A stretch of 64,000 bases of DNA from Pseudovirgaria hyperparasitica (taxonomy: Eukaryota > Ascomycota > Dothideomycetes > Acrospermales > Acrospermaceae): the NCBI RefSeq assembly GCF_010093815.1, contig NW_022985564.1, positions 124,001 to 188,000 of the forward strand, in the 5' to 3' direction. Position 1 is the stretch's first letter. The number at the start of each line of letters is the position of its first letter. Shown piece by piece: positions 1-64,000 of this stretch. A program made the translations under genes and the position numbers. A model generated the notes under the pieces. The model made no database searches and was not told the origin of the DNA. It saw only the letters and a program-made list of their open reading frames with translations.

Positions 1-926
1 ATTACTATTGTGCTCTGGATCGAGAGACCTCGGATGCATGACAGTGGCGCATGGGATGTCGAATATCTTTATTCCATTGCATACAACGAGTAAGTGAGCG
101 ATTGGGGAACGAGAGACTATGTCGATGTAGCTTTTTGAGATATCTTGCTGCTATATGTTCAGTCAATAGCGTGTGTATCGGCGTTATCCATGAATATACG
201 TGTTTTGATGACATGATACGACGGACTTACTTTCCCGGCAGTGAGTGGTAGTGCCACATACACGTCGCATCAACGAGCTGGATGACGCTGCACTATGTTA
301 TGGAATGTAGCGCAGCATTAATCGACCACCTACGCGCTGTCTTCCACGCGAAAGCCTTCTGGAAACATAACAACACTGGCAAAAGAGGAGCCGAAAGCCA
401 CAGTCCCGAGATCCGAGATCCGAGTTGCCCACTGCTAATTAGCGGGGCAGCGGGGACTCTGGATATTCAATGGCTAAGTTATAACCCATGCCATACTACA
501 TTACTAGTAGAACTATTAGGCAATTAATGATACACGCTGGGCTGACTTTAGGGCTGACGGGATGGACCTGGCTGAGCCAAGCTTGAACCCTAATCCTAAT
601 AACTTCTCCATCACGGCAGTTGTCAAGTCATTCTGATTCGGCCATTTGACACGTCGTCATGGCCCTCTTTCATCGACTGACTACTAACTTCTATCATGCA
701 CTATCATGTATTTGAAGCCTCTTGTCGGATACAACACCTCTTCCGTGTCTACATTCCTCATTTGTTGACATCTCCACCACGGCAGTTGCTTTCCCTCTCT
801 TTCCAATAATTCATACACACTCGCTTCTCACTTCTTATTGCTATTCACTCCTAAAGTCCAATTATCTTCCCATCTGTTGTCCCGTTACGTCCTCCTCTTT
901 CAATTGTATTCCACACCTGCCTAGGT
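1..926. other. Intergenic, no supported gene
   Basis: The short frames here have neither protein-like composition nor recognisable motifs. The last 150 bases before the MetE-like start codon are rich in C and T, as is common in fungal core promoters and 5' leaders. A gene ending left of the window cannot be excluded. Confidence 0.5.
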
Positions 927-2066
927 ATGACGCTGCCTACGGGTATCTACCGAGCGGACCACGTAGGCTCTTTCCTGCGTCCACAGCCAGTCCTTGCTGC
1001 CCGTGAGAAGGTTACTGATGGAACACTTGGGTCCAACGAGCTTCGCGCCATCGAGGACGAGCATGTCACGACCCTCGTAACCAAGGAAACCGATGCTGGA
1101 CTACGGTCAATCACAGACGGTGAATTTCGCCGAGCATATTTTCATCTCGACTTCCTCAAGCACCTTGACGGTGTTCAAGTTGAGGGCTATATCGCGTCCA
1201 GCAACACCATACGTGACGGCTGGACACCGCCGCGTCTCGTCGTCAACGGCAAGCTTGGCCACTCCAAGCCCATCCAAATTGATGACTTCAAATTCCTTGA
1301 GTTGGCCATCAAGAAGGCGGGCGCGACTAACGTGACCACCAAAGTCTGCATCCCCTCGCCGACAATGGTCCATTTCCGCGGCGGCCGTGACAGCATCTCA
1401 CGGGATGCTTATCCGGATCTCGAGCCTTTCTTCGAAGATCTTGCTCGTGTGTACCAAGAAGAAATTGATGACCTCTACAAAGCCGGCTGTCGCGTCGTAC
1501 AACTCGATGACACGAATCTGGCCTATCTATGCGACCCGTCCATGCGTGAGGCCGCTGAGAAGCGTAACGAGGACCTCACCACGCTGCCGAAAAAATACGC
1601 ACAACTTATCAACAGAGCCATCTCCAAGCGTCCAGCAGACATGACTATTGGGATCCACCTATGCAGAGGTAACTACCGGTCACAGTGGTTTGCGTCAGGC
1701 GGCTACGAGCCTGTAGCCGAAGTACTATTCAAAGACCTGAATGTCGATGCCTACTTCCTCGAATACGACGATGCGCGCTCGGGCGATTTTGCTCCGCTGC
1801 GTCATCTACCAGAGCACAAGGTTGTGGTGCTTGGCCTGATGAGCAGTAAGAAGAACACTCTTGAGGATGCCGATGCGATCAAGAGGCGGCTGCACGAGGC
1901 AGCTACGTACTGCCCGAGAGGGCTGGCGCAGCTGTGTATTAGCCATCAATGTGGGTTCTCTAGTACGAGTGAAGGCAACGATTTGACCGAAGAAGAGCAG
2001 TGGGCAAAGGTGAGGCAGGAGCTGGACATTGCGAAAAGTGTCTGGGGCGAGGATCTGTCCCTGTGA
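927..2066 (+). CDS. MetE C-terminal-domain-like protein (cobalamin-independent methionine synthase family)
   Basis: Intronless gene for 379 residues, about half the length of full MetE, so it carries only the C-terminal catalytic-type barrel. The four zinc ligands of MetE have clear counterparts: His244 and Cys246 in IHLCRGN, Glu279 in YFLEYDD, and Cys342 in SHQCGFSS. A VQLDD motif near residue 193 matches the substrate-binding strand of the family. Known relatives transfer a methyl group to homocysteine or a similar thiol, but stand-alone C-terminal homologues in fungi often have unproven substrates. The start is the first ATG of the frame, and DHVGSFLRP close to it is typical of the family N-terminus. 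The family is certain; the substrate is not. Confidence 0.88.
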   Translation: MTLPTGIYRADHVGSFLRPQPVLAAREKVTDGTLGSNELRAIEDEHVTTLVTKETDAGLRSITDGEFRRAYFHLDFLKHLDGVQVEGYIASSNTIRDGWTPPRLVVNGKLGHSKPIQIDDFKFLELAIKKAGATNVTTKVCIPSPTMVHFRGGRDSISRDAYPDLEPFFEDLARVYQEEIDDLYKAGCRVVQLDDTNLAYLCDPSMREAAEKRNEDLTTLPKKYAQLINRAISKRPADMTIGIHLCRGNYRSQWFASGGYEPVAEVLFKDLNVDAYFLEYDDARSGDFAPLRHLPEHKVVVLGLMSSKKNTLEDADAIKRRLHEAATYCPRGLAQLCISHQCGFSSTSEGNDLTEEEQWAKVRQELDIAKSVWGEDLSL

Positions 2067-2437
2067 ATCTGAGGCTACTGATTGATTAATCGAGCCTAGA
2101 AATCGTTGCTCATGGATGAAGCCGCTAGAGGGGCTCCAATTGAATCTTTTCCAGCTGTTGTGCATTTGCCAGAACGTTAGCCATTAGCATATCGGCCCGT
2201 CAAAGCTTACCTAGGCCACTCGTCTCCAGGATACCCTGACAGGACTTCAGCGGGGTTCGACTATACAAATAAAGCCTCAAGCTTAGAGGCATGTATAAAC
2301 TAGATTCATTTTATGGTCATAATCGAAAATAACGCGTTGACTAGAGCAGAGGCCTTATATTTAATAGTTCCCTGTTCACTCTCAAGGTCTCTCTCTCACT
2401 TGTACGACAATTTATTCATTTATTCTTCTCAAACAAA
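2067..2437 (+). promoter_or_regulatory. Upstream region of the M35-like gene
   Basis: A 371-bp spacer between two genes on the same strand. An AT-rich TATA-like stretch, ccttatatttaatag, lies near 2351-2365, about 75 bp before the next start codon. A CT-rich run follows it (about 2380-2400). Nothing else was recognised. Confidence 0.4.
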
Positions 2438-3808
2438 ATGCTTTCTCCCATCCTCCTTGTAGCATTCCTATCTATGCTTTTCATTCCTTCCCTAGCACAG
2501 GGCGATTCCACTCCTTCTCGAGCAGCACCACAGCCAGAGTCAGAGCCCAAAGAAATCACCTTTGCGATCCATACGGAATGCAACAAATATCCATTGGTAC
2601 GACTTGAGATTGAAGAAGCTAAGCGCATGGCCGAAGAAGCCAGAAGCATATTGTCGCAGTCGCCGTCGGAGTTGACAAGCCTCTCAACCGCCAGGTTCAA
2701 ACTGATCTTCGGTACCAAACCTAGCGAGGACCCCGCGGCTAAAACCAAAGTACTCAACGTCCTCAAAACATTCGCGGCCCTTCGAGAGGTGAACTCCTTT
2801 GGTTCCGCAGAGATCCAATTCTACTGCGGCGATAGTCGCTGGGGCAAAATCCCCGAAGTGTCAAAAGAAACGTTCGACGTATTGAAGAGGACGGTTGGGC
2901 GGCTTGGCCTTGGCCGCAAAGACCTGGCAGATATGCGTAAAGCCGGAAAACCGCTGTACATTGATCCGCAAGGCATGATGTTCACTACGGAATCCCCAAA
3001 CTGCAAGGACCCTGACAACATCGCGGAAACCTACACTGGTAACCTGCACCGCTATATACCCAAGCGAGTGCCGGAGCTTCGTGCAACAATCTCACTGTGC
3101 AACAACTATCTGGATGACGCGCATGAAGATCCGAAAGCTTTAATTAGTAAAACTATCGTAGGAGTTTTAAGAGACGCAGGACCTCAGAGGGTCTCAGACA
3201 TTCTGCTAGATGAATTGAGACCGTACATGAGTCCGACTATCCTGCACACTTTATTACATATACCGCATTTTGCGCGTAAGTCTACCCAGTCTGTACACCA
3301 CCATTTGCAGGGAGAATTGCTCGCTTTTAGCACCTTTTGCTCTTTTTATTTCGGCATATCTCTGGCTCTCGGGTGTTAACGCGGTGATGTAGTGAACAAG
3401 ATGTCCAGTAAATACGAAAAGTATACCTGGGATGGTGTGGTACAGATGTCCAGAAGTAATCCGCTCGATCATGTCGAAAGCTACGGTAGGTCCTCAATCA
3501 TTGAGAGTTCTTGCGAGTGTATTTATTATTAACACCTCGTAGTGTTTTTTATAATGTTAGAGTATCTCGAAAGCCTTGGCTTTACACTCGACACACGTAG
3601 TAGGCAGACGTTAAAAGAAGGGCGGTTGACGTTGGATCTTCCACATGGGGCGTTTCGGGGCCTTTCTTTGGGCTTGGAGGGTTCTCGGGGGGAAGAAGGC
3701 TCTAGGAGGAGGCAGCGTTTCCCAGGAGGGATGACAGGGGGGGAATCGGGATCCCCGGTAGACGATCGTAGGAGGCAGGGTATACGAATACCTCCTTGGG
3801 AGCAGTAA
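2438..3808 (+). CDS. Secreted M35-like metallopeptidase-fold protein with degenerate zinc motif
   Basis: Three exons, 2438-3275, 3393-3485 and 3543-3808, give 398 residues; donors are GTAAGT and GTAGGT, acceptors TAG. The first 21 residues are a signal peptide with a hydrophobic core ending SLAQG. The order of segments resembles fungal deuterolysin/Asp-zincin-like (M35) secreted proteins: TLLH.PHFA where the zinc helix should be, then YTWDGVV, SNP and ESYVFF..YL near the C-terminus, where the family has an N/D..SY..FA signature. The expected HExxH is not intact: the text reads LLHIPHFA, one residue short and without the catalytic Glu. I infer a secreted, probably non-proteolytic relative. The last 60 residues are Gly/Arg-rich and may reflect a drifted stop. 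Confidence 0.6.
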
Positions 3809-5055
3809 ATGCTCTGCTGTCACCAGCCGCTACCCACACAGACCACCAGAAAGCCACACAGACCATAACCTTATAGCCTATGCTCTATACATACTGTATA
3901 TATATATTTATTTATATATACACCGGACCCACCTCCGAGCTCCACTCTACGTTATTACGCCTCATATCGATTGCGCCGTCCCGCACTGTCCTCGTAGATA
4001 TCCCATACACGCCCCCTTCCCCTCCACTTATTTCATCCATTTGTTTCATCTTTTTGAGAACTCGTCTCTACGGGAGGCCCTAACGGGGTTTTTGGGGTCT
4101 TGCGCATTTTTACTTACATGAACAGGCCGCATTCATAATCTGCACCCGCCGCATTTCTCTCCGACACCGTGCGCGTATACGTACACATGGATCACAGACA
4201 CGCACTTATAGCAGTCTAGCGCGCACAGACACACACGCGCGCGCTCACTTACATACCAAGCGCGAGTCCTACGTTATGGCTTTTGTCTTGCGTAATTGTG
4301 ACGGAAATAAATGATTGCGGTGGTTTCTAGCATGGTAAATAACATTTTAGTAGACGTAGGTAACAGACGTATAGATATCAAAACATGAAAAATTCTACTG
4401 CCGAAGAAAGACTTGAGAATTAATAGTAGTCAAGATATCCCAGAATAGTACATGAATAATCTTGGCACGCTGCGCAAATCCAAGCAATGTAGAAATCCTC
4501 CAAGTAATTAATTTCCTAGATCGTATCCAATGGGATACCTAGGGAAAACGGACTCAAGGAAAAAAAAACTTCTATACAGATCCAAAGCCAAGGAATCTGA
4601 ACAATGAACGCCGGAAAAATATTTTTCTTCATTTACCATAATGATGAGAAAATTTTCTCGGAATGCCTTCTTTAGACAAACTTGGAGAGAGTCGAAGTTT
4701 TGGTAGCTATGTGTGTAGGTAGTACCTACCATGCACGTACGCACGCACGTATCCATCCATGGATCCATCGGATTGTTGCGTCCGCGCGCCAAGAAGGATC
4801 GGATGAATTCTTAGTGACCTTGGACGGATACACATTTTCAGACGAAGCAAGCCAACCAGTGACAGATCCAATGACATAGCACGCACATCCCTGTTCCCAT
4901 ACGCCGTAGACAGTAGACTCGGCTAAATGCTACGTGCTTTGCAATTTCTCTTTCCTTCTTCTTTCTTGTGTGGATGGCGTTTGTTAATTTGCTGTGGTCT
5001 TGAACTCGTCATGCACCTCAGCACGGCACGATGATATGATTTCGCGTAGGGAGGG
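3809..5055. other. Intergenic, low-complexity DNA
   Basis: About 1.2 kb with no credible coding frame. It holds an AT-rich tract (tatatatatttatttatata near 3899), alternating CA/CG runs near 4228-4246 and a short run of ACGTACGCACGCACGT-like sequence near 4733-4749. No TIR, LTR or RNA gene was recognised. Confidence 0.5.
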
Positions 5056-5060
5056 GGTTT

Positions 5061-5432
5061 TATATGGGTGTGGTTTATATGGGTGTGGTTTATATGGGTG
5101 TGGTTTATATGGGTGTGGTTTATATGGGTGTGGTTTATATGGGTGTGGTTTATNNNNNNNNNNNNNNNNNNNNNNNNNNNNNNNNNNNNNNNNNNNNNNN
5201 NNNNNNNNNNNNNNNNNNNNNNNNNNNNNNNNNNNNNNNNNNNNNNNNNNNNNNNNNNNNNNNNNNNNNNNNNNNNNNNNNNNNNNNNNNNNNNNNNNNN
5301 NNNNNNNNNNNNNNNNNNNNNNNNNNNNTTTATATGGGTGTGGTTTATATGGGTGTGGTTTATATGGGTGTGGTTTATATGGGTGTGGTTTATATGGGTG
5401 TGGTTTATATGGGTGTGGTTTATATGGGTGTG
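5061..5432. repeat. 15-bp minisatellite interrupted by 175 Ns
   Basis: Unit tatatgggtgtggtt. Six full identical copies run from 5061 to 5150 and a seventh begins before the Ns (5154-5328). Six full copies plus a partial one follow (5331-5432). The distance from the unit start at 5151 to the one at 5331 is 180 bases, exactly 12 units, so the masked stretch keeps the repeat register. The array is open in all frames only because 15 is a multiple of three; that is not evidence of coding. Confidence 0.95.
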
Positions 5433-5772
5433 TGGTTGTGTATTGTATGAAATGCGAATTGTGGAATGTAGGTATGAAAATAGAAACACACACGCGCGCG
5501 TGCGTAATTAGCCATGGAGCTCGGATGGATCCATTTATACCGGAATGGCGGTGTGGGGCTGGGATGTGGTCTAGGTGGGTCCAGCAGGGAGGGTCTCGAA
5601 GGAATGCTCAAGAATATGACTGCGGTCTTTATCGTCAAGGTAGAGAAATATGGTCTGGGTGTATGTGTGTATCTCAGAGAGTGAGGAGGGGATAAATCAG
5701 GCAATTGCACGAAGATTGCTCGCATGTGAGCTACCTAGTAACGTGTCTTTTGACAAATGTCCAATCCAGGAT
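5433..5772. other. Intergenic, downstream of the galactosidase gene
   Basis: 340 bp between the minisatellite and the stop codon of the minus-strand galactosidase gene, so it probably contains that gene's 3' UTR. It includes a short alternating CA/CG run (about 5487-5502). No gene is supported. Confidence 0.4.
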
Positions 5773-8700
5773 CTATCTGACGATGACCTCGATTCCGATC
5801 TCGTTGCTCCAACCCACATCCTTTCCACTGTCTTTGTAGGCTGCGGCGACGTCAATTTCCAGTACACCATCGCCATTGTCATTGATATCTGTCTTAACAA
5901 ACCGCGGATCCACAGGTACACCAAACAGAACTGCAAAGAAATCGTCGATTACGTTCCTCTTCCCCAGGCCGCTCACGTAAAGCCCAAATATGCCCAGTGC
6001 CTTCAGACTCGAGTAGACACGCAATCGTCCAGACCCAGTCTCGATACTTGCCATGGTGTTGACGATCGCTGCAGATCCTGTCATCTTGTCCAGCAAGCCT
6101 AGATTTGCGATCGAGATGTCCGCTGGTCCAGATCCCGAGCCTTTGCGGCGTAGGGTGAAAGATTGTACTGGTACTGCGGACAGAATATCCCAGGCATGGC
6201 TATTCAACGATACGTACAGAGGATTCCTGTTTGTAGCTTCCGAGGCAACCGATAGAGGAGGCGCTATACTGCCGCTTGTGTATGATCGGATGATGTATGT
6301 TCCAGTCTCTGCCCCAGGGAATTGGCTTAGCTTGATGTGCTCCGTCAAATCGGCGGACGTCGTATTGAATATGCCCAGGATGCTGGTGCCTGTTTGGGCT
6401 CCCCCATTATAGCTGCTTACTTTGAGAAGTACATGCTCATCGTAGGATGTATAAGCGTTGGTACTCTTGCCTACAGTGCTTGGACGTAAAATGATCGTAT
6501 CGCCACGTGGATTCTTCGCCGTCATCTGGTCGATCAGCTTGATGTCGTGTTTTCCAGGCTCGTCGGTGATGTAAATTGGCCCGCCTGATACACATCGTGC
6601 CGCTGCATGAAAGGCAGAGAAGTCATGAACAGTTTGGAACATATCCCAGTCCGGGAGTGTATTTAGGTGTTGTGTCAGTAGGGAAACGTGTGCATTGCAA
6701 AATATATGCCACGGGTGAGATGCCGGAATCTCAGGGAAGAAGTCATCAGAGTTCCTCAGAAGTAGTCGTGGCTTGTTGTTCGGTAGTTGGCTGTGGAACA
6801 GCATCTGAGGCGTAAGACTCATACAGCTGATTGCCTTAGCTCCAAGGTAACGCATATTGGCAATGCTCCAACTGTCTTGATACCTATCGAGCGTTAGCCT
6901 TCTAGAGATGCTTCAACGGTAAAATGTATCATCGAAACGCCCTGAACCGAGGAGACGAAGCGAGATAGTTGGCCACTCACTCTTTTATGAGACTCCTTCG
7001 AGCAGGAGCTTGGTCGATTTCATCAACCATGAACTGGAATTCTTAGTGTGCAGCACAGCAATGACAGATTAGACTCACCTGAGCATCTGTTTTTACACTG
7101 TCGACTCCACTTTGAGACAGGAATGAGTAGAAATCGGCATACATGCGACTGGCCTGGTCGGCGGGAACAACGTATTTGTTCCCGCCTGCAACACCATCTC
7201 GCATATGGACCTGAGTGATGCCATATTCTTTAGCGATCTTGCCGTGGGGCGCGATCCCACCCCAGTAACCCAAAAGGGCATGCCACACTGCGATATGCTT
7301 GATATTCGGGTTGTCCTTGCGAATCTTCGAGGTGCAGTATTTGAGTCCTTGCGGGAAACCCTCTTTGATAGCCTCAAACTCCATCCAACCCGCTCGAAAC
7401 TGGTCCAGTCCAGGAGTATACTCGCCGCCTTGATTGTCTCCCAAACTTTGCCAATTATCGTCAATAATAAGATTCGTGATGGTAATTCCACTGCTTCTTA
7501 GTGATTCTAAGGCTTCGAATATACGATCCTGGTGGAGCTTCTGGCCGAGGCCATTCCAAGTACAGTATGTCAGCCCATCGTACCATTCTTGAAGCCACTG
7601 TGGTTCGGGCCCGGCTTCCTCGAGAGCTTTGACTTCTTTTTGCATTGCTTCACTCATGACCTCATACTGCATTGAGACTTTCCTGGCATGATACATTGCA
7701 GCGGAATTGGCTAGCTCAAACGTGTGTCCTACAGCTACCACAACCTTGGACTCGCTCTGGTTGACAGCATCGTTCTGCCCCTGAATGACAACGTTTCCGT
7801 CCCCATCGTGATGAATAATAGTGAGTACATCGTCTGTTCCACTGATTGCAAGGACTACGACATGATAACCGTCTTCGCGCAGGAATGACGATAGGACTGA
7901 GTCTTTATCAACATCGAAATGATCAGTTCCCTACGGTCTGATTAATATGGAAGTATCCTGTATCTATGTTTGGAGAAAAATTACCTGCCTAGGTGCCAGC
8001 CAGGGGCTCCAAATACGGACAAGTGAGAACCATCGCTTCAGGTGCGTTGGGGTACCCAGAGTGTGGCGTGTATAGCTAGAAGCTTCTCCAGGGGCCGCAT
8101 CGGCGGGAACAGTAAGGTACCAGAGTAATGTATCGGGAGTTTCGCTGCTCTCGTTCGAGATTGTAAATTCGGGACTAATACCCTGGAAGAAGTAATCCAA
8201 CTTCTGCTTAGGAATCGTTTTCGGTTGAAATAGCAGTGTTCCATCAGCGATGCCAAATAGATCGCGGGCCCATTTCCAGGAATCGTTTGCACTCGAACGG
8301 AGCCGGATAGTGAACGAGAAAGCTGACATCTGCTTGTCCAAGGTCAAGGTAAACAATTGACGTCTAGTCGTCTTCCTGTCCGTGGCTTTGTTGATGTCCT
8401 CGTACATTCTTTAGCAAAACTCTCACGCAACGATGCGGATACATACTGTAATATCAGCATCCCTAGATTGTTGAAACGGCAAGCTCTCCCATTGTTTTAA
8501 AGTGTGGTCATGCCATAGATCAACGCTCCAGTCTTTGTCGGAATCGGCAGCAGTCTCGACGAGCACGGTGAAGAGAGCCTGTTCAGCTATAAGAAACTGC
8601 TTTGGGATAAGACTCAGTACGAAATAAAGAATACCTTCGTTCCTTCTGACACGACAGTGATTTGGCCGAGAGGCGGATCACAAACTAGTTTCAAGAACAT
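5773..8700 (-). CDS. Raffinose-synthase-type alpha-galactosidase (GH36, Sip1 family)
   Basis: Six exons on the minus strand, 8700-8635, 8596-8447, 8398-7985, 7930-7079, 7033-6981 and 6883-5773, give 881 residues. The N-terminus MFLKLVCDPPLGQ has the PPLG(Q) signature of the family. The barrel segments follow: TYCTWNGLG, IIDDNWQ, HAVWHALLGYWGG-like text and SVKTDAQFM, where Asp492 fits the catalytic nucleophile. RNSDDFFPEIP (Asp558/559) lies where the acid/base segment is expected. There is no signal peptide, so the enzyme is probably cytosolic and acts on imported alpha-galactosides or on galactosyl transfer. Hydrolase versus synthase activity cannot be told from sequence. The acceptors of exons 2 and 3 were chosen among nearby AGs because only they keep frame. 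Confidence 0.88.
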
Positions 8701-9348
8701 CTTTCCTGAGTTCGGTGAATAGTCCAGTACGACTATGAAGCGGGCGTGGTTGAACGAAGTGAGTGAATACGCACTATTTCATAAACCTAATCAAGATATA
8801 GAGAGCATGCAACCTCAATCGTGAACAAGGCAAGCCAACTCGAAGATGGGGTCAACACACCAGATGCGGAGAAGACACAGATAGATAGGTACCAAGGGAG
8901 CTAGACGTGGGGTAGCAGGTGCCAGTTCAGGGTCTAGTTCAACCTGCAGTTGGTGTCCGGGCTAGCGAGATGATGAAGCTGATGACCCTTATGATCGGTT
9001 GTCTTGTGCGTCTAGTTGTGCATCCCTGCCCTTTAGAGTCGCAGACGTACAATTGAAAAGAGGGGAAACTCAAGAGGTTCATCGTCCACTGCAGAAGTCT
9101 CCATATTCCATCGCGCGAAGTTTCAAGGAACTAAGGCTGGAGTAAGGCTCTAGAATGACTTATACAATTGCCTAGATAGTATGGAGAGCAGGCACTTGCC
9201 TCAGACCTAGTCTTCATGCCTTGATGCCTTGATGCCTTGCCGAGACTTTCTCCATCTGATAAGGCTGAATAAAACTAGTAGCCTCCGCCATAACTTTTCT
9301 CGCATTCTTCGCGTCGAACGGCCGCCTCGATCGTAGCATCCTGTCGCA
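8701..9348. other. Divergent intergenic region, galactosidase / TyrRS
   Basis: About 650 bp between two divergent start codons, so it should contain both promoters. A short direct repeat of atgccttg-type units lies near 9217-9240. No additional gene or RNA was recognised. Confidence 0.4.
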
Positions 9349-11531
9349 TTGATGTCATTGACTGATGCAAGCTCTCGCGTGGTGCGGCGCGGTGCATCAC
9401 GATGCTCCATATTCCCGTCGCCATCGCCTGTCTCGTATGACGCGCGAAGATGCATTTCCCAGGGGTGGCTAAGGAAAGAAGTGGAGAGAAATCTGAATTG
9501 GAGTAGGACTGCTAAGGAAATCGATGCGGGCAGGCAAAAGAGTTTTCTGACCATGCTCGAGGAGCGCGGCCTTGTCAAACAGATAGCTGGGTATGCCAAA
9601 TTACAAGTTTTTGAAATATTGACCGCAGCTAACTGAGGTTTAGGAATCGGGATGCGTTGGACAAGCTCCTTACGAAGAAGCGCATAGGGGTCTACTGTGG
9701 TGTTGACGCTACGGCATCCTCTCTACATATTGGGCACATGCTTCCTGTGATGATACTGTTCTGGTCTTATGTCCACGGTTATCCGACTTTCCACCTGGTG
9801 AGTAATGTACCTGTACTCGGGGTCAATGATGCTAACAGTCGTGCAGATAGGTGGTGCCACTGCAAAGATAGGAGACCCTAGCGGCCGCTCGACAGAACGA
9901 GAGCCCATGCACAGGAGCAGCAGAAGTAAGAATATTTTGTTAATGCAAGAACAAATTAAGAGAATGTGGAAGAAAATAGAGTTTTATGCTGCTCGTCACG
10001 GCTTTGTTCATGATAAGAAGAGCATGAGCTGGCTACGCGGAATTTACAACAACTCAACCTGGCATAATAAAGTCACTGTGTCGGAAATATTGGGCCAGCT
10101 CGGGAGGGGAATAAGAATCTCGACCTTGCTGGGTCGTGACAGGTAAGCGAGCACTCGAGAAGTAACTAGACAACTACAGTCTAATACCATATTAGTGTAA
10201 AAGAACGTCTGAATAGCGGTGTCGGTATGAACGTTGCCGAATTCTTCTACCCTCTGATGCAGAGTTGGGATTGGTGGGAGATGTTCAAACAAAAGGGGGT
10301 GCAACTTCAGATTGGCGGTTCCGACCAATATGGCAATCTTCTGTCGGGCATTGAAGCTGTGAGTTACATGCAGGCAAATGTGTCGCATGATTCCGAACGA
10401 ATTAAGCAACCAGACCTGGCCGAGGGCGACTTTAGCCTGTTTGCGATTACGACTCCCCTATTGACAACCCCGTCCGGTCAGAAGTTGGGCAAAAGCGCTG
10501 GAAACGCTGTGTGGTTGGATCCGAATCTGACCACACCATACGAGTTATACCAATACTTCGTCCGCCTTCCCGACAGCGAGGTCGAGCAATACCTCAAATG
10601 GTTCACATTCATCCCAGTCAAGGACATTGGGGTCATCATGGAAGAGCATAACAAAGATGCCAGCAAGCGTCTCGCCCAAAACTTTCTCGCCCATGAATTC
10701 GTCGAACTCGTTCACGGCTGGCATATAGCTGAAGAAGCCCGGATACAGACCACTCAACTTTACCCAAACAGCGTCAACGTATATGAGTACTTCAAAGACC
10801 TCATAAACATCAAAAGTCCAAATCAAACCGCGAAACCCCCGCCGCCTCTCCCAGACTACGCCGCCCCGGTCCAGGTCCCTGATAAAGATGCGCGCAAGCA
10901 ATTCGCTCAGTACACATTGCCCGAGCTCAACAAATATGCACCCCAGATGAACGTTTTCAATAAGAACGTTGATACTGCGATCAAGCTCCCGCGCGCATTT
11001 TTCGCGCGGAAATCCTGGCCCGTCATCTTGTACACTAGCGGCCTGGCGGGTTCGCGCACTGAAGCCACAAAGCTGTTACAAAACAAAGGCGCATACGTGC
11101 ATGGCGCGCACGGCGGCAACATTGAGACTAAAGATCGCGTTGTCTGGAACCCGATCACAGCGACCAAGATCGGCGACGCGGTGCAGTACATTCGCGACAA
11201 TACGCTGATGATCAGAGCCGGGAAATGGAATCTCAAGGTTATTGAGGTTGTCGATGATGAGGTATGGGAGCAAGAGGGCATGACGTTCCCGGTGGATAAA
11301 GACGGGAAGCCAAAGGCACAATTGGCAAGACCTGGAGAGGAAGAATACGATGAAAATGTCGAGGCTATCAAGCTGCTGCAGAGTCTGCCGCGCAGTAGCT
11401 GGAAGCCGGGGATGACAGCTGGTGAAGCGCTTGAAATTGCTAAGGCACGCGATGGATCGAAGCCGACCGCTCAAAAAAGGTTCAGTGATGCGCCGCCAGA
11501 TGGACTGTCAGGGTTTAGTGGCGTTCATTGA
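9349..11531 (+). CDS. MSY1: Mitochondrial tyrosyl-tRNA synthetase (CYT-18/MSY1 type)
   Basis: Four exons, 9349-9590, 9644-9797, 9847-10142 and 10196-11531, encode 675 residues. The first ~40 residues are Arg/Ser-rich with few acids, as in a mitochondrial presequence. Class I signatures are HIGH at 109-112, IGGSDQYGN where bacterial TyrRS binds tyrosine, and KLGKS at 327-331 in place of KMSKS, followed by AGNAVWLDP. These are of the bacterial/mitochondrial type rather than cytosolic. An S4-like RNA-binding region lies at the C-terminus ([16 protein letters not shown]). Length is close to Neurospora CYT-18, which also helps group I introns splice; whether this protein does so cannot be seen from sequence. 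The gene converges on the Nop7 gene. Confidence 0.92.
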
Positions 11532-11745
11532 GCAAACTCCTCGGAAATGTAATATATGTATCAAGAGTGTGCGCGGGTTGAATAGCATTGCATGGCGAGT
11601 GTCAAGAATCCTGCTCGAGGAGCATCTTATCTGTACTATATTGTACTTTAACACGCATAACACATATACTCCCCCAACTCCGCCACATGCAACATCAAAA
11701 CTTCCTATTACCACAAGTCCGCAATACGCTCGAGTTGGTATTTTT

Positions 11746-13879
11746 CTAGCTCGTCTGCTTTCCCTTCTCCAGTTTCCGCTTCTTCGCTCTGATCTTCTCT
11801 GCTTCTTGACTCCGCTTCTCGTTGCCGTACTGCATCCTCTCGTATGTCTTGCGCTTCTTGCGGCTCATCATCATCTTGTTGCGCTGTTCCTCCTCCTGCT
11901 CTTCACGCTGTTTCTTTGCGTGCTTCTTTCTTGCAGCTTCCGCTTTTGAAAGTGGAGTGGGAGCCGCCGGAGCAGGAAGACCGGCAGCTTCGGCTTCAAG
12001 CTCGCGCTGATGCTGAATCTGGGCTTTGGTGGCTTCGTCTTCGGACTCTTCGTCCTCAAAGCCTTCGAAATCGGACTCTGCAGCAGCATCGGCTGCTGCT
12101 GCGAATGCATCCTCTGAGTCGGAGTCGGAGTTATCTGATGCGACATCCATGTCAACATCGTCTTCGTCGGACTCTCCTTCGATCACGTCCTCATCGCTCT
12201 CCTGAGACTGGTCGGCGGCCCCTTCTATGGGAGCTGGTACATCCGCGTCATCGTCATACTCATCTGCCTCGCCGACCCGCTCTTGCTCCTCAAGTGGAAC
12301 CGTTGGATCATAAGCGCCCTTCTTTGGCTTGACCCATGGACTCAGATGTGGCGGTAGCTGCGCGCCTGGGGAATAGATGTCGGGACGAAGGAGTTTTGCT
12401 TGATTGATACAATCCCATACCCATTGCGGCTGGACATATGTACGGCCAGGCACCATTGCACGGGGCCACAAAAGCTTCGTCACGGGTGCTTCAACCCCTT
12501 CGCCATTATTGCTCTGAGTAGCCTCTGATGCGATCTGGGGACGGTCAACTATTTGGTGGGTGATCAACGGGTCAGACTCGTCAGTGACATATGCGCCGTC
12601 GCCGAGAATGCTGTCCCAACCAACGCGCTTACAGCCAAATGCTTTCAAGATAAACTCCAATGGCTGGCGTGGAGTCTCGCGAGAGAGGTAAAATGTGTAG
12701 TCAGCAAAGAGTGAGGCAATTTCGGAGCTGCTAGCTTGCGGCTGGGGAAGGATGTCGGCATCTGCGCCAGTTGTCTCGAAAGTGTCAATGCCATCAGTGA
12801 CTTCCTCAACCATATCGGTTTGGGCCTCATCAGTCGGTAGTGCGATATCGGCGGATTGCTGGGCAGCGATCTTGTCGGCCTGGGCCTGAGCAGCGGCGGT
12901 AGCTTCCTCATTGACTGCGCCATTCTCAATACGACCCTGACCATTGAGCTCCTGGGTAACCACAGCTCTACCCTCAAGAGTGAAAGCACCAAGCTCTCCA
13001 CCTGCTTCATCACTCGCTGCATTGAACTTTGGAGGGTATACAAGCCCGATCGAGGTGTACAGCCGGTAGTTTACAAAACCGAGCAGCGTCGTGTAGAATT
13101 CGATGAAAGTCCCCATGATCCGGAAGTCAATGTCGCCGCTTACGTTCTGAACAAATTTATATGGAACAAGCCACATTATGTCTTGTCCTTGTATGGTAGC
13201 TTGGTAATAGATGCCTTTTATCGACAGAAAAGATTTTCGGAGCGAGTGGGACACAATGAGGTAGTGTTCAAACTCTAGACATAGTCTCTGGCAGAGCTCG
13301 ATAGTCTTCGAAGGAATGTGGGTATGTGAAGGGAGATTTGCAAAGAGAAACAGCATGGATAGAGCATCGTCAAGATCCCTCAGAGCGTCTACGAAGGTCG
13401 GGTATCGTTCTTTGATAATGTGATCTAAGGCGATCTTGGGTTTCAAGGTTTTCTCTAGACGCGCAGCATCTCCAGCTTCCCCTCTTCCCAGCGCGCGCGA
13501 GATCTTCTTCCCGAGAGCTTTATGTTCGCGGAATTTTGCAATCAAGGGTTCGTGAAGTAGATATTGTATGTCCTTGGTGTAGTAGAACGTTGTTGCCGGA
13601 GTTGCGCCTTTGGTAACTTTCTTCTTATTCCTTGGTTCACGCGGATATATACCTGTGAGCAGTCAGATATCAAACATCTAGTCCCTGATAGAGTGATATA
13701 CCTTTGAAGATACATAGTCGTCGGAAGTCAGGAAGCGAAATCTGAAGTTTGCGCACAGCTCTTGTTCTCGTAATGTAGTTGGTGGCAGCACCAGTGGTTC
13801 CTATGCTCACCAATTAGCCTAGGGAACAAGAACAATATGGCATGTGTGTTTTACCCTTTTTCTTAAGTCTGGCTCCCAT
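11746..13879 (-). CDS. NOP7: Pescadillo homologue, ribosome biogenesis factor
   Basis: Three exons on the minus strand, 13879-13855, 13800-13702 and 13652-11746, give 676 residues. The N-terminus [20 protein letters not shown] and the segment [18 protein letters not shown] are nearly diagnostic for Pescadillo. An acidic low-complexity linker precedes and follows a BRCT domain at roughly residues 350-460 ([15 protein letters not shown] to [12 protein letters not shown]). The C-terminus is a Lys/Arg/Glu coiled coil. The family forms the Nop7-Erb1-Ytm1 (PeBoW) complex in the nucleolus and is needed for 27S pre-rRNA processing to 5.8S and 25S. The first exon is only 25 nt. The start codon lies 232 bp from that of the divergent PIG-U gene, so they share a short promoter region. 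Confidence 0.95.
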
Positions 13880-14111
13880 CTTGATGGCGACGTCTCATTC
13901 ATATATCTCAATGCGACAACCCAAAGGTTTTGAACAACCAAAAAAAAGTTCGGCATCGGATATACTGCGGGCGGGGAAGGAACGACCTCCGCAAGGAGTC
14001 CGTGCGTCAGTCTGCTTCCTACTAAGTAAGGTTGGGGGTTGACGACGGCGCATGTAAAGCTCAATTGTTCAGCCCGCGATGCAGCGACAGTCAGGTTAGT
14101 GACAGGAAAAT

Positions 14112-15533
14112 ATGAGTGTCCAACGGCAAAAGCTGGTGCTATTTGGAGCTGCTGCAGCTGTTCGTTTGCTCCTCTTCACGGCTTTCCCAGCGCTACCCGA
14201 CATCTTGACTGGACGCGTCGAAGTTTCCACACCGGTGTCAAGTTTCAAGCGATGTATGCCATAATTGAGCATACTCATATATCTGCTAATAGTTCCACAG
14301 TACAGGAGGGCCTCTTCCTATACAATCACAATGTGTCTCCATACGACGGCGGCGTATACCACCAAGCGCCACTACTACTTCCAATTTTCAATCTGTTACC
14401 GAATGCAACCACGTATCCATTCTTTACAAACTTGATGTACATCATAGTGGACCTCATGGGTGGTCATATGATTATGAAGCTTGCTGAGACCGGCGAGTCT
14501 ACATCTTCCCGATTATACGTTTCCCCCAGAAGTGAACTTCGATGGAGCAGCATCTCGATCGGGGCTGGGTGAGTCGCACCCATGTGTAAAACACGCCTGC
14601 TACTGCTAACTCGTGTGTATAGTTACTTGTTTAGTCCATTCACGCTCATCTCATGCATAGCACGACCAACAACCGTTTTCGCTAACCTCTTCATGCTTAC
14701 AGCCATTGCTGAGGCCGCTAGGGGCGCAAGTGCCACCTTTATACTCGCCTTGTCCTTTGCTTCGTATATTTCGCTCCATCCAATATTACTCTTCCCACCA
14801 CTTGCGATGCTCGTATATGATGTCCATTCGAAGAGGACTAAGAGATCTATAAGCCCTATTGCTTTCAGTGTCCGCTACAGTCTAGCGGTCTGTGCTACGA
14901 TAGGGGGCTTATTACTCGTCTCGTATCTGCTTACAGGGTCCTGGGAATTCCTGGTAGCGACATATGGCGTTCGTCTCCTATTGCCGGACCTTACTCCGAA
15001 TGTCGGTCTTTGGTGGTACTTCTTCATAGAAATGTTCGATTCCTTCCGCGGATTCTTCCTCGGGGTTTTCTGGTTGCACATGGCATCCTATGTGGGCGGT
15101 CTAAGTATACGTATTCGCAGGCAGCCTCTCTTCGTTGCTGTGACGATGACTGGTATCTTTGCAGTCTTTCAACCGTATCCAAGTATTGCCGACAGTGCCC
15201 TATACCTTGCTCTGGTTCCTCTGTATCGTCACGTGTTTCCTCGTAGGTCCAATCTCCCCGAGTCCGAATCGTAGAAATGCTAAACTTCTCACAGTCATGC
15301 GGTACACATTCCTATCATCAGCTGCGATCATATATACTTCCTTCCTCGGGCCAGCTTTCTATCATCTATGGATCTATGCGGGCTCTGGAAACGCAAACTT
15401 TTTCTATGCAATCACTTTGGTATGGAGTCTTGGCTTGTCAGTCGTTGTCGTTGACTCCATCTATGCTGTATTGCGAGACGAGTGGGAGCTGGAGAGACCA
15501 GAGATGAAAGGTCAAGAAGTCCGTATGATATAA
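14112..15533 (+). CDS. GAB1: GPI transamidase subunit PIG-U
   Basis: Four exons, 14112-14253, 14301-14568, 14623-15242 and 15295-15533, encode 422 residues. Recognisable PIG-U text: GRVEVSTPVSSFKRLQEGLFLY, of which VSPYDGGVYHQAPLLLP is the conserved lumenal block after the first membrane helix, and ALYLALVPLYRH towards the end. Around nine hydrophobic segments fit a polytopic ER membrane protein. Gab1/Cdc91/PIG-U helps the GPI transamidase complex recognise the GPI lipid when it is attached to proteins. The C-terminal exon has FLGPAFYHLWIYAGSGNANF, also typical. All three introns are 47-54 nt with TAG or CAG acceptors. Confidence 0.93.
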
Positions 15534-15919
15534 AAGTGAATCAAAAAGAAGTAAACATCTGTCAAGTTCCACATCCTGTGGTAAGCAAAAGAAACATTTG
15601 TTTCATACTCGTTGTGGATCCATGCTCGCAGTTACACAGTGCTGTGTAGCACCCGGAGCATGTTCACTTGTGTGTGGATCCCTTCTGAATGGTTCCCAAT
15701 TCACTTGTGAGGCCTTATTTAGCTTACCCAACCAAACCTTAAAGCGCTTATACCCGACAATTTCGACCTGACTTCTTCCACATACATCTCGTATTGGAAA
15801 TTGCATAAGTCACAGAATCCACGGACTAGTAAGTCCAAATACTGATCCAATAATCATTTGGTCAAGAAGAAAGCAACACTAACAACCTACTACCAAAGTC
15901 TCACTTCGAAGACTTGATC
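15534..15919 (+). promoter_or_regulatory. Spacer before the first tandem paralogue
   Basis: 386 bp between the PIG-U stop and the first array gene, on the same strand. The last 60 bases are A-rich, as in many short fungal leaders. The 8-mer TTCCGGCA found upstream of array copies 2, 4 and 5 is absent here. Confidence 0.35.
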
Positions 15920-16370
15920 ATGGCTCCAAAAGTCGTCGACACCACTACAAGTGATACTGCCGTTACCTTTACTGAGAAGGAAATGTTTATGCTGGCCTCC
16001 GCATGGCAGTGCATGTCGGAGCAGCCGAAGGTACGCGGAATTGTCCGAGGCGAGTTGATATCTTGAATACTTCTGACCCGTGTTCAAGATCGATATGGAC
16101 AAGCTCGCGAAGATTTGCGGATATACCGCCGGATCCTGTTCGGTCACCTTTGGCAAGCTTAAGCGTAAGATCAAAGCTTTAGGAGATTCAAACAGCGATA
16201 TCACCGCAGCTCCTCCATCTACACCAAAGTCAGGCGGTCGAAAGCGCAAGCCTAAGGAGAACGAGGGCGAGGAGTCGCCAACGAAGAAAGTTCGCAACGT
16301 GAAGGCTCCTGCAAAGGTTGACCCTGAGGAGGAGAGCCCGGAGCCCGAAGTCAAGGACGAAAGTCACTAG
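15920..16370 (+). CDS. Tandem paralogue 1: small Myb-like/HTH-like protein with charged tail
   Basis: Two exons, 15920-16030 and 16089-16370, encode 130 residues. After MAPK and a short linker comes a helical segment, EKEMFMLASAWQCM, then the intron in phase 0 directly after Pro-Lys, then MDKLAKICGYTAGSC and a basic helix KLKRKIKAL. This three-helix pattern with a conserved Trp resembles the short Myb-like domain of many filamentous-fungal nuclear proteins (family assignment inferred). The tail mixes basic clusters (GGRKRKPK, PTKKVR) that look like nuclear localisation signals with acidic runs. It is the first of five similar genes in the same orientation. A role in DNA or chromatin binding is an inference from composition. 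Confidence 0.72.
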
Positions 16371-16896
16371 ATCAGCATGTTCGCATGATCACACCACGCT
16401 CCGAAGGTCTTGAGAATGAAGTGGGATATGGATTACTTTGCGGCTTATATGTGGCATGAATCGTGACTCGCATTGCGAGCTCGCTCATGTCAATCCGAAG
16501 AAGTATTGGTGTTATTCAAATGTGGACTTAAATAGAATGATAGGTGTTATTGAGGCGATGACCCCGCAAGCTCACTTCTTAGTCATGAACTGCCTTTTTG
16601 AACCATTGTCTTTTATTGCCTTGAGCCATTCCGTGGGAAACGGTGAACTTTGCCTGTATTAGGGACAATTCGCGGCATAATCACCTTGCCGGCTGAGGTC
16701 ATGTCACTGAGAGCTGTAATCACTTTTCCGGCAGAATGGTCTGATATCTCTGCCCTCGGCTCGGCTTTCTTATAAATTTGACGAACTCTCGCATTCCCCT
16801 TACATTCCACAATCCTTACAACAGCTCGCCCTTCCCTTCGTCTACCAACATCTCCCACTTCAAATTTCTCCGTAAGGTTAGAAGCAATCACTCAAC
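16371..16896 (+). promoter_or_regulatory. Upstream region of tandem paralogue 2
   Basis: 526 bp. The 8-mer TTCCGGCA sits at 16726-16733, about 164 bp before the start codon. A TATA-like ttataaat lies just downstream near 16769, about 125 bp before the start. A second CCGG-containing site, ttgccggc, lies at 16686-16693. No extra gene copy was detected in this spacer. Confidence 0.4.
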
Positions 16897-17435
16897 ATGC
16901 CGCCAAAGGCCTCCAAACCTGAAGCTACCAAATCATCCACCTTTTCGGAGAAGGAAATGACTATGCTGGCATTCTCGTGGCAATGCTTTGACGAGAAGCC
17001 TAAGGTATGCTGTCGCTGAGAATTCGTCCAATGACTATGGCTGATCATGGCTAGGTCAACAATGTGAAGCTCGCAAAACTCATGGGTTACACAGAGGGCA
17101 CTGCGAAGACAACATGGAATGCTCTGCAGCGTAAGCTAAAGGCTTTGGCTGAGACTGACGAAACTGAGGGCAATGATGAGGGCAATATGGGCATCACTAA
17201 TAACGACAACGATGGTGATGATGATGGTGCCCCAGTCCCTGTGACCCCAAAGACAACACCTCGCAAGCGTAAGACCAAAGGTGAGGACGTCAAGGCGAGC
17301 CCAACCAAAAAGTCTCGTGCGAAGCCGAAGACCCCAGTCAAAGCCCAAAGCTCGGATGACGACAAAGACGCAGAGGCTGTGGAGGCTGTGGAGGCTGTGG
17401 AGGCTGATGGCGAGGAGAACAATATCAATGACTGA
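16897..17435 (+). CDS. Tandem paralogue 2: small Myb-like/HTH-like protein with charged tail
   Basis: Exons 16897-17004 and 17055-17435 give 162 residues, the longest copy. The N-terminus MPPKASK is followed by SEKEMTMLAFSWQCF, the same phase-0 intron after Pro-Lys, then VKLAKLMGYTEGTAKTTW and LQRKLKAL. It is closest to copy 1 in this domain. The tail has a poly-Asp/Asn stretch, basic clusters (PRKRKTKG, SPTKKSRAKPK) and an acidic end with a 9-bp tandem repeat coding Glu-Ala-Val three times (about 17373-17404). The repeat suggests that tail length varies between strains. Confidence 0.72.
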
Positions 17436-17960
17436 TTCTGACACGCACATGCTTTCTTTGGGCTAGTCGATACTGTTTTTGGTGTACATGGTGGTCTGAA
17501 AAGTTACGGTGTTCCACGAAAGCTTCACTCTTATCCAGTTCGTTAGAGGTCAGAGGGATCGGTGAATTGTTTTAGATTCTAGGACTTCACCTACATACAG
17601 TTTCTAAACGCAGATATGCCGTCAAGGAATTCGATTGTGTCAATGTGTCAAATGAAGTAGCACAAATAACATATTTACGTCTTTACGACACTATGTATCA
17701 AGGATCCATGTATGCTCGTTCACTGGTGTGATAAACTCACTAGCTCATTTGAATGCACTACTTACACGAGTAAACCATAGATTAGCGCTGCCTCCACACT
17801 TCGCACTTTACGTGTCAACTAAAATTTCCCTGCTTACCTCTCACACAGCAAATATATCACCCTTTTCAACTCTTCCTAAGGTAGCGCTTGTCTCCTTACT
17901 TTCTTACCAATTGTACTAATTAGGCCTGTAATCTAGTCATATCTGATCATACATTAAGAC
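17436..17960 (+). promoter_or_regulatory. Spacer between tandem paralogues 2 and 3
   Basis: 525 bp holding the 3' end of copy 2 and the upstream region of copy 3. The TTCCGGCA 8-mer is absent. The final 200 bases are relatively AT-rich with a possible open frame (17728-17919) that has no family resemblance and is not called a gene. Confidence 0.35.
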
Positions 17961-18454
17961 ATGGCTCCAAAGGTTGATCCTGAAGCTATTCCCACGGTGC
18001 TTACTGAGAATCAGATGAAGATCCTTGTCTTCATGTGGGCTCAAGTTGACCCTGACCCCAACGCTTCTATCGTGAGTCTCAAGTCATATTCATTGACTTC
18101 TATTATGGAAAGCTAAGATTAGGATAGGTGGATAGTCATAAGATTGCAAATGACCATGGACTCGCTTATAACTCAGTTCGCAAGTGGGTAGCAACCATTC
18201 GCAAGACGATTCGTGCCAGCGTCGAAGGTGGCGCCGGTGACGATGCCTCTCGCAAGGCTAAAAGTGATCCTAAAGCCAAGGTCATAGGAGGTAGCAAGAA
18301 GCGCAAAGATGCTGAAATCAAACATGACGAAGCATCGGAGGAAGACAAAGAGGGTCCGCCTACCAAGAAAGCAAAGAGCAAAGTTCGCGGAAGGAAGAAA
18401 ACCCCTGCTACTGACTCGCCGGAACTTGGTGGAGAAGCAAGTGGAGAAGCTTAG
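17961..18454 (+). CDS. Tandem paralogue 3: diverged small HTH-like protein with charged tail
   Basis: Exons 17961-18071 and 18128-18454 give 145 residues. It starts MAPKVD, then TENQMKILVFMWAQV. The intron is again phase 0 at the end of the first helix region, but the Pro-Lys is replaced by NASI, and the second half reads SHKIANDHGLAYNSVRKW with a basic helix IRKTIRAS. It is the most diverged of the five. The tail carries GGSKKRKDAEIK and PTKKAKSKVRGRKK, strong nuclear-localisation-like clusters. The acceptor GATAG is fixed because the other nearby AGs lead into a stop or the wrong frame. Confidence 0.68.
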
Positions 18455-18949
18455 ATGGACTGAACATTGCCCAAGCTCTGATACGTATTGACCTTCTCAT
18501 AGCGGCGCTATTGAGTTCAAGTGTCTCCTAGGCGGAGCTTTTCGTGATCGACACGCACCGCTTCACATAAACAAGAAGACCCGTGGCATCAATACCTTGG
18601 ATACAAGCCTAGATCTGGTACTGACAGTCAAAATACAATCAATGGTCTTTTATAAGCTTCTTTATCGTAGTCTGTGCACGAATTTTTGTTGACTGCCGTT
18701 CACGCAACTGTTTCCATGGTGACACAGTTTCACTGTTGAGACAAACCCTGACCCGGTTTCCGGCAACAACAACAACGACAATTGATCGTTGCCCACACCT
18801 GTTTCGATCTTTCTTTCTTCCCTGCGCCTAAATATATCTAGGATTCCAAATCAGTTCCTGGTCCGTACATCACTGTCAAGTCTTTCATTCACTGAACTAT
18901 ACAGACCCGAGGCAAAACACGAACTTCAACCGTCAAGAAGGACAGCAAT
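18455..18949 (+). promoter_or_regulatory. Upstream region of tandem paralogue 4
   Basis: 495 bp. The 8-mer TTCCGGCA is at 18758-18765, about 185 bp before the start codon, followed by an AAC-rich run. A TATA-like aaatatat lies near 18831-18838. No other feature was seen. Confidence 0.4.
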
Positions 18950-19473
18950 ATGGCACCCAAGTCTGATTCGAAGACCGGCTCCGCTACGAGCTTGACTGAG
19001 AAGGAGATGAAGCTACTGGCCCTGATGTGGCTCTGTACTGATGTCCCAGATCCAAAAGTACGTATCAAAACCTCACCTTCTCCAAAGATCACAAGCAATT
19101 ACCTTTCACAATCCCTCTGAAGCACTTGTCTAACATATCACAGATCGATTACGACAAACTTGCTGACCTGAGCGGCTACACCAGATCTTCAGTGATGACC
19201 TACGTCCCAGTCATCAAGAAAAAGATCAAGAAACTTCAAGGCCCAGATGCAAGTACAGCTACTGCCCCTGACTCCAAGAAGGCCTCAGCAAGCGGCCGAA
19301 AGCGTAAGGCAGCTGATGTGGAGGACGAGGATGTCGACAATGACACACCCGCTCCCCCGAAAAAGACAAGGGTCATCAAAAGCGCCAAAAAAACTGCGCC
19401 AGTGGTCAGAGCCGAGCACAGTGAAGAGGAGGAAGCTATTGAGACGCATACAGAAGGAGAGATCGAAGCTTAA
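18950..19473 (+). CDS. Tandem paralogue 4: small Myb-like/HTH-like protein with charged tail
   Basis: Exons 18950-19057 and 19144-19473 give 145 residues. MAPKSDSK leads to LTEKEMKLLALMWLC; the phase-0 intron (86 nt) again follows Pro-Lys. The second part reads YDKLADLSGYTRSSVMTY and VIKKKIKKL. Basic tail clusters are SGRKRKAAD and PKKTR, ending in an acidic stretch. Shared intron position and the EKEM, KLA and GYT signatures tie it to copies 1 and 2. Confidence 0.72.
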
Positions 19474-20075
19474 ACTCATTGTGTGCAGGTATGCGTGGAG
19501 GCAGCACTATTCATGATTAGGTTCAGGGGTGAATGGAAATCTCTTTGCCTCCTTTCTGGCAAGCATACATCCATTTCATCGTATCTTCATAGTAGATGTT
19601 GTGAACATCTGGGGGCTGGAGATGATCAACGCATTGGGTTTGGGGACTCTACGGGGCAGTCATGGTATCTAGCTGCTCTAAGTATCGATGCATTCGCATA
19701 GTAGTAGATGAATGCAACACTGCCGGAACTGGCACAAAATCCTGCTACTGCTCGCCTTGAGTCACTTATGGCTGACAGCCTGCGAGTTCACCTGTTGTGA
19801 TTGGTGCGCCCTTTTCTCAAATAAATATTTAAGCCGCCTCTTTCTCCACATTTTTTTCTGATTGCAACAACATTGTGAAAGCTGCCTCACCTCACCCACA
19901 ACAACCTTTCAACTCTGATAACGTGAGTACATTATTCTAAACCTAACCTATTTCTGACTTTCTGTTTTTGATCGAAAGATCTTGTGTTCATCGCTCACAT
20001 TTCATGTCAATAGTTCACATCCCTGGTCCACCCAGCAAAAGAACCAAATCCTCCAAACACTCAAACCACGTCAAT
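19474..20075 (+). promoter_or_regulatory. Upstream region and 5' UTR intron of tandem paralogue 5
   Basis: 602 bp. The reverse complement of TTCCGGCA, TGCCGGAA, is at 19721-19728. An AT-rich TATA-like aataaatatttaa lies near 19821-19833. A probable 5' UTR intron runs from a GTGAGT donor at 19923 to a TAG acceptor at 20013, leaving a short leader before the start codon at 20076. Only this copy shows a clear leader intron. Confidence 0.4.
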
Positions 20076-20638
20076 ATGCCTCCAAAGGTCGACCTCTCTG
20101 GTATGCCCGAGCACTCTGCTCGCATGCTCGCCCTCGCTTGGCTTTGCATGGATACTGAACCCAAGGTGAATCTTCTCCCACTGATCTCCCGTAAGCACGC
20201 GCTTACAGAAATATACTGATACTTTCTTTACTACATCATTGCGCAGACCTAGAGCTAACTCTCCAACTCTAGATCGATACTGCTAAGCTCTCTCAGCTTT
20301 CCGGTTATACCCTCAAGTCTACCGCTGAGATGTTGCGTGTCGCAAAGAAAAACATCCGCGCTATGGATACCGCAGATGGCAAACCCGTGACCGAGCCCAC
20401 CAGCAAGGCTGCCAAGCCTGTAAATAAGGTGAAGGCGACTGCTGGTAATCACGATAAAGATGAAGACAACGATCTGAATGAGTCTGTACCCACTGTCAAG
20501 GCTATTAAGGGTAGGAAGCGCAAGGCTTATGTCGACGAAGACGAGGATGTTCCAGCCAAGAGAACCAGAGGTAAGGGAAAGAGGATTCCCATGAACGAGG
20601 AGAGTGCTGATAATGGAGATGATGAGGATGAAGTTTGA
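20076..20638 (+). CDS. Tandem paralogue 5: small Myb-like/HTH-like protein with charged tail
   Basis: Exons 20076-20165 and 20273-20638 give 151 residues. The N-terminal linker is shorter than in other copies: MPPKVDLS, then HSARMLALAWLCMDTEPK with the phase-0 intron directly after Pro-Lys. The second half reads TAKLSQLSGYTLKSTAEM and VAKKNIRAM. The tail has KGRKRKAY and AKRTRGKGKR basic clusters and ends in an acidic run. The EKEM start of helix 1 is lost, but WLC, PK and GYT are kept. Confidence 0.72.
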
Positions 20639-21174
20639 GATGGATTGGGATGGAACGAGATGGAATGTAAAGCACTAGAGGCTATGGTGAGATTTCGTTG
20701 CACTGATGGCTAGCACCAACCGGGCGAATGGACCCGATTTGACTGCGCTGCCAGATATCTTGTGCATGTAGCATGCGTTACCCACATTAGGAATAGAAAA
20801 GACGTTCCTATACTATCTACTATGGAGCCAAGTGTTTTACTGTCATTGGGAGTCACTTTATAACTATCCGACCTATGAAGTGACTCAGTTCACACGCCGG
20901 AGTAGATGCAACATCCATGGTTTTCATGATTCTACACAGCTTAGGCAGGAATCTTTCTCAATGAAAATGTATCGTAGAGCTCTAAATATCTCTCAAACAA
21001 TTCCACCAAGAGCACACCGTTCGGTGCTCCCCCTCTCAGTAGCACATGAATCATGAAATACATGCACCGATCCCCTCGATACCACACAACGAACACATCC
21101 ATACCCCTTCACCAATCCCCAGAGCCCACGTCGAAGGTAAACCAGCTTGTACCCTTTCAAAACCTCTAATACAG
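20639..21174. other. Intergenic, no supported gene
   Basis: 536 bp between the end of the array and a convergent minus-strand gene. It begins with short ggatgg/gagatgg-type imperfect repeats just after the stop of copy 5. I see no sixth copy of the array gene here. Confidence 0.45.
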
Positions 21175-21711
21175 TTACCCAATCACGCCTGGCCTGAATC
21201 CAGCCATCCTGTATCTATCATTCAACTTCTGTGCATCGACCAGCATCTGACGACACCTCTCATATCTTGCCTCAAGCGCATCATATCTCTCCTGCATCTC
21301 GTCCATTGAATCGCTACAACCAACAAAGTCCCCGTCATCATCATCCTTACGATCCTCATCTTCTTCTTTCAGGTCGTGGATCGTCCACCTTTTCTGTTTC
21401 TGGCACCACGGACAGATCTCCTTGGTACCGGCACCACTTCCGTGTTCGGATTTGTACGCATATAGGACCAAGGTAATGGAGTACACATGGGTAGCGATTG
21501 TGTATATACCGCGGAATATAAGCACGTGTGACGCACCGGGGGATGATAGAGGGCCCCAGACAAGGAGCGCTGTTGATATGAAGGAGAGTATGTGCGGAAG
21601 GATCAGGCCATAAAGTAGATATTTGTATACACAAGATCGTGCAGTTTTGGGTCGAGGAGGCGGCATTGAGGAGTGGGTTTCAAGATTGAATGCTTGGGTG
21701 TGAGGATACAC
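21175..21711 (-). CDS. Small membrane protein with CxxC motif and acidic/coiled-coil tail, unknown
   Basis: A single exon for 178 residues; an in-frame ATG at 21666 would give 163 residues starting MPPPRPKT and may be the true start. Two hydrophobic segments, roughly residues 32-52 and 66-86 in the long form, suggest two membrane passes. They are followed by ICPWCQKQ, a CxxC pair that could bind metal or form a disulfide, then a Glu/Asp/Lys run and a helical segment of coiled-coil character (MDEMQERYDALEARYERC). I do not recognise the family. The frame is open throughout with convincing membrane-protein composition, but transcription is unproven. Confidence 0.5.
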   Translation of the reverse strand: MYPHTQAFNLETHSSMPPPRPKTARSCVYKYLLYGLILPHILSFISTALLVWGPLSSPGASHVLIFRGIYTIATHVYSITLVLYAYKSEHGSGAGTKEICPWCQKQKRWTIHDLKEEDEDRKDDDDGDFVGCSDSMDEMQERYDALEARYERCRQMLVDAQKLNDRYRMAGFRPGVIG

Positions 21712-24700
21712 ACAATTTAGAGTACGTTCAGGTGTGAGGGCAAAAGAATGGAAAATCTCGGAAGATGGTGGCGAAGGAGATGACTAGAGGACGTGTATAT
21801 GGACGCGTAGAGAGATAGCATGAAGAGAGAAGTCAATTACGGAACTGTGGGTGTTCTAATTTGTTTACAATGCCAAATCACAACACTCTGCTGTAACGAT
21901 GCATACACCCAGAATAATGACCATAAATGTTGCATTTTGAAGATCCCCAAACTTCTACATACATTCAAATCGAATTCAAGCACTGCATCAAGTTCAGCAA
22001 TGCTGGACTCTCTGACTAAAAAGAGACATACCCAAGTACTGTCTCATGCTGCGTAGACTGTGATGCATTATGGAAGGAATTGTCAAGATCGAAGCCTATG
22101 TAAGCAAAATTTCTCACAGCGCAGATTGTGATTTCGTGACAAAGACTCACGAGTTAGATTAGTGCTAAAGGGGCATTGAGGCCTGGAATTTGGCAACATA
22201 TGGCGGCCTCAAATCGAACCAACAATCGCTCACGTTGGGGCACCTCCTTCTCATATGTAGACTGCGACCCCATCAAACTGCACTAAGATACCGGGTTCTC
22301 TAGAGCCATGATCTTTGGTGGTATGGTCTCCTTTATAACTGGCAGTTCCTTTCAGCTTTTCGATTATGATTTACCTTACGACAGTTTTCACAGGGGTGAT
22401 CTGGTGGTTCTGTGGTATAGTTCACCAGGAGCCCATATGTTATGGCACTAAGACGCAGTGATATTATCTGGAGGGTTCAAGCCGTATCTACAAATTTCGT
22501 TCTCTGACTTGGTCCCGCGCTTCGTCCTTAGAGCGATGTCTTATGGCTTTGGTTTTCAAAGTATGTTCATATGTATGGCTGGGTACCTTAATAGTGTACT
22601 ACAATAATGTTTCTTCATTTCAGATTCGGTTGATGTTCTCGAAAATGCGTGGAACAGAGAGCGACGAAGATATGGTGTGAAAATACGTGTCTCCACCCTG
22701 AAATTGACGGAAATTTGTACTTGAGACTTACAAGTTGCTTCGTCGACCGCCACTCCGTCCCTACGTTGTACCGGAAAAGCCAATGATTCTTCACCTCCCA
22801 CCTGCAGATTGACGTTTACCTACTGACTGCACAAAGTTGGATGTGACAAATCCTGCTATGGTTGCAGCATTGCTCACTATCCAGGCAAGAGACAGAATCG
22901 TCAGCGCTCCTCTTGACTCATATCAATATACGACTTTGTAGAGCCTTCTCATAGTATTTGATGAGTAATAATGTCGTATCTAACCTGATGAGATGGAGGC
23001 ACCTTCAAACATAGTATTGACGTTATGTCCTTCAGTACCCCTCTCAGATCTTGTCAGTCGCTACGCATCAGATAGGTAGCATATATGTGGAAAGTTGAGT
23101 AAACTTGAGTCTGAGATCATCCAAATAGAGCATGGACCAAGAAGATTCGATATATGATGACGATTCCTGAAGCGTACGTTAGAGCTAACGACTTAGTGTT
23201 CTTAGCCACCATATTCATATGGTGCACTTCGGTATGTCATGTCTAGCGCAACCAGGACCAACAGGTCTAGGAAGAGATAGATTCGAATGTGGGTCTGCGC
23301 AACACAGGCCACTCCGATTCCTGTCAGACCCATCAGTGTTTCCCGTCCTAGACGTTCCCAACAGCATGAGGCATATCGGACTTTTCAGGCAGGCGTACGT
23401 CCCGGACGGCAATTTTTTTCGTGGCTATGCATCGGACTACACCAAAAAAACTAGAAGTCGGTGTTCAGTCGAACATGAATTTGATTAACTCGGCATTCTG
23501 AGTGGATAGAGTGTTTTTGATAGATATCCATACTCCATGCCTAGTAGATATAAGCATATTTCAGAGTACTTACAGGCCTTTTCCAGGTTGCCAACCACCA
23601 TATCGCTGTTTGTTGCGGAACATGCCGTACGAGAGATGCACAATGTACAAACACATCCGTCTAACTCCATGGTGATCGCGAGAATTGAGAAACTTATCTT
23701 GAGGCGTTCCAGCACTCCAGGAGACTGTGGCGTCGTGTTAAGAGATCGGAAGAAACCTTTCCGAACAGCTTCGAAGGATCCACATCGGATACGAATAACA
23801 CGAAGGGGCGTCCTGCTTTTGCGATTTGGAACAATGCCAGAAGATAACAGTAGTAACAGCAATAAAGAGGAGTTACGTGAGAGTAATGGAAAGAAACATA
23901 TGAGATCGCTATTCATGCACGCTATGCTACAGCAAACAAAAGCTTGGATATATTCTAACAAAAGAACATGTATGAACAATACTTACTTACTCCTTGCCGC
24001 TCACTTCTCCTGATATAATGTATGGACGTGGCGAACCATGATCGGCGAAGCTTTTAACAGACCCTGCCTGTAAGTAACAAGTATTCCAGGTCATCAATAT
24101 CGTTATCGTTTCCAGCTGTGGCGTGAGTATAGATCCGGATGGTGCTCCACATGCTCTCAGGATCGGGAAGACATTATGAGCACAAGTTCGCGGCTATGTA
24201 CGCATTTGGTTCGGATCTGACGGACGAAAACTTCTTGATCTTCAACATGCAAACGCCACCCCTGCTGCACGTTCTAAATGGTCTTTTGTGTTTTGTCTAT
24301 CGTCAAGTAGTTGAAGTGGGTGGGAAAGGTTCGAACGGCCGCGGCCCGCGACGGCTTGGAAGCCAGATCATAGGAAATTATTTGGGCAGAATCCGAATCG
24401 TGACAGAGTTCTGAACGGGTGTCAGCAGTTCCGACGAATGAGAAGAGTTCCTGCGCGTCCAAGTACGGAAATTTTCCTGCCCGATCTAGAGCGTTGAATC
24501 CCTTTGAGCGAGCTTTTTCGGCTTCGCGTAGATGTGGTGCAAGGTACAGGCGCGGAGAGACGCTACTGCAGCTTGGCCAGCACTCTGAGAGTCGTCGATG
24601 AGGCTATTCGGACATCCCGCAGTCCGCCGGAGATAATATCATCGCGACCTGTCTGGCGATGATTCTGGGCTTCGAGCAGCGCCGACAAGCTACGAGAGGC

Positions 24701-25953
24701 TCTACGATGAATCTAGACTGCTTATACGATGTCTACGAATATCATTTCATGATGGATCACCACTAACATCATGAGAGGAATTGTAACGTCTACCGTAAGA
24801 GATAATCCTGAAGGATTAGGCCAACAAGCGCGTATTTCGAGGGACAAGTCTCGAGACTTCGGAAGAGAGCTGAATATGAATCACCATGGCATGGCGTCCC
24901 GAAACGAGGCACAAACAGGATTTGCAGTGTGAATTCGTGTTGGGGTCGAGAAACGCGGAGTCGTTGGTATTTTGGTCACGAGGCTGAGTCGTCGTCGCAA
25001 GGCTGGCCGGCGATCAATCGCCGACTGGTGTATGTTGCTTCTTCTTCTCCCAGCCAGAGCTGACAGTTTGGTGTCCAATGTTCGTCCGAATCAAATGGAA
25101 GTAGAGGATGGCACAGACGATGGCACAGACGATGGCACAGACGATTGATTGCAATCATACAAGGACAAGGCAGCATAGAAACGTCCGAGTGTTAGCGACG
25201 TGGCCATTTCTGGCCAGGCTCACGTGAGGAGAATCCCCCAAATGCCCACTACAGGCTACAGCAAGCCTCGCATTTGCAATTCAGCAAACGCCCCAAGAAC
25301 AAAAAGCCCATCCATGGCCCTGGGGCTCCGACACGCTGGCCCAAACATGAAACGCACACCCCCCCTGGTGGATGCAGCTCGGGGCCAGGCCAGGGCACTT
25401 TGACGTCCGCATGCGGCGTCTGCAGCCAGTCGGGCTGGGGCAGGCTGGGCCGGCCTGTTTGAAACGGCAAAACTGACAGGCGTAGGCAGATAATTATATC
25501 GAGCTTACGTTGCGCGAGGCGCCAACTCACACATGCAGACGATAGAGTGATTAAGGGCTTTTACGGCGGGCCCACAGTGAGTGACTAGCCTGCACATCAC
25601 CCGTTGACACACATTCCATGCTAAGGTCTTGGATCCACACAGCTCGCAGATGCACACGCAGGTACACGCCGCGTGTTGCCCTCGTCATAGGTCTGGCCGC
25701 TGTTTGTTAAACGCCTTGCTTTTATTGAGGCTGATGCATGGCCCAGGAAGCTGCATACGCTGGCTGTTATATTAAGTTCCCTCTGCCTCTTCTTGGTGTC
25801 TGTATATACAACTCGAAACCAAGACTCCTCTCTCCAAGACCAACCAGAACATTCAACTACTGTCAACCTCCCGCTTCAGATCCAGTCCGTCATACATAAC
25901 ATTACTCCTCAACTATCTGCCATATCGCATTCGCCTCCAGCCACATCCTCACA
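21712..25953. other. Gene-poor block with possible decayed coding fragments
   Basis: 4.2 kb without an intact gene I can support. Fragments on the minus strand look protein-like and have splice-like borders: about 22801-22556, with a GTAAGT-type donor near 22730; about 22917-22840, hydrophobic (LTILSLAWIVSNAATIAGF); and about 24560-24280 (HLREAEKARSKGFNALDRAG). The plus strand at 23537-24013 has one 158-codon frame of mixed composition. No family was recognised, and frames break between fragments. The stretch 25200-25450 is notably GC-rich. A decayed gene or genes is possible but unproven. Confidence 0.35.
25107..25142. repeat. 12-bp tandem repeat, three copies
   Basis: The unit gatggcacagac is repeated three times without a mismatch. 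It lies inside the gene-poor block and is not linked to a recognised gene. Confidence 0.9.
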
Positions 25954-26246
25954 ATGCATTACTACGCTCTCGCCTACGGTACCGACATCCAGGACGATAT
26001 CTACGAACAAGTGATCGGACAAGCATTGAAAGCTGAGATGGAAGATGACATAATCCTTCTCAACACACATAAAGAAGAATCTTACGATGAATATTCGGAC
26101 GATGAATATTCAGACGATGATCTCGCCGAGTAAGTCCATATGAATTGCACATTGCTTAACAACACGCTAACCTGAATAGGCTTCAAGACTGGCTCGATGC
26201 AGACATGTCAGCACCTTCAACACCTCGCGAGCAAAAGGAATATTAG
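25954..26246 (+). CDS. Small acidic protein, 80 residues, unknown
   Basis: Two exons, 25954-26129 and 26180-26246, joined at a GTAAGT donor and an AATAG acceptor, give 80 residues starting MHYYALAYG. The middle is very acidic and repeats DEYSD/DEYSDDD, coded by a 15-bp duplication. The end DWLDADMSAPSTPREQ is also polar. There is no signal peptide and no membrane segment. Support comes from a clean intron with a branch-like gctaac upstream of the acceptor and from frame continuity, plus a CT- and CA-rich leader. No homologue is recognised. Confidence 0.5.
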
Positions 26247-27455
26247 ACCATTTCGCCTTTATCTCCTTCACTTCGACAATCTCGCCTCTTCGACTCCTTC
26301 TACGTCCAGATTCATGGACGTCGCATCTTCACACAGTGTTTTAGCGCTATCTACTCTATGCCTTCCATATACGCCTCCACGATCAATTTCATTTGTTCCC
26401 ACTCTGTACTAGCTATATACGGGGGCTCTTTCCACCTCAAGGGTCTTCCTTGTCTTCATCAAACATGTCACAATATTTTATTTTTCTCTCAGATTAGGTG
26501 TTCTCGGGGTGCACAGAATTAGCGGAAAGCTCGGACTTGCAAAAGCATTTTTTTACTTTTATTGTACTACTGTAAAATTTGAATATAGACTTTGGAAAGC
26601 GAGGCGTTTGGGAAATGAGAACTGTTGATGACGTCGGGCATCACCACAGCGATCGGGCTACCGATCTGAATTTACGAGAGATTACGAATGTATCACCACA
26701 ATAATAGAATAGAACAAACGTCGCATGCGAATGCAAACAAAAACCATTTCGAACAACCGTACTATGGTGATCTTCATCTTTGAAACCTGTGCAACGTGCC
26801 TTGTCACCATTTCAAAACACCTCGCGTTACGAGCAACCGCAAACGTGATCTTTCTACGTCCGAGATGTAATATCGTTTCCGCCAGAAAACACTGCTCAGT
26901 GATTAGTAGATTGCCGCAAACAGCAGTCCCAAGCGTACGAAACCAGCATACGCGTTTTCCGTTGCAGTGGAGACGCGTTCAGCCCAAGCCCCACAATGAC
27001 TCCATCGCGCAGCGCGCCCATAGAAAGTTTTGCTGCATCTGCCACCTGCATCGCGAGGCTCAATCTTTCGGGTCATAAGGCTATCGTGTACATGCGCGAG
27101 GAGCGGGGGTTGGACCGATCTCCTATGCGGCATACAATAGGAGATCTAAGTCATGCATAAGGCTGTGACGTCAATTCATCGCCGATAGAAAAATGATTTT
27201 TGAGGCGTGTGAGTCCGGTTGTCGGGGAATTGGGTATGGGTATGACGTAGAGCTGGGGTTACAGTGGTTTTCTGATGTAGGCTTGATGCTAAGGATCGTA
27301 GGCATCGAGGATGGGATTCTTGCTGATACATGGATGACATGGGCCTGGGACCGGCTCAAGATAGTCGCACCATCTAGTATGCTACGAGGGTCTGTCCTTT
27401 AGACGTAGTCCCAAGATGTATGTGTCGTCAACTATTTCATTGTGCCTATAGGTAG
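26247..27455. other. Intergenic, no supported gene
   Basis: 1.2 kb between the acidic-protein gene and the stop of the copper-transporter gene. It includes T-rich stretches near 26475-26570. The open frames present have no protein-like features. No RNA gene was recognised. Confidence 0.45.
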
Positions 27456-28144
27456 CTATTCATGACACGCTCCTTCTTGCCAGCCTGAACTGACCCCAGT
27501 CGTATAACGGCCAAGAATGAGCTCCCCAAATAGCACACCACCAAGGACGGCAAACAGGAAGCCTACGTTAAAGGTCATCACTGCGAGCATGCTGTAGATC
27601 GGTCAGCATTGAATATTGAAACAACGCAAGGAAGGCCTATGACGACATACAGGATGTAGCCAATAAAAGCTCGGAGGAATTCCAACAGCGCGCGTGTCCC
27701 ATCTCTACTCAGGGACCATGCACCATTCGACACCCACCCCGATGGTAGATATGCGCTTCGCGAAGCTGCCCGCTCGACGACGATATCATTCGCATCTGAC
27801 TTTTGGCCAGCATCATCGTTATCGGAGTGCATATGCGTAGCAAGGTATGGGGATAGTGGTTCGGCTTCGGATTCATTGGCCTCGGAGGAATAGTTTGCTT
27901 CCCGTCGGCTTCGCGACCTGTGATGCTTCTTAATGTCCGGCGATCGAACTGCTACCCACGATCTCTCGAGCTGGGTCTTCAGTGCCCCGAGATAACGGTT
28001 GGCCATCGCGATGAATATCAAGAAGATCAGAGATCCGACATATGCAGCTGGCGAGTTGGTAGTCCATCCGGGGAAGAACAAGGTGACGCGAGTGGATGTT
28101 GAGAATGTGGACGACATGGTCGTCATCATTGTGTTTGCTTCCAT
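27456..28144 (-). CDS. Ctr-family copper transporter
   Basis: Two exons on the minus strand, 28144-27651 and 27591-27456, give 209 residues. The N-terminus is short and Met-containing (MEANTMMTTM). The first membrane helix follows the TLFFPGWTTNSPAAYVGS signature. A hydrophilic, His/Ser/Asp-rich loop separates it from the last two helices, where MLAVM matches the MxxxM copper motif and GGVLFG the GxxxG packing motif typical of Ctr trimers. The intron falls just before MLAVM. It should move Cu(I) across the plasma or vacuolar membrane. Few N-terminal Met repeats suggest a low-affinity or vacuolar Ctr2-like type, though that is inference. Confidence 0.9.
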
Positions 28145-28853
28145 AATTCATGTAGATATAGGGGCGTCTGCAGCAGAGCTGTCCCTCAATCGCTGTTGCA
28201 GACGATAGATGATCCTTTGTGATTGAGATCTATTGAAGTCCGTTGGCTCACGTATTCATAGAGCACGAAGATGCTGTGATATGCCTTTCTCTTCGTGGCT
28301 AAGAAGAACGTAAGCTTGCTAAGTTATTGGATACATGTCGGCTTGGATAACACCTCAAACGTGCTCAAAGTATATCATTGAGCCTGTGGGGTCGGCTTCC
28401 ACTCAGTACATTGCTGTACAGTTGCTGCAATCTATCAGAGCACACATTACCTATTCACCACCAGGCTCTGATCCTTATGTTGCGATTAGTTGTGCGCTGA
28501 TGATTTTACGCCTTCTTGCATACTTAGAGGACGGTAGTTAACATCTAAGTCGTTGTCGCGTCGATGGATAGCTCTCATACTGAGGGCAATTTCACGCACG
28601 CCACAAATATGTGACGCAGTAAGTCGCCATACAAGTATTAACTTGTATACGATCAAGCCGGATGTGATGCTATAGTATACTACGAAACAATAAAAGTAAC
28701 AGCACTGTGCCAACTGAACATGATTACAACGACGCGCCATCTACCTTATTTGCTCAACAATGCTTATGTCAGCTAGTTGACACTACTAGTAGCCCGTAGA
28801 TACCTAGTTATGACTAGGCGCAAATAGGAAGGGCGGATTTCTTTCACGTATCG
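28145..28853. other. Divergent intergenic region, copper transporter / Rtt10
   Basis: About 700 bp between divergent starts. I did not find a clear copper-response element (Mac1- or Cuf1-like GCTC repeat). No gene is supported. Confidence 0.4.
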
Positions 28854-31800
28854 ATGTCCTCACGTCTCAAGGTGCGCAATCATTATTTCGAGGTGTAATT
28901 CTCTAACACTTTATTAGCCGGCCAGCTTACGAGCGCCAGTGACTGCACTTGCGACCAGCTGGAATCTAGTTCTAGCCGGCGAAGGGCCATATTTGCGCGT
29001 GTGGAAGTATGAACATCATACGTCACCTTTACTCGTACATCCGATCTTTGAAGCTCAGGCAATACATGGCATTGCTACGAGGACTATCAACGTGACAGAT
29101 GCAGTGTTAGTCGTATGGGGAGGTCGAGAAATACGAGTGTTGCATCTCAAGCATGAAGTCAACGCAACCGCGCCTGACGAACTCAGCATATCGATCGTCG
29201 CCTCTGCTACCGCTCCGGACTGGATACTAGACCTTACTCTAGCTTGTGGAAAGGAGCATTCGGAAGGGACCACTCAAGTTGTGTTACTAACAGCTCACAA
29301 TGCTCTGCTCACCTTGGACGTTAACTTCAATCCTGCAAGCCAGCATCAGGTAACACCCTTGCGACAAATCACAACAGGATCGCGTTGCATACTGTATGCA
29401 GCACACATCTTACGGACTGGTGACGACTGTTTTCTTGTTGCGTCGGGCACAGCTTTTGGCGAGATCATTGTATGGTCAGTGGAGTCTATCAGTAGCGAAG
29501 ATGTTACCGTCAGGCTATGCCATGTGTTCACAGGGCATGAAGGCTCAATATTTGGCGTTCAAATATCACATGAACTGAGCCTTAACCCCAAGATATCCCC
29601 TCAGAGATTATTGGCGAGTTGTAGCGATGACCGTACCATTCGCATCTGGAATTTGTCGGGCATTGGGGACAAGGCAATATCCAACGACCCTTCAAGAACT
29701 CTCGACGCGTTGCGCGATAGAGAGACTGGATTTGGGGCTAACATTGAGGACATAAATGCCGTTCCTGATGACCGGAATCGATGCATAGCGACGGCTTTTG
29801 GTCATCTTTCGCGAATTTGGCTCGTGCGATTCCTCGACCACCGTAGTTCCAACTCGCAAAGTAGGATCCGGCTTATATCGGCAGGGGAAGATGCGAGTTG
29901 CCAATTATGGCAGCTGGAAGCCAAGAGTATAGAAGGCAAATACGCTGCCGTACTTGAGCATCTTAGTACTTCTAGGCTTCATAGCGGCAAGAACATCTGG
30001 TCTATCTCTGTCCTGGAGACTAAAATGATATCTGGTTCGAGGGACAGCAACAATGTCATAGTTATTAGCGGGGGTGCTGATGCTGCTGTTGTTAGCAGAT
30101 CCTTTCAAGCTACTGAGTCGCTATCTGAGGTCGAAGAAGTGCTTACCGAGTCGGTAAAGCCTTCTGCCATTCTCGACGAAGAGTGGACTGTGCCGCAAGC
30201 ATTAATTGCAGCAAACTCATGTTCCGAGAGTCGCCAAAGATCTCCCGAGCAACATAATCCTGCATCGTTCTTCCGGGCGTACTCATTCATCAGTGAGAAC
30301 GAGGTCTTGGCTACGACAAGCAAGGGACATATTCTCAAGGCAAGCATTGAGCCTGGTAAGTCTCTGAGATGGAGTCTACTTCAGCAACTACATGACCTTG
30401 AGAAGTTCGCGCTATGTACCTCGTCTATCACGGCACAGATGGCTTTTATTGCCTCTGGCAGTGGACAGATTTACTGCTTCCAGAATCAGACTGCCTTGTT
30501 GACACCGTTGGTCAGAGTAGATGGCAAAGTCGCCGCGATATTCGCGCGAGACAATGCGTTTGATGTCGAGACCGCACCACGGGAGATTAGTCTGCTCATA
30601 ACCACAGTTGGCACCACATTCGCGCGCCGTCTGGTTGTCGACGTGCCGAGCACGAATGCGAGCCCAGTTGTTACCAAGGCAGATCGTATCACTTTGGAGC
30701 AGGGCTTCACTGTGACCGCGTACGTACACGAATCCCCAGAGGATTCAAATGATGGAAGATTCATACTTGGAAGCCGGGAAGGCGCAATTTCGCTATGGGA
30801 TCTGAACCTTGAGTCAAGTCACGCGACACTGACGATGCGGCATGTTCATAGGAATGAATCGGTGACAGCATTGGAATGGGCTTCAGAGTCTGAAGGGAAT
30901 CTCCTCTTTTCAGTCGGACGCGATGGTACATGTTGTGTACACCGAATTGATTTCTTCCGCAGGACTTTCGTCACTGTACATAGGTCAAATCTACCATTTG
31001 GACCAAACATCGAGGGGTTGAGCCTAGACAAAACGACCGGCGACGTGATTGCATATGGCTTTCATGGGAAGAAGTTCACCGCTCAGTCTCTGAATGATGA
31101 ACAAGAACTGATCACTATCGAATGTGGTGGTGCTCATCGCTTATGGGCTTATAATTCGCCGAGAAATATAGACACTTCCAACTCTGGTGGAACATTGATC
31201 TGGACGAAAGCCTCAAAACTTCGCATATGTGCAAAACCTCGAGCTTCATACAAAGAATTGCAGCATGGAGGACATGGACGAGAAATCAAGGCTTGTGATG
31301 TCTTCAGTCACGGATCTAGTAAACTCATTGCAACCGGTGCAGAAGACACCGACATTAAGCTATTCATACCGACGCAGGGAGGCGAAGCAAAACACTTGGT
31401 GGGCTTCAAATGCATTCGCACGGTCCGGAAGCATGTTACTGGCATCCAGAATCTGAAGTGGTCCAAAGACGGCTCCTTTCTATTCAGTAGTGGCGGATGT
31501 GAAGAGTTCTTCGTATGGCGCTTCCACAATGTGGACGTTCTACGCATCGGTGTCGTCTGTGAGGCTGTATGCCCTACCATCAGCGATGTATCGGACTTAC
31601 GCATCACGGACTTCGATATCCTAGAGGGACACAGTGACGAGGATGCTGAGTCGTACAAGTTCACAATCGCTATGACGTTCTCTGATTCCACGATCCGAGT
31701 AAGTACCCAAGCCAGCCAATCCTCCAGCCCCTTACGACCCGTCTTACTCATCTGAATTCTAGATCTACGACTACACCTCAACTACAGCGTCCAAGAAATT

Positions 31801-32425
31801 CGCTCTTCAGAGCACTGGCACATACACCACGGCATGCCTGACCAAAATCGCATTTCTGTCCCCAACCACCTTTGTCACAGCCAGCACGAACGGACACATT
31901 GCATACTGGACGCTGTGCAATACCGTTCCGAGCGACGCCCCACCCGCTCTAGTCTATTCTACTCATCATCGCATTCACCAATCGACCATCAAATCGCTCG
32001 CGCACATAGCTTTGACCGATGGCACATCGCTCATCGTCACTACAGGCGATGATAATGCATTAGGCTTGACCCTGTGCTCTTGGAGCGCAACTACCGAGAT
32101 ACCGTCTTTCTCAACACTCCTTATTCCCCGTGCTCATGCTGCTGCGATCAACGATTGTGCATTGCTGGACTCCCAATCCGGCGTCTTCGCTGTGACGGTC
32201 TCGAATGACCAGAGGTTGAAAATGTGGAGCATCAAGGTAGATCTAGATAAGAAGGGGACCGACAGATTGGATGCATGTCTGGTTGAAGATGTGCCCAGCG
32301 CTGTGGCGGATGCGAGTAGTCTCTGTGTGTATCCAGATTCAGGAGAACTTCAACAAGAAGGCGTATTGCTGAGAGTACTAGTATGCGGCGTGGGTATGGA
32401 GGAATGGAAGTTCAATACGGTTTGA
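28854..32425 (+). CDS. RTT10: WD40 protein Rtt10/WDR6, tRNA Nm34 methyltransferase partner
   Basis: Three exons, 28854-28871 (18 nt), 28918-31698 and 31763-32425, encode 1153 residues. The start MSSRLKPASLRAPVTALATS leads to LVLAGEGPYLRVW, the opening signature of WDR6/Rtt10. Many WD40-type repeats follow (LASCSDDRTIRIWNL, ISAGEDASCQLWQL, GADAAVVS). In yeast, Rtt10 joins Trm7 to 2'-O-methylate position 34 of some tRNAs and also affects recycling of permeases. The first exon supplies only six codons, and without it no ATG precedes the conserved N-terminus. The gene converges on SPT5 with about 210 bp between stops. Confidence 0.9.
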
Positions 32426-32634
32426 TACCACTAGGCGATGCAAAAAGTGCTTAATAATAGAACAGATCTGGTATTGCGCCTCTGATCGCGTGAACCTGGA
32501 TTTTTTATCTATTATGAGGTGTAGATAATACATGCAATGCAACGTCCCAAACCCAAGGCCATGAAACGCCCAGAAGGTTACCCATCAGACCAAGGACATC
32601 CAGGTACAACAGCACCAAACTTATACACAACTTC

Positions 32635-35600
32635 TTATTCGTATCTCGGGTCATCATCTCCAGTTGCCGCTGGTGTTGGTGCGCTCCATTGTCCCGGCGT
32701 CTCAGCAAATCCACCTGGAGTCTCTGCATAGCCACCAGGCGTGGGAGCAGCATACGCCCCAGGCGTTGGTGCTCCCGCCGGTGTGGCGTAGTTGCCATAA
32801 GAGCCAGCACCGTAGCGAGGCGTGGCATGGTCTCCAGGCGTCGGTGCAGCAAAGCCTGGTGTTGGCGCATCATATGCCGCGGGCGTTGGGGCGCTCTGGT
32901 AGGTGTTGGACGGCGGCGAGGCCGCATTGCGAGACGCAGATGAGCCCCATGTTGATGATGAAGCGTCAGTGGCATAAGGGTTAGGGGTCTTGGCAGAGGC
33001 AGACCACGTTGACTGTTGAATTTTAGCGGAAAACCACGGTTGGGATCGTTGAGCACTTACGTTTCCATAGGCAGTTCTACTGCCATCATTACCACCATAC
33101 GCAGTACGGCTACCATCATTTCCTCCGTATGCGGTGCGACTGCCATCGTTTCCGCCATACGCGGTCCGGCCTCCGTCATTTCCGCCTTGCCATGCGGGCG
33201 TCTTTGCAGAACTCCATGCTGGAGTCTTAGCACCACCGGACTTCCATGCAGGCGTTGCTCCGCCCATGCGCGAGCCTCCCCATGATGGCGTCGGTCCAGC
33301 AGCGTTGGGTCCAAAGCGTCCTGGTGTACCACCGCCGATCTTGGGACGAGTATTCCCAAAGCGGTTGAAGTCGACTGATTGACCGGTGATTGGATCTTTG
33401 ATTGCAAGAATGTCTTTTTTCATGGTGATCGTCTTGCTCTTCGTGTGTAGCTCCACTCTTGCTTCCAAGTCAGTCGTATCTTTGACAATGCCCAGTAATC
33501 CTTTGTGTGGCCCTTTTTTAACGTGCACTGTCTTCCCAATGAGCTTGTCTCTACCGAAGGTTTTGGGAGGTGCCATGGCACCACCAGCATTCGGTGCACC
33601 ATTGCGGGGTTGCAATGCTGGATTCATCTTGGTGAGATCAGGACCAGCGTTCTGAACGCGTCCCCCCTTTGCAGCCACAGTCGTGACATTAGTGCTACGC
33701 GTCACGAAAATACCGGCATTCTCGGTCTGTTGTCTGTTCTGACAGAATAGAAAGTTCCTGTGGATGTGCATGATGCGACCTTGCTTGGACTCCATACCTG
33801 ATTCTTTGACAGTATCATCGGGTCGAAGTTCGGACCCATCACGATCAGTAGCTACTGCTCTAGCACGCTTCTCGATCTTACTTGAGATCTGAGACGGAAG
33901 CATCGTTCGGACAGAGCCATTCTGGTCGAGAACCTTGAGAGACTCACGATCGACGCGAACGATGCACGCGACGGTCGAGACGTCCAGCTGAACAAGATCG
34001 TAAAGGTCGTAGACCCCGCTGCTAGGTAAGTTGGTTGCAGCACTTGCCAGTCGAAGGTCCCTCGATAATACCGGCATCTCTTGGTTGTTGGAATCTGCTA
34101 GGAATGTCACTTGATCGCCCTTAACCTTGACAACCATTCCAACTTCATCCTGATATTTGCCAGCCAAGACCTTGACATAATCACCCTCAGCAAACTTCTT
34201 TCTGAGAGCCTTGATGGGTGCCTCTATAGTCTGGTCTACCAACATCCCTTCGGTGACTTTCAAGGTGACAATTTCTCCACGGACAGAAATAGCCCGTCCA
34301 ACCACGCCTGCTTGTTCTCCTTGACTAAGCTCGACGAGATCGCCGGGGAGGAAAGCATCTGCCGTTACGCTGTTTTTCAGTGTATTTGCTAGAGCTGTCA
34401 AATCAAGTTCTTCGGTTCCATCAGCCGCGCCAGCGGCAAACTTGCTGACTTCATCAAGCTTCGGATTGACATTCTCTGTTTCCAGGTATGTTATCCGATA
34501 GTCTTTGATCAAGAAGCCGTTCTCATACGAATCGCCCTTGTACGTGTAGTCTCGCCTTCCCAACCCACCGTTCACAGAAAGGAATTTGGCATTTCTTCCT
34601 TTCCGTGCCTCGGTCTCGTTGAATAGTCGCTGTGGAGGTCGAGGCATGTTCGCAGGCTTTCCGAATTTGCGTTTCTTGTCAGTAGCCGGTGCGTTGACAT
34701 CTTCGTTAAGACCATAATCCAAGCGGGGAATGAGCTTGACGGTGACATCTACACCATTCGCTTCCACAGCTACGACCTGTGCAAGATCTCCTGCATACAT
34801 TGCAGGCCTCTTCATGCGTACGTAGGCTCCTGGGTTGAGTGTCTTCGACTTAGTGACTCGAAGGAGGTCCGGCATCTCATTGACGGGTATCAAGATCATC
34901 TTTGTGCGTGGGTAGCAGAACGCGATGCCCTCGGTGGCCGTGAAGACTGCATTTTGGGTGCGTGCTTCAATGTATATGTAGCCAGCCATTGTTCCTGCGC
35001 CTCGCTCGAAAGCAGAGAATATTTGGAGGGGCTCTCGCGTCAGTGCTTGCTCCTGTTGTCTTTTCGTGATCGAGAATATGACTTCCTTTTCTTTGCCCGG
35101 CTTGCACCGTACTCCCCAGATGCTCGGATCATCTACTGAAGGGAGCAGCAGTCTTTGTGGTACCACCGCTGAGTCTATTGCAGCGGCTCGACTGCGGCCA
35201 TATCGTTCGCGAAGTGCCTGAAGTTGCGATGTCAACGATTTGTACAAGCCAGTCTGGTGAAAATACTTACTGCGGCCTGTTTCTCAGCATCCATACTCGC
35301 CTCCATCTCACGTTGTCTATCCAATTCGCGATGGCGACGATCGTCTCTATTATCGTCGCGCACATCTAGGAGATCATCGGGGTGCACTTCTTCTGGCATG
35401 TCTCCCTCCTCGTCTTCCATTTCTTCCTCGTCTTCCTCGTCAACTTCGGCTTCGACATCTATGAACTGTAGTCTTGCGTCGCGCTTTCTTCGTTTTCGTG
35501 TATGCCCCTGGGAAGGTTAGCCATAGATTCGACATATATGTAGTGTGGTCAGCACAAACCCGAACTTCATCTTCTTCATCGTCCTCCTCTTCATCCTCAT

Positions 35601-35874
35601 CGTCATCGTTCCCTAAGTCTTCGCCTTCACCCTCCTCATCTTCGTCTCCGCCAGCTTCATCTTCGTTGTCCTCATCGCCACTTTGGTGCCTACTCCGCGA
35701 TCTTTTCGTAGGACGCGACCCTTGTTCATCTTCATCTTCAGCTGGAGGTCGAGATCGTCGGTCTTTGGTGGCAGGAGGTTGCACATCATCTTCATCTATA
35801 TGAGCCGAAGGATTGAAGTCTTCTTCATCATCCGAGTCATTAAACTGCTGGTCCAAGAAATTTGAGGTCGACAT
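32635..35874 (-). CDS. SPT5: Transcription elongation factor Spt5
   Basis: Exons 35874-35560, 35507-35271 and 35217-32635 give 1044 residues. A 48-nt stretch (33060-33013) has a GTAAGT donor and CAACAG acceptor and is in frame, so spliced mRNA would encode 1028. Order: acidic N-terminus starting [14 protein letters not shown] domain ([17 protein letters not shown] to ETRTQNAVF-like text), several KOW segments ([67 protein letters not shown]), then a C-terminal region of repeats: four of [10 protein letters not shown] type and many APTPG/AETPG units. With Spt4 it forms DSIF, which binds RNA polymerase II. Start choice: the upstream in-frame ATG at 35961 is less family-like. It shares a 409-bp divergent promoter with RPL34. 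Confidence 0.95.
33066..33186 (-). repeat. 30-bp coding repeats in the Spt5 C-terminal region
   Basis: About four imperfect 30-bp units code for NDG(S/G)RTAYGG on the minus strand. Third-position differences between units show purifying selection on the peptide rather than a very recent expansion. Confidence 0.85.
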
Positions 35875-36159
35875 AGTAATGTGAGTGGAGGTCGTTCGTG
35901 GACGTTGAGGTAATACGCGTAAGGTGACGAACAGATCTTGAAGGGAATGAACAAATAGCAATCGTTGTATCGCCTCGAGAGATTTTGAGGACCTTCAGTA
36001 TCGCTTAGGCTGAGATGGACCTTAGTTACCTATCGCGAGGCAACTATATACGAACACGGTTCACGGTTTCTGTAGAACCGCATCCAAATGTGGCTAGACC
36101 TGAATAAGACCTAGGGTTGTTACGGCACAACTACGGTACCGTGGCCACGCTAGTGGAAT

Positions 36160-36171
36160 TTAGGGTTAGGG
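36160..36171 (+). promoter_or_regulatory. Telomere-like (TTAGGG)2 box upstream of RPL34
   Basis: Two perfect TTAGGG units, about 113 bp before the RPL34 start codon and within the divergent SPT5/RPL34 region. TTAGGG boxes bound by Tbf1-type proteins are known at ribosomal-protein promoters of several yeasts and are thought to be ancestral. Function here is inferred from position only. A further AGGGTT lies near 36113. Confidence 0.5.
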
Positions 36172-36283
36172 CGACTTTGCTGCTTAGCGATGAGCCCACA
36201 GCTCAATTCAACCTCGACAATTTCGACATTAGCGAATTCGCGACGACGACTCTACTAACATCACAGCATCCAACGTCGCCACG

Positions 36284-36878
36284 ATGCCTTCCACAAGACT
36301 GACCTACGTAAGTAACTCCTTATCACATCGCCACTGTCAACTCACTAACATTGACCCTTTCCAGCGCCGAAGGAACCCGTAAGTCCCTGAGCCTAAACGC
36401 ACGCACAATTTTCCGTCTCGAACCCTACGACCTCAGCACCAACGCAACCCTTAGGGAACCCGTATAATGACATCTGGGAAATAGATACAACACCAAGTCG
36501 AACAAGGTTCGCGTCATCAAGACCCCCGGCGGTGAACTACGATACCTGCACATCAAGAAGCGCGGCACTGCGCCTAAATGCGGTGACTGTGGCATCAAGC
36601 TCCCGGGTGTAAGTTACCCTGCTGTTTCAATACTCCATAGGCACATGAGTTCTTGGACAGTGTAGATATAAGGACAAGCATCTGACGCAAGATATTAGAT
36701 TCCCGCCCTCCGTCCCCGCGAATACGCCACCGTCTCTCGCCCTAAGAAGACCGTCCAGCGTGCCTACGGTGGCTCGCGCTGCGCCAACTGTGTCAAGGAC
36801 CGCATTACCCGAGCATTCCTAATTGAGGAGCAGAAGATCGTGAAGAAGGTGTTGAAGGAAAGCCAAAAGAAGCGTTAA
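36284..36878 (+). CDS. RPL34: 60S ribosomal protein L34 (eL34)
   Basis: Four exons, 36284-36307 (24 nt), 36365-36378 (14 nt), 36485-36608 and 36699-36878, give 113 residues, normal for eL34. The protein starts [20 protein letters not shown] and has [18 protein letters not shown], then the zinc pair CGDC and later RCANC (CxxC...CxxC), and ends with a Lys-rich helix. Exon 2 is a 14-nt microexon that encodes only RRRNP; skipping it would shift the frame. Introns are 57, 106 and 90 nt, the intron-rich 5' end usual for ribosomal-protein genes in filamentous fungi. Confidence 0.96.
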
Positions 36879-37293
36879 AGCGAGGGGAAGAGAGGATGTG
36901 CTGGGGTACGGTAGACGGTGTTTCTTGACCACGGTTCATCATATAGGGAAAATATGGGATCCCTAGGAGCTCGCATTGTATGTGGCAGTTGGAGTGGCAG
37001 ATATTCCCGCGCCTTGAAATAACGTCCAAACTCAATTCTCCCACTGATGGAGCGTGACGAGCAGATTTGCCCCGACACATGGTCATGCCATTCTAGAATA
37101 GGGATATTTCCTATTGTCTCATACTCGTGTACAGAACAGACTACCTCCGATACCGTTATGAACACCATGCATCGAAAACTTGAGCCGTAAGGATATGCCC
37201 ATCCCTTCCCCCAGGTCATAATGTAAACGCCATGCTATGCTTTTATCGACCACTAATCACTTCTTAAAATATACTGAAAGACCAAGCCGAGGC
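36879..37293. other. Convergent intergenic region, RPL34 / Zn2Cys6 gene
   Basis: 415 bp between two convergent genes, so mainly 3' UTRs. No gene or repeat is supported. Confidence 0.4.
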
Positions 37294-39649
37294 CTACTGA
37301 GGAAAATTGGGGAACCCAGCATTGTAGTCTGTATTCCATTCCTGATCGAAATCTAATACCCAGCTGACCGGGTCAAAGAACTCGTAGCTATTTGCTGCTG
37401 TATTAGCAAGCCCATTTGCCATGCCTAAAGGCATGTTCAAGGCTGCCGTAGCAGCTGGGCCACCAATACTAGCAGGAATGCCTAGACTACCGTCCAGAAC
37501 ACTGAGATCTGCTCCACTAGTGTTCGCAAGACCTGGCGGTGGCGTTGAGTTGGAACTTGAGTCTGGATTGGTTGGGTTCTGCACGGCGGTTTCGAGTTGC
37601 TCTTTCACGTGTGTCTCGCGCCAGCGCCATACACTGTCGAAAACGACACTCATGCTCATTCGACTGCGGACTTTGAGACGAACGGCGTCTTCTGACATGT
37701 CGAAGCTGCCTTGTCGATTGAAAGGAGTATGTATGGCCGCCATGGGTGAGTTCGATTTTGACGGGTTGGACGCGCCCCCGCTGCCAGATTCCTTCCACAA
37801 TTGTGCGAGAACTTCGCAGAGACGCATTGGTAGATCGTTCTGCTTCGTAGAGAAACAACGAGCCATACGTACAGCATTACTGAAATACTTGCGACTATCG
37901 CAATTGATGTAATGAACTGTATAGTCAGAGTTGCATAACTTTAAGAGGGCAAATCCCGCCGCCAAAAGCATCTGAAAAATTATATTTGGAGCGTGATGAA
38001 GACGTTGCGCTTCATGTAGGCGCATCGCCTGGTCAATAAATGATGTGGCGGCATTATACAACTCCAGTAGATCCTTCCTTATCCTGGGATCGGAAGTTGT
38101 GTCGAAGAAAGAATATAATCGGAGGTGTAGATGGACTGCCTTCTGGTAAAGCCATTCGATATCTTTACATAATTAGTCATACGAAGCACATGTCATGACT
38201 ACCGAAAACTTACCAGTGAACAGAGGCTCCATATCAAGGGTCTCGCGAAACAGTGATTCGACCTCAATTTTCGCGAAAGACGGTGCGTCTTGGTTATGCG
38301 GATGATAGAAGGTATTTCCGGACTCGTCAAGAACATGATTAGCATAGATATTCCTTACAATCCTATCAGCGGCCATCTCAAGCCGCAGCCTTGCGAACAA
38401 TTGAGGTGAGAGTGCCGTAAGGGGCTCTTTCGGATTATACTTGATGAATTTTAGGGTCGAGTCATATTCGGTGTTTGGAGGCTGCCCGTAACCTGTGGAT
38501 ACGCTGTTGATTGTCAGTGGTACACTTCAAGCAGGCGTAGTTTACGCACGACTGGGCGACAATGTTACAAACTGCCCACGTTCGTGTGCGATCATCTATA
38601 TCTTCTCTCTGGAGCTGAATTCTATATCTGGAGAAGTCGTCTGCATGCGCCGGTTGATGCAGGCCAATTTGCATGGCAACCTGCATCATGAGTCCACATA
38701 ACATAAAGGTAATATCAGTCGACGTCCGATCGGTAGGAAGTGGCCAAGTGCAGTGCAAGCACAGCGCTTTGACGACGTGATGATTTCCAGGAACTTCGGC
38801 AATGGTCCCCCATAATAATCCTGTCAAGGGATTCTTCATTCGCTCGTAGTCTCGCGGGTCTGACTTGCGCGCAGCGACGGCAATAATAGTCCAGAAAAGT
38901 AACCTTGAATCTTTCAGGTATTGGTCTGGTGACTGGTCAGGGTCGAGAAACGGTAGATAAGGGTGGTATTGATCGAAGAAGATTTTGAACAACTCATTGA
39001 CTCGATCTGGGGCATAAAGTAGTTCACCAAGGGCATGTAGTTTAACGCCACTTGGACTTCCTCCTCTTAGATCAAGCAGTGAGGCTACAGCCTGGTGTGG
39101 ACCTAGAAACTCGTCTTCATTCTGCAACCTGTTATACGTTTCGATTTGTGGTATGCCGCCTGAGAACGGTGTAGACGCCGAAGAGTGCTGTATAGGCTGT
39201 CCCGACATCCTGCTCACTTGTTGTTTGAGCTCTGCTATCTCGCGTTCCATTTCAGCATGTCTGCTTCGCTTGCCGACGCGCTTGAAATTGGGCTCAATCA
39301 AGCATGTGAGCTTGTGTTTGCGGCATCGTGAGCAAGGAACAAAGGGATCTTGTTGAACATCGCATCGCAACTACTTGTCCATTAGCAGAATGGAAGCTTG
39401 AGGAGGGCAGAATACACCTACCTTCTGCTGGCGGCACTCATTGCAAGCGCGCTTGATCGCAGGCTGCTTCAAGCCTCTACCGCCGGAATCAATTGGCGAT
39501 GTGCCTCCATTCCCATCATCGCCGTCATCGCTGTCGCGAGCCCTCTTGCTGTTCTGAGCTCGTAGGCTCGTTGGGCTCAAATTGTGCTGGCCAAATTGCC
39601 CATTGCCATTGCGCGCTTGATTGGGAGTCGTCGGCGTGATGGGATTCAT
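37294..39649 (-). CDS. Zn(II)2Cys6 transcription factor, Leu3/PrtT-like
   Basis: Four exons on the minus strand, 39649-39422, 39370-38550, 38503-38214 and 38162-37294, give 735 residues. The binuclear zinc cluster spans residues 69-99: C69-x2-C72-x6-C79-x9-C89-x2-C92-x6-C99; an intron splits it between Cys72 and Cys79. The linker CLIEPNFKRVGKRSR and the following coiled coil (EMEREIAELKQQVSRM) are like those of Leu3 and the protease regulator PrtT. The middle is a fungal transcription-factor regulatory domain (FFDQYHPYLPFLDP; VAMQIGLHQPAH). The C-terminus ends in a Gly/Pro/Asn-rich segment with acidic/aromatic residues, perhaps an activation domain. Target genes cannot be deduced; the neighbouring dienelactone hydrolase is one possibility. 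Confidence 0.9.
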
Positions 39650-40165
39650 CTCACCATGCTTCTGACGATATGATCTGGGGAAGCAGTCCCGATATCGCTC
39701 TCGAAAAGAGTGGCTGACTTCCGAGTCGAGGGGCTCTAAAGACGCACGAGCTTTGCAGCGGGGAAGTCGCTAGAAGAGAACTACAGATCTTGACCTTAGG
39801 GTTCACTAACTACTTGACTCATCTTTTCACGAGTACATCATGTAGGTACGACCCAGACACCTGCTCACGTGTGGTTGCCCATGTCTTCCCGTGATGAAGC
39901 GCATGTCGCATAGATATCAAATGCCTATCTGGCGGTGTGCGACGGATCCATACTCACCTAGGCAGGATTCTGTGCGTGGAGTGTCCGATGCATCGACGGA
40001 TACGTTTGTTAGCATCTCACGAGCATCAATCACTGTTGCGCAGTACCAAGCAGCCCTACAAAACCAAATATTTCATCTGTATTGGTGGAGTCAGACGTGG
40101 ACACTAATACATAAGTACTATGTTGTATTGCACCTCATCTACAGGTCGGCAGCTAGACTTCCAGA
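39650..40165. other. Promoter region of the Zn2Cys6 gene and 3' flank of the hydrolase gene
   Basis: 516 bp between two minus-strand genes. The sequence ttagggttcac at 39797 contains a single TTAGGG. No gene is supported. Confidence 0.35.
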
Positions 40166-41102
40166 TCACAATTTTTGCGTCAACCAGAAGTCTAGATATT
40201 CAACGATTGCCTTCAAACTCTGCTCTTTTACATATCCTAGTCAGCCATTAGCACATCAGCAACTATGAAATGGGTCCACTGCTCACTCTCGTAAGGATTC
40301 TCCAGGTTCGCTCTCAATGCAAAGCCATGCTTTACCTTAGCAAACAACTGCACCTGGAACTCCCTCCCATCCTCCGTCAACATTCCCACTGCACGATTCC
40401 GGTCCTCCGTCCCAAACGTATGGTCAATCTGACTACAACTCAGGAACAATGGCTTCCTCAAGCAACGAAAATGGCTTTCTTTTAGAAACGCCGGGTGCGC
40501 AAACGCTCCTGCATCGCAAATTCCCGCATCCGAAAGCTCGTTGCAAACAAACGGCGCGCCGAAGCAATACCTACAAACATTATCAAGACTCTCCTGACTT
40601 CAATGAGGCTGCCAGGTCAAACCTACCCAACACAAGCAAACTTCTTTCCTTTCCCAAACCTCTCCCTCACTTCATCCACCCACTTTGGTACCGCCCCTTC
40701 CGCAAACTCCATATTCACCCTCTTCCATTCCTCATAATCAAACCCCGGTTCACTCACCCCATCCGTGCGATGCTTCCACACGGGATCACCGCGGAAATAG
40801 TCTGGGCCAAGGACTAGGTACCCGGCGTCTGCAAAGGCGTCCATAACCAAAAAGCCGTTTGCGAAGAAGCCCCAAACATCGGGGAAGTAGAGCAGGACGT
40901 GGCCATTCTCACTTGAGGAAGGGGGCTTAACGATGTAGGTATCGAGCGAGGCGATGGTTTCATGGGCGCCGCGGGGAGTGCCAGTGTGTAGAGTGCCTGA
41001 GAGGCAGCATGTGCTGGGGGGTTTTGCGAGATAGTCATTATCGTTGGGTGCAGGCCGTTGGAGGGTTTCTGGGATGAAGCCCGACACCGATGCCGATGCC
41101 AT
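40166..41102 (-). CDS. Dienelactone hydrolase family protein
   Basis: Three exons on the minus strand, 41102-40627, 40570-40287 and 40224-40166, give 272 residues. The alpha/beta-hydrolase triad is visible: Cys161 in GYCFGAPF, the Asp in SQIDHTFG, and the His in KVKHGFALR. VLLYFPDVWGFFANG matches the oxyanion region, and YFRGDPVWKHR follows. The third exon was found because the second runs into a GTGAGC donor right after NPYE and the short last exon supplies QSLKAIVEYLDFW, the usual family end. Relatives hydrolyse dienelactones or related esters and lactones; the natural substrate here is unknown. The gene is divergent from a broken MFS permease. Confidence 0.9.
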
Positions 41103-41647
41103 CGTCGGATAGAATTGATTCTATGTTAAATGCTTTTGATATATCGATTGGGTGCCCTGATATTATCGAGCTACTATGCACAGTCTGAGCTGGTACTAGG
41201 CATATTGCGTCAACTTCTCCACTTACGCTGAAGCGGATCGGGATCTCCTCTACAAGGTTGTCGGAATAGCGGGGTGCAGGTGGTTGTCCCGTCTGGAGCA
41301 AGCATTTGGTAGGAAAGCTCTAATTCCAGGGAGGGCAACGATAAGCTACCGGAACATGAAAATCGGCTGTTGTATCTGGGAGATCTCCGCATCAGAGAAT
41401 CTTGGCTGCATTAGTAGATACAAAAGACAGCTTGACGCTACGCGAAAGCCCTATATGAGTCTTGAATACTGAATTACAGTAAGTTATTGTTCGCTGAAAG
41501 ATGTTTCCAATCGTGTTTACCAAGATTCCAGATTCAGACACCTCATGCTCTACTACACATATTAACTCTAGACTTGAAGAATGGTCAAGCATCTTCCATT
41601 CATATCTCCATGGTAGTCTCGACCTTCTTGTCTTCGTCAAAGCAAGC

Positions 41648-43282
41648 ATGGAGAGAGTGGATGTCTACGCCAACGATCCAGGAAAGAGTGAAATTATAGG
41701 CATACAGCGCGACAATCAGCTCGAGCCAATGAAAGTTCATGATGCAGTTGAATACGCAGAATACCGCCAAGGACTAGATCTAGATATGTCAAAAGCTAAG
41801 GTACTTTTCATGTCGTGTGCCTTTCCCCTATCTCACTGTTCATCCAGGAAACTCGCGTACGGTGGAAAATCGATCTATTCGTCCTGCCTATTTCCACTTC
41901 ACGCAATGCCTTCAATTCATGGACCGTACAGCGCTAAAGTACGCGAATCTGTTTGGGTACCAGGAAGCATTAGGTCTCGAAGGAAACCAGTTCAGCTACC
42001 TCTCAGCCATGGTGTATGCTGGATACTTCTTCGGGCCGTATCCCAGCGGTTAGCTTATTAGACGCTTCCCGGCGCAGAGGGTGATTGGTGTGAGCTGCTT
42101 GCTCTGGGGGATCACGGTCTTGATTTTGACCCGGTGCCGCTCGTTCTCTAGTGCACTTGCGGTGCGATTCTTACTAGGGCTGTGCGAAGCAGCAGTAACA
42201 CCGGGCTTGACCCTTATGGCTGGATTCTGGTGGACGAGGAGAGAGATTCAGTTGAGGCAATGCCTCTGGTATTCGTCCTTGGGTTGGGGTGGCATCATCG
42301 GATCATACATCTCGATGGGTGTTTCGAAACTCCCTGTAGATCTGAAGCCGGAACGATGGCAGTTCATATTTTTCATACTTGGTGGAGTGACTTGTTTATG
42401 GTCCTTCCTGATCATATTCGCCTTGCCAAATGCACCTTCCAATGCTCGCTTCTTCACAGAAAGAGAGCGGATTGTTGCTGTGACAAAGTTGCTGGCAATC
42501 AAACTGGAATTAAGAACAAGAAGTTCGATCGTAGCCAGGTGCAGCTGGCATTCATAGATCCGAAGGCAGCCCTGCTATTCGTCTCTGTGTTTGCGGCTGC
42601 AATCCCGGATGGCGTCGTTCAGAGTTTCAGTACTGTCATCATCCGCGACCTTGGGTTCTCAACGACGCGAACAACAGAGCTGAAATCAGTAGGCGATGCG
42701 GTACAAATAGTGGCACTCGTGATAGGAGGAATAATCATCCTCAACGTCCGCCAGTCTCGACTTTTGGTGGCTACAGTAGCCAATATCCTTTGTACTGTCG
42801 CAGCTGCCTGTACTGCGTATCTTCCGAGATCAAACACTTGGGGCCGGCTGATATCATTCTAGCTGGTAACCGCTCAATCTGTCGGATTTACAGTCTCTTT
42901 GACGACCCTCTCTTCTAACATAGCTGGCTATACCCACAGATCACTTACTAGCGCATTAGTATTTACAGCATATTGCTGAGGGAATTTTGCTGGTCATTTT
43001 GTCGTAAAGGCCTCGGAGGCTCCGAACTAGTCGGGAGCAACAATTGGTCTCTTGGTGGGATACAGCATCAAGCTTAGCTGTCATCTTCTTGCTTTACTAG
43101 GTTAGTTCGTGCATCTCAGAGTCTCCAGAAGCTAATCAATGCTTCTTGCTACAGGGTACATGTATTTTACCAATCGATGGCGAGATCGACAATATGACTC
43201 GGCAAACAAAGAGGCCAGCGATGAAGCCGGTATGCTTGACAAGACAAAGTTCCAAAACGAACACTTTCGATATGTTCTGTAA
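41648..43282 (+). pseudogene. Decayed MFS permease (allantoate/nicotinate-permease, Dal5/Tna1 family)
   Basis: Successive frames match one family in order: an N-terminal segment with KVHDAVEYAEY, then TRVRWKIDLFVLP, CLQFMDRTALKYANLFGYQ, FLLGLCEAAVTPGLTLMAGFWW, SLGWGGIIGSYISMGV, NQTGIKNKKFD, TAQSVGFTVSLTTLSSN, THRSLTSALVFTAYC and GYSIKLSCHL, ending NEHFRYVL. The reading frame is broken in several places: shifts near 41890 and 42500, and in-frame stops near 42054, 42860, 42977 and 43030. At two of these (before LVTAQS, and between FTAYC and GNFAG) a conserved Trp seems replaced, consistent with G-to-A changes. The coding text is otherwise good, so loss looks fairly recent. It was a 12-helix transporter of an organic acid or amide-type nutrient. 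Confidence 0.85.
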
Positions 43283-43837
43283 ACAGTGTTGCATAAAGTG
43301 TACACGTCCACGCGACGAGCGGCTTTACACGCGTTGACTTGAAACTTAGCGTCTTGGCACCCTGTTCGTGAGCATTTCACTCTAATACAAGCTTGAGTAT
43401 CGTCTTTTCTGTACCTATGTGAGCTGAATCTAAACAGCCGGAAGAATGTCTGTAGATCCCTAAGCACACTTACCTCGTGAACTAGGATATTCTGCCGTCA
43501 TTAGAGATATGCGACGAAACTTACGCAACGGAGCGGCAAATGATCTACTCGGCACATTGGATGCCGATCCCCAAGTTTCGGCGTTTGAGGTGGAGTTGAG
43601 TTGCCGGCGTCCTGATGATTCCGACCTCAAGCATCCTCGTCCCAGTCTCGCGCTCTATAGCCTTAGACTTCACACCCTCATATTACGGTCTCTTGCACAG
43701 CGTTCTGGATAGTACATTCTCACTGTTAAAGTAGTTATATCATAGACAGCAAGCACAATTCGCGACGCGAGTGCACTTCTAAGAGAGGGGCGGGGCTTGT
43801 GTGCGAATCAAGTTGCTTGGATTCGTCAGCGGTCAAG
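43283..43837. other. Intergenic, upstream of the flavocytochrome gene
   Basis: 555 bp with no coding frame of note. It should contain the promoter of the FMN-dehydrogenase gene. Confidence 0.4.
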
Positions 43838-45515
43838 ATGTCAAAAGTTTACGACTACGCAGAAGGTAGTTTCGAACACCCTGGAACAAGCCCAGCATAC
43901 TCATACGACTACAGTTGCGAAACACAGCACTGCAGAATCATGCTGGGTAGTCCTCTACGGCGCCGTGTACGATGTCACAAAGTTCATCCCATCACACCCT
44001 GGTGGTAGCAAAGTAATCCTCCAGCTCGCTGGTCAAGACGCAACTGAAGAGTACGATCCCATTCACCCCCCAGGGATTCTTGAAGAGAATCTTAGACCCG
44101 AAGACAAACTCGGCACTATCAACCCTGATACCCTCCCATCGACGACCTCTCCTGAGTCCCCTGCTCTATCCTCAGCTCCCTCAGCTTCCTCCGGTCCCCC
44201 ATCTCTCTCCTCCCTTCTCAACCTGACCGAGATTGAAATCGCCGCGACATCTCTCATCAGCAAGAAAGCTTGGGCATACTACTACTCTGCCTCGGACGAT
44301 CTCCGCTCCAAAACTCTCAACAACACCGCCTACACATCCATCCTCCTGCGCCCCCGGATATTCATCGATTGCACTCGCTGCGATCTCTCCACGACCCTCC
44401 TCTCTCACCCCGTTTCGCTCCCAATCTACGTCTCACCAGCCGCGATGGCGCGCCTCGCACACCCCGACGGCGAAGCTGGTATCGCACGCGCATGCGCCAA
44501 ATTCGGCGCCGCACAACTCATTAGCCAGAACGCAAGCATGACGCCGGAAGACATCGTAGCAGGTGCGGAGCCTGGACAGGTATTCGGATGGCAGTTGTAC
44601 GTGCAAAACGAGCGGACAAAAAGCGAGGCCATGCTAGCACGAATCGCGAAGCTGCCGGCCGTGAAATTCATTGTGCTGACGCTCGATGCGCCGGTGCCGG
44701 GAAAGCGCGAGGACGACGAGCGGGCGAAGAATATTTCTATTCCTCAACCGACAAGCGCTGCTGTGCAAGCGGGAGAGGATACGAAGGCTACCCCTGGTGC
44801 ACCAGGTCCCGGCGCTGGTATCGGCGCAGCGTTGTTCTGGGGCACGGCAGCGGATCTGACATGGCGTACGACGCTCCCCTGGCTGACTCGACATACGCGC
44901 CTCCCCATCGTCCTTAAGGGTGTTCAAACTCACGAAGACGCATACCTTGCCTCGCAACAATCGCAAGTGCGGGGCATAATACTGTCGAATCACGGGGGTC
45001 GAGCGCTCGATACGGCGCCACCGGCTGTACACACACTGCTGGAGATACGGAAGTATTGTCCGGAGGTATTTGAGCGGATTGAGGTGTGGGTGGATGGCGG
45101 GATTAAGAGGGGCACGGACGTAGTGAAGGCGTTGTGTCTGGGGGCTAAAGGTGTTGGGATCGGGAGAGCAGCACTGTTCGGGTTAGGCGCTGGGGGTCAG
45201 GAAGGCGTTGAAAGGACGCTGGAACGTGAGTTGTTCTCTCTGTTGTCTAAGTGATTCTATAATCTATACTGACGTTGAATCCAGTCTTGAAGGCGGAGAC
45301 GGAGACATGTATGAAGCTGTTAGGTGTGGAGCGAGTGGATCAGCTAGGGCCTCAATTTGTAAGTCACATGCCATTAAATGATATAGACCCAAGGACAGAC
45401 CGCTAACAAATCTTGATGGTAGATCAATACTCGTACGGTCGAGCGAGACATCTACGATGGACCAGCGAACCTCGAACGACCGACTTTGTGGGAGAACACA
45501 AGATCAAAACTGTGA
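43838..45515 (+). CDS. Cytochrome b5-FMN alpha-hydroxyacid dehydrogenase (flavocytochrome b2-like), C-terminal SKL
   Basis: Exons 43838-43865, 43915-45225, 45285-45358 and 45423-45515 give 501 residues. The N-terminus starts directly in a cytochrome b5 domain: heme ligands His37 (HPGG) and His60 (DPIHPPG). After an Ala/Ser/Pro linker comes the FMN barrel: [35 protein letters not shown] and the catalytic His in SNHGGRALD (about 369). Relatives oxidise L-lactate or similar 2-hydroxyacids. There is no presequence before the b5 domain, unlike mitochondrial Cyb2, and the last three residues are Ser-Lys-Leu, a canonical PTS1. I infer a peroxisomal enzyme. Exons 3 and 4 keep the family text (RLLGV-like, [17 protein letters not shown]). 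Confidence 0.92.
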
Positions 45516-45835
45516 AATGGAAACACGCTGTGGACGAGTCTCTACCACAACGATATATCAGCCTTTTTCATGATGACATGAATCCCCCAGGAAGTTCATC
45601 CAAGACACTCAAATATAATCAGTCACGTCATACAATTTTGCAGGTCATAAAAGTTTCTCATTATTTTCGCCGTGATCATGCATGCCGGCTTACCTCTATC
45701 TAGGAGGGCTTATAGGATGGTTCACAGGAAGTATTTAAAGCATTGATACTCCATGCTCATGTGAATTTCAAGTCCACATCCCTCACTCTCACAAGAATCG
45801 TTGAGCTTTGTCTACTTTCGGCGTCCTCAGCCTGT
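45516..45835. other. Convergent intergenic region
   Basis: 320 bp between the flavocytochrome stop and the stop of the S41 gene on the opposite strand. It should hold both 3' UTRs; nothing else is supported. Confidence 0.4.
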
Positions 45836-48175
45836 TCAGGGCATCATGAAACCACTGATATCAAAGTCCATACCATGAACGTCGGTATGGACCTCCATAC
45901 TCTCGAGAAGTTGATCGCGAGAGACTCCATCGCGTGGACGAAGGGACTTGCGTGGTGAGAGGCTTTTGCTGGCTTCACGCTTGCCGAAGGTCTTCTCGTA
46001 TGGAACCGGTTCGGTCTCAACAGCAATACATCTACTATTATCGTTCCACACCGAATCTGCAACAGCCTTCCAGATATAAGTGATGTCAATTGTCATTTCG
46101 GGCGTATAGAAGATGCGACAGTCGGCAGGTTCGTAAACGAATTGTAGTGGAATCTGGTTCTCATCGCCCTCACGGATGCCATCTCGAACGTTCAGACCTG
46201 GGCTACCTGCTGCGCGGTTGTAGGGTATCATACTGGCATACCCCTCAATTTCAACTTCTTTTGGATTCAAAGCCTTCGCATCGCTCACGGCCTGTTGAAT
46301 ATAACCGAATGGGAAGTTGTTGGTTCCCTTGACACCTCCAACGGCTTGAATTGGGTTCGTATTCGCTCTTCCACCTAGTGCGATGATCTTCACACCAGCT
46401 TGTTGTTTCATCATTTCGGAGAATATGGTGCATGTTGAGGCACAGTAGCCGTCCGTCACCATGATGATATTATCAGCTTCGAAGTATTGCTGGGTCAAGT
46501 TGGCACGATTATTGTATCCCGTGATGTTTATACCGCCGCTATTGTATGGAGTCAGAGGATCGCTAAGATTCCATCGATTGAGACTGGTGTACTTGTCACC
46601 GTCGACTTCGTTCGGTCCAAACTTGTCTTCCCAAGATTGCCATGGTTCGTAATTCTCGTCTGCGTCAGACCTGTAATTGAAGTATGATGATACGATGTCC
46701 AGGACGGTGTAATTAGTGTTGTAGGTACGCGGTATACCCTCAGCGAACATGCTATACGCCTGGCCAATCTGATTGAGGGCATCGTTGGCTCGAAACCTAT
46801 TGGCACCGTATGGGAGAATGGAAGGAAAAAGCTTCTTGAAGAGATCATAGCCTTGAAGAATGGTACCACCGCCGTTTGCCTGAAGATCAATAATGAGCTT
46901 TTTCTTGCCATCTGCGTTTGCTTTCTTCAGAAAAACGTCCCCAGCGTTCTGGAAAGGAATCTCTAGTGAGCCTGTGCTGACAAAGGAAGGGACACGTAAC
47001 ACAGCAACGTCCTCAAACCCCTCGCCTTCAAGGTAGTATCCACTGATCACATAGGATGCCTCCACAATGGCAGAAGGATATCCAGGGAAAGCGGGCTGTA
47101 TCGGTGCCGCTTGTCTTTTCGATGCGGTAGGGGCGACTGGGTGTAATCTGATTCGATTTTCCTCGTCGGGAATAGCACCGGTAGTTCCAACGCTCATACT
47201 TGATGCTGATGTTGAGCCATAGTAAATGAATCTCTTAGCAAGTTGTTCGCCAGTGGTGATTCCATCCCAGGTTCTAGCTATCACGCGAGCCTGGTTGACG
47301 AAAGTAGTCTCACTACCATTTGCGAATGTGAGCTTTGTTGTAGCACCTGGGTAGACGAAGCGACCACGTCCACTGCCTGAGAATGCACCATTGCCAGTTC
47401 CTAGACCGCCAAGAGAGACCTGAGCCAAGTTTCGAAAAACATTGTTATACAGAGCATCTCGGTCCTGCAAGGAGCCCGACTGGCTGAATTCTTCTATCCA
47501 CTCTTCTACGTCCGTGTCGTCGATCTTCGTAACAGCCGATGGGGTGTAGGTATTGTTGCCGAAGTGAAGAGCGACGATGTCTTGGTAGCCATAAACACTA
47601 GGCAACTGATGGCCGTCATCAGAGACTGAGACTAGAACGGCTGGACGTGCCCATGCGAAGATACCGCCTACTATATCAGGGATATACACGAAGTGGCCAT
47701 CGTGGGTTGACTGAAATAGGGTGTATAGGTCAACACCGAATTCGTATTCGGATTTGTACTTGTTATCATTGACCTTTTCTGCGAGATCAACTAAACCACC
47801 GACAACATCAACAGCATCCTGGACTTTCTCAAGGTATTCTGCCGGGGGATCTTTGAGGTAAGATAACGTGCTCTGCCAATCGATATATGGGCGGATTCCT
47901 TCGATGAGAGCCAAGGCTGAAGACTTGTTTAGCGGGACAGAATTAAGGCAATCGTGAGCCAATTTAGCAGGTACAATAGGTGCCGTAGTTGGTGTAGCAA
48001 AGATGGCAGATGCGACAGCACCACATGGCGTCGAAGCATTGTTGTTCACCTGGCGTCGGAAGAATGATTGGGTTTCAGCTTGCCGAGGGCGGGAGAAAGG
48101 GCTGACTGGAGAAGTAGAAGAGAGTGTAGCCAAGCTCACAGCGGCCAAGGCTAGTGGACCAGATAGGAGGTGCAT
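45836..48175 (-). CDS. Secreted S41 family (CPAF-like) serine peptidase
   Basis: Intronless, 779 residues. A signal peptide covers about residues 1-22. STHDGHFVYIPD at 156-167 fits the CPAF-like N-terminal part with its catalytic His region. LIIDLQANGGG (427-437) is the conserved strand and TDGYCASTCTIFSE (574-587) contains the presumed nucleophile Ser580. Several N-glycosylation sequons (NNT, NGS, NLS, NIT, NLT) and dibasic RR/KR pairs near 40 and 353 fit secretion and Kex2 processing. Relatives are secreted fungal proteases of largely unknown targets. The Lys/Arg-rich stretch near the C-terminus is unusual for a secreted protein. Confidence 0.88.
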   Translation of the reverse strand: MHLLSGPLALAAVSLATLSSTSPVSPFSRPRQAETQSFFRRQVNNNASTPCGAVASAIFATPTTAPIVPAKLAHDCLNSVPLNKSSALALIEGIRPYIDWQSTLSYLKDPPAEYLEKVQDAVDVVGGLVDLAEKVNDNKYKSEYEFGVDLYTLFQSTHDGHFVYIPDIVGGIFAWARPAVLVSVSDDGHQLPSVYGYQDIVALHFGNNTYTPSAVTKIDDTDVEEWIEEFSQSGSLQDRDALYNNVFRNLAQVSLGGLGTGNGAFSGSGRGRFVYPGATTKLTFANGSETTFVNQARVIARTWDGITTGEQLAKRFIYYGSTSASSMSVGTTGAIPDEENRIRLHPVAPTASKRQAAPIQPAFPGYPSAIVEASYVISGYYLEGEGFEDVAVLRVPSFVSTGSLEIPFQNAGDVFLKKANADGKKKLIIDLQANGGGTILQGYDLFKKLFPSILPYGANRFRANDALNQIGQAYSMFAEGIPRTYNTNYTVLDIVSSYFNYRSDADENYEPWQSWEDKFGPNEVDGDKYTSLNRWNLSDPLTPYNSGGINITGYNNRANLTQQYFEADNIIMVTDGYCASTCTIFSEMMKQQAGVKIIALGGRANTNPIQAVGGVKGTNNFPFGYIQQAVSDAKALNPKEVEIEGYASMIPYNRAAGSPGLNVRDGIREGDENQIPLQFVYEPADCRIFYTPEMTIDITYIWKAVADSVWNDNSRCIAVETEPVPYEKTFGKREASKSLSPRKSLRPRDGVSRDQLLESMEVHTDVHGMDFDISGFMMP

Positions 48176-49990
48176 GAGTGGCTAAAGAAGAGACCAGAAT
48201 GCGAATAATCGACGTAAACGAGTGGACGAGGGTGGGAACTGGAGATGGAGATGGGTCCGAGAGGTTAACGAGCGACGTGAGGAGCAGTGAAGGTGCTGCT
48301 TCGGTTGTAGAGGAGAGGATAAATGAAAGGAGAAGAGGGCTGGACGTCAGAGGAGAAGTTGGTGAAGTGAAAGACCGAAGGTGAGCGCGAGCTTGTTGAG
48401 GCAGCTGCGATTTAAACTCAGTGTAGCTAGCAACTGCAACGTCCTCGGGATAACAAACAGCAAGACCAAAGACGAGATCTGTGAATCACAACCTGGTCTT
48501 AGTGTGGAGCTGAAAGTGAATAGACGTCGCGTCTGGATTTGAAAATCAAGAATGAATAGCAACGAATGAGTAACAACAAAAGCTCCGTGAAAGTCGAAGA
48601 ATGACAGGGCAGTTAGCAGAAGTGTCTCCTGGACGCGCTTTCTGGACGGAAGAAGCGATGGCAGGCTATAGAAAAATGAGAGCGAGGATATGGAGGAATG
48701 AATGAGAAGGAACAGGAGACTGATAGGACTTATGCTCTACTTAACGGGGAATTGTAGGTCTACCCTAGGCTATAAGAGGTAGCTAGAGTGTGGTTCCAAA
48801 TGATATCACAGACCCACGATATGTTGAGATGAGTGATATACACATAGTACTTTGAATATGAGCGAGGGAAAAAGAATATAGACAAGATTACACAAAGCCT
48901 ACATGCCATACCTATCAAGTACAACAGCTGTGTGCATGCTGTCAAGGGAGCCAGCCCCTGGTGACCAAGCCGCATACCTAGGTAGCAAGCACCTACAAGC
49001 AATTTGCATAGTGAAGGGAACGCGCCGCAAGCTGTCGCAAGGAGAGATTGTCCTAGGTAGGGAGTCTAGTTACAGGGAAGTCTTGCGCGGAACATGGCAA
49101 GAATGCCCCGAGGCGTTGGCTAATGCACGAAGCTGATATCTTTGGGTATGACAGCAGCTATGTCTGTGATCAACGCTCACAACGTTGCATGCAAGCATGC
49201 GGTGGACGGATCCAGTCACTCAGGGTACAAGCAACCAGAGCTACAATCATGATCGCAACTGGACTGACCGGGGACCCACTTGGTATATCGTCATTGTTAT
49301 GGGCCATCTCAAAAAGAATATTATGGGATGCAGTAATAGATGATATCGGAGAGATGATGTAGATCCGGATCAGGGGAAAAGTGGAATGGATCAATGGATG
49401 AGTCGGTCCTTTGAAACCGCCAAGCCCGCCCACCTTCCCACCCCTGACATTATAGATCTCCAAAGCCGTTTTTTCAGACGCTTGTTGTTCCTTGGCTTCT
49501 GGTCCTGTCGTCAAATTATATCAGTGTATGTAGCAATACTTTTTCTGGACAAGATAAGTTCTGACAGCATTAGTTATGAATTGGGTCTCGTGAAACCTGC
49601 AATCTACCGACTATCGAAGTCCCATGTCGTACTGCATTCGCACAGAATATGTTTGTTTCGAATAATCGACGTTAGTTGTAGGTATCCACCTAGTCAAACG
49701 TCCTCCCTTTTACTGATTTGTTCTGTAGCACCATTAAATCGTTCGATCTTTCCTCCACACAATGTTGGTGCTTGGCCATCCCCGTTGAAGATGCAAGTAA
49801 TGAATTGTGCCGTTGCGGCCGGCGCAGATTTGTGGTTTCACGACACCTTGCCGCTGAAATACCTTGTAACTATGTATGTATACGTATTACTTTTTACCCA
49901 CTATTGATGCTCATTACGATTACACTGAAACACAGGACGAAGATGATACGCAATCTTCATATCCTTAATCCTGGCCCAGAACTACTCTAA
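48176..49990. other. Intergenic, no supported gene
   Basis: 1.8 kb. The first 400 bp on the minus strand are CT-rich and should form the promoter and leader of the S41 gene. The rest holds a few open frames (for example 49386-49907 plus, 49514-49170 minus) without motifs or family resemblance. No tRNA or repeat was recognised. Confidence 0.45.
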
Positions 49991-52458
49991 TCAAACCTGT
50001 ATTGTCGTGTTGTGATGGTGGTGATCATTGCGCTGCTCCAACGCCGCCCGGTACTACACAACTTCGTCAGTCACGATGCCACACATTCCGACCTTGACTA
50101 ACCTTGAAAGCAAAATTCAGTACCAGTGCGACTGCTAATCCGACACAAATGACGACTGGTCCTATCACTGAGTCGAAGTCCTTTCCACTCCTCTCTCGAA
50201 TGAGTTTACTCCTGTACATGTAGATTGCCCATCCCCATCCAAGAATGAAGATCGCTAGAGCTGTGTATACATACGCAAGAGTAACGGCAACGGTGTTGTC
50301 CACTCCTGCGGCATTGTACAGACCCAAGGAGAGTGATGCCAGTAACACGGCAACATGCTGCCATTTGACAAACGTACGCTGGTTTGCCAGCCATACTTTA
50401 GGCTCCACAATCACCTCTCCTCGATCCTTAAGCCAATTCGTGGGCTCCACAAGGCCTGGAGGTAATTTCGCATTCCCAAAGCGTTTGGATTGACCGTACT
50501 TTGAATTGGAAAAGGATGGAATAAAGGACCGGATACCTGTCCGGCTTCGCTTCGTGCGCTTGCCTTGAACGCCATCGTCGTCCGAATCTTCGTCCTCGAT
50601 AGCAGCATCCTTTCCGCTTTCTCGCGTGATTGCCGCCATCGAAGCTTTCCGTGCCATCTCGGCTGTAGCTTTACCTGGCCTTGAAGGAGCTGACCTGCTG
50701 GCTGGTGAGCGAATGGGAGAACCCATCGCCGGCTGAAAGCTCTGTCTCGCCAGACTGCTTTGCGTACCAAATAAACTTCCAACAGCAACATCATCTTCGG
50801 CAGCCTTGGCTTTGCGTTCTTGCTCCTCTTCGAACGCTTTTTGTGGGTCTCGGCGGATGTCTGTCTCCACTTCACTGAGCCAGAAAGGAAAGCTATTGAC
50901 GTAGTCTTCGAAAAGGACCGCAATGCCATGAACGAACTTAGAGAAGCGAGGGGCCGTCTTTACCAGATGAGAGTCCATGAGGTCAGACACCCATTCATAA
51001 TTCTTATTTCCCTTTATACGGATCTCTAAAAGCGCGAACGGAAATCTGTTGATCTCGCCTTTCTTGACTCCACTGAATGGATACTCCATCTCATTATTGT
51101 CGATATCTGTACGATGCCACTCAGCCGGATCTCGACATGGTCTAGACTGATCCAAAGCGTCTTCACGGATGAGACTGAGGTTCGTGTCCAGGGAAATCCT
51201 CACTCGGTCGTCTCCGGGTATCTGAAAGGCGGTCCGGGTGTAGTTTGCACGTACCATCGGCTCGAGCTTTGCATCCTGTATCAGTTGGCTAATATCATTG
51301 ACTGCTGTTTTATAGTCTTGGACATGGGCGGAATCTTCCCCGAAGCGATCCTCCAGTTTCTTGACGTTTTTCTCTAGCCTGTTGTCACGTGTAATGAATC
51401 CTTGAACGTATTTATCTTTAGTTGAGAACCTCTGCTCCTCGCTCACATCACCTTCTTTGATGATCTTTTTCTCGACCAAGATCTCGGGCTTTTCAGCTAG
51501 TTGTCCATACCATCTGAGTCTTAAAGAGGCAGCATTTGGCTTGTGATCGACCTTATCAGTATACAGTGAGAAGTTAGGGTTGTCGAAGTATATGGATGTA
51601 ATCGTAGGGTCTCGCTGGGAGCCTTCGGCGATTTTGGAAGTCTGCGGGTTGTATACAAGGACCGGCAAACGGCGCAAGATTACGGTCTTGACCTCGAGAA
51701 GATTCTCAGGGTGAACCCAGACTAGTAAGATTAGTTTCCACCATGATTTGATTAGTATTATACCACCCACATTTGTGTGATACGAAAGTCTCGCCACCGG
51801 TCTGGCCTTCACTGAATGACAAGCCCTCTTTCTTTCCCTCCAAACTTTGTCTGACGAACGAGTACATTGCAGAAAGCTTGTACAGGAGTGGAGAGTAGTC
51901 CTCCGAGTTGAATGGCAGAGCAGCCAAGCGGACCTGAAGAAGAGGTCGCACCCTGTACATATGCCCTCGTTTACGATCATGCTTCTTCGCTGCCTTCAAA
52001 AAGCCTGTATAGTTGATACGACTGTACTTTTCTAGCTCATTTACCTCTTTCGTAACGCTATCCAGCTCTTTGAGTGTCTTCTTGAGGATCGTCTCGCGCT
52101 CGTCATCGGATACTTCGCGGGTGGCAGATGACTTGGTTATAACATCTTGATCTTTGCTGTCTTCGGAGCCTTGTGGGCGAAGGGATAAGGGTTCAAGATC
52201 GTTCTCGCACGCTGACGTACGGTCGCGAAGTTTTTGATAGGTCTGCGCTTGGAAATCGTTCACTTTCTCCAATTGGACGTTGACTAGTTCCTCGACAAAA
52301 TTGCTCTCATCTTCTTCCGTCCACTCGTCTTCATCTCGTTCAATCGGTGATCCATCGCCCTCGCTCTCTTTGAGGAGCTTCTTGAGCTTTCCGTAGTCAA
52401 TATACTTGTCCTTCCAAGGGCCGTAAACAGACTTTCGCAACGTGCTTCCAAAACGCAT
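49991..52458 (-). CDS. VTC2: Vacuolar transporter chaperone subunit, Vtc2/Vtc3 type (SPX-TTM-DUF202)
   Basis: Exons 52458-51771, 51721-50103 and 50053-49991 give 789 residues. The SPX domain (1 to about 190) starts MRFGSTLRKSVYGPWKDKYI and has INYTGFLKAAKKHDRK. The polyphosphate-polymerase-like tunnel domain follows (HKFWVHPENLLEVKT, TSIYFDN, LRLRWYGQL, VEKKIIKEGD, RANYTRTAFQIPGDDRVRIS, RPCRDPAEWHRTDID). The C-terminal DUF202 part has three membrane helices. Text such as RPCRDPAEWHRTDID and MRFG.L..VY.PWK matches yeast Vtc2/Vtc3 more than Vtc4, and LLEIRI replaces the LEVK of Vtc4. It should be a regulatory or localising subunit of the vacuolar polyP synthase. The last exon adds a His-rich tail and is less certain. 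Confidence 0.88.
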
Positions 52459-52909
52459 CTCTAAGTTATACTGGGTTAAAATAAGAAACGATTGTGGCCC
52501 GAATTGCGATGAAGACTCTTCTACGGTTCAAAGATTTTGTGAGGAGCTCGAAGATTGCTAGGAATTGACTTTTCAAGGCCGGGTATAAAGAACCTGTTGC
52601 CCCTCTGGTCGTCGGTCAAGCTTGACGGTCGGCCAATGGCCAGCCACCGAAAAGGGCACGTGCGGACCTACACTAAGATTACCAGCCACTGCGCAACTAC
52701 AGTAGGTAATTACCTCCCTCTCGGACAGCCCAGGTAGCTTGAAGGGAACTAGTGCGGCTCCGCGTCACTCTAACTCTAACTCTCTCCTAATCTCTGTATG
52801 GATGAGATCTGTTTGACGCGCGCTTATCGCGTTTTTGGCGTCGCCTATACGTATTGGGAATGCAACTCACTGACTTCAAGCTTCATCTTCGTCTCACCTA
52901 TGCTTCGTT
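52459..52909. other. Divergent intergenic region, VTC2 / Nudix
   Basis: 451 bp between divergent starts. It contains cacgtgcgg at 52658-52666; CACGTG is the core of phosphate-response (Pho4/NUC-1) sites, apt for a Vtc gene, though one CACGTG is weak evidence. A repeat of taactctaactc lies near 52768-52783. Confidence 0.4.
52656..52665 (-). promoter_or_regulatory. CACGTG box upstream of VTC2
   Basis: A palindromic CACGTG about 200 bp before the VTC2-like start codon. In fungi Pho4/NUC-1-type factors bind CACGTG at phosphate-starvation genes, including VTC genes in yeast. Position and gene context suit this; no second copy was seen. Confidence 0.35.
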
Positions 52910-54329
52910 ATGACTTCACTGTGCAGTGACCCTACAACAGGTGTCACACATCATCTTCAGAATGCTCTTCTGGACTTAGCTACGAACCCATATCCGAATG
53001 TCCCGAGCCCACCGGAAACCAAGAAAAGAGCCTCTGTGGCAGTGATACTAAGAATACAGCCTACATATGCGTACTGGCCAGAGAACACGCCAGAGTATAG
53101 GAGACACAAAGAGGCCGACTCTTTGCCCGGCCGCTTGAATTCTTTCTTCAGCCAAAATTGGACTCAACATGGCGACCCGGAGGTACTTTTTATCAGAAGA
53201 GCTGCCCGCCAAGGGGACAGATGGACGAGCCATGTAGCCTTACCTGGAGGCAAGAGAGACCCAGAGGACAAAGACGATCATGCAGCGGCTGTACGAGAAG
53301 CTTGGGAAGAAGTCGGTATCGACTTGTCTGACACGCAAGCTATCTCAGCCGGGAACCTTCCGCAAAGAGTTGTGACTACGTCCTTTGGCAAAGTCCCGTG
53401 AGTCTGGGCAATGTGTGTGAGGTACTCTATACTAGTATTGCTGATATACATTCAGTCTTATGGTCCTCTGCCCTTACGTATTCCTCCTGACGTCCGATAA
53501 GGCACCATCCCTACGACTCCAACCAACCGAAGTTGCCTCGGCGCACTGGGTTCCTCTTCGAGCACTCCTATCTTCCAAACAACGGACATACGAGTACCAG
53601 GATGTTTCGAACCGATTGGCTAAGAATGAAGTCGGTATCAAGCGCTCATTCTTTCGCCTTATGCTCGGACGGATGCTGTTCGCAGCCATACACCTCATAC
53701 CATCACAAAGTCAATACTGTAGCTCCATTGAAGAATTCATACCCACAGAGAGTACTAGAGAAAGTGAAATTAGAGGACCTAAAAGAGATTTGGCTACAAT
53801 TCTGCGAGGGGGTGTGAAGCCATATACCTCTTCTCCGTCAGAAAAGCCGTTGCTCCTGTGGGGCTTGACCCTGGGGGTCATGGCGGATTTCCTGGAATTG
53901 CTACCACCTCATACAGCACTTGAGCTCTGGACATACCCTACATTTACTCCCTGGGACGTCAGACTTACATTGTGGGTGATGTCATGGCGGTTCCGGAGTC
54001 AGAAGAAAGAGGAATTAGCAACGGATGGGCTGGGACCTGATGCTCTCGTTAGTGATAGCAATGTTTTGAACAATGTGCAGTCGTCTCCGCTTGAATCATA
54101 CGCATATCCTTATCGGAAACCCGCGGAATGTGGAATCGGTGGTCTTGGAGCTGGAACGTATTACGATAAAATCAGGAAGTGCCAGGTTTCTCGACAAGGA
54201 GCAATCAGTATTCTCCTCGAAGGCTATTATGAGATAGTTCGGAAGGCTGTTGCGATCGCACTGATTGGTCGATTCTCCACAGCAACGCTGGCTGCATACC
54301 TAATCTGGTACAAATTCAGAAGAAAGTAA
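52910..54329 (+). CDS. Nudix hydrolase, CoA-diphosphatase-like, with C-terminal membrane segment
   Basis: Exons 52910-53397 and 53456-54329 give 453 residues. The Nudix box spans about 113-137 (PGGKRDPEDKDD followed by REAWEEVGID). Its length and the GGKRDP opening match CoA pyrophosphatases (Pcd1/NUDT7), and VLFIRRA...W..HVALPGG fits the NuCoA motif that precedes it. These enzymes split CoA or acyl-CoA to phosphopantetheine and ADP. It is much longer than Pcd1, and the last ~25 residues form a hydrophobic segment followed by KFRRK, suggesting tail anchoring in a membrane. No PTS1 is present. It lies in the same orientation as the next gene, an acyl-CoA-binding protein. Confidence 0.85.
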
Positions 54330-54751
54330 ATAAAGTTAAAGGAGCTTCAGTGTTATTGCAGATCATGCAAGCTTCGGCAGGAATGCAAATTTCCTACTAC
54401 GCTTGGTCATGGTAGCAATTTTTAGCATACCCATAACATTATCTTGCCAAACATGTGAACGCAGCTAGTTTGTTGTGGAGTGGTTCGCTTTAGCGGCTTT
54501 CCCCCTCGGCGCGCAGTCAACCGCGGTAGTAGGAACGTGAGACCGGGTGATGCTTGACACGCGAGCGTCTTTATACTAAACCTCCTCATCTCACCATGGT
54601 AGACTACCTGCCACTTGATCTTAACCTCCTCCAGCTGTTTTGTTAGTCATGCGAGCTTTGGTTTCCTTATTCCATTATATGCAATCGACAGATAGCTCGC
54701 TCTGTCGGCGATAGTGCTTGCACCTTCAATGTGTCCAGCACATCTCTCATC
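54330..54751 (+). promoter_or_regulatory. Spacer before ATG37
   Basis: 422 bp between two plus-strand genes. It probably contains the promoter of the ATG37-like gene; the stretch ggcttt..cctcggcgcgcagtcaaccgcgg around 54495-54525 is GC-rich. No TATA box is obvious. Confidence 0.35.
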
Positions 54752-55957
54752 ATGTCCGACTCAGTAGGTAAGTGAAGATCCGTCTTGACCGCGGTGCATT
54801 TCTCTTACAATCAAATAAGCTGTGCTGACAGAGGACTGCCTAGATCGCGTTTTCAGTCATGCGCTCAACACAGTGAACAAGATACGGACTGGCTCGGAGA
54901 AACCCCCAGCCAGTGTCCGACTAAAGCTCTATGGCTTATACAAGCAAAGCATGGGTACGCATTCAAGATGCCCCAATCAGCAGATTTCGGTGGACTGACA
55001 AAGTTTATCATAGAGGGGGACGTTGAGGGGATACAAGAGCGTCCCGAGGGCCAAGGAGAAGAAGTTCATAGGGCGAGGGAGAAGTGGTAAGCATCACTAA
55101 CAAGGATGACCAGCTATTACAAGCCTGTTAACGAACCTCGTAGGGACGCCTGGAAGTCGCAGCAAAGCCTCACCCGGACCGAGGCAAAGCGACGGTACAT
55201 TACAACTCTTATCGAAACAATGAATCGATACGCTTCACCGAGCCCGGATGCTCGTGAATTGGTCGCCGAACTTGAATTCGTCTGGGACCAGGTCAAATCA
55301 AATGTCCCTTCCTCATCTTCATCATCGCCGCTACAAACTATCGGTGGAGGGTCATACCCTGTCAATCTAGGCTTCTCACAAGATTCTCGCCAGTTCCGAG
55401 ACTCGCCGCCGCGAGACTACGAAGATACAAATACAGACGCTCCAATGAAGGTCCTCAGTCCATTATCGCAGAGTGAAGTGGACGAAGTAGAAGAGGCGGC
55501 AGATGAAGAGTTTGTAGATGCTCAAGATTCCCGCTATGATGTGCAAGACGGACGAGATTCAGAACGGAATGCAGACAAGGAGGTCCGCCCGTTGCCAACA
55601 CCCTCCCCAGACAAAAAATGGAGGAAAAGTGTTGAACAGGCATTGGTCAAGATGACTGCAGAAGTGGCGGCTTTACGAGAACAACTCCAATCGCGGCGAA
55701 TATTTGGGGTGCGGCGGCAACACAGCTTTTTGGGATGGTTTACCTGGATCACATGGACTGGGCTTAAGATCGTCGCAGTTGATGCTATCATACTGTTCGT
55801 AGTCCTGATCTGGATGCGACGAAAAAAAGATCGTCGACTTGAAAATGCGATCCGAGTTCTGCTCGGAGATGCAGCAATCCAAGTCAAGAAAAGCAGTGCA
55901 CAAATGGGCGCCAACATCGGAAAAATTGCGCTACCGAAACTACCAGCCAAAAATTGA
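54752..55957 (+). CDS. ATG37: Acyl-CoA-binding protein, Atg37/ACBD5-like
   Basis: Exons 54752-54767 (16 nt), 54844-54954, 55014-55086 and 55144-55957 give 337 residues. The ACBP domain occupies about residues 6-105: DRVFSHALNTVNKIRTG, then KLYGLYKQSMEGDVEG, EKWDAWKS and TRTEAKRRYITTLIETM. After a Ser/Asp/Glu-rich linker comes a predicted coiled coil (ALVKMTAEVAALREQL) and one membrane helix near 275-292 (IVAVDAIILFVVLIWM), followed by basic residues. This order is that of Atg37, a peroxisomal membrane protein needed for pexophagy, and of mammalian ACBD5. The acceptor of exon 3 was fixed by the MEGDV signature. Confidence 0.92.
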
Positions 55958-56054
55958 TCATAAAGTGTAAGCTTGACACGGAGGAAACTAGACATGAATA
56001 ATTTCTATATTGACAGTAGAGAGCAAACGTGTTCACTCATACCGGCTCAACCAG

Positions 56055-57089
56055 CTAGTCACACGAACTCCGAAGGCCACACTGTACACTCTTGTCACAT
56101 CCCGCGCGGCCACCATTCCAACCTTGCAACCTGTTCGCGATATCGTTGGCATATGCCCTGGTGTGAGGGTCGAATGGAGAGATGTTCAAGTTTCCATTGC
56201 TGATCGATCCGCTGTTGTACATTCTTGCAGCAGCGTACGGAGTACCAAAAAGGGACTGGTCAATCCAACCCATGAGCGTTGCGCCGCCGTTGAAGTAATG
56301 CAGCAGTCCAGGTTTCCCCTGACCTCCTGGATCCTTCTCAGCTGCGATTCCACAAACGCCGTCTTTGATCATAGCCTTGATGCTTCCGTTGGGGTCAGCG
56401 GGGTCGTATTTTTGCGAACCATCACCGGCCTGCATCAGACCGCAATGCGAGCCCGAGCCTTCTGTCATACAATGAACATGTACATTTCCAGTGGACTACA
56501 GGAAGTCAGCTCTCGGTCTTAGTTAGGCTCTCGTACGAAGACACTCACCTCCTGCATGATCTCGGCAAGGATCAATCGTTTATCAATTTGCGTCTTCTGA
56601 GACACTTCTGTGATGGCGTTCTTCATGAATCCAGCCTCCTCCTCATTGGTTCCAGCCATCATCATGACAGGCTTGTTGATCTCCCACATGGCGTCGAAGC
56701 TCACCCATTGCGTCTTCGCAGGAAAATCAGGGATCTTTCCCGAAGTTACGCACGTATATGTGGAATCTGGATCAGATGGCGCAGATTTTCCATCCGTCGA
56801 GTCGGAGGAGTACCATGCCAAAAGCAGCTCATTGCTGTGTGCTGTACACACGCCGTAAGCTTCGGCAGGTGCCTGGCGAGCGACGTGAGTATGCGCTTGA
56901 TCGAGCTGTATGCCTGGATATGCCAATGCAGAGGAAGCGAAGAAGAAGAGAGAAATGGGGGCCTTGAATTGAGGTCAGCTAATCAGTCCGAATACGATTG
57001 CCAAAAAGTACAAGTTATGATGTATACTAGAACACGGGCGCAGCGTGCTTGAGAACCCACAGATCGCGACGTACCTTTGTCTGAACCAT
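56055..57089 (-). CDS. Secreted lysozyme-like (SLT/GH23-fold) protein
   Basis: Exons 57089-57075 (15 nt), 56962-56549 and 56495-56055 give 289 residues. The 5-codon first exon supplies the charged start of a signal peptide (MVQTK then APISLFFFASSALA). After a variable region comes IDKRLILAEIMQESTGN: Glu143 sits where GH23 lytic transglycosylases and goose-type lysozymes have their catalytic Glu, followed by SHCGLMQAGDGS, the usual Gly-Leu-Met-Gln motif. Cys residues in VHCMTEGSGSHCG and elsewhere fit a disulfide-bonded secreted protein. Family members cut peptidoglycan; in fungi this could act against bacteria. The substrate is inferred. The gene converges on ATG37. Confidence 0.78.
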
Positions 57090-58444
57090 TGTGAAAGCAA
57101 AAAGTATCACGATACGCTAATAACTGCAAAGGGTATTGGACAGGAAGAAGATATTCAGTCAAAGGAATCAATGGTGAGCCAGGAAAGCACGATGCGTGTT
57201 ATCAATCACCATCTCCGAATGTCTCCAGACCTTATATACATTACACTAAAGCCATAGTAAGGCGACCGATTTAGAAACCCTAGCCCGTGTTAACCAACAA
57301 CCTCATCATTATAATCATTATTGTGCTGGCGGCGGCGTATCTAGCCGTTTCACGGTCGTAGTGTTCGCCAAGACCGGCTGCTGGGATATTTTTGGACACA
57401 TAAAGATCCGTGCGTGATGGTTCCTGAGCAGATCTGTTGGTTCGAGGCAACATGTCAGCGTGAGTGGCAGTAAGCTTGGACTTTGCTGCGGGACTTGTTG
57501 TGGGGAGAAGGTCTGGAATAGAATTCCTGAGTGGGATGAGTAAGTGTTTGGCGGTGGCTGCGGTATGAGATTTGTTCGTTCTGGTTGTGATTATGCGCGG
57601 CCCATGCATGCATTCGTTTCTCCTCCCTTATCTTGTGAGTATGAATACGGGAGGCATGCGTGTTCGACAACACTTGTTCCGAAGTAGCAAAAGCATCTTA
57701 CTGTCTCTGTGCCGTACACGAGACGCCCTCACAGGTCGCTCCCACTGATCCCTCACAGAATGCCACAGTCTTTTAGATCATGTCCAGTCCTGCAGCAGCA
57801 TAGCGCCCTTCACCATGAAATCTTTCCTGATTTGCTCGGCACTTCGTCTTTGCGACACGTATCTGGAAACACCCGGTGCCGGCGCAGATATCTGAGCAGC
57901 TGCTCCGGGTAACTCATCAGGCTGATATGCGGGCTTTTAGTCTGCGAGAGGAACGTCTACTGGTTGGATTCTGGGGTTGGTGGCTGCCACTCTTGGGGCG
58001 GCTGAGTAGGTCAGGTACATGTAAGATCAGGCCATGAATAGGTACTGTACAGCTGCGCCCAGTGGAGCCAAGGGGCATGGATGTTGTGAGATAAAGCTAA
58101 GCGTATCTAGAAGTAATAATTATTACTGAGCAGAATACGCTCATTTGAGTTTGAAATGAGACAGTTGAGTTGATTGAGTTGTACAGTTGTTCGGTCTCGG
58201 CAGCGGGCCGGATGGATCTGTAAGGGATGCTAGTCCTCGTGCGGTACTAGCTCAGCCCTACTGGAGTTTCTCCTCGTGCGCCGTGCGATGAGAGCTTGGG
58301 TGAATAATGACGCGCTAGACATCCATTCGGGATACCTCCACCCAACTGCAAAATTCAACTCGAACTTCAAGGAAAACAACCACAGTCCTACCCCCTATCA
58401 ATCGCACCAGACACCCCGATCACACTCTCTAGTCTCCGACGCAC
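57090..58444. other. Intergenic, no supported gene
   Basis: 1.35 kb between the lysozyme-like gene and the next plus-strand gene. Frames present are short and without motifs. The last ~180 bp are CA-rich and C-rich, as expected of the leader of the downstream gene. Confidence 0.45.
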
Positions 58445-59117
58445 ATGGGTGCCTCCGCCTCCAAAGCTGCCAAAGGCGCTGGCTCAGCAGCCCGCCAATA
58501 TCCCACACGCATTCCCAGCACAGCAACACAGACAAGTCGAAGTAGTCCTCCACCATTAGCTTCAGCAGCCCAACCTCAGACGCAAGCCCAGACGCGCCCT
58601 TCACCAGCCCCTCCCATCCACTCCCAACAACCAGGTCCTTATAACCCCCCCTTTCCCTCTCACTTCTCCCCAACCTACATCTAACGCCGTCTCAGAACCC
58701 GTGCCCCAAGACTCCAACCCTTCCCTCTCCGCGCGTCTCCGCGATATCGGCCCTGTACGCCCCACCGAATCCTATGCCTCGCCATCCTCCGACATCTACA
58801 ACAGCGCGCCTCAGTACCCCTCGCCATACCCGACGCCCGCGTCGAATCCCGCGCTGATCGTGCTCGCGGCCCGGAAGCGCTTCCAGGAGATTGCAGATCA
58901 AGAACATGAGGATGTTGGGAGGAAGGGGTTTGCGGGCAGGACGCTGTTGGATGCCGAGACGATACGGCAGGTGTTGGTGTTGAGAGGAGCAGGGAAGCGA
59001 GAGAGCGATATTGAGACGCTGTTGGGGTTGAAGAAGGGGGTTATGGGAAGGCTGGGGGCAGAGGGACTTGTGGGTGTTTCGGGGCCGACTGGGGGCGCGA
59101 TTGAAAAGACGGCATAG
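58445..59117 (+). CDS. Predicted N-myristoylated protein of unknown function
   Basis: Exons 58445-58634 and 58696-59117 give 203 residues. It starts MGASASKAAKG, a textbook N-myristoylation site (Gly2, Ser6). A Pro/Ser/Gln-rich linker follows, then LSARLRDIGPVRP and a conserved-looking C-terminal helical part (NPALIVLAARKRFQEIAD, FAGRTLLDAETIRQVL, ETLLGLKKGVMGRLG). I recall similar uncharacterised proteins across filamentous ascomycetes, but no function. The lipid should place it at a membrane, maybe mitochondrial or plasma. The intron was found by joining the two frames at CAG|GT and CTCAG. Confidence 0.78.
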
Positions 59118-59341
59118 GGGACTCGTCGGGATTGGGAGGAGTCAGGACGGAGGCCTGAATTGGTCGTGAAAAGTGTGTATATTTGGCGAAGGAGAGCTGG
59201 TAGACATGCCCCCTGTATGACTATGTATATGTATATATATGTACAACATCCGACATGAGAAGATACATGTCGCATATTTCCACTAAATGTCTTAAAGACA
59301 TGCGTCATGTTCGTTATTCACACTTTTATGTTCGTTCCGAA

Positions 59342-60601
59342 TCATTGTTCCTCCTCCAGCTTTGCCAGCGGTTCCCGCATCGGCTTCACAGCCGCCTCCA
59401 GAAGCGGCGTCCTGTCCTTCCCAAGCACCACTATCAAAAATTAGCTCATCAGCTCCTCTCTCGTTCTCACCATATGCAACGAGGTCACTCACATCTTTGG
59501 TACAACTCGTAGCTCGTCACTATCACAAGTGGCAGCCCGACCATGATCGTCAATACCCTATGTAATGTTAATACCGTCAGGCTCGTCGTCATGTTCATCT
59601 TCATATTGCGTCTGCCACACTTACTTCCTCGACGTCGACTTGTACCGCATCGCAGCATCAGGCGCACCCCCTATTGTCCCTGCCGCAGGCCCATTTGGTC
59701 CCGCCGTGGCCGTCACAGACGCACTAGATGCAGCACTCTTCTTCCGCGATTCCTCGAGCAAACCACCTCGCGACAACGTTCGCGAAGCTTCCGCTGGTGC
59801 CAACGCCCTGATTCGTTCTGCAGACTGAGGGACTTTTTTCGAAGGAGGATGTGTCGCAGATGCGGATGCAACAGACGTCGGTGGGATTCTTACTGGAGGA
59901 ATAGTATGGCGAGGGGGAACAGTCTGTTTCGCGAGCTCCGCCGCAGTCGCACGTGCTGCATTGACCTCTTTCAGAATCTTGGACGTTGCGGGTGTCACGG
60001 GGGTTTGCTGCGTCGGGGGTTGGATGGTGGAAGTAGGGGATTCAATGCTCGTTGCGCTCGTTTTAGGCTCGACGGTAGGTGCTGCAGCTGCGATCGTAGC
60101 TAGCTCTACTTCCAGATGTGTGTCATCGGTAGTTCTTTTGAATTGAGTTGCTTCCGGTGGAGTGTCTGAAGTAGATTCTAACTTGTGGTTTGGAGAAAAT
60201 TCTGAAATAGATTCTGGAGTAGGTTGTGGAGTAGGTTTTGGAACAGATTCTGTAGCAGATTTTGCAATGCTTTCCTTTATGATTTCTGGTAAACATTCCA
60301 CAGTAGATTGTGGAGTTCTCTCTGGACTACATTCCGGCACAATTGTAACAGTAGGTTCTCCAGTACTCTCTGGCGTGGACTCCAATATCTGTTCCTTCAC
60401 AACGCTCTTCGCCGACGTCTTCACCGACGCCTTCACATTCTTACCCGAAGCCTTCTTCGGTGAAGCTTTCGTAGCTTTCGTAGCAAGCGTGCGGGTCGTC
60501 GTCGCCTTTGTCGGCGCGTTTTCTTGTACAGATATTTCTGGCGCAGTGGTCGCGACGATCTTCCTGGGCCGTCCGCGTTTTCGGGGAGCTTCAGCTGTCA
60601 T
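59342..60601 (-). CDS. AT-hook-like, single-pass membrane protein of unknown function
   Basis: Exons 60601-59625, 59557-59493 and 59430-59342 give 376 residues. Residues 6-14 (PRKRGRPRK) form a perfect AT-hook core. Then a Lys/Ala-rich stretch, a long Pro/Glu/Ser/Thr-rich disordered segment, and at the C-terminus RYKSTSRK followed by one membrane helix (VLTIMVGLPLVIVTSYELY) and VLGKDRTPLLEAAVKP. The membrane end sits in the two small last exons and would be missed if only the long exon were annotated. A start at 60667 is possible but adds no family-like text. The combination could mean a nuclear-envelope protein that holds DNA, or the GRP motif may simply be part of a basic targeting sequence. 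Confidence 0.7.
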
Positions 60602-61160
60602 GGTGGGTGATTGGTGGTGAATACAGGTGGTACGAATGAGCGGGAAAGGGTAAAAGATTTTGGGCATCTGGGTGACGCGAGAAGACGCGTCGGTGGGTTG
60701 CGGGGATCGCGCTGCTGAGGTGCTAGCTAATCTAGTGGGCGTTTTACTGTAGACTTACATTAACCTTAAATTGAGCATCGTGAAACAACATGATGAGGGG
60801 AGGAAATTCTCCATGAGCCAATTGGTGGATTGCGTTATATGGTGTCTGTAACAAAGGTGCACTTTTATCTGTAACCGGATGGACGTTTTAGCAGTGCATG
60901 ACTTTAGAGTTAACGCATGAGCCTAGTTGCTTGAGAAGCTCCAGGACACGTAACATATTGCACTGGCTTATGATACATACTGCGGTGATACATGTCTTCG
61001 CGCATAGCCAGATCCATCATGGCATATCTATAGAGGCATTTCCCAGCACAAAAGACCTTCCGGCACTATATGACACCTCGAACAAAGCCTCCGCTACACT
61101 CTGATACCCGAAACTAGGGCCGAGAGAATGTTTGATAGTCTTCAATACCATGCTTCGGAC
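60602..61160. other. Intergenic, no supported gene
   Basis: 559 bp between two minus-strand genes, probably the promoter of the AT-hook-like gene and the 3' flank of SWP1. It contains one TTCCGGCA at about 61053-61060, the only occurrence I noticed in an intergenic region outside the tandem array. Confidence 0.4.
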
Positions 61161-62139
61161 TCATCTGAGACCATCCAGTCTTCGTTCTTGCACCTCCGAC
61201 AGCGCACGGCTGCCGCTCAAGAAAGCAACAACACCAACAGCCGCCGCAGCTGGCAGAGTTTGAAACAAATTCCACGTGGTATAGTAGAGGAAGAATATCC
61301 CTTCCATAGCAACAATCGATCCGACAAACAGTGCGTGTGATACTGGCGCTGCGTTCATCGCTTTGCCAAAATGGCTACCATTTCCTCCCAAAGTGAGCCA
61401 TAGACCAAGAACAGCCGGAAGAGCCGCGATGACCGCGATTGTAAAGACTAACGTTATGATAATAGGTGGGGAGGAAGGGTCAGACCGGAAGATGTGACGA
61501 ATCTCTTCTAAGGCGCGATATCGGATTGGTGGCTCTGGGATCGTAATTGGCGCGGCCGGATCTTGCTCAACAGCTAATGTGAAGACAGGAGAACGGTATG
61601 GTTTGCTCGATCCGAAGGACGCGACTATCAGTGAGGCCTTGAGTGGAGCTGCGGAGGTAACGAGTTGCGTGGGCAGGTCTTTTTGTGTCTATTCCAGTTG
61701 TAAGCATAGGCCTAGGTGGTGTAGTTCCATCAAAACATACAACTTCGACCTTGCCCTTTCCATTCTCTTTCAAGGTGAGCGGGAAGGACTCTTCCAGGCC
61801 AGATGATGGTTCAGTGAGAGTAAGGAATGCCTGATGCGGGCGTTTGGCCTTCTTATCCTCTGTGGTCGTGAGAACAATTCTCAATGTGTCCTTTCCTCCG
61901 AGAGCGACCGTCTTCGGCAACGGTACGGTAGCTGACAGTCTGCTCATAACATTGTCAGTCGGTCTTCATAGAGCTAATCGTACTGAGCAGTCTTACTTCT
62001 CCTTCGCTCCACCACCGACTCCAGCGCCTTTGCCTGACACAGTCAAGGTGGCATCTTCAAAAGACCAAGATGAAGCTGCCAGTCCACGCTGGGCTGAAGC
62101 AATTAGCAAAGTCGGTATTATTGAGTGCAGAAGACGCAT
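61161..62139 (-). CDS. SWP1: Oligosaccharyltransferase subunit Swp1 (ribophorin II)
   Basis: Exons 62139-61997, 61939-61741 and 61688-61161 give 289 residues. The signal peptide (MRLLHSIIPTLLIASAQRGLA) precedes SSWSFEDATLTVSGKGAGVG. The lumenal domain has VALGGKDTLRIVLTTTED and KPHQAFL-like text (RPHQAFLTLTEP). The C-terminus carries RYRALEEIRHIFRSDPSSPP and three membrane helices, including GSHFGKAMNAAPVSHALFVG, all typical of Swp1/RPN2. It is a subunit of the ER complex that N-glycosylates proteins. The exon 2 acceptor GAGCAG was preferred over GAG three bases before it because it gives KEKLSATV. Confidence 0.92.
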
Positions 62140-62551
62140 TGTTGCCCAATGATGTGTGTGAAGCTTTCTTCAATTTGAAGCTTCGAGTCCAACTTGCAAC
62201 GTAACCACTTGCTAGAAACCGGAACGCACGGGCCTCATTTTCGTCCTCACATATCACACCGCATTGTGAACATGCAACAGCTCTAAAAGTCTGTATCCTC
62301 TGGAGATTTATAGCTAAGACGAAATTATTCTCCTACACAACAATATTTCTTGTGTAAATGTTGAGTAGCCCATGATACGAGTGTTTGATATGATTCAGAT
62401 CACACATGGTATCAAGCTGTTCACGATGCTTGCAGCTTGCTACAGCTAAAGGTCGGAGTTTTCAAGACGATCGCTATGATCTATGAAATGACAGTATCGG
62501 ATTCTCAAACCTTCCAACACATAGATTGGTAACATGAAACACGTCAACTGC
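62140..62551. other. Intergenic, promoter of SWP1 and 3' flank of the sugar transporter
   Basis: 412 bp. No gene or RNA feature was recognised. Confidence 0.4.
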
Positions 62552-64000
62552 TCAAGCCCTCTCCTCGCCCCTAGCGGGCACAACCTCGACACGCTCGGCA
62601 TGCTTCGTTGCTCCGAGCTTCTCATTGAGTGAAAGGTCATGCGGATCGACACCCCGGGCAGCAGCGTCAGCTTCCACGTTCTTAACCAATTCGGTCACAC
62701 CGAAAAGATCGTCCATCCTTTCAAGCGCGAGACCCTTCGTCTCAGGAATAAAAAACCACACAAAGACAAACATGGAGAAACAGAATGAGCCATAGATGAA
62801 GAATGTACCATATCCGTTCTTCCCCACAGTCGCCATCATGGTCAGCGTCGCGCGCCCAACGACGAAATTGAACAGCCATTGTGTTGCCGCAGCAATTGCG
62901 ACATTCAGCGATCTTAGTCGCGCAGCAGGTATTTCTGACACGTAGATCCAACATACCGGGCCCCAGCCAAACTGGAAAAAGGCAGCAAAGAGGAAGACGC
63001 AAACGAGTGCAACATATCCAGCAGGTGGTACGGATTCTCCTTCGACCTGATTCGAAATGCGGAGGTATAGCGCGATATAGAACATGGCCGTGCCTTGCGC
63101 AATGGATGTCCAGAGGAGCGATTTTCGGCGGCCGAGAGAGTCGGCAGCAAAGAGGAGAAACGCGGCACAAGTTGTCATCTTGACGACACCATAGATTCCA
63201 GTAGCGAAGAGACCAGTTTTCACACCTACGATTCCAAGCTGTTTGAAGATCTGAGGGGCATAGTAATCTTGAAAATGTTACTACTGTGTAATCTTTGGAA
63301 TGCATGTGCAAAACGACTGAAACTTACTAATCGCATTTGTTCCGGTCATTTGTTGGCATATCATCAGAACAATCGATATGATAGCACGCTTTCGATTCCC
63401 AGGAATTGTCCACATCTCCCTCAGAAGATCCATGACAGATGCACCACCAATAAGCATACGTTCGTGGTCAAGCTGAGCCTGTATGTCTGCCAATTCGTTT
63501 TGGATGTATGGATGTGTCGTAGGCAAATGTCGAACTCGGGCGAGAACTTTGCAAGCCTCATCCCAGCGATCAGCCTTTGCTAGCCAACGGGGCGATTCCT
63601 TGTTCAAGAACATAGTAACGATCAGTAGGACAGCTGGCAGGGCCTGGATAGTAAGAGGTGCGATGTAGGTAGCACTTCCTGTCATATGCAAGATGCATCC
63701 ATAATTCACCCAGAAGGCCAACATGGTTCCAGTCGCAATCTATTGACATGATTAGAAGATGCTCTAGAGAATGATGAATTACTGGGGTCATACGAAAAGC
63801 TGGTAAATACCAGTCAGACCGCCACGGATCGCCCGTGGAGCATTTTCTGAGATGTAGAGAGGGACAGCCATAGATGCGGCACCCACGCCAAACCCAGCGA
63901 TCAAGCTAAGAACGAGTAAGTTCCTGGTATACCTAGACTTCTGCTGGTGCTTACCGGCCAATATACATGACTGCAATGTGGCCGAAGCCACATGCCTGCA
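62552..64000 (-). CDS. MFS sugar transporter, 5' end beyond the window
   Basis: Exons visible on the minus strand: 64000-63955 (partial), 63905-63794, 63739-63328 and 63267-62552. The text shows sugar-porter signatures: [68 protein letters not shown] and [18 protein letters not shown]. About ten of twelve membrane helices lie in the window. The QQ.TGTNAINYYAP block binds sugar in hexose and quinate permeases. Substrate unknown. The N-terminal exon or exons lie to the right of the window. Confidence 0.93.

Follow-up and report, generated by a model that had tools for sequence, protein, structure and literature searches.

An old tandem array of five genes from a poorly catalogued HTH/Myb-like family in Pseudovirgaria hyperparasitica

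The five-gene array and its flanks

Five intact genes lie head to tail on the + strand at positions 15920-20638 of our window, the 64,000-nucleotide stretch analysed here (bases 124001-188000 of contig C16 in an assembly of 35.0 Mb and 59 contigs). The genome is that of Pseudovirgaria hyperparasitica, a dothideomycete of the Acrospermales that lives on rust fungi. Splicing of the window by hand gave two exons for each gene, and the five products equal annotated proteins of this species (P0001 with 100% identity over 100%), which confirms the original observation of five intact paralogous genes of 130-162 codons. The genes and their introns are as follows.

15920..16370, + strand: g1, exons 15920-16030 and 16089-16370; 130 aa; EJ05DRAFT_489117 (P0012); the conserved copy
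16897..17435, + strand: g2, exons 16897-17004 and 17055-17435; 162 aa; EJ05DRAFT_479388 (P0002)
17961..18454, + strand: g3, exons 17961-18071 and 18128-18454; 145 aa; EJ05DRAFT_503933 (P0003)
18950..19473, + strand: g4, exons 18950-19057 and 19144-19473; 145 aa; EJ05DRAFT_479390 (P0001)
20076..20638, + strand: g5, exons 20076-20165 and 20273-20638; 151 aa; EJ05DRAFT_513886 (P0004)
16031..16088, + strand: g1 intron, 58 nt, phase 0, junction PK|I
17005-17054, + strand: g2 intron, 50 nt, phase 0, junction PK|V
18072-18127, + strand: g3 intron, 56 nt, phase 0, junction SI|V
19058-19143, + strand: g4 intron, 86 nt, phase 0, junction PK|I
20166-20272, + strand: g5 intron, 107 nt, phase 0, junction PK|I

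All five introns run from GT to AG at a position common to every copy, and g3 has three extra residues directly 5' of its intron. Homology among the copies is above chance, with an E of 6e-25 for g1-g2 and of ~0.01 for g2-g3, the weakest of the 10 pairs. Inside the array, the copy nearest to g1 is g2, and the most diverged is g3. The single phase-0 intron, the MxPK start (here M[AP]PK) and the conserved Trp, which lies in helix 1, were all predicted and are present in 5/5 copies; the predicted KLA...GYT half is exact in three copies but reads KLS...GYT in g5 and KIA...GLA in g3.

The family HMM detected no extra copy or remnant in the spacers, in the 385 bases upstream or in the 2.4 kb downstream (best 5.7 bits, E 0.2). 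No shared promoter motif was found either, in that no 8-mer occurs in at least three of the five 300-nt upstream stretches. TATA-like words lie at -126, -111 and -121 in g2-g4. The upstream neighbours, recognised by eye, resemble pescadillo and PIG-U.

Family, predicted fold and tails

Beyond this species, a profile of the five copies retrieved seven proteins of Cladosporium and Monosporascus (E 3.5e-12 to 5.8e-8). A further profile, scored on the best 7990 candidates by shared words, matched at least 76 proteins (E up to 0.1), among them proteins of Bipolaris, Curvularia, Paraphoma, Polychaeton, Thozetella and Cytospora; many of its matches were short metagenome fragments and were left unused. 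The relatives of the same layout belong to other Dothideomycetes and to Sordariomycetes. Altogether 85 proteins (P0001-P0085) were found, of which 45 were fetched, P0001 was seen in alignments, and 30 were aligned (5 from the array and 25 relatives), excluding rows that were not read (most lacked a fungal name), N-terminally cut short fragments, Monosporascus near-copies and intron read-through rows. The fungal relatives that were read have the N-terminal domain in common and, in most cases, a tail built as TP.K - RKR/RKRK - acidic - SP.KK - basic - VK.E - acidic end. By its domain, phase-0 intron and KRK...P.KK tail, the array belongs to this unnamed family of small Myb-like proteins, which is uncurated, comes from filamentous ascomycetes and is not exotic.

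The same genome has at least two dispersed members, EJ05DRAFT_44949 on contig C10 and a gene on contig C4 near 860 kb, and in both the best reading puts the intron at the array's intron position. The genome thus has at least seven family members, in an exon-by-exon search that scored the best candidates only; weak matches at seven further loci (L005, L006, L008, L012-L014 and L021) were rejected, as the family HMM left them unmatched at E up to 1. Four translated relatives (P0029, P0030, P0035 and P0048) contain extra residues precisely at the intron site, with V first and Q last before [IV]DY, which is what an unspliced GT...CAG intron would give. Because the dispersed genes use the same site and these relatives carry intron-like inserts, the intron must predate the array. 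Its sharing indicates that the copies arose via DNA, with no retrocopying, and its presence in the dispersed members makes the array an expansion of an old family.

AF2 models of g1 and g3 both consist of a three-helix HTH and a disordered tail. Together with their HTH structural neighbours, the models support well, as predictions, the short Myb-like/HTH fold that had been proposed for the N-terminus; structure prediction, named beforehand as a possible refutation, places a fold there in both copies. The g1 model aligned with a spliceosome Myb repeat, in chains that we take to be CDC5L/Cef1, in nine rows (1.8-2.0 Å over 45-46 residues, up to 27% identity), and the structure comparison ranks these Myb rows level with bacterial HTH rows. 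For g3, the 50 rows listed were mainly bacterial sigma, response-regulator and Lrp-type HTHs, with no spliceosome row among them. VIA Z was below 8 for both models, which for a three-helix bundle denotes a common arrangement only, and the best Foldseek E for g1 was 0.5. A classical Myb/SANT repeat has regularly spaced Trp residues; this spacing is absent from the array, where one Trp is conserved across the five copies. Helix 3 ends with a basic patch in all five.

None of the five copies reached a Pfam cut-off. PF22980 (Myb_DNA-bind_8) matched g1 at E 0.0023 and 17.7 bits, under its 27-bit cut-off, and left g2-g5 unmatched at E up to 1. It weakly matched 6/30 family members at E up to 0.1 (best 8.9e-6), none of the 30 reaching 27 bits (best 25.4 bits); the Pfam and tail-motif counts include P0075, P0076 and P0078, whose membership is doubtful. 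Linker-histone, HMG-box and AT-hook profiles matched none of the five copies at E up to 1, and AT_hook matched two of the 30 members. NCBIfam returned three unrelated-looking families, each matching a single member and none matching g1. A sequence search of the PDB gave chance-level rows only, including Bimax2, presumably an importin-alpha ligand, on the tail (E 4.6-9.6). This row led us to test the tails for a nuclear localisation signal (NLS), which in g1 would be the following.

16239..16289, + strand: g1 bipartite-NLS-like motif, codons 88-104, RKRK...SPTKK; a corresponding motif lies in the other four tails

All five array tails contain the pattern [KR]KRK...P.[KR][KR], against 0.001 expected by shuffling, and so do 7/25 relatives (0.026 expected), although the rows are related and hence not independent trials in any of our tail-motif counts. 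In several other relatives the cluster is RKR and lacks a fourth basic residue. The motif is arranged like a bipartite importin-alpha nuclear signal and predicts a nuclear location, consistent with the earlier impression of nuclear-looking tails. The likening of the tails to those of H1 or HMG proteins found no support: D+E exceeds K+R in four of the five, and the tails are therefore not H1-like. A psi-K-x-E site occurs in 22/25 relatives (4.5 expected, maximum 13 in 1000 shuffles) and in a single array tail, that of g1, a count at shuffle level (0.7 expected, reached by 499/1000 shuffles).

Age of the copies and divergence of helix 3

A recent tandem duplication can be rejected, as estimated dS was at least 1.4 or beyond estimate in 10/10 domain comparisons. 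Synonymous change is saturated (pS 0.57-0.86) and the frames are unbroken, which agrees with the proposal that these are old or fast-evolving copies kept intact. There was also no sign of damage to the duplicates by RIP, with TA/AT at 0.71 in the array vs 0.72 in the window and (CA+TG)/(AC+GT) at 1.32 vs 1.23. Our domain tree comprised 29/30 aligned members (the cut P0028 was omitted) and had 59 columns and long branches. It did not recover the array as one clade, since three changes were needed and a single change sufficed in 0% of 200 bootstrap trees. The grouping g3+g4 was starred (96/87) and g3+g4+g5 had 84/87, g4's tie to g5 being less firm. The tree would fit copies that had already duplicated when the lineage parted from Pleosporales, or may just reflect the small number of columns, and the array may have a single origin.

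The domain of g1 is 65% identical to that of P0014 (Bipolaris oryzae) vs 57% to that of g2, and g1 also shares 7/9 residues with P0014 at codons 50-58; among the five copies, g1 only has a close relative elsewhere. Because the Bipolaris oryzae relative is closer than g2 and psi-K-x-E is present, these features single out g1 as the conserved member of the array, with g2-g5 derived.

In the dN/dS check put forward with the original prediction, pN was below pS in 20/20 comparisons. As pS is saturated, selection is indistinguishable from relaxed constraint. The pooled pN/pS values (helix 1, 0.58; loop + helix 2, 0.40; helix 3 first half, 0.86; helix 3 second half, 0.76) show only that the frame is constrained and that helix 3 is either the least constrained or the most driven part. 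In Myb-type folds, the first half of helix 3 is the DNA-reading part, which in g1 is predicted at the following position.

16125..16151, + strand: g1 codons 50-58 (TAGSCSVTF), first half of predicted helix 3; most variable domain segment among the copies

Identity among the copies is 19% in this segment vs 40% outside and is lower in 10/10 pairs. The copies had been described as strongly diverged outside the domain, but the domain has diverged too, with pairwise identities of 27-60% in the aligned columns outside codons 50-58. We compared the five copies, split by predicted helices, with five diverse relatives of the C10-gene type, a type formed by EJ05DRAFT_44949, P0018 (Paraphoma), P0019 (Bipolaris maydis), P0020 (Thozetella), P0055 (Cytospora) and others. 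Identities were similar in helix 1 (45% in copies vs 44%) and in the loop + helix 2 (49% vs 52%), differed in the first half of helix 3 (19% vs 83%) and were 32% vs 47% in its second half. In a sliding window the contrast peaked at codons 51-59 (0.68, a value attained in 26/20,000 column shuffles), although the idea arose from viewing the alignment and neither the identity split nor the sliding window was a blind test. The canonical C10-type subfamily (12 rows, 66 pairs) has 89% identity at codons 50-58 vs 58% outside, where the 12 rows, and the five used above, were hand-picked, partly on a constant helix 3, before percentages were computed.

A contrast unique to the array is weakened by control rows, and the array is only partly special. 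Nine other non-array rows (36 pairs) had 27% identity in the segment vs 35% outside, lower in 29/36 pairs, and all 210 non-array pairs had 51% vs 43%. A subfamily-specific helix 3 is, on these alignments, common in the family, and the array stands at the extreme end with five genes of one genome. With helix 3 varying in further subfamilies too, the hypothesis that the copies diverged in specificity is weaker, and drift of redundant copies becomes somewhat more likely than it seemed before this control.

Possible roles and comparison with known systems

At this locus an HTH/Myb-like family that is poorly catalogued has expanded in tandem. The expansion is real, intact and old, and the paralogy of its genes is firm. 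Our preferred reading, to which we give a probability of about 55%, is that the genes encode nuclear HTH proteins among which g1 is conserved and g2-g5 have diverged, possibly in DNA specificity. The tail would carry the protein into the nucleus, helix 3 would sit in the DNA major groove, and the basic residues clustered where helix 3 ends and within the tail would add backbone contacts, while acidic runs and, where present, psi-K-x-E (a possible SUMO acceptor) may recruit partners. We suppose that g1 would keep the ancestral job and that g2-g5 probably have different targets or partners, because the DNA-reading half of helix 3 is the most diverged and psi-K-x-E is absent from them. A stronger version, which we regard as rather unlikely, makes the array a set of paralogous regulators in which this half of helix 3 diversified under selection, g1-g5 would bind different DNA sites and the derived copies would have escaped sumoylation.

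It is possible that the copies are redundant and drift under relaxed constraint, g1 having kept the function and g2-g5 having gained no new specificity. The standing of g1 as the only copy with both a close relative and psi-K-x-E would be expected, as would a helix-3 pN/pS that approaches but never exceeds 1 and a helix 3 that varies in other subfamilies as well. Nonetheless, unneeded copies should be broken by now, whereas all five retain intact frames, splice sites and the NLS-like motif at saturated synonymous divergence, the fold is predicted even in g3, and pN is uniformly below pS; we therefore hold drift to be an unlikely account. The domain might instead be a SANT-type protein-interaction module of a nuclear complex, with copies that bind different partners and not DNA. 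Its three-helix fold is common to the spliceosomal Myb repeat, which need not read DNA, and acidic tails suit protein contacts, but the basic patch that ends helix 3 in every copy suits DNA, and PF22980, the sole domain family recurring among the 30 members, is labelled DNA-binding (a label, no test). The chance of such a module seems to us quite small. Least probable, in our estimate, are non-specific chromatin-architecture proteins, the H1/HMG idea, whose basic clusters would bind anywhere and leave helix 3 free to vary. Short, tail-rich proteins with Lys clusters and a helix 3 varied in the array and in other subfamilies would suit them; the excess of acidic residues, the missing profile matches and a subfamily in which helix 3 is the best conserved segment would not.

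Our literature searches, with most subscription journals outside their coverage, found no publication on the family or the array. A study of Ascochyta rabiei (PMC5470089) reports more Myb factors in it than in other compared necrotrophs, and the word 'tandem' is absent from the study. Small Myb-like proteins of this type recur in filamentous ascomycetes, yet they stay below the cut-off of the nearest Pfam model. From the relatives, importin-alpha binding (NLS-like tail) and sumoylation (psi-K-x-E) would be predicted. If the helix-3 differences are functional, five short and easily expressed proteins could serve to measure specificity change after tandem duplication; if the genes were truly diversified regulators, they would form a compact natural series of DNA-binding specificity re-written within one genome.

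When compared with known systems, the array differs from linker histone H1 in lacking a globular-domain match and strongly basic tails, and from HMG-box/HMGA proteins in that neither motif matches the five copies. The g1 model shares its three-helix fold with the Myb repeat of CDC5L/Cef1. PF22980 is similar in length and HTH pattern, but the PF22980 loci of the same genome (L005 and L006) are among those unmatched by the array-family HMM at E up to 1. A further comparison is with the C10-gene type, which has the same domain, the same intron site in the C10 gene and a tail of TP.K - RKR - acidic - SP.KK - VK.E. In that type, however, helix 3 begins with a near-invariant NPRSASNAW, whereas the array is one residue shorter at the helix-3 start and its copies differ among themselves. 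The same one-residue gap before helix 3 is found in P0014 (Bipolaris oryzae) and P0021 (Lojkania enalia), which are of the array type.

Features 5' of g5 and elsewhere in the window

19923-20013: intron-like stretch GTGAGT...AATAG, 5' of g5, the fifth array gene
32635-35283, reverse strand: large SPT5-like frame, judged by eye

The stretch at 19923-20013 looks like an intron of the 5' untranslated region of g5. A TATA-like word lies at -255 of this gene, and would sit closer to the start with the stretch spliced out. The large frame at 32635-35283 looks by eye like SPT5 and carries imperfect repeats at its C-terminus.

A PF22980 locus on the contig of the array

G000:C16:755921-756255: two PF22980-type domains (loci L005 and L006), profile scores above the cut-off

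The two domains scored 27.8 and 27.0 bits with the Pfam profile PF22980 (Myb_DNA-bind_8; cut-off 27 bits) and are spaced by ~125 bases. Neither was matched by the HMM of the array's family in the genome search (E up to 1). The locus has a long, low-complexity C-terminal frame and is separated from the array by ~610 kb of contig C16.

Dispersed family members

L015, about 2300-1700, reverse strand: family member on C4, near 860 kb

The intron of the C4 member is long, with many CATCCTCCC-type repeats, and 5' of the gene are CACACACACGCATC repeats and a run of N. For the C10 member (EJ05DRAFT_44949, L007), the public protein (P0013; 253 aa) and our reading without a second intron (210 aa) diverge at the C-terminus, which indicates that the annotation has at least one additional intron close to the end.
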